Positions 1 through 32,643 of a stretch of DNA of 32,643 nt are shown in pieces (position 1 is the stretch's first letter; the number at the start of each line of letters is the position of its first letter). Source of the stretch: Phycisphaerales bacterium (GTDB lineage Bacteria; Planctomycetota; Phycisphaerae; WQYP01); assembly GCA_013044165.1 (NCBI GenBank), contig JABEVB010000185.1, positions 1 through 32,643 on the forward strand. Direction: 5' to 3'. Position numbers and translations under genes: made by a program. Below the pieces are notes generated by a model. The model saw only the letters and a program-made list of their open reading frames with translations, was not told the origin of the DNA and did not search any database.

Positions 1-1853
1 GGGAACGGCTTGAGTCGCACAAAAAAGTCGCCGGTGTACGGTTCGGTAAGTCCGCCGCCAAGCTGCAAACCGGTGCGCCGCGAGTACGTGTCTACAGCGG
101 GGTTTTTGCGCAGAATGGCTTCCACCTGCTCAAGCATGCGATTGGTTTCGGTCAGTGACGTTCCGGGCGGGGCCACATAGTCCAATATAAACCCGCCCTC
201 GTCCATCTTTGGCATAAAGCCCGATCCGACGTGCCCATAAGCGTAGTATCCCACGACCAGTACACCCGCAATTACCAGCAGCACCATCCAGGGCGAAGGC
301 AGCAGCTTCTGCATAAAGCCCTGATAGAGGCGGTGAAGTTGGCGGGTAACCCAACCGCCATGCTGCTCGTGCAAGTCGTTCTCGCGCAGCAGAGCGACCG
401 CCAGCACCGGCACGCCCAGCCACACCACAAAAAATGAAATAAACAGCGACGCCGCCATCGTCACCGACAGCGCCTTAAAAAACGCCCCTGTAACACCCGA
501 CAAAAAGGCGAGCGGAGCGAATATGATAACCGTAGATGCCGACGAACCCGCCAGCGGTCTGGTAAACTCATTGACCGCCAAAATCACGCGTGCCCGGCTG
601 TCGCCGACGCTGGTGGCCAGACGGCGCACAATGTGTTCCACCATGACAATGGCATCGTCAATAATAAGTCCCACCGCCGCCGCCATGCCGCCCAGCGTCA
701 TAATATTAAAGCTCATGTGCAGCAGGTACAGCAGCAGCGTAGCGGCGGCCAGCACCGCCGGAACGGTCATCGCGGCAATAAGCGTAATTTTCCAATTGCG
801 CAAAAATAACAGCAGCACAAATACCGCCAGTATGACGCCTATAATCACCGCATCACGCACGGACTTGGCCGACGCCAAAATCAATTGGCTCTGGTTGTAC
901 CACGTGGCAATAACAATACCCGCCGGCAACGAGTCTTCAATAGCGGCAAGCTTCCTCTTGACGTCACGGGCAATTTGCACCGTGTTGCCCCCCGGCTGCT
1001 GAAACACCTGCAGCAAAACCGCATCGCGCCCATCGGCGGTTACGCGAGCCCATTGCGGTTGGGTGGAAAGGGCCACCCGAGCCACATCTTCCAACCGCAC
1101 AATGCCATGAGAACCGGAACGTAATATGGTACGGCGTATTTGCTGCAGGCTGGTAAAGCGCGTATCCGAGACCACCAGGTACAGTTTGTCGTGATCTTCC
1201 AACCGGCCGACGGACGTAAGTACATTGGCGCTGGAAAGGGCCTTGGCAACATCGGTGAGCGTAAGGCTCAAAGACTGCATGCGAACCGGGTTAACCTGCA
1301 CACGGTATTCGGCCACCGCGCCCCCTTGCACCTGAATACGCGCCACACCCCGCACCGTCGAAATCAGCGGCCTGAGCTGATATTCCGCAATCGTGCGAAG
1401 CTGCACCAGCGAGAGCGTGCGAGAAGTAAGGCTATAGCCCAGTACCGGGAAGTTGGTCGTATCAAGTCGTTTGGCCCGAAACGTGGTGCCCGCCGGCAAC
1501 CGCGGCAATACGCTGTTAATTTGCGACTGCACCTGCAACAGCGACTGGGCCATGTTGCGACCCCAGCCAAAATCAATCGAAATATCCGCCGAGCCCCGGC
1601 TGGTGGTAGACCGCACCGACACAACCCCCGGAATGGCTCGCACGGCTTGCTCCACTGGGTATGTCACCGCCACGGCCATCTGCCGCGCGGGCCGGTCTCC
1701 GGAATCCAGCGTTGCGCGTATGCGCGGAAAGCTAACCCGCGGAAACAGCGACACCGGCAGCACCCAACCGGAGATCACGCCGCCCAGTGCCAGTACGGTA
1801 ATCACAAACAAAATGGATCGCGTGTGGCTATGTACCCAATGGTTGAATGTCAT
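1..1853 (-). CDS. RND-family efflux permease, N-terminal part (runs off the left edge)
   Basis: Manual reverse translation from ATG at 1853 gives MTFNHWVHSHTRSILFVITVLALGGVISGWVLPVSLFPRVSFPRIRATLDSGDRPARQMAVAVTYPVEQAV...GLIIDDAIVMVEHIVRRL, typical of RND permeases. Starts in an ATGA overlap with the upstream adaptor gene. Not in the supplied ORF list because it is open at the edge. Confidence 0.93.
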   Translation of the reverse strand, partial: MTFNHWVHSHTRSILFVITVLALGGVISGWVLPVSLFPRVSFPRIRATLDSGDRPARQMAVAVTYPVEQAVRAIPGVVSVRSTTSRGSADISIDFGWGRNMAQSLLQVQSQINSVLPRLPAGTTFRAKRLDTTNFPVLGYSLTSRTLSLVQLRTIAEYQLRPLISTVRGVARIQVQGGAVAEYRVQVNPVRMQSLSLTLTDVAKALSSANVLTSVGRLEDHDKLYLVVSDTRFTSLQQIRRTILRSGSHGIVRLEDVARVALSTQPQWARVTADGRDAVLLQVFQQPGGNTVQIARDVKRKLAAIEDSLPAGIVIATWYNQSQLILASAKSVRDAVIIGVILAVFVLLLFLRNWKITLIAAMTVPAVLAAATLLLYLLHMSFNIMTLGGMAAAVGLIIDDAIVMVEHIVRRLATSVGDSRARVILAVNEFTRPLAGSSASTVIIFAPLAFLSGVTGAFFKALSVTMAASLFISFFVVWLGVPVLAVALLRENDLHEQHGGWVTRQLHRLYQGFMQKLLPSPWMVLLVIAGVLVVGYYAYGHVGSGFMPKMDEGGFILDYVAPPGTSLTETNRMLEQVEAILRKNPAVDTYSRRTGLQLGGGLTEPYTGDFFVRLKPF

Positions 1854-2968
1854 CGGTTGGCCCCCACCGATACCTGCATGCCATCGGCAAGCTCGCTGTT
1901 GCCAACAATTACCACCGGATCGCCCGCCGCCAAACCCACCCCCGCCACCTCATACTCTGCGCTGTTGTGCAGCCCTACGTGCACCACATGCCGCACGGCA
2001 ACGCCGTCCTTAACGGTATAAAGTATGTTTTGCCCATGTTGCGGCAGCACCGCCTGCCGGGGCGCCAGCAGGCCCCGCTGCGATGCCAGTGTTATCACAC
2101 CGCGGATGTATTGCCCCAGCAGGAGGTCTGAACCAGAGGCCGGCGTCACAAAAACATTCACCAGCCGCGTGGCCGGGTCTACGCTTTGCGTAATAAGAGC
2201 AATGTGGCCATTCAGGGCGGCGCTGCTGCGTCGGCTGACCTGAAACAATTGCACCGCTTCGCCTTGGTGTAGCTGAATGGAGTCTTCCGGCTCTACGCCA
2301 AGCCGCACCAAAATGTCGCGCGATGAAACAATTTCCACCAACGGTGCACCAGGCGGGGCAATCTGACCGACCTGCACCGGTGTAAGCGCCACAATGCCAT
2401 TGTGATCCGCCTTGATCGTAATAACCTTCCCGATGCCTCGGCTCACAAGTGCTGAAAGCTTCAGCTTGGCCTGGGCATATTGCTGCTTCGCCAAAAGCAG
2501 TTGCCCCTGAGTAGCCAGCCTTAACTGATATTGCTCCTGCACCTGCTGGAGATCTTTGGCCAATGCCGACGCAGCACTCTGCGCCTGCTGCAGTTGCAGC
2601 AAAGCATCGGGGCTGGCGGTTAACTGCAGCAGCGGCTCGTGCACATGCACCCGCTGACCTGCGGTCACCAATATTTGCGACACCTGCGACTCAAACGCAA
2701 CTGAAATATTGCGAATGGCGCTGGGCTTGGCTATCACCACACCATAGGCATTAATCCGCTGTGCTATCACACCCTGGCGCAGCATGGCCGTGGCCACGGG
2801 CACCACCACAGGCAGCGGGTGTTTATGCAGTTTCAGCTTGATACCCGTGCCTGGGGACGCGGCTCCACCAATAAAATGTCCTATCAAATAGCCGCCAATG
2901 GCACCAGCCATCAAGGCCAACACCACCGGCACAACAACCGATGACTTTTTTCCGACGGTATTATTCAT
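1850..2968 (-). CDS. RND efflux periplasmic adaptor (membrane fusion protein)
   Basis: 372 aa with N-terminal TM anchor, lipoyl/hairpin-like region (VTAGQRVHVHEPLLQL...) and MFP C-terminal pattern; located between OMF and RND genes. Confidence 0.9.
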   Translation of the reverse strand: MNNTVGKKSSVVVPVVLALMAGAIGGYLIGHFIGGAASPGTGIKLKLHKHPLPVVVPVATAMLRQGVIAQRINAYGVVIAKPSAIRNISVAFESQVSQILVTAGQRVHVHEPLLQLTASPDALLQLQQAQSAASALAKDLQQVQEQYQLRLATQGQLLLAKQQYAQAKLKLSALVSRGIGKVITIKADHNGIVALTPVQVGQIAPPGAPLVEIVSSRDILVRLGVEPEDSIQLHQGEAVQLFQVSRRSSAALNGHIALITQSVDPATRLVNVFVTPASGSDLLLGQYIRGVITLASQRGLLAPRQAVLPQHGQNILYTVKDGVAVRHVVHVGLHNSAEYEVAGVGLAAGDPVVIVGNSELADGMQVSVGANR

Positions 2969-4484
2969 GCGAGCCTCCCTGCTTCAAACCACCCGCGGGG
3001 CGTAAAGGTCGCCCCACCGGCAGGAGCGCCGTTCGCGGCGTGGGGCCTGCCACCGGCACATACAGGCCGGTCGCCAACTGCAGCGCAATGTCGTTTTGTA
3101 TAAGTTGATCCTTGAGTTTAATGACTGCAATGCGGCGAGAGTACAGCCGCCCCACCAGCGTGTAGTAGTTGATGATGTCGGCATTGCCAAAGCCCAGTGC
3201 TTTGCGATACGTGGCCACCAGTTCGGTTAAACCGCCAGACGCGGCTTCTTCGGCGGCTATGCGCCCCTCCAAACTGCGAATATTGGCCAGCAGCAGCGTC
3301 ACCTGTGACTGAGCGGCAAATACGCGGGCCATGTAATCATCGTAGAGCTGACGGCGCGTTTGCCGAGCCTCGGCGATCTTTGCCTGGTTGTGATCAAATA
3401 TCGGGAGCGAGACTGTTACCCCAAGGCCATCGGTATGCACGTTTGTGGTGTCGCTCGCCTGCTGAAAGCCGATCGAAATATTGGGAAATTGCCGCAGCAC
3501 CGCCGCCCGCAGCAAAGCATCCTGGCTTTTATAGCCCATACGCAGGGCCACAAGGTCTAACCGGCGCTGCTGCAAGCCATGCATAAACGTCGCCGCTGAC
3601 GGCAAATTAAGTTTGGAAGGCAGATTTATGTGGGGGCGCAGGACAATCGGCGTTCCGGCCGCGATACCCATCGCCGTGGTAAGCGCATTGCCATCCTGCC
3701 GGCGAGACTGACGCAGTTGCAGGCATACGGAATTGGCCTGTTGCAGGGCCGAACGGGCCGCGGCAAGGTCAACTATGGTGATAAGCCGCCGCCCATACGC
3801 CTGTCGCATTGCCTCATAATTGCGACGGAGTTGGCTGCGGATTTTATTGGCCTGGGAAATTTCACCCTGCACCGCGGCAAGATTGTACACCGCAAGCCGC
3901 GCCGCTTCGGCTGCTTGCCATTCCTGCCACGCAACCTGCAGGTCTACCTGACCTTGGTGATAACGCGCGGCGGCCATGCGAGCGTTGCGATCAACGAGGC
4001 TGGTTAAATCCCACGAGAGGCTCAAACCATACGCATTAAACGTGCCGGTACGGTAGCCCCCGGTAACAAAATCGCCCGTGGCACCAAGCTGTGGGTTTGG
4101 TAGCAAACCCGCCTGCATAAGCTGTGCCGCCGCCACGCCATGCTGCTCGCGCAGCGCCTGCAGCGACGGGTTCAGCAGTACGGCGATGGTAGCAGCCTCC
4201 GCGGGCGAAAGCCCCCGACGTGGAGAGAGCCTCTGGGTTGCCGGTGCGTTTCCATGGAACCTGCTGCTGCTGATCGTCAGATATTCTACCGACTTGCGCT
4301 GCAGTTGACGGTTCACTGCGGCCGGCAACAGCGGCTTGGCGTGGTAGCTGCTGCAGCCCGCAACCGCCGCCAGACACACCGCACCAGCCAGAAGGCCGGC
4401 CCGGCAGACTTGCGAAACATAACCACCCCAACCCGCGGCTGGACTGACATGCACACTCCGTTGTGAACGAAAAAGACATCGCAA
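2961..4484 (-). CDS. TolC-family outer membrane factor lipoprotein
   Basis: 507 aa, lipobox-like LAAVAGC, OEP repeats (LSPAEAATIAVLLNPSLQALREQHGVAAAQLMQAGLLPNPQL...); 8-bp overlap with MFP gene. Confidence 0.9.
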   Translation of the reverse strand: MRCLFRSQRSVHVSPAAGWGGYVSQVCRAGLLAGAVCLAAVAGCSSYHAKPLLPAAVNRQLQRKSVEYLTISSSRFHGNAPATQRLSPRRGLSPAEAATIAVLLNPSLQALREQHGVAAAQLMQAGLLPNPQLGATGDFVTGGYRTGTFNAYGLSLSWDLTSLVDRNARMAAARYHQGQVDLQVAWQEWQAAEAARLAVYNLAAVQGEISQANKIRSQLRRNYEAMRQAYGRRLITIVDLAAARSALQQANSVCLQLRQSRRQDGNALTTAMGIAAGTPIVLRPHINLPSKLNLPSAATFMHGLQQRRLDLVALRMGYKSQDALLRAAVLRQFPNISIGFQQASDTTNVHTDGLGVTVSLPIFDHNQAKIAEARQTRRQLYDDYMARVFAAQSQVTLLLANIRSLEGRIAAEEAASGGLTELVATYRKALGFGNADIINYYTLVGRLYSRRIAVIKLKDQLIQNDIALQLATGLYVPVAGPTPRTALLPVGRPLRPAGGLKQGGSHE

Positions 4485-4488
4485 GGCC

Positions 4489-5955
4489 TTACACAGCTCC
4501 TAAATCCTGGAACATCAATTCAATCTCAAAGCGACCGCCCTGCTGCGAGCGAGCCTGCACGCTGCCGCCAAGCACTGCCATCAAGCGCTGCACCAGCGCC
4601 AGCCCCAACCCGCAATGAGCCCCATCGCCGCTTCGGGCCATATCACCGCGCCAAAAACGTTCAAACACGTGCGCCGCGTCTGGGGCCGATACCTGACTTC
4701 CGGTGTTGGCAAGACTTATTACTACCACCTTACCTCTGCGATGCACCGACACTTCGACGCATCCATCACGATCTACATAGCTTGCGGCATTTTCCATCAC
4801 GTTACGCAATACCAGCTCAGCCGCTGTGCGGTCGGTGCTTATGACGCACTTTTCCGGAATCGTTATCGTCACGGTAACACCCTTTTCATCAAGTACGCCT
4901 CGCTGCTCGGCCAGTGCGTCGTTTACGGCTTGGCCCACATCAAACGCCTCACCCACCAACCGCATCTGCCCGGCTTCCGCCCGGGTAAGCGTTAGCAGGT
5001 TGGCAATCATTGTCTGCATACGATGGGCGATACCGAGCGAACGTTCAATTGTTTGCCGATATGACGCCTCATCTCGGTGGCGCGTCAAACTAAGTTCCAG
5101 CGTCGTCTGGATGCCCGCCAGCGGCGTGCGTAGTTCATGTGCAACGTCGGCGGTAAGCAGGCGCTCGCGTTCAAATGCACTTTGCACACGCGAAAGCAAC
5201 TCATTGAGCCGGTTGATCACCGGCTCTAACTCGCTGGGTGCTTGCGGCACAGCCACCTGCTCGGCAAGGGTGCCGATGCCCACGCGACCGATGTTGGCGG
5301 CCAAGTCGCGTAAAGGACGCAGGCTTTGCCGCGCGATCAAGGCCAGCACCACAGCCAACAGTCCGGTGGCCAGCGCGCACGAGAGGGCCACGGCGACCAG
5401 CATGGTTTGGAGGATATCGTTCAACGGGTCCAGCGACTGCACCACGGCCAGCAGCGCGCGGCCGCCAACTTTGCCGGGCGGCGGCGATCGTCCAGCCTCT
5501 TTGCCGCCGCTTTTTCCGCTGCCATCCCGCGAATCGCCCCCGTCGGCTTGCAGAGGCACCACCACCTCGCGCGCCCGCTGTTGGTGCGCGAGCGTAAGGG
5601 TATGAAATGCGGGATAAGTTGCCTCCCGCGGTTTAACCGGCGAAAACCCCTGTGAGCTTTGGTACACCAGTTGCCCCTGTTTCGTCCAGACAAACACCTG
5701 CCCCTGCTCGTGGCTGCCGCGATATCTCCGCGGCAGTGGCGCATCAGACTCTATGCGCACGCTGATATGCCCGTTGTTATTATCCCAATCAACGCCGGCG
5801 GCTATGGCCGTGGCCCTTGCCAGCAGCACATGATCGAACTGCCGCCGCAAAATGTGTGCCACTGTCATATACAATGCCACCCCCATCAACATCATCACGA
5901 CGCCGCTGGCGGCGGCACTGGTAAAGATCAATCGTTTACTTAGCGAATGGCTCAA
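4489..5955 (-). CDS. Sensor histidine kinase with periplasmic sensor and HAMP-like region
   Basis: H-box VAHELRTPLAGIQTTLELS, N-box NVMENAASYVD, GLGLALVQRLMAVLGG; two TM segments. A Gly/Ser/Pro-rich insert lies in the predicted sensor region. Confidence 0.93.
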   Translation of the reverse strand: MSHSLSKRLIFTSAAASGVVMMLMGVALYMTVAHILRRQFDHVLLARATAIAAGVDWDNNNGHISVRIESDAPLPRRYRGSHEQGQVFVWTKQGQLVYQSSQGFSPVKPREATYPAFHTLTLAHQQRAREVVVPLQADGGDSRDGSGKSGGKEAGRSPPPGKVGGRALLAVVQSLDPLNDILQTMLVAVALSCALATGLLAVVLALIARQSLRPLRDLAANIGRVGIGTLAEQVAVPQAPSELEPVINRLNELLSRVQSAFERERLLTADVAHELRTPLAGIQTTLELSLTRHRDEASYRQTIERSLGIAHRMQTMIANLLTLTRAEAGQMRLVGEAFDVGQAVNDALAEQRGVLDEKGVTVTITIPEKCVISTDRTAAELVLRNVMENAASYVDRDGCVEVSVHRRGKVVVISLANTGSQVSAPDAAHVFERFWRGDMARSGDGAHCGLGLALVQRLMAVLGGSVQARSQQGGRFEIELMFQDLGAV

Positions 5956-6626
5956 TCGGGCTTCTCCAGCATGTAGCCCTGGCCCCGTCGGGTTTGGATG
6001 AAGCCTGTCAGACCGTGGCGATCGAGCTTTTTACGTAATAATCCGATAAACACATCTACGACGTTGCTCTCCATCACAGCATTGGGATCGTACAAGTGCT
6101 TCCAGATATCGTCGCGTGTTACCACTTCGCCGCGCCGTAACGCCAGATACTCCAACAGCGCATACTCGCGGGCGCTAAGGTCCAGCACGCTATCGCCCGA
6201 GCGCGCGGTTTTGCCGCAGGTATCTACTGTGAGGGCGCCTATCGTGATGGCGAGGTCCAACTGCTGATAGCGTCGCCGCAACAAGGCCCGCACCCGCGCC
6301 AGCAACTCCGCCAGCGCAAATGGCTTGGTGAGATAATCGTCAGCGCCGCAGTCAAGCCCACGAACACGATCCTCCGTGGTATCGCGGGCCGTGAGTATAA
6401 GCACACACGCCCGAACGCTGGCCTTGCGCAACTGCTTCAGCACTGCAAGCCCGTCGAGACCCGGCAACATGATATCCAGCACGATGACGTCGAAGCTATC
6501 GTCCTGCGCATGCCATAGACCCGTACGGCCCTCGGCAGCTGATTCCACGGTGTAATCGGCTTCGCGCAGTGCCTGCACAATGCTTTCGCGCAGTGGCTTA
6601 TAATCTTCAACAACCAATATTCTCAT
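5952..6626 (-). CDS. OmpR/PhoB-type response regulator
   Basis: MRILVVEDYKPLRE...VIVLDIMLPGLDG...LTKPFALAELLARVRALLRRR plus winged-helix C-terminus (LSAREYALLEYLALRRGEVVTRDDIWKHLYD). ATGA overlap with the kinase gene. The ORF track start at 6650 is an alternative. Confidence 0.94.
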   Translation of the reverse strand: MRILVVEDYKPLRESIVQALREADYTVESAAEGRTGLWHAQDDSFDVIVLDIMLPGLDGLAVLKQLRKASVRACVLILTARDTTEDRVRGLDCGADDYLTKPFALAELLARVRALLRRRYQQLDLAITIGALTVDTCGKTARSGDSVLDLSAREYALLEYLALRRGEVVTRDDIWKHLYDPNAVMESNVVDVFIGLLRKKLDRHGLTGFIQTRRGQGYMLEKPD

Positions 6627-6630
6627 AAAA

Positions 6631-6669
6631 ATGCCCGCCGCCCTGAGCATATATTCCGGCGGCGGGCAT
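6631..6669 (-). promoter_or_regulatory. GC-rich hairpin (12-bp perfect stem, 15-nt loop) followed by TTTT immediately 5' of the response-regulator ATG
   Basis: Minus strand: ATGCCCGCCGCC-ggaatatatgctcag-GGCGGCGGGCAT-tttt-ATG. Arms at 6631-6642 and 6658-6669 are perfect reverse complements. Confidence 0.75.
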
Positions 6670-6713
6670 AACCTTTAACTATAGCACAACCCGAAAGATT
6701 TCAGCATGCACCA

Positions 6714-7136
6714 TCAGTCGTTGTCGCCGCCGGAATCGTGGTCACCACCCTGATCTCCGTCGTGATCGCCGTGCTGGCCATCATGATCGCCATCGGCCTT
6801 CGCGCCTTCGGAGCCGGTATCGTTGTCCAGACTCTTTTTAAGCAGCGTGCCATCCAGCGCAACCTTCATCTCGTAAGGCTTGCCGGCCAGCGTAAGATCC
6901 ACCTCATAGTCGCGAAGACCATTTTCATTTTCAAGCGCAATGTCGCCAATCTTGCCGCCAACAGATTCGTCCACAACCGTCTGCTTAACCGCAGGAGGCA
7001 GTTGCGCCAGAGTCAAAGGTTGATCCGCCTGGTCGCGCGCCTGCTGCGCGGCCCGCGCCGTTGAGCAACCGGGCAACATGCCGCACGACAGCGCAGCCAC
7101 TCCAATTCCAAATACCGTCCAATGAGTGTAACGCAT
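6714..7136 (-). CDS. Small exported lipoprotein with PepSY-like domain and Asp/His/Gly-rich C-terminal tail
   Basis: Lipobox-like CGMLPGCS; PepSY-like pattern (LPPAVKQTVVDESVGGKIGDIALENENGLRDYEVDLTLAGKPYEMKVALDGTLLKK); tail KADGDHDGQHGDHDGDQGGDHDSGGDND. Confidence 0.75.
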   Translation of the reverse strand: MRYTHWTVFGIGVAALSCGMLPGCSTARAAQQARDQADQPLTLAQLPPAVKQTVVDESVGGKIGDIALENENGLRDYEVDLTLAGKPYEMKVALDGTLLKKSLDNDTGSEGAKADGDHDGQHGDHDGDQGGDHDSGGDND

Positions 7137-7159
7137 GATTTTATCCTTTCACATGCGAT

Positions 7160-7201
7160 GCCTGTTTGCCGGCAGCAAACACTGCCGCCATGCAAACAGG
7201 C
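7160..7201 (-). promoter_or_regulatory. Two-tier hairpin in the leader of the lipoprotein gene
   Basis: Plus-strand reading: GCCTGTTTGC-CGGCAG-caaaca-CTGCCG-ccat-GCAAACAGGC; 10-bp outer and 6-bp inner stems are both perfect. GAAAGGA-like RBS lies between it and the ATG at 7136. Confidence 0.7.
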
Positions 7202-7604
7202 CCAATGCTACCGACGCAACATGAAAGGGAAATGAAGGCTAACCAACCTGCCGAATTGTGGATACCGGGGACAGCGGCGTAAGATTAATTGCAGAATGCC
7301 CGGGGGCCGTTTGGAGTAAAATAATCCCCTGCTAATCAAAACCGCATCGCTGCCGATGCTTCAGGAGAAATACGCCTGCAGGCGGGTGTTGGCGTGGAGG
7401 ATGGAAACTGGTAAAGCAGTTGACGATGGTGCCGATAAGCTTCGACTGGCTCTGTTTACAAACAACAGCCAATTCATCGTTCATACTGAAACAGCCGTTT
7501 TCAAATAAAGCGTCGTGTATGCGGCACATGCAAATCACGTTGCGCACGTCCCCGCGGGCAGCCGGTTCGTCAGCCCACCGAGCAATATGAGCCGCGACGT
7601 AGCA

Positions 7605-8327
7605 CTAAGCCTCTATCTGGGCGTTGGTATAAACGTTCTGCACGTCGTCATGATCCTCAAGCGCATCAATCAACGACTGCACCTTCTGCGCCTGCTCGCC
7701 GCTTATGCTGATGGTTTGGCTGGGCACCATCGTAATTTCGGCGGAGGCCAGCGGAATATTTGCAGCCAGAATCGCTTTTCGCACCTTTTCAAAATCACCC
7801 ATCGCGGTAATAACCGCAAAGCCCTCTTCCGAAGATTGTATATCGGCGGCGCCGGCGTCAAGCGCAAGCTCGATGAGTTTGTCTTCATCTATTTTGCCGC
7901 GCTCAATGGCTATTATGCCCTGTGTAGAAAACATCCACCCGACCGAGTTGGCCGCGCCAACCGCGCCGCCGCTGCGATCAAAAAGCATACGAATTTCCGG
8001 TGCAGTACGGTTGCGATTGTCCGTGAGCGCATCCACCAAAATAGCCACTCCGCCGGGAGCATAGCCCTCGTAAAGCACCGATTCATAGTTGGTAGAGCCA
8101 AGTTCGCCGGTTCCTTTTTTAACAGCCTTGTCTATGGTGTCGTTGGGCATATTGGCCGCCCGGGCTTTTTCAATCGCGTAGCGAAGCGCAAGGTTGTCGT
8201 CCGGGTTGCCGCCACGCTTGGCCGCAATAATGATCAGTCGAGCAAGCTTGCTCCACATTTTGCCGCGGCGAGCATCCACGACCGCCTTTTTATGCTTGAT
8301 AGACTTCCAATGCGAATGTCCCGCCAT
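7605..8327 (-). CDS. yebC: YebC/PmpR-family DNA-binding / translation-associated protein
   Basis: MAGHSHWKSIKHKKAVVDARRGKMWSKLARLIIIAAKRGG...YEGYAPGGVAILVDALTDNRNRT, the family signature. Confidence 0.97.
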   Translation of the reverse strand: MAGHSHWKSIKHKKAVVDARRGKMWSKLARLIIIAAKRGGNPDDNLALRYAIEKARAANMPNDTIDKAVKKGTGELGSTNYESVLYEGYAPGGVAILVDALTDNRNRTAPEIRMLFDRSGGAVGAANSVGWMFSTQGIIAIERGKIDEDKLIELALDAGAADIQSSEEGFAVITAMGDFEKVRKAILAANIPLASAEITMVPSQTISISGEQAQKVQSLIDALEDHDDVQNVYTNAQIEA

Positions 8328-8705
8328 GCGATCAATCCACCTTCGCTACGCTAAAACGCAAAATCCCGCTCGCTGCCAAGGCCATCCGCAACCGTTGCAG
8401 CAGCCCAATCAGCGAATCACCAGAGCCATAATACCGGCACAATAGCAAAACTGCATCGCAGCAGAAAAGGGCAAGCCAGGCGCATGAACTCTCATCCCAC
8501 AGACCGCCTCAGCCTGGCTCATGCAGTCCATGACACAACTTACCGCACCAGACTCGCGGGTTAACACCCAGCAGCCAGGATTTTTCTTGCCGGCTACATC
8601 CTCCAAGCAGCGCCATCAACTGTTCAAACGCGTAAAAGCCGCGCACATCAAGTCTTAACAATAGGGCTTGGCCGCATCGCCCACTCATGCTAGCCTAAAT
8701 GGGCT

Positions 8706-10889
8706 ATGACAATCGCCCAAAGTACCATTCTCTCCCATGCCCGCTCCGATGCGATTTTACCGGACCAACCAACGGCCAGTGCCATGGTTACCACCGCCAT
8801 TACACCGCCCACGCTGCCGCCCGAACTTGCCAATGTGCACTTTTTTAACCGTGACCTCTCCTGGCTCGATTTTAATTATCGCGTTCTGGTCGAAGCACAA
8901 GACCCACGTAACCCGCCTCTGGAGCGGGTAAAGTTTCTGGCTATCTTCAACAGCAACACTGATGAATTCTTTATGAAGCGTATCGGCCTGCTGCGTCGTC
9001 TCGCTGCCGCCGACACTGAAAGCACTGGACCCGATGGCCTTGATCCCGCCCAGCGTCTCACCCTTATTCGCAATCGGCTCGCCACTCTCTGCCAGCGGCA
9101 GCACGACATATGGCATCAGGAACTGCGGCCCCTGCTCGAGCAGAACAACATTCTCATCCGCACCATTGACCAACTCACTCCAGCGCAGCAGCACAAGGCG
9201 ACCGAATATTTTCGATCGTTTATTTTTCCGGTGCTTACTCCGCTGGCAATAGATCCCGGCCATCCCTTTCCACTCATCAGCAATTTAAGCCTTTCCATCG
9301 GGGTGCTGCTTCGGCAGCCCGGTCAGAACGATCTACTCTTTGCCCGCGTCAAAGTGCCTCGACTCTTCTCGCGCTGGTACCAAATTGAGGGTGAAGGCCC
9401 CACAACATTTGTGCCTCTGGAAAGCATCATTCAAGGCCAGATGAGCCTGCTGTTCCCGGGTATGCAAGTCGCCGAAGTCCGCTGCTTTCGCGTCACCCGG
9501 GACGCCGAGGTCGAAGCTGAAATTGAAGATTCCGACGATTTACTGGAAGTGGTGCAGGAAGAACTCCGCGCCCGCCGCTTCGCCGAAACGGTCCGCGTCC
9601 AAATTTCGCCGGGCATGTCCGAGCAAATGCGGCAATACTTAATTGACGGGTTGGGCATTGCCGCCGAGCACCTTATTGAAGAATCCGACCCGCTGGGCCT
9701 TGCCGATCTCATGTCGCTGGCGGCCCTGAGCCGGCCGAGCCTTAAATTGCCGCCCTGGCGCCCCATGACTGCTCCGGCACTTATGGACACCGACGCCAAC
9801 ATCTTTGCCCTCATCCGCCAGAGCGACATTCTTGTGCACCACCCGTACGAAAGCTTTGACAGCTCCGTCGAGCGATTCATCCTCTCAGCCGTGCGCGACC
9901 CGCAGGTGCTGGCCATCAAAATGACTCTCTACCGCACCAGCGGCGATTCGCCATTTGTGCCGGCGCTCGTCCAGGCAGCCGAGGCGGGTAAGCAGGTCGC
10001 CGTTCTCGTCGAACTCAAAGCCCGCTTCGATGAAGAAAGTAACATCCAATGGGCCCAGGAGCTTGAAGCGTCGGGGGCTCATGTTGTGTACGGCATTTTA
10101 GGGCTTAAAACACATACCAAAATCGCTCTCGTCGTTCGCCAGGAAGAAAATGCCGTGCGTTCTTACGCCCATATCGCCACGGGCAACTACAATTCGCGCA
10201 CCGCTCAGCTTTACACCGATCTGGGCCTCTTTACCTGCCGCGAAGATTTATGTCTCGACGTGGTAGACCTCTTCGCATTTTTAACCGGCCGTTCGCTTAA
10301 GCAGGACTACCGCAAGCTGCTCGTGGCCCCCGTCAATATGCGAAAACGCTTCATCGAGATGATCCATCGCGAGCTTGAGCACGCCCGCCACGGCCGTCCG
10401 GCACGCATCATTGCTAAAATGAACGCACTTGAAGACACCGAAGTTATTGAATCGCTGTATCGTGCCGGCGCTGCGGGTGTGCGAATTGACTTAATCGTCC
10501 GAGGCTTCTGTTGCCTGCGCCCGCAAGTGCCAGGCCTGAGCGACAACATCCGCGTCACAAGCGTCATAGGGCGTTTTCTCGAACATTCACGCATCTTCTG
10601 GTTTCATAACAACGGCTCCGATCAGTTCTTCATGGGATCAGCCGATTGGATGAGCCGCAATCTAAGCCACCGGGTTGAGGCGGCCACGCCCATCGAACAG
10701 CCCGGCCTGCAGGCTCGCCTCCGCGAAATTCTCGAGATCATGCTCCTCGACAATCGCCAGGCATGGGAACTTGGCGGCGACGGCGTATGGCGCAAACGCC
10801 GCCCCACCGGTGAAGAACCCGACCGTGGAACCCAGCATCGGCTGATGGAGCTAACCCTGCAGCGCAAAGACTCACCAACCCACAAATAG
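8706..10889 (+). CDS. ppk1: Polyphosphate kinase 1
   Basis: FFNRDLSWLDFNYRVLVEAQDPRNPPLERVKFLAIFNSNTDEFFMKR ... VYGILGLKTHTKIALVVRQEENAVRSYAHIATGNYNSRTAQLYTDLGLFT. The true start may be internal to the ORF. Confidence 0.97.
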   Translation: MTIAQSTILSHARSDAILPDQPTASAMVTTAITPPTLPPELANVHFFNRDLSWLDFNYRVLVEAQDPRNPPLERVKFLAIFNSNTDEFFMKRIGLLRRLAAADTESTGPDGLDPAQRLTLIRNRLATLCQRQHDIWHQELRPLLEQNNILIRTIDQLTPAQQHKATEYFRSFIFPVLTPLAIDPGHPFPLISNLSLSIGVLLRQPGQNDLLFARVKVPRLFSRWYQIEGEGPTTFVPLESIIQGQMSLLFPGMQVAEVRCFRVTRDAEVEAEIEDSDDLLEVVQEELRARRFAETVRVQISPGMSEQMRQYLIDGLGIAAEHLIEESDPLGLADLMSLAALSRPSLKLPPWRPMTAPALMDTDANIFALIRQSDILVHHPYESFDSSVERFILSAVRDPQVLAIKMTLYRTSGDSPFVPALVQAAEAGKQVAVLVELKARFDEESNIQWAQELEASGAHVVYGILGLKTHTKIALVVRQEENAVRSYAHIATGNYNSRTAQLYTDLGLFTCREDLCLDVVDLFAFLTGRSLKQDYRKLLVAPVNMRKRFIEMIHRELEHARHGRPARIIAKMNALEDTEVIESLYRAGAAGVRIDLIVRGFCCLRPQVPGLSDNIRVTSVIGRFLEHSRIFWFHNNGSDQFFMGSADWMSRNLSHRVEAATPIEQPGLQARLREILEIMLLDNRQAWELGGDGVWRKRRPTGEEPDRGTQHRLMELTLQRKDSPTHK

Positions 10890-10999
10890 ACGCTATTGCT
10901 CACATGCCACCGCTTAAAGCAGCCCACGCTACCTTCAAAATCCGCCCGCCGCCCTCCAATCGCTTGCATGCAAGGCTACCCTCACCCCACAATACCCTC

Positions 11000-12223
11000 A
11001 TGGTTAAATTAAAAACCCAATGCGATGTTGCCATTATCGGGGGCGGACCTGCAGGCCTTGTGACTGGCATTTTACTGGCACGTCAGCGGCTGGCCGTGCA
11101 CATCTTTGAACGACAGTGCCATCCACGGCATCACATTGGCGAATCGCTGTTGCCCGCAACCTTCCCCATACTCGCCAAGGCGGGCATCAGCCACGAAGAG
11201 CTCGCCAGCCGCTACCAACCCAAATTCGGCGCTCGGTTTTACGATACTCAAATGGATCGCATCACCACCTTTGGTTTTGAATCACACAATACTCATGCTC
11301 CAACACCATCGCTGCAGGTGCTGCGCGAAGATTTTGACTCACTGCTCGTTGAGCGGGCTCGCGCGGCAGGCTGCCTCGTTCAAGAACACTCCGAGGTTGT
11401 GCAGGTGGATTACAACGCCGCCTCACGGCAGCTTACCTTGGCGGACGGCTCCAGTCGCGGCTTTAACTTTGTGGTAGACGCCACCGGTCAGGCGTGCATG
11501 TTTGCCCGCAAAAGCGGCACGCGACAGCTTGTAGATGGCTTCGGGCATGTGGCGGTTTATAACTATTTTGTTGATCTGCCGCCCCACGACCAGCACGACC
11601 CTCGCTACATCACCATGTATGTTTTTGATGGTGGCTGGGTATGGCTCATTCCTCTGGCAGGCGGCATTACCAGCGTTGGCGTGGTGCTTTCAAAACGCTG
11701 CGTTGTGCCGGGCCAAACCCCACAGGAGCAATTTGAGCGAGTAACGGCCACCATGCCTCGACTCCACCGCCGACTGCAGGCCGCCAAGGCAACGGCCCCT
11801 TTCCGCATAATTGCGGATTACAGCTACCGCGTCACCAAAAAACACGGCGATCACTTTTTGCTCGTGGGTGATGCCGCGGGTTTTTTAGACCCCATCTTTT
11901 CCAGTGGCGTACATCTGGCCATTGCATCAGCCGACGCTGCAGCCGATGCCATCCTGAAAACGCTTAAGCACAACGACCCCACCGCCCTGCCCCAGTATGA
12001 TGCATTTATGAATCGCGGCTTTGCGGTTTTCGAGCGATTTGTAGACTGGTTTTATCACCGCCACCTGGTGCGGGACCTCTTTTTTATGCCCAATCAGCCC
12101 GCCAGCATACGCCAGGCAATTGTGGATATTCTTGCCGGCTATGTCTGGGACCTTAACAATCCGCTCATTAAAACGTTAGAAATCTCGCATCAGGCTGGCA
12201 GACCACAATGCGCAACAGTCTAA
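11000..12223 (+). CDS. Flavin-dependent halogenase-like / FAD-dependent oxidoreductase
   Basis: Rossmann motif AIIGGGPAGLVTGILLARQRLAVHIFER, HIGESLLP, PKFGARF with conserved-type Lys, WVWLIP matching WxWxIP, and DAAGFLDPIFSSGVHLA. ATG at 11000 chosen over the 10904 ORF start. Confidence 0.87.
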   Translation: MVKLKTQCDVAIIGGGPAGLVTGILLARQRLAVHIFERQCHPRHHIGESLLPATFPILAKAGISHEELASRYQPKFGARFYDTQMDRITTFGFESHNTHAPTPSLQVLREDFDSLLVERARAAGCLVQEHSEVVQVDYNAASRQLTLADGSSRGFNFVVDATGQACMFARKSGTRQLVDGFGHVAVYNYFVDLPPHDQHDPRYITMYVFDGGWVWLIPLAGGITSVGVVLSKRCVVPGQTPQEQFERVTATMPRLHRRLQAAKATAPFRIIADYSYRVTKKHGDHFLLVGDAAGFLDPIFSSGVHLAIASADAAADAILKTLKHNDPTALPQYDAFMNRGFAVFERFVDWFYHRHLVRDLFFMPNQPASIRQAIVDILAGYVWDLNNPLIKTLEISHQAGRPQCATV

Positions 12224-13452
12224 ACGATCCGGTGGCTCTCACCGGTATGGGAATTGTCAGCAACCAAGGCGTTGGCTGCAGCGCCAGCTGGCGCAGCATT
12301 ACCAACGCGCAGGAGCATTTGGCTCCCTGGCAGCAGCCTTGCGAGCCAAAGCTTGCGGGCATTAACGTTGCTCAAACGCCCCCACTGCCACGGCCCAACG
12401 ATCTGCCGCCAGCGCTTTGGAACAGCCTCGCAGGCACACAGCGGCTTGCGGCCATTGCCGCAGACGAAGCACTCCGCATGGCCTCCCTGCCAACACGCCC
12501 CAAGCGTCGCCCGGTGCCGATTGCGCTTTTTATGGCCACCACTGTTTGCGGCATGGACCTGACCGAACAGTTCTATCGGCAGTACCGCCAGCAGCGGCAA
12601 ACCGCCGACATCGCTTTGCTTAAGCGAGTGCATCCATTTGAAATCAATGTGCTGCTGGCCCATCGCCATCGGCTCACCGGTCCGCGCTGGTTATGTATGA
12701 GTACCTGCGTAAGCTCCGCCATGGCCATCGGTGCCGCCGTAGACTCCATACGCACCGGGCAAGCCAACATCGCCCTCGCCGGCGGCGCAGAGGCGCTATG
12801 CGAAGTTGTGCTCTCCGGCTTTAGCGCCCTCAAACTCGTCGCGCCCGCAGGCTGTACCCCCTTTGCCGCCGGGCGACGCGGCATTACCGTAGGCGAAGGT
12901 TCTGCAGTGCTGGTGCTTGAATCACTTGCCAGCGCTGCCGCCCGGGGCGTACAACCCTTGGCATACATTCGAGGCGTCGGCATGACCTGCGATGCCTACC
13001 ATATCACCGGCCCGGAACCCACCGGCGCTCAACCCATGGCCGCCATGCACCAGGCCTTGCGGCAGGCTGCCATGTGCCCGGACGACATTGGTTACGTTAA
13101 CGCGCACGGCACCGGAACCCGCGACAACGACGCCATGGAAGCCCGCGCTCTGAGCACTGTTTTTGGCTCGCGCACGCAACCTTTTATCAGTTCCACCAAA
13201 CGTCTTACCGGCCATACCTTTGCCGCGGCCGGCGCAATTGAAACGGTTATTACCGCCATGGCTCTGCAACAAGACGTTCTGCCGGCAAATGCCGGTGCCC
13301 CACTGGCAGACCCCGCGCTGGGCGTCAACGTCATCGCCCAGCCTACCGCACGCCACGTTGAACATGCACTAACCTGCAACTTTGCTTTTGGTGGCAACAA
13401 CACGGCGATCGTTATTTCGCGCGGAACGGGCCGAACTTGGGAGACGTTATGA
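12208..13452 (+). CDS. Beta-ketoacyl-ACP synthase II-like (FabF-type) ketosynthase
   Basis: Active-site motifs MSTCVSSAMAIG (Cys), NAHGTGTRDNDAMEA (His), KRLTGHTFAAAGAIE (Lys/His), NFAFGGNN. Overlaps the upstream gene by 16 bp. Confidence 0.93.
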   Translation: MRNSLNDPVALTGMGIVSNQGVGCSASWRSITNAQEHLAPWQQPCEPKLAGINVAQTPPLPRPNDLPPALWNSLAGTQRLAAIAADEALRMASLPTRPKRRPVPIALFMATTVCGMDLTEQFYRQYRQQRQTADIALLKRVHPFEINVLLAHRHRLTGPRWLCMSTCVSSAMAIGAAVDSIRTGQANIALAGGAEALCEVVLSGFSALKLVAPAGCTPFAAGRRGITVGEGSAVLVLESLASAAARGVQPLAYIRGVGMTCDAYHITGPEPTGAQPMAAMHQALRQAAMCPDDIGYVNAHGTGTRDNDAMEARALSTVFGSRTQPFISSTKRLTGHTFAAAGAIETVITAMALQQDVLPANAGAPLADPALGVNVIAQPTARHVEHALTCNFAFGGNNTAIVISRGTGRTWETL

Positions 13453-14354
13453 CCGAGCAAACATCCGATCGCGCAAAAAGCAACTCACCAGGCGCTACGA
13501 CGCTTGGCATTCTTTCGGTCGGTATATGCGCCGGCCCGTTCGCTCATATCAATCAGTTTAAACAAATGCTCGAACGTACACCTCGCGACTCGCGAGCAGA
13601 CACTGCAGCACTCGAGCCTCAAACGGCGGATATTTTTGACCGCTCCGACCGACCAACCATTGCCGACGTCGCCACTGAAGCGCTTAAACAAGTGGCCCCC
13701 GTCGCCACAACCGTGGCCACGGCCAGTCGCACCGCACTGCTTTACTCGAGCGTATGGGGTGACATTCCCGCAACGCACGAATATCTGGAAAGCATGCTCG
13801 CCGACGCCGGAAAATATGCCTCGCCAAGAGCTTTTACGCGGTCCATCTATTCCACAGCCGCGGCAATGGCCGCCATCGCTCTGGGTATTCATGGCCCCTG
13901 CCAAACACTTTCGTTTGATTTTGCTCCGGTGGCTTCGCTCCTCGGGGCCGCATATACGCTGCTGGCAGCCGATCGCGCCGATGTGGTGCTGTTGTGCTGG
14001 GCCGATCAGCATTCGCAGATGTTACAGGAATTGCAGTTGCTTACCGCCAATGCCCGCCTCGGTCATACCGCTCATCGCAACATCCAGCAAACACTGCTAC
14101 ATGGCGCAGTGGCGGTGGCTGTAACCCGCTGCGACTACGCCAACCTGATGGCAACCTGTACCAGTACCACTCACTGCCCCGATGAGCATCAAATGGCGAC
14201 TATCAAGCTACCCAACGACATACAGCAAGGTCACAGCGCGCTACGCCTCATCGCCGGGGCCTTGCTTGCATCAAATGGCCAAGGCATTTCCTGGCTCGAC
14301 GGCCAGGACCGCTCTATCTGTCGCTGGGTACAGGTTACACGCCTGGCACAGTAA
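13449..14354 (+). CDS. Beta-ketoacyl synthase-like partner lacking the active-site Cys (chain-length-factor-like)
   Basis: Thiolase-fold-like pattern STAAAMAAIALGIHGPCQTLSFDFAPVASLLGAAYTLLAADRADVVLLCWAD; the nucleophile elbow reads SFDFAPVAS, without the expected Cys. Starts in an ATGA overlap with the KS gene. Confidence 0.75.
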   Translation: MTEQTSDRAKSNSPGATTLGILSVGICAGPFAHINQFKQMLERTPRDSRADTAALEPQTADIFDRSDRPTIADVATEALKQVAPVATTVATASRTALLYSSVWGDIPATHEYLESMLADAGKYASPRAFTRSIYSTAAAMAAIALGIHGPCQTLSFDFAPVASLLGAAYTLLAADRADVVLLCWADQHSQMLQELQLLTANARLGHTAHRNIQQTLLHGAVAVAVTRCDYANLMATCTSTTHCPDEHQMATIKLPNDIQQGHSALRLIAGALLASNGQGISWLDGQDRSICRWVQVTRLAQ

Positions 14355-14418
14355 CAGTGCTGCAGAGGGCAACGCGCGGCATTATTTAACACCCTGCGGC
14401 ACAAACCGCCGGTGAAAA

Positions 14419-16971
14419 TCATCCCCAGCGAATCAGCCCCGGTTCCAAGCGTTTGTTGATGTTGCCATGATTGGGCATGATGCGAACCGCATAGCCCTGC
14501 TGGCCGCAGTCTGACGTGTGCAGCGCCCCGGCATACCGATACACGCCAGGATCAATATCGCCGGCGAGCATCATATCCTGGCATTTACCATGCTGAATCT
14601 CGCCATGAGCGTCAAGGCCGCCGTAGTACAGTTCTACTTTGATGTCGTCGGGCGTAACCGCTCCAAGCTCAACTTCGGCGGTAATTTTGAGCGCTTCGCC
14701 TGCCTTAAGCGTCCCATCCGCCTCCGCCTTAACGCTGCGAACTTTCACCTGATCCCATGATTTATGCAAACCGGCCTTCCAGTGCGCCAGTTTTGCCGCC
14801 GCCTGGCCATGGTTCTCGCCGAGTTTATAAAATGAATCGCTCGCAGGCAGATAAAACTCCTCGCAGTACTGCTGCACCATTCGGTTCGTGTTGTATACCG
14901 GGCAGATGGTGCTGATGGAGCGCTTCATGCGGCGAATCCAGTTGCGTGGCAACCCGTCAAGCCCCTTGTCGTAAAAGGTTGGAATGACCGACTGCTCCAG
15001 CAGATCAAACAAAATGCGACTTTCAATTTCATCCTGATAGTCGTCGTTGTTGTACTCTTCACCGGCGCCGATCGCCCAGCCGTTTTCCCGGTCGTACGCT
15101 TCGCACCACCAGCCATCCAGCACACTCAAATTAAGAGCACCGTTGATGGCCGCCTTCATGCCGCTGGTGCCCGACGCCTCCATGGGCCGTCGCGGCGTAT
15201 TAAGCCAGACATCCACCCCCTGCACCAGGTGCCGGGCGATATTGGCGTCATAATCTTCAATAAACATCATGCGACCGCGAACATCCTCCCGCGAGCAAAA
15301 GCGAATAATGTCCTGAATAAACCGCTTGCCGCCATCATCGCGCGGGTGCGCTTTGCCGGCAAATATAAACTGCACCGGCATGTTGCTGTTGGACAACATA
15401 CGCAGCAATCGCTCCGGATCACGCATCAACAGCGTCGCTCGTTTGTATGTGGCAAACCGTCGGGCAAAGCCAATGGTCAGCGCCTTGGTGTCGAGCATTT
15501 CGTCGGCACGGCGAAGGTCCATCGCCGAAGCGCCGCGCCGGGCAAGCTGTTCGCGCAGCCGCTGACGGGCAAACACAATGAGCCGATCTTTGCGGCGCTC
15601 GTGCGTGCGCCAAAGCTCCGCGTCAGGAATGCGATCCACGCGCGTCCAAAGCGAATGATCTGCGGGCCGCTCAACCAAATTGGCTCCCAAAAACTCATGG
15701 TACAACCGCGCCATGCCGTCGCCCAGCCATGTGGGCGTATGCACGCCGTTGGTAATATGCCGGATCGGTATTTCAGGCACGGGCACCTCCGGCCAGATGC
15801 GCTGCCACATCCGCCGCGATACGTCCCCGTGCAGTTCGCTTACGCCGTTGCAGTGCCACGCCATACGAAGAGCCAGCACCGTCATGCCGAAAAATTCATT
15901 GCCATCGCTCGGATGCACCCGACCCAGCGACAAAAACTCATCGAGGCTCATGTTAAGCTTCGGATAGTAATTACCCAGGTACCGCGCTACAAGATCACGA
16001 TGAAAAAAGTCGTTGCCCGCTGGCACCGGGGTATGCGTGGTAAACACGTTGCTCGAAGCCACCAGCTCGGCAGCCTGCGGGAAGGTCAGCTTGTCCCGCT
16101 CCATAAGCACGCGGCACCGCTCAACAGCCAAAAATGCCGAGTGGCCTTCGTTCATGTGGCAGATGGTGGGCGTAATGCCCAAAGCGGTCAGAGCGCGAAT
16201 GCCGCCGATACCCAGGAGAATTTCCTGTCGTATACGCATCTCATGGTCGCCACCGTACAGCCGGGCGGTTATGCCTCGATCTTCCGGGCGGTTGTCCTGC
16301 ACGTTGGTGTCCAGCAGATACAGGGCTACGCGGCCCACCTGCACTTTCCAAATCTGCGCCGTCACCTCACCATGCGGAAAGTCAATGCTGATGCGCATCG
16401 GGCGATGTTCAGCGTCGCGCACAAGCGTCAGGGGCATCGAGAAGAAATCATTCTCAGGATTTTGCTCCTGCTGCCAGCCGTCCATGTTCAGCCGCTGATG
16501 AAAATACCCCTCGCGGTATAACAGGCCAACGCCCACCAGCGGCAGGCCCAGTTCGCTGGCGCTTTTCATATGATCGCCCGAAAGCATGCCCAACCCGCCG
16601 GAATAAATCGGCAGCGATTCGTGCAGGCCATACTCCGCCGAAAAATAGGCAATCTGCGCTTTGCTGTTGGGGTGATGAATGCTGAACCATGTCGGCGAGG
16701 CCATGTAATACCGAAAATCGTTCGTGATGCGGGTAAGGTGTGCTAAAAACCCCTCATCCTGAACAGCAGCCCGCAGCTTCTCCTGCTTCACCAGATTAAG
16801 CAAGCGAACCGGATTGTGATTGGTCGCTTCCCACAAATCAGGATCAAGACGGCTGAACAGGCTTACCGCCTCGTAATTCCACAACGACCAAACGTTGTAG
16901 GCCAACTCGTTAAGGGATTGCAATTTTTCCGGAATTGCCGGCACAACCACAAACCTATGTACCGTCGCCAT
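14419..16971 (-). CDS. glgP: Alpha-glucan phosphorylase (GT35, short glgP type)
   Basis: 850 aa; IAYFSAEYGLHESLPIYSGGLGMLSGDHMKSASELGLPLVGVGLLYREGYFHQ, HMNEGHSAFLAVER, RPMEASGTSGMKAAINGALNLSVLDGWW. Confidence 0.96.
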   Translation of the reverse strand: MATVHRFVVVPAIPEKLQSLNELAYNVWSLWNYEAVSLFSRLDPDLWEATNHNPVRLLNLVKQEKLRAAVQDEGFLAHLTRITNDFRYYMASPTWFSIHHPNSKAQIAYFSAEYGLHESLPIYSGGLGMLSGDHMKSASELGLPLVGVGLLYREGYFHQRLNMDGWQQEQNPENDFFSMPLTLVRDAEHRPMRISIDFPHGEVTAQIWKVQVGRVALYLLDTNVQDNRPEDRGITARLYGGDHEMRIRQEILLGIGGIRALTALGITPTICHMNEGHSAFLAVERCRVLMERDKLTFPQAAELVASSNVFTTHTPVPAGNDFFHRDLVARYLGNYYPKLNMSLDEFLSLGRVHPSDGNEFFGMTVLALRMAWHCNGVSELHGDVSRRMWQRIWPEVPVPEIPIRHITNGVHTPTWLGDGMARLYHEFLGANLVERPADHSLWTRVDRIPDAELWRTHERRKDRLIVFARQRLREQLARRGASAMDLRRADEMLDTKALTIGFARRFATYKRATLLMRDPERLLRMLSNSNMPVQFIFAGKAHPRDDGGKRFIQDIIRFCSREDVRGRMMFIEDYDANIARHLVQGVDVWLNTPRRPMEASGTSGMKAAINGALNLSVLDGWWCEAYDRENGWAIGAGEEYNNDDYQDEIESRILFDLLEQSVIPTFYDKGLDGLPRNWIRRMKRSISTICPVYNTNRMVQQYCEEFYLPASDSFYKLGENHGQAAAKLAHWKAGLHKSWDQVKVRSVKAEADGTLKAGEALKITAEVELGAVTPDDIKVELYYGGLDAHGEIQHGKCQDMMLAGDIDPGVYRYAGALHTSDCGQQGYAVRIMPNHGNINKRLEPGLIRWG

Positions 16972-17691
16972 AAAACACCTCGTGTTAAAAACTTACAGCC
17001 AACGCCGGCAACACAAACACAATTGCCCAGCGCAAAAAACTGCCTCCGGCTCCCCCTTAAAACCACGCCCCAAGGGCCAAGGAGGGTCGAGACATTATCG
17101 GGCCTTATCATCGCTTTGCAATTGCATGAGCATTCATCGAACTCGTTCATGCAGTGCCAAGACTCAAAAGCCTGCAATATCCCGCTCCACAACCTCATGT
17201 TGGAGCAAATTCAATACCGTTGGAGGCAGGGTTACTACATTCAGATTTTATATTTTCACACATACGATTTATTCGCCTTATTTCCATAAAAAAACGGAAC
17301 ATGCGTTCCCAACAGCCACTCGCAAACTTCAAGCGGCCGAGAAAACCCCGGCCAGCGGCCGTTAACCGCATGTTTTATCGTCAATTTACAGTGCTGTTCT
17401 CGCTTCAATTTATCGCCCTGCCATCGCGCCAGCAGCTCCACCATCGCCCCAATTGCCCCACAAACTTCCGCAACACCTCCGTTCCGACATCAGTGGCAAA
17501 AAACGCCTGCCGCCTCGCGTCTGCTAAACGCCTCAAAAACGTAACGGATAAGTGCCAACTGTTTGAGACCGGGACAATCTGCAGCGCCTTGAAATAATGC
17601 AGTAAGCGTACCACCTGATTGGGAACCAGAACACAATCTCGTTAATTATTTAAGAATGATACACGGGTATTTGCAACCTGTAGTAGACCAA

Positions 17692-17707
17692 GGTAAAGTA
17701 CTTGTCT
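17692..17707. promoter_or_regulatory. Putative operator-like site GGTAAAGTACTTGTCT upstream of the esterase
   Basis: 12/16 by eye to the inferred motif GGTTAARTAYTTAACC; core AAGTACTT is palindromic. Confidence 0.35.
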
Positions 17708-17871
17708 TATATGATTCGGGCGAGTTGTTTTCGGCGGATTGCCATGTAATTAGTTGCGATGGCATGCTCCCCGGTCGTCCGACGGCGGCAGATGCGCTAC
17801 GCTGCGCCCCTGGTGCTGCCGGAAGAGGCGAAACCTGCCAAGTCCCCAGTGTACCAACAAAGGAGTTCAAG

Positions 17872-18795
17872 ATGACGCGACGCATTTTTTTGTGGTGCCT
17901 TGCTATGTTCTCTACGGCAATGCTGGCCGGGCCGGCGCATGCAGCGCCAGCAGGAAAGGTTATTCCCGTCTGGCCGAAGCTGAATGTGCCCAAAAAGTGG
18001 CAGAACGCCAATAACAATGAATGGCCCACGTTGACAGTCATGCTGGCGCCACATCCCAACGGTACGGCGGTGGTGATATGCCCCGGCGGAGCCTATGCCT
18101 ATCAGGTCATGGGCGGGGAGGGTTATGCACCGGGCCAGTGGATGAACTCCCTGGGCGTGAGTGCATTTGTGCTTAAGTACCGGTTGCCCTTAAGACGCCT
18201 TCCTAAGAATGGTGTACCGCTTCCATTGCAGGATGTACGCCGCGCCGTGCAGATTTTGCGAGCCAATGCACAGAAATGGAAAATTAATCCTGATCGCATA
18301 GGCGTGATGGGCTTCTCGGCCGGTGGGCATCTGGCCGCCATGGCCGGCACACACTTTCTGCCCGGTAACCCGCGTGCAACCGATCCGCTCAACCGCCTGA
18401 GCACCCGACCGGACTTTTTGGTGCTGTGCTACCCGGTGATTTCCATGATGCCCGGACTTACGCATCCGCAGACGCATTTTGAACTGCTCGGGCACAAAGC
18501 TCCGCTGGATCTGGATCGCTACTATTCCAATGAACTCACAGTCTGCAAACTCACGCCGCCAACGTTTATCTGCTGCGCTGCGGACGATAACGTGGTCAAC
18601 CCCCTCAACAGCATTGATTTTTATCACGCACTTAAGACGCTGCATATTCCGGTTAAGTTTGTCGAATTCAAACACGGGCAACATGGCTTCACTATGGGAC
18701 GCAGCGGTACCGATTCGGTGCAATGGCCCGCCGACTGCAAAGCATGGCTCCAGAAAATGAAATTTCTTCCGCCAGCAGCTAGCGCCGGTAAATAG
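17872..18795 (+). CDS. Secreted alpha/beta-hydrolase, carbohydrate esterase / acetylxylan esterase-like
   Basis: Start ATG 17872 preceded by AAAGGAG; signal peptide MTRRIFLWCLAMFSTAMLAGPAHA; VVICPGGAYAY oxyanion region; GFSAGGHLA nucleophile elbow; C-terminal HGFTMGR His. Confidence 0.88.
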   Translation: MTRRIFLWCLAMFSTAMLAGPAHAAPAGKVIPVWPKLNVPKKWQNANNNEWPTLTVMLAPHPNGTAVVICPGGAYAYQVMGGEGYAPGQWMNSLGVSAFVLKYRLPLRRLPKNGVPLPLQDVRRAVQILRANAQKWKINPDRIGVMGFSAGGHLAAMAGTHFLPGNPRATDPLNRLSTRPDFLVLCYPVISMMPGLTHPQTHFELLGHKAPLDLDRYYSNELTVCKLTPPTFICCAADDNVVNPLNSIDFYHALKTLHIPVKFVEFKHGQHGFTMGRSGTDSVQWPADCKAWLQKMKFLPPAASAGK

Positions 18796-19051
18796 CTTGG
18801 GCTGTGCCCACTTTTGGGATCGAACCTGATTGCCGCAAGGCTACGAAGGATCGCATGGCACCACGGCGTGCGGCAAATAGCGAGTAGATCGCCGAGTATT
18901 CGTACGCGGTCATGGCAGCAGCAACAATATCTGACGATGCCGATGGCTTAACCCACGTTCACACTTTGCCGCATTAAAAGGTCCGCATCGGGCGCGCCAG
19001 CCGAGCCGCACCGTCGGCGCCGAGGGTGTTACGGCTGCTGAAATAAATACC

Positions 19052-20677
19052 TCAGTGAGCGGCGCTTTCCGGTCGGCCGCCAAACTGCTGTATTTTGGGC
19101 TGTGGGGCTCCCACTTTTACGCCGCTGATCGCAAAAATCGCGGTGTTACCGCCCTTATTTGCCGGTCCGCTAAATGTCAACGATTCAAGTGTATCACCGT
19201 TAAGGTTAAGTCCCCGGGTCAGCTTGGATGCGCCATTAACGCGTCCGGCAAGGTTTGCCATATTCAGGTAGGTTACATACCAGGCGGGGTTGCCGCTGGA
19301 GGGTGCGTTGACCGAGAAGCGGCTGTCGCTGACCTTAAGCTTGCCGACGCCCCGAATTGCGGCACCATAACCATTGCCATCCGGCGTGGTTCCGCGGGAT
19401 GCATTGTTGTACCAGTCCGGTGCGGCGTAATCTGTTGTCACTGTCAGTGCTTTGCCCGCCTGGTCGCGGAGATGAAGGGTTACCTTACCAATGCCATTAC
19501 CATAGGCGGAAGATGCCAAAATGGCCATGGAGGTGAACCGGGCGGGCGTTCTTAGCGAAAGATGCCCGCTCTTTGGCCCGCCAGCCTTTAGGAAAACCGA
19601 ATTATCGGCCGTGAATGGTTGAAGCTGAAACACCGTTCCGAAGCTCGCAATGCGACCATCCACGGGCAGCCCGCTGCCTGCGGGTGCTCCCGCCAAACCC
19701 GCTTGATAAAATACCGAGCCGCCATCAAAGGTATCGCTAAAATACGTGTGCTTCAGTGCGGAACCACCCACCAGGCTCGCGGTATTTTCTACCAGCAGGT
19801 CTGCGGTATAACCCGTCGCGGCGATTGGCTCCAGACGCTGCGCATAGAACCGCACATCGCCAATCTGCTGCACTTCGGAACTGTTGCCGCTGGATGCCGT
19901 AAAGCCGATATAGCCATCCATGCTTGCAAGAAGATGCGACAACTGATGGGGAAGCGTATAGGTGGTCTTAAACACACTCGCTCCGCGCTTGGCCTCAAAA
20001 CGGATTGTTTTGGCGCCGTCATAACGCACCGTAACCCGGATGGGGCCGCCAACGGCGGAAAAGTCCACTGCGCCGGTTGAGCCAATATTCGTGCGCGTAA
20101 GCCCGTAGGTTTTGCCACGCGAATAGGCAACCTGCAACACCGACTTGCGGTTGTTATCTATGCCGAGGCCAAGACTATTCTGCGGCGCTCGGCCGCTGTC
20201 ATCCGTAAAGCCTTTGGCGGCGGGCGACTGCCCTCTAAACGGCATATGCTGCGTATAACGGTTGTTCTGCACCACGACGAAAAATCCGCCCTGACCGGCC
20301 TTGAGCAGGTGATACCGGAACTTGAGCGTCCACGGGCCGCCCACCGTGACGCGCTGCTCAAACCAGGCTCGCGTCTGTTCGTCGGAGTTGTCATCTGTGA
20401 GTATCAGGCGGTCGTGTATACACCCGCAGCTTTTAAGTTTGATGCGGCTTACGTTCGGAATCCCCACATTAAATGCCGCGGGGTTGCTGTTAAGAATCAG
20501 GTTCTGCTGCGGCCAGGCAGCGCCGCCATGGTTAATTGCCAACAGATTTGCCGGCGCGTCCGTAGACATGGACGGAGGCACATCCGCCGAAGCGGATGCC
20601 CAATGCTTATCCGGGTGTTTACCGAGCGTTTCGTGCAGAGTTCCTCCGGCCACACTACGGCAGAGGCTGCTATCCAT
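19052..20677 (-). CDS. C-terminal end of the GH92 protein plus L-type-lectin-like and second beta-sandwich domain, in a different frame from the GH92 N-terminal part
   Basis: 541-aa ORF begins with the expected GH92 end (SVAGGTLHETLGKHPDKHWASA), then a lectin-like region (WFEQRVTVGGPWTLKFRYHLLKAGQGGFFVVVQNN...) and a further jelly-roll-like region. The ORF is open, but its natural initiation is doubtful. Confidence 0.7.
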   Translation of the reverse strand: MDSSLCRSVAGGTLHETLGKHPDKHWASASADVPPSMSTDAPANLLAINHGGAAWPQQNLILNSNPAAFNVGIPNVSRIKLKSCGCIHDRLILTDDNSDEQTRAWFEQRVTVGGPWTLKFRYHLLKAGQGGFFVVVQNNRYTQHMPFRGQSPAAKGFTDDSGRAPQNSLGLGIDNNRKSVLQVAYSRGKTYGLTRTNIGSTGAVDFSAVGGPIRVTVRYDGAKTIRFEAKRGASVFKTTYTLPHQLSHLLASMDGYIGFTASSGNSSEVQQIGDVRFYAQRLEPIAATGYTADLLVENTASLVGGSALKHTYFSDTFDGGSVFYQAGLAGAPAGSGLPVDGRIASFGTVFQLQPFTADNSVFLKAGGPKSGHLSLRTPARFTSMAILASSAYGNGIGKVTLHLRDQAGKALTVTTDYAAPDWYNNASRGTTPDGNGYGAAIRGVGKLKVSDSRFSVNAPSSGNPAWYVTYLNMANLAGRVNGASKLTRGLNLNGDTLESLTFSGPANKGGNTAIFAISGVKVGAPQPKIQQFGGRPESAAH

Positions 20678-22785
20678 GGTTTGTTTATTGGCCGGCCATT
20701 CAGCTCGGCGCTATGAATATACACGTTGCTGCCGCCGGCCCCGGCCGCGGTAATCGTGAAGCTACCCTTCGCATAGGGCGAGCCAAGCCGAATAACAGCC
20801 TCGCGGAACCGGGGTGTGCATAGCTCCCAGGTCGTATCGGGCCGACCGGGGTCTACCATGTACAGTCCCAGTTGCGAGAGGATGTACCACGAGGACATTT
20901 CACCGCAGTCGTCGTTGCCACCGCCAGCCAGACCGCCCGGCGTGTTGGTGAAGCATCGGTCCGCCTCGAAGGCCACAACCTCTTGAGTGCGCCAGGGTTC
21001 ACAGGCATAGTCGTATAAAAATGGGGCTTGCAGGTCCGGCTCATTGCCGGCGTCGTAGTGGTTGTCATTAAAAAATTCGTCCAGCCGCTGACAGAACGGC
21101 CGGTCGCCTCCGAGCAGATTAACCAACCCCGCGACATCCTGCGGCACCAGCCAAATGTACTCCCATGCGGTACCTTCAACGTAATGCGGCCCCCAGGTTG
21201 TTTTCTCAAAAATGGGTACCCAGGCGCCATTGGCCAAACGCGGTTGCATAAACCGTGTGACCGGGTTGTACATAACGCGGTACTGCTGGGCCCATTCCGT
21301 CAAAATTGCCGCCTCGCGGAAGTGGTGCAGTTGCCGCGCAATGCCCGCCAAAGCCGCAAATGCAATATCGTACTCCTCTGCGGACGCAACATTACAGCTT
21401 GCCGAGAAATGCCTTTTATGATGCAGCTTGGCCATATGGAGCATAGCGGCATAGGCCTGCTTGATATCAAAGTTATGGATGCCGGCATTCCACGTTGTGG
21501 CCATCACTATTGATAATGGATCGCCCACCATGACCGCACCGGGGCGGTTGGCCGCCGGCCATCGGCCAATGATGCCGGACTGCCTGGCCATTTCTACAAT
21601 GGATTGGGCAATATCGGCCATTTTTTTCGGCGCAATCACCGTCAGCAAGGGGACTTCACTGCGGTAAATATCCCACCCTGACAAATTGGCATACATGTGC
21701 TTGTGGCCGGGGGCGACATGATGAATTTTATTGTCGTAACCAATGTCACGACCGTCAATATCATCAAACACCGTTGGATTAAGCAGTGCATGATACAGCC
21801 CCGTGTAAAAATTGATGCGATGATTATCCGAGCCGCCCGAAACCTTAATCACAGAAAGAGCTTTGTTCCAGATGGCTTCAGCGGTGCTGCGATACCCGTC
21901 AAAATTCCACGTTTGCATCTCACCTTTGAGATTCCGCATGGCGCCATTGACGCTGATAAACGAAATACCCACGCGAACTTCAATGGTTTGCGGCTCGCTG
22001 CCGGCCGCATAGGTTACGTAAGCTCCAATCGCGGGGTTTTGATTCTTCATATCGGCCTGCATCTGGCCGGGTGTTATCGTATCGCCCTTCCACATGCCCA
22101 GGTGGCTGGGAGCCTTGCTGAATTGCATGGCAAAGTAAACGGGCAGCGGAGGCCACGCACTGCAAAATACGTCGCTGGTGACATAACCCGTTAGCGTACG
22201 ATGATCCACAAATTGGAGATGACACGGATGACTTTGGCTGGTCATCACATGGCTGATCGGCACAAGAATATTGGCGGCTTTGCCCGCTGGAAACGTAAAG
22301 CGAGCCATGCCGCAACGCAACGTCGTGGTCAGTTCGGCGTTGACACCCCAGGTTTTTTCAAAGACCTGGTAATATCCCGGCAGCGCGGTTTCGTTCTTAT
22401 GGCTGAAAGTGAAATGATACTGCGACGCATGGGTTTGCACCGGTCCGGTGGTGGCGGTAAAAAAAACGTCCCCGTAATTCGTACAGCCGGTGCCGCTGAG
22501 ATGCGTCATGCTGAAGCCATCTATGTGATGCAGATTGTATACGTAACACGCACCGCCATTGACACGTTTTGGCGACATGTCCGGGCACAACTGCGCCATA
22601 CCAAAAGGGAGCGTCGCCCCCGGAAAAGTATTGCCTCCCGAGCTGGTACCGATAAACGGATTGACCCAATGAATCAGAGGAGTCGCATCGGCCGCGGCGG
22701 CTGTGGGCGCTGGAGAGAACAAACTCACAAACACAACCAGCAAAAGAGCGCCGGCCGCACCGGCCGCCTTGCGAAATCCATGCAT
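20497..22785 (-). CDS. GH92 family alpha-mannosidase, secreted (in-frame C-terminal tail after about 20640 is out of frame relative to the family)
   Basis: Signal peptide, IHWVNPFIGTSSGGNTFPGATLPFGMAQLCPDM, HYVEGTAWEYIWLVPQD, AGGNDDCGEMSSWYILSQLGLY, NVYIHSAELNGRPINKPWI. Confidence 0.92.
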   Translation of the reverse strand: MHGFRKAAGAAGALLLVVFVSLFSPAPTAAAADATPLIHWVNPFIGTSSGGNTFPGATLPFGMAQLCPDMSPKRVNGGACYVYNLHHIDGFSMTHLSGTGCTNYGDVFFTATTGPVQTHASQYHFTFSHKNETALPGYYQVFEKTWGVNAELTTTLRCGMARFTFPAGKAANILVPISHVMTSQSHPCHLQFVDHRTLTGYVTSDVFCSAWPPLPVYFAMQFSKAPSHLGMWKGDTITPGQMQADMKNQNPAIGAYVTYAAGSEPQTIEVRVGISFISVNGAMRNLKGEMQTWNFDGYRSTAEAIWNKALSVIKVSGGSDNHRINFYTGLYHALLNPTVFDDIDGRDIGYDNKIHHVAPGHKHMYANLSGWDIYRSEVPLLTVIAPKKMADIAQSIVEMARQSGIIGRWPAANRPGAVMVGDPLSIVMATTWNAGIHNFDIKQAYAAMLHMAKLHHKRHFSASCNVASAEEYDIAFAALAGIARQLHHFREAAILTEWAQQYRVMYNPVTRFMQPRLANGAWVPIFEKTTWGPHYVEGTAWEYIWLVPQDVAGLVNLLGGDRPFCQRLDEFFNDNHYDAGNEPDLQAPFLYDYACEPWRTQEVVAFEADRCFTNTPGGLAGGGNDDCGEMSSWYILSQLGLYMVDPGRPDTTWELCTPRFREAVIRLGSPYAKGSFTITAAGAGGSNVYIHSAELNGRPINKPWIAASAVVWPEELCTKRSVNTRISIGHPLRRMCLRPCLRTRRQICWQLTMAALPGRSRT

Positions 22786-22814
22786 ACAAACACACCTTAA
22801 AATAACGAAAACAA

Positions 22815-22830
22815 ATACTTGCTCAAGTAT
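22815..22830. promoter_or_regulatory. Perfect inverted repeat ATACTTG-CT-CAAGTAT upstream of the GH92 gene
   Basis: 7-bp arms are perfect reverse complements; located 30 bp 5' of the GH92 start; contains the core AAATACTT (22813-22820). Confidence 0.5.
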
Positions 22831-22870
22831 AGGTTACACCCCCGACGTGTCAAGCCGATGACGCGGGGCT

Positions 22871-24034
22871 TCAGCCTCCGCCAACCGGGTTGGACCGCCC
22901 TGGCATCGTGGTCACCGGCTTGCCGCCATCAATGATCGCCATTTTGACCAATGCGCCAAATACTGTTGGTTCGTACTGCCAGTTGCGAATGAGAGAAGGC
23001 AGTGCATCGGGGTGCAGCGACCAGGCCGTCCAGGTCATAGCATGCGCATCGAGAAATTTCAAAAACTGCCGCCCAAATGCAAGGTCTTTATCGCCGCCGC
23101 CCCACTCGCCCACCATCAGAGGAACTTCCGCGGCAACGGCGGCGAGTTGTTGCTTCCAGGCGGTAACGTCAGGGTAGATATGGGCATCATAAAGTATGTT
23201 ATAGCCTTTAACCCGATACCCGTTGATAAGCCCCACAAGATCGGCACCCCATCCCAACACCGGCACGACGACGATGTTCGCGGCGCCCTGATGCCGCACC
23301 GCATCATACAACTGCTGCATACCCCAGGCGCGGTACGTCACGACGGTGTGGCGGGTTTCCGCGGTCGTTAAACCGCCATGCAGCCAGGTTTCCCAATTTA
23401 CTCCGTGCGTCTCGCTGTACAGGTCAAACCACACATTGCCCCAGCTCCGATACCGGGTGGCAACCGAGCGCCAGAATGCGGCACTGCGGGCATCGGGCAA
23501 GCGATGCTGGCCCGCGTCGGCGGGCGACCTATCGAGATCGCTCCACTGCAGATTCAGTATGACATAGACCCGGTCATGACCTGCGGCTTCAACAAGGCCA
23601 TCAACAATTTTACGATAAGCCTTCCCATGGTCTTTCTGGCCATCGGCCAATCCGAACCATCGCGTCTGTGAGAGTTCAATGCGTACGAGCGTGCACTTCC
23701 ATACATGTATGGCCGTTTGCAGCAATTCGGCCACATGATCGCCGGTATTGGCCCATTCCAGACTCGGAATGTTCACGCCCCGAAGCACCACCACCTTGCC
23801 GGCCGAGTTCACCAGTTGCGTGCCCTGCACATGCAGACGCATCGCGGCGATAGTCGGCGGACACGCAGGCGAAGCTCGCTCCATGGGTGCAGGGCCGGCA
23901 CCCGCCGCCAGCAGGCTCCAATACACAATGGCCGCCAGTCCCGCAACAACGGCCCACAGCGAGCCTCTTGCCCCGGTCTTGAGCGATGACACAAAAGCCA
24001 CTCGGCTGTATCGGCGTCGCGTAACGTTACTCAT
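22871..24034 (-). CDS. GH5-like glycoside hydrolase, divergent (paralog B)
   Basis: LVNSAGKVVVLRGVNIPSLEW...; acid/base region WFDLYSETHGVNWETW; HIYP; nucleophile region PLMVGEWGGGD; N-terminal hydrophobic segment. Overlaps paralog A by 8 bp. Confidence 0.83.
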   Translation of the reverse strand: MSNVTRRRYSRVAFVSSLKTGARGSLWAVVAGLAAIVYWSLLAAGAGPAPMERASPACPPTIAAMRLHVQGTQLVNSAGKVVVLRGVNIPSLEWANTGDHVAELLQTAIHVWKCTLVRIELSQTRWFGLADGQKDHGKAYRKIVDGLVEAAGHDRVYVILNLQWSDLDRSPADAGQHRLPDARSAAFWRSVATRYRSWGNVWFDLYSETHGVNWETWLHGGLTTAETRHTVVTYRAWGMQQLYDAVRHQGAANIVVVPVLGWGADLVGLINGYRVKGYNILYDAHIYPDVTAWKQQLAAVAAEVPLMVGEWGGGDKDLAFGRQFLKFLDAHAMTWTAWSLHPDALPSLIRNWQYEPTVFGALVKMAIIDGGKPVTTMPGRSNPVGGG

Positions 24035-25337
24035 GTTTTAACCCGCCGCTTATGGCCGGCCCTCCGCTGCCCAGAGCCGACACCACCAGGCGACCCAACG
24101 GAGTCAAAACCCATGATGATTTTTGCTTTTTTATCAGCGTATCGTCGCCCAGGCACCAGGCGGCCCAGTTCAATTGGCGCTTGTCCAGCACCTTGAGCAA
24201 ACGCTCGGACAGCGCCAGCGGCATGCCATAGCCGCCCCACTCACCTACGACTAGCGGATATTGCCCGCCAACCAATAGAAAGCGACGATCCCAATCTTTG
24301 GCCTGGTTGCCCATTAAATGGATGTCGTATGCCACGTTAACGCCTTTGATCGCAAAGCCATGCAGCACACCAAAAAGGTTTGAGGCCCAGTCTATGCCGC
24401 TGACAATAACAATGTTCTTTGCTCCGCTGGAGCGGACCGCATCATACAACGACTGCATACCTACGGCGTGATAGGTAAGCAGATGCTTGCCCTGCGGTTC
24501 CATGCAGGTGCCGCCATTGCGCCACACAAGCCAGTCCACATCATGCGGTTCGCTGAAAAGCCCGAACAGCACGTTCGGAAACTTTTTGTACTCGGCCGCA
24601 ACATCGCGCCAGAAAATTAGGCTATGCGTATCCGGCATGTACGCCTGCACAGCCCGGCCGCCCCAGACGCCGCGATCCGTCCACCGAAGATCCAATGAAA
24701 TATACACTTTGTGGCGGGCGCACATCCGGACGGCTCTGGCTACATCCATTCGGTAAGCCAGCCCATGATCTTTCTCATCCGAGGCACGCCCCAGCCAGCG
24801 ATCTTGATTAAGCGGTAAACGAATAAAGTTGCAATGCCACTGGCCAATCGCCCTCTCGAGCAACTCCCGCAGGTGCGGCCACTGATCTGTGTTTTCCATG
24901 CTCGTTACGTTCACGCCGCGCAGCAAAACCCCGCGCCCATCGGCCGCCTCTATATGATTCTTACGGGTATGCAGGGCCATGCCGGCTATGGCGCTTTGTT
25001 CGCCGCCGGCGCTTTGTTCTGTAGCGGTCCCCCGCAGGCTTTGCGCAGCGGCAACCGGCCCACCATGCGCATGGCACACCCCAAGCATCACCAGCAGGCC
25101 GGCGGCGGCCAACCATCTGCAACGATGAAGTGATCGAAAATAATGGTACATCAACATCTGCATCCACAAGCTGTAGCGCCGTAGAACCGGCGTCGCCAGC
25201 GCCGACATATTTGCATCGTCCGCTGTTGTAATCCGACAACCACGCGGCCCTGTCACATACGAAGCTACGCCAGGGTTTGTGCGAGAGTTGGGGCAATTGA
25301 CGCTGGATTTCGCGCTCACTGTGGCGCTCCAAACCAC
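24027..25337 (-). CDS. GH5-like glycoside hydrolase, divergent (paralog A)
   Basis: GRGVLLRGVNVTSMENTDQW...FIRLPLNQDRWLG...LFGLFSEPHDVDWLVWRNGG...PLVVGEWGGYG. The true start is probably near MLMYHYFRSLHRCRWLAAAGLLVMLGVCHA, inside the ORF. Confidence 0.82.
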   Translation of the reverse strand: MVWSATVSAKSSVNCPNSRTNPGVASYVTGPRGCRITTADDANMSALATPVLRRYSLWMQMLMYHYFRSLHRCRWLAAAGLLVMLGVCHAHGGPVAAAQSLRGTATEQSAGGEQSAIAGMALHTRKNHIEAADGRGVLLRGVNVTSMENTDQWPHLRELLERAIGQWHCNFIRLPLNQDRWLGRASDEKDHGLAYRMDVARAVRMCARHKVYISLDLRWTDRGVWGGRAVQAYMPDTHSLIFWRDVAAEYKKFPNVLFGLFSEPHDVDWLVWRNGGTCMEPQGKHLLTYHAVGMQSLYDAVRSSGAKNIVIVSGIDWASNLFGVLHGFAIKGVNVAYDIHLMGNQAKDWDRRFLLVGGQYPLVVGEWGGYGMPLALSERLLKVLDKRQLNWAAWCLGDDTLIKKQKSSWVLTPLGRLVVSALGSGGPAISGGLKHE

Positions 25338-25441
25338 ACAGACAATATTAAAACCAAGCCCGCCGGGCCACGAGCAATTACCACCGCAACGTCCACGACG
25401 GGCGTACGGCCAACCGTGTCCCTCCGCACAGAGCCATAACG

Positions 25442-26557
25442 TCAGGGTGACATCAACGGTGCACTGGTGGAGCTGCGCAGTTCCAGCATCGTTGGAAGCA
25501 ACTCTTTTATCGGCGGCAGGTTATTTGCATGGCGTGATCTTTCAACGACGATTTCGGCGGCTCGGCGCCCCATCAGGTAGGGCTGCTGCCGCACCGAGGT
25601 CAAGGGGGGATTGAGCCAGGAGGCGATATCCAGGTTGCCGCAGCCAACCACCGATAAATCCCGCGGAATGACCAGCCCAAGCTGTGCCGCCGTTCGGTAG
25701 CACACTTCAGCGATGTGATCTGTGGCTGCAAAAATCGCCGTCGGGCGCGGCTTTTGGTTCAGCAACTGCATCGCATGAATTTCGGCGACCTCGTCGGCCA
25801 CTTCCACCGAAATACACGTCGCATCGGGAGCAACGCGGAGAGCCTCTTCAAATCCTCGCCGCCGCGCCACAGCCCACGAGTGCACCTGCCGCCCCGCAAA
25901 ATGGCCGAAGCGCCGATGCCCCAGCGACAGCAGATGCCGCGCCACCATCGCCCCCGCCATCGCCTCATCCGTCCCGACAAAACTGGCCTTATGCTGGGGG
26001 TCCAGTTCGTGATCTATCGTGACGATGGGGATATTACGCGTCGAAAGTTCGGCTATGTTTGACATGTGCTCCGCATATAGCACCGCCGGAAACGGCCAGA
26101 GTATCGCACCATCTATACGCCGATCTATCATGCGGTAAATCTGCGCCAGGTCCTCCCGGCGTTCACTCACCGGGCTTTTATCCCGGCCGGGTTGATGCTC
26201 CGCCCACAGCACCAGTGGCACATGGTCGTGCTCGGTTAAACAATCATGGATGCCATAGAGTACCTGCGCCCAGTATGAATCAAACGGGGGCACCATGACC
26301 CCTATCATCCCGGTTTTACCACTCTGGATGGCCCGAACCAGAAGATTCGGGCGATAGCCCAGTTCCGCAGCAACCTCCAGCACCTTTGCGCGTGTGTCGG
26401 GCGCCACACGGATAGGCTTGTCGCGAAGGATGCGCGATACCGTCCCGATCGAAACGCCCGTGCGATCGGCAATCCGCTCAAGTCCGGCCATGCCATTGCT
26501 TCCGGACTGACGTCTGGCGCGCTTACGGGTTTGGTTCAACATTGGTTTGGAAGGCAT
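25442..26557 (-). CDS. LacI-family transcriptional regulator
   Basis: LERIADRTGVSIGTVSRILRDKPIRVAPDTRAKVLEVAAELGYRPNLLVRAIQSGKTGMIGVMVPP, periplasmic-binding-protein-like sensor domain. Confidence 0.96.
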   Translation of the reverse strand: MPSKPMLNQTRKRARRQSGSNGMAGLERIADRTGVSIGTVSRILRDKPIRVAPDTRAKVLEVAAELGYRPNLLVRAIQSGKTGMIGVMVPPFDSYWAQVLYGIHDCLTEHDHVPLVLWAEHQPGRDKSPVSERREDLAQIYRMIDRRIDGAILWPFPAVLYAEHMSNIAELSTRNIPIVTIDHELDPQHKASFVGTDEAMAGAMVARHLLSLGHRRFGHFAGRQVHSWAVARRRGFEEALRVAPDATCISVEVADEVAEIHAMQLLNQKPRPTAIFAATDHIAEVCYRTAAQLGLVIPRDLSVVGCGNLDIASWLNPPLTSVRQQPYLMGRRAAEIVVERSRHANNLPPIKELLPTMLELRSSTSAPLMSP

Positions 26558-26771
26558 TGGCCAGCAACTCCGAATAAATATTTACTTATGCCTGTGGGCG
26601 GCATTTCATTCCCACATTGTCGCAATCGTGGCCTGAAATCAGTTCGGCATTCTACCATGCAAAACTGCAAAGGGCCATTGAGCCAAATGAGCCAAAGGGC
26701 GGCTCAACATAGTCAACGCAACCCACTCGTATTGCATCAACCACCGCAACTGCGCACGGTTACCCCCGACG

Positions 26772-29075
26772 CTACTTGCCCTGCAGCGCGGCATATTCCA
26801 CAATGTTGCGCGCCAGCGCCACCGACGACTTCGGCGAATAACCCAAGATGCCCCACGTATGGGTTCCCAACAGGCCGCTGGTGATGTCGGTTTGCGAAAA
26901 TATCACACCCCAACGCCGGCCAATTTTAATGCCTAAAAGCCCCGGCTTGCTCCTGATGCCTTTGGTGCTCACATAAAACCGGCGGTACGTCACCTTGCTT
27001 GCATCCACCCCGCCCGGAACTTTGCCGGTGATCATCGGCGCATCGTCCGGAATCTTTTGCAATGGCTCATGCGGAAACGCCTTCATCATTAATTGCGTAA
27101 ATCCGTTGGCAAACTCAGGATGCCCCCCGCAGCCATCCGCAAACAACAGGCCCCCTTTGTTGATGTACTTTTGTATCTCTGCGACTTCCTGCGGGCTGAC
27201 ATGAAAGCCATCCGTGCCGGTCATGTGCAACATGCCAAGCCCGCAAGCGGCCGCATGATCCAGGCTTACAGTCGAGAGATTCACTTTCGTCGCGGCGTCG
27301 GCGGCGAGAATCTTCGCCAGACGAGGCCACGCACCAGGCTCGGGGTTCCAGTTGCCCGCATAAGAGAGTTGCCCAATGGAAATGCTTCGAGCCGGCGCGC
27401 CGGTGGCCTCCGGCACTTCCAGCGTCTGCAGGCGGTTGCCAAGCGAACCTTTGCCGGTCGCATAGAGGTACAGGTTCAGTGGAAGATGCCAGTAGCTTGT
27501 CTGGTTTAGTGCGTTACGCTGCCAGATCGAGCCAAGATCGTTGGGACATATCAGCCAGACATAGCGCGCACCATTGGAAAGACCCAGCATGGGCACATAA
27601 AAGTGAAACCAGGGCTGCATGTGGTACAAGTCGCTCTTGATGGTCAGGGTCTTGTATTCGTAGCCGTTGCGCACCACTTCACGGCCATAACGAATCATCG
27701 CCCCGCGAAATTGCATGGAGTCTTCATTGGGCGAGCAGAGCACCAGCCCGCCGGCATTGACGTAGCGGCGCAGTTTCTGAATCTGCACCTTGGTGAATTT
27801 CGGATCGTTATTGCCGGTGATATACAGAATCGGGCTGTTGAGCCAATCGCTCAGGGGGGCATTGATATTCGCCACCTGCCAGTTGAGCGGGGTTTCAGTT
27901 TGCTTGCTGACCCATTCGACCATGTTGGCCACATCCCGCTGGCGCGCGTTCCAGCGGCCGAAGTACGCTTTGTTATATTGGAGCTTGTTGATAAACACCG
28001 GGTTAAGCCCGCGTACCAATATCAGCAGTGCGTATGCCGTGCCGACAGGGTCGCCTCCCGCCGACAGAAAGTGCGGCGACCAGGACCCATCTGGATGCTG
28101 CAGGTGAACCAGGGTGGCGGCAAACGCTTTATACCAGTTGTGCCCGCCAAACCGCTGCAGGCCCGAAGCCAGACCGACGCGTTCATAGCCATACATCTCA
28201 TATTGATTCTTCATTTTGGGATCGAAATGGGCATTCATCCAGGCCAGCGCCCGCTCAACGTTGGGATCCACCAATGGTTTATTGGTGTGACGGCGGGCGA
28301 GAAATTCGTCGGCAATCAGCAGGCTGGCCACACCCGCGGGTGTGAAGATGCCTTCCTGAACATCCGGCGTGTTGCCATCCCCATTGTTCGCAAGGTCATA
28401 CCACCAGGAACCATTGGCGTGCTGCGTCTTGCGCCAGTGGTCGGCGGTAAGCTGCCAGTAAAGCTGCGGCACGCCGATGCCATAGTCGGCCACGGCCCAC
28501 ATGCCCAGAATGCCATATTGCGAATTGGAATTGTCCCAAAAGTTAGATTTAAGCGGCATCGTCTTGGTGGTAAACGGCGTACCCCAGCCATACGAATAGG
28601 CCCCATTGTAATGCAGGCTGTGCAGCAGATAGTCATAATCCCACGCCATCGTTGCGCGATATTGCGGCTTTTTGGGCAGCAGAGCGATCGCATTGGCCTG
28701 AAAGCTTGTGGAGTAGGTGGTATTATTATGATTGTTCAACAGAAACTCAATGGCGCTTTTCATCTTGCCGCTGAAGATGTCAAGCTTTTGCAGGTGCAGG
28801 CTCTGCTGCACATCGAGCAGAGCCTCGGTAACCAATGCCGATTCGCCAAGAAACTGCGGCATCTTTTCCTGCCAAGGCCCCAATACACCGCGTTCCCAAT
28901 GCTTCTGCGGCAGATCTTGCTTGAGCAGATAGTCCACCGCTTTATCAATGGCCGCAATAACCTGCTTGCTCGAAACTTGCCCAGCGGCGGAGTCTGCGGC
29001 GCGAGCCATTGCGATGGGCCACAGCAACATAAGAATAGTGGCCGCAGTCCACCAGTGATGATGGCGAGTCTTCAA
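26772..29075 (-). CDS. Secreted alpha/alpha-toroid (prenyltransferase/squalene-oxidase-like) plus DUF4159-like protein, copy 1
   Basis: TTG start at 29075 chosen because GGAGG (29084-29088) precedes it and MKTRHHHWWTAATILMLLWPIAMARA is a good signal peptide. QW-type repeats (QHANGSWWY, QHPDGSWSP); C-terminal glutamine-amidotransferase-like region. Confidence 0.8.
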   Translation of the reverse strand: MKTRHHHWWTAATILMLLWPIAMARAADSAAGQVSSKQVIAAIDKAVDYLLKQDLPQKHWERGVLGPWQEKMPQFLGESALVTEALLDVQQSLHLQKLDIFSGKMKSAIEFLLNNHNNTTYSTSFQANAIALLPKKPQYRATMAWDYDYLLHSLHYNGAYSYGWGTPFTTKTMPLKSNFWDNSNSQYGILGMWAVADYGIGVPQLYWQLTADHWRKTQHANGSWWYDLANNGDGNTPDVQEGIFTPAGVASLLIADEFLARRHTNKPLVDPNVERALAWMNAHFDPKMKNQYEMYGYERVGLASGLQRFGGHNWYKAFAATLVHLQHPDGSWSPHFLSAGGDPVGTAYALLILVRGLNPVFINKLQYNKAYFGRWNARQRDVANMVEWVSKQTETPLNWQVANINAPLSDWLNSPILYITGNNDPKFTKVQIQKLRRYVNAGGLVLCSPNEDSMQFRGAMIRYGREVVRNGYEYKTLTIKSDLYHMQPWFHFYVPMLGLSNGARYVWLICPNDLGSIWQRNALNQTSYWHLPLNLYLYATGKGSLGNRLQTLEVPEATGAPARSISIGQLSYAGNWNPEPGAWPRLAKILAADAATKVNLSTVSLDHAAACGLGMLHMTGTDGFHVSPQEVAEIQKYINKGGLLFADGCGGHPEFANGFTQLMMKAFPHEPLQKIPDDAPMITGKVPGGVDASKVTYRRFYVSTKGIRSKPGLLGIKIGRRWGVIFSQTDITSGLLGTHTWGILGYSPKSSVALARNIVEYAALQGK

Positions 29076-29133
29076 GAAGCAAGCCTCCGGGTAACGGTTG
29101 CGCACGGTCATGAACCTTGGCACGCAACCTCAT

Positions 29134-29149
29134 GGTTAAATACTATACC
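29134..29149. promoter_or_regulatory. Operator-like motif GGTTAAATACTATACC upstream of DUF4159-like copy 1
   Basis: Identical 16-mer occurs at 31849-31864 upstream of copy 2. Confidence 0.5.
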
Positions 29150-29454
29150 ATACCTGTACTCATTCACGCCAGACACGCGGCGATGAATCATTCAAAATAG
29201 CCTCGCAGGCGGCGGACCTGCCACCACCACGACGCACCGACGATTGAACCGCGATTTTTAACCGCGAAGGCGCCAAGACCCGAAGAATAATAAATCTAAG
29301 TATCTCAATATAATAATCTGAGTAATCTGTAAATTGCCCGGTCGTCTCGGCGATCTCGGAGACCTCTGTGGCAGATATTCCGTCGGTCACCGCTGCTCCC
29401 CCGCAAATCAGGCAACATGCCTGCGGTACGATAGTGATCCCTGCATCCCAAGAG

Positions 29455-31740
29455 CTACTTTTTGCTCCGGCCGGCATATTCCACAATATTGCGAGCCAGC
29501 GCCACCGACGACTTGGGCGAATAACCCAGGATGCCCCACGTATGGGTTCCCAGCAGGCCGCTGGTGATGTCGGTTTGCGAAAATATCACACCCCAACGCT
29601 GGCCAATCTTAATGCCCAAAAGCCCCGGCTTGCTCTTGATGCCTTTGGTGCTCACATAAAACCTGCGGTACGTCACCTTGCTTGCATCCACCCCGCCCGG
29701 AACTTTGCCGGTGATAAACGGCGCATCGTCCGGAATCTTTTGCAATGGCTCATGCGGAAACACCTTCATCATCAATTGTGTAAACCCATTGGTGAACTCG
29801 GGATTTCCACCGGTTCCATCCGCAAACAACACCCCCCCTTTTTGAATGTACTGCCGCAGTGCCGCGACATCTTTATCCGACAGGTGCAAACCGTTGGTGC
29901 CGGTCAGGTGCAGAATGGGCACATCGGCCGCGCCGGCTGCAGCGATATCCACGGTCGAGAGTACCGCGTCTGTCCTGGCATCCGCGGCCAGCAGCTTGGT
30001 CAGCCGCGGCCAAGCCCCTGGTTCCGGGTTCCAGTTACCCGGATATTGCACCAGCCCGATCTTGATCGTGCGCAGAGGTGGCTTGGCGGCCACGGGCACG
30101 GCCGTCGAATGCAGCCGGTCGGCGAGCGAGCCTTTGCCGGTGGCATAAAGATAGAGATTAAGTGGAAACTCCCAGAAACTCCTCTGGCTCAATGCCTGCC
30201 GCTCCCAGATCGCCCCCAGGTCGCCCGGGCATACCAGCCAGAGATAGCGCGCACCATTGGAAAGCGCCAGCACATTCATATGCATGTGGTACCAGGGCTG
30301 CATATTAAAGAGATCGCTTTTATTCGTAAGCCTTTGAAACTCATACTGCCTGTTGACAACCTCACGGCCATATTTAATCATGGCCCGCTGAAATGCGATG
30401 GAACTGTTGTTGCACGAGCACAAGACCAGGCCCCCGGCATCCACATAGCGCCGCAGCTTGGCGATTTGCTCTGGGGTGAATTTTGGATCTTTCTCTCCGC
30501 TGATATACAGAATAGGGCTGTTGCGCCAGTCGCTCAGGGGGGCGTTGATACTGGCCACCTGCCAGTTAAACGGCGCTTCGGTCTGCTTGCTGATCCATTC
30601 AACCATGTTGGCAACATCCCGCTGGCGGGCGTTCCAGTCGCCAAAATAGGGCTTGTTGTACTGCAGCTTGTTGCAAAGCACCGGGTTAAGCCCGCGATCC
30701 AATATCAGCAGAGCATACGCGGTACCCAGGCAATAGTGCTGGTTGGGCCAGAAAGTCGTGACCCAACTGCCGTTGACCTGCTGGTGTTGAAGCAGCGTGC
30801 GGGCAAAATCCTCGTACCAGTTATGCCCGCCAAACCGCTGCAGGCCCGAAGCCAGACCCACACGCTCATAACCGTACATGGTGTAAAGCTCCGACAACTG
30901 CGGCTGAAAGTGCCCATCAATCCATTTCAAGCCACGCTCCAAGCTTGGGTCACGAAAGCGGCGGTCGGTATTTCGCCGGGCCAGGTACTCGTCGCATATC
31001 AGCAGGCTCGCAACGCCTGCCGGGGTCATCTGCATCGGTTCGAGACGATTGGGCATATACCACCAGGTGCCATCGGGCTGCTGCGTTCTGCGCCAGTAGT
31101 TGGCGGCGATCATCCAGTATTTTTCCGGTATACTCAGGCCATAATCCGCAGCGGTCCACATGCCCAAAATGCCGTACTGCGTGTTGGAATTATCGCCCCC
31201 AAACGGATCGTTGCGCCCGGCCTGCACGGGCGCTGGGTATATGATGTAGCCATAGCTGCCATCCCGGTTGAGGCTGCGCAATAAGTAATCGGCATCCCAC
31301 TCGAGCACCTTGCGATACTGCGTTTTTTTGGGCAGCAGGCCCATCACCGCCGCCTGAAAGCTCGCCACGTACGTGGTGCTGTCGCGATGGTCCACCAAAA
31401 AGCGGATGGCGCTTTTCATGGGGTCTTTAAAGATATTCAATTCCTTCAGATGCAGGCTCTGCTGAACATCCAGCAGCGCTTCGGTCGCCAGGGCCGATTC
31501 ACCCAGATATTGTGGGATCAGCTTGCCATTGAGGCCCCCATTAACCACCCCCTGTTCCCAGTGTGTGCCGGGCTTATTTCTGGAAAGCAGATAGTGCACA
31601 CCCTTACGAATGGCCTGCACCACCAATTTACTGGAAACCTGTGGCCCAACGGGTTCGGCCGCTTGGCCTGTTGCGATGGGGCACAGCAGCGTAAGAATGA
31701 TGGCCGCAGTCTACCTGTAGTTATGATGGCGAGTATTCAA
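29455..31740 (-). pseudogene. DUF4159-like copy 2; ORF intact from 31626 down, but the signal peptide has an in-frame TAG
   Basis: RBS GGAGG (31749-31753) and TTG (31740) are conserved with copy 1; then ttg aat act cgc cat cat aac tac agg TAG (31711-31713) in frame with the 723-aa ORF 29455-31626. Called a candidate pseudogene because the body remains open. Confidence 0.65.
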
Positions 31741-31784
31741 GAAGCAAACCTCCGGGTCATCGTTACGCTCGGTCAAGAGCCTTA

Positions 31785-31831
31785 GAGCCTGTTTGAAAAG
31801 GCTGGTGCGGTCGGAGTTTTCAAACAGGCTC
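31785..31831. mobile_element. 47-bp MITE-like element with perfect 15-bp terminal inverted repeats and TTA target duplication
   Basis: TTA-GAGCCTGTTTGAAAA-ggctggtgcggtcggag-TTTTCAAACAGGCTC-TTA. Absent from the otherwise alignable leader of copy 1 (gaacCTTGgcacgcaacctcatggttaaatac). Confidence 0.82.
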
Positions 31832-31848
31832 TTAGCACGCAATCTCAT

Positions 31849-31864
31849 GGTTAAATACTATACC
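31849..31864. promoter_or_regulatory. Operator-like motif GGTTAAATACTATACC upstream of DUF4159-like copy 2
   Basis: Identical to the motif at 29134-29149. Confidence 0.5.
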
Positions 31865-31913
31865 GCGCCGTACCCCATGTATGCCAGACTCTTGGGCAGC
31901 GCAACCTGCTCAC

Positions 31914-32055
31914 GGGCCTGTGACAGTTTCTGCCAAAGGCCTAAGGATGGGAAAATATGAACGAACCAGGCCAGTTGTGGTGCAGGCTTCCAGCCTGCTG
32001 CCAGTTTTAGCAGGCAAGATGCCCGCACGGCAACCGCAGAAACTGTCACAGGCCC
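31914..32055. repeat. 142-bp element bounded by perfect 20-bp inverted repeats, with an internal hairpin repeat
   Basis: GGGCCTGTGACAGTTTCTGC (31914-31933) and GCAGAAACTGTCACAGGCCC (32036-32055); internal GCAGGCT-TCC-AGCCTGC at 31982-31998. Confidence 0.75.
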
Positions 32056-32433
32056 CCTGCGGACCGCAAGATGGCCGATGGGGTCTATGCCACGAACCGT
32101 CAATTTCTTCGCAGCTTGCACAGATTTTTTGTGTAGCGTTTTCTAGCACAATTCCTCAAAAATCCGTTCCTTTCCATTATCTCCGCGTCTTGGCGCCTCC
32201 GCGTGACGTTTTGGTTGCGGCTGAGCCGCGCTGGGAGTTTGGAGTGCCAGGCGGGTGCACCTGCTCGTAAAATAATGTTACAGCCGTGCCATACAAAGCG
32301 CCTCGGCTCGCTGAAAAAATGCGCCGCGACGTAACCTTTTTTTGGCTAAAATTCATTAACAAGAATAATTTAGTGGTTTTTGCCTCCTCGGCATGGCAAG
32401 GGCAGCGACTTTAAAAAATCCAGAATTTTCCTC

Positions 32434-32461
32434 TTGACAATCGGGCTTTGATGGTTATAAT
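32434..32461 (+). promoter_or_regulatory. Strong sigma70-like promoter
   Basis: TTGACA (32434-32439), 16-bp spacer, TATAAT (32456-32461). Confidence 0.6.
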
Positions 32462-32468
32462 TTATTGT

Positions 32469-32484
32469 GATTAAATACTTAACC
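32469..32484. promoter_or_regulatory. Operator-like motif GATTAAATACTTAACC just downstream of the -10 box
   Basis: 13/16 identical by eye to the DUF4159-like gene motif; near-palindromic. Confidence 0.45.
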
Positions 32485-32550
32485 ACGACGAGCGCCAGCG
32501 TGCTTCTATGACGTGTGCGTTTTGGGAAAATTAGCTCTGGTGACCTCTTA

Positions 32551-32643
32551 GAGCCTGTTTGAAAAGGCTGGTGCGGTCGGATTGCGGCCCAAGGTGGCCG
32601 GATGCAAGGCCGCAGCTCCGAGGCATATTCGAAAATATGGCGA
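32551..32643 (+). mobile_element. Left end of a longer element of the same family as the 47-bp MITE-like insertion (truncated by window end)
   Basis: TTA then GAGCCTGTTTGAAAAGGCTGGTGCGGTCGGA, identical over 31 bp to 31785-31815, then diverging into palindrome-rich sequence. Confidence 0.65.

Follow-up and report, generated by a model that had tools for sequence, protein, structure and literature searches.

Type II MITEs of prokaryotes, such as QMITE1 and QMITE2 of Coxiella burnetii and Chunjie of Geobacter, are short, non-autonomous elements with TIRs, a target duplication and a stem-loop. They occur in many copies and in size variants, and resemble an IS at their ends only (PMC10969869). QMITE1 copies as short as 39 bp have been reported (PMC10969869), so a length of 47 bp, as in the element described here, is not exceptional by itself. 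Correia elements (NEMIS) of Neisseria are also short MITEs that lie near genes and form hairpins in leader transcripts (PMC10969869). MITEPsy1 of Pseudomonas syringae, a small MITE described as 100 bp long with 18-bp inverted repeats, has been tentatively tied to IS5-family transposases (PMC3189936). Within that family, a 2-bp target duplication is listed for nearly all Paracoccus members of the IS427 group (PMC3281130).

The window analyzed here, the whole 32,643-nucleotide stretch of DNA from a Phycisphaerales bacterium, carries a 47-bp inverted-repeat element in the leader of a DUF4159 gene (Table 1). The element reads GAGCCTGTTTGAAAA-GGCTGGTGCGGTCGGAG-TTTTCAAACAGGCTC, with perfect 15-bp TIRs (GAGCCTGTTTGAAAA/TTTTCAAACAGGCTC) around a 17-bp interior and TTA on either side, and the window sequence confirms an earlier note that had described it in these terms. 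When the two paralogous leaders are aligned with gaps allowed, copy 1 shows a single 50-bp gap, which corresponds to the 47-bp element plus 3 bp and falls exactly at the element. The empty site in copy 1 is CTTGG, and the filled site in copy 2 is C-TTA-element-TTA-G. The claim that the paralogous leader preserves the empty site thus holds for the position and length of the gap but not to the base, as the copy-1 triplet is TTG, one base apart from the duplicated TTA. With its TIRs, its target duplication, its multiple dispersed relatives bearing the same ends, no transposase and a size well under ~500 bp (162-163 bp in the parent form), the 47-bp element is a real, well-explained object of an ordinary kind.

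Table 1. Features of the element, its target site and the adjoining leader, in window coordinates.
Feature	Position	Strand	Remark
47-bp MITE deletion derivative (15-bp TIR, 17 bp, 15-bp TIR)	31785-31831	.	162-bp MITE minus 115 bp
Target duplication TTA (3 bp), left copy	31782-31784	.	
Target duplication TTA (3 bp), right copy	31832-31834	.	
CGGA at deletion junction, a 4-bp repeat present once per parent arm (28-31, 143-146)	31812-31815	.	Junction slides over the 4-bp run
Copy-1 paralogous leader without the element; empty site CTTGG; GGTTAAATACTATACC at 29134-29149	29105-29160	.	
GGTTAAATACTATACC, same in both paralogous leaders, beyond the element as seen from the gene	31849-31864	.	
DUF4159 gene, copy 2, downstream of the element	29455-31740 (upper end approximate)	-	ORF from 31626 open
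First 93 bp of a full-length 162-bp copy, TTA before it	32551-32643	+	Contig ends inside the copy

The 15-bp end recurs throughout the genome, a 3.58-Mb draft in 255 contigs. The exact 15-mer occurs 61 times, while the reversed control pattern, searched without mismatches, does not occur. Allowing up to one mismatch gives 63 usable ends, or about 31 elements. Behind these ends lie two types of interior arm, one at 30 ends and the other at 33, as expected if every element has one of each. The triplet before the end is TNA in all 63 cases (31 TTA, 28 TAA, 2 TCA and 2 TGA); it extends to CTNA in 51, usually in the context CTNAG, with no conservation further out. Both flanks are readable in five elements, and the left and right triplets are identical in each: TAA, TAA, TTA and TAA in C75, C130, C169 and C210, respectively, and TTA in the 47-mer. 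The target rule of this MITE is therefore a 3-bp TNA duplication within a CTNAG preference. Because the control pattern is absent and every flank is TNA, the recurrence of the ends is not due to chance. The further copies and TTA-type duplications on which the earlier note had made its reading depend are both present in number.

The parent MITE, found whole in only six places, is an imperfect palindrome of 162-163 bp with a different arm type at each end, and folds as RNA into one long hairpin of about -85 to -106 kcal/mol. Contig ends of the draft interrupt most of the 162-bp copies, and about 50 such ends fall within the MITE, as expected if 162 bp exceeds the overlap between contigs, which is an exact 99 bp in the one neighboring pair where it was seen. 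The 47-bp copy is shorter than this overlap. MITE copies thereby help account for the fragmentation of the draft. One such broken copy lies in the window itself, where it begins 720 bp past the 47-mer with the third identical 15-mer of the window.

In the 162-bp element, the 47-mer corresponds exactly to positions 1-27/31 joined to positions 143/147-162; the intervening 115 bp are missing. Homology at this junction is 4 bp; had 115 bp been removed from the other points tested on this arm, it would be 0-1 bp. What had been described as a minimal MITE-like insertion is thus a real element, but one that derives from the 162-bp MITE by a single 115-bp deletion and does not represent an independent minimal family.

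It is very probable that a 162-bp MITE was inserted here by an IS5-family transposase acting in trans, and that this copy then lost 115 bp between its CGGA repeats. The non-autonomous, hairpin-forming MITE would have entered a CTTAG site in the DUF4159 leader and duplicated TTA. The 115 bp of palindromic stem between the two CGGA repeats near the hairpin base would have been lost afterwards, most likely through slipped replication across the hairpin, leaving both 15-bp ends intact with 17 bp between them. The CGGA repeats stand close to the foot of the stem, one on each side, which is a classical setting for slipped replication. The TTG of the copy-1 empty site, where TTA would be expected, speaks against this account, as does the loss of a presumed catalytic residue from the native transposase described below. 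When 28 genomes of the order were searched for two ends separated by 6-36 bp, just the 47-mer and one 50-bp palindrome whose right triplet does not match came up, and within its own genome the 47-mer is the only short copy. Short forms are thus rare, and deletion in place after insertion, as opposed to before it, is the simplest history.

A different order of events, in which the deletion took place at another site and the element then jumped into the leader already 47 bp long, is unlikely. Its ends and target duplication are complete and would make it a valid substrate in principle. Yet there is no second 47-bp copy among its roughly 31 relatives in the genome, even though any element below the 99-bp overlap should be easier to assemble than the 162-bp form, and ends only 17 bp apart would presumably be hard to pair in a transposition complex. 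That two 15-bp ends at this spacing still form a working transposon, movable by an IS5-family transposase, is very unlikely; were it so, the minimal length of such elements would be very low. The remnant has in all likelihood ceased to move.

Two further readings dispense with a genuine deletion derivative. Since template skipping is provoked by long hairpins, and the 47-mer has its junction at a 4-bp repeat, a polymerase or the assembler might have jumped over the stem of a real 162-bp copy. Such an artefact is highly improbable here, as the contig continues through unique flanks and the insert is shorter than the exact overlap; full-length copies broke the assembly nearly everywhere, and a real 162-bp copy would be expected to do so at this site as well. 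The element might instead be a functional hairpin (a terminator, an attenuator or a REP-like protein target) with no transposon ancestry, given that it forms a stable 15-bp stem in the leader and that GGAGG follows about 30 nt downstream. This is scarcely credible in view of the exact target duplication, the absence of the element from the paralogous leader and the same ends at 61 genomic places. Scans of the leader also found neither a terminator-like T run nor an Rfam match, and the leader folds only mildly better than shuffled sequences (z -1.78).

Insertion of a 162-bp MITE followed by deletion in place calls for a source of transposase, and a candidate is present in the same genome. The start of C193 encodes the end of an IS5-family transposase (NF033580, 117.5 bits against a cut-off of 110; DDE_Tnp_1), and the outer end of this IS, GAGCCTGTTTGAGAA, matches the MITE TIR at 14 of 15 bp, with a flank of the same triplet class. 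The front half of a transposase (DUF4096) lies at the end of C71, which shares the exact 99-bp overlap with C193; from this overlap, we infer that the two are parts of one IS. The joined element is 850 bp long, like the IS of the relatives G017 and G003, and has the ends GTGCCTTTTTGAGAAG/GAGCCTGTTTGAGAAG with TAA on both sides. In G003 the left end of the IS is identical to the MITE TIR over all 15 bp, and G006 has the same left end. An IS with near-identical ends has thus been found, split over two contigs, and the assignment to IS5, earlier only suggested, is well supported by its transposase, its right end, its flanks and the identical end in a relative. IS1031-type elements use TNA, and the 3-bp TNA duplication is closer to those.

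The sequence shared by MITE and IS stops after the terminal 15-16 bp; the next 28 bases give 5-12 matches, about the chance level. The two thus have their ends in common but no recognizable interior. Similarity limited to the ends makes the MITE a type II element, which the IS may plausibly mobilize without being its ancestor; the MITE need not descend from the C71/C193 IS by internal deletion. A transposase of the IS5 type probably moved the MITE copies. The native transposase reads VVASQSVK where relatives have VIDSQSVK or IIDSQSIK, with Ala in place of the Asp (C71, L135 438-854) that we take to be the first catalytic residue. Because this residue is lost, the native copy, the only one found, is probably inactive, barring a sequencing error or a copy missing from the draft. 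The likely source transposase may have lost its activity once the genome had filled with copies.

Other genera of the family also have diverged 162-bp relatives with the same ends, mostly at 70-77% identity and in the largest numbers in G003 and G019, and their spread across genera indicates that the MITE is old in the family. The same-genus genome G001 contains no MITE with the exact ends. At the site corresponding to the C75 copy, its flanks match and the MITE is absent, the intergenic DNA being too diverged to place the site at base level. The 50-bp palindrome, located in G025 (C212:11168-11217; GAGCCTGTTTGGAAA...TTTCCAAACAGGCTC), is flanked by TTA on just one side, and G025 contains no copy of a parent; for these reasons we did not score it as a second short case, though it is possibly another collapsed element. 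In G003 (C147) and G024 (C175), two exact 15-bp ends at a distance of 347 bp enclose a third, related one, apparently a 162-bp element beside or within another.

Within the DUF4159 leader, the 47-mer lies between GGAGG and GGTTAAATACTATACC, and would give a 15-bp hairpin in the transcript according to its predicted fold. An effect on DUF4159 expression is possible but unsupported. The two GGTTAAATACTATACC sites of Table 1 are identical, and a third at 32469-32484 has 3 mismatches; the window contains 4 matches where 0.1 are expected. This sequence is a possible promoter or operator, although the promoter scan found no sigma-70 match there and gave no match elsewhere in the leader. The TTG start aligned between the paralogs lies behind GGAGG (31700-31740), and codon 10 after it is an in-frame TAG in copy 2 but a Trp codon in copy 1. 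The TAG falls inside the presumed signal peptide, so the copy-2 paralog may have lost it. A second repeat occupies 31914-32055 (142 bp, with 20-bp perfect inverted ends GGGCCTGTGACAGTTTCTGC). With at most one mismatch allowed, its 17-bp end recurs at 23 genomic places, usually alone; interiors and flanks vary from place to place, and there is no constant triplet.

Taken together, the parent, the exact deletion derivative, the CTNAG rule, the nearby uninserted paralogous site and the likely source transposase illustrate in compact form how a MITE arises and decays, and the 47-bp remnant leaves knowledge of MITEs as such unchanged. Correia elements, which target TA, differ from the present MITE in both ends and target. 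MITEPsy1 shares the small size and the tentative link to IS5, and differs by description in its length, inverted repeats and host. In general build the present MITE resembles the type II MITEs of Coxiella and Geobacter, from which it differs in its ends and host, and in having a short form that derives from one parent by a single exact deletion. The likely helper IS, in turn, resembles the IS427/IS1031-type elements of the IS5 family, including the Paracoccus IS427 group, in its 850 bp, its DUF4096 and DDE_Tnp_1 parts and its TIRs of about 15 bp (PMC3281130). A frame change between the DUF4096 and DDE parts agrees with the two overlapping frames and the length of about 830-865 bp that mark the IS427 group. 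The MITE has these ends in common with the likely helper but carries no transposase, and the target duplication here is 3 bp of the form TNA, as opposed to 2 bp in nearly all Paracoccus IS427-group members (PMC3281130).
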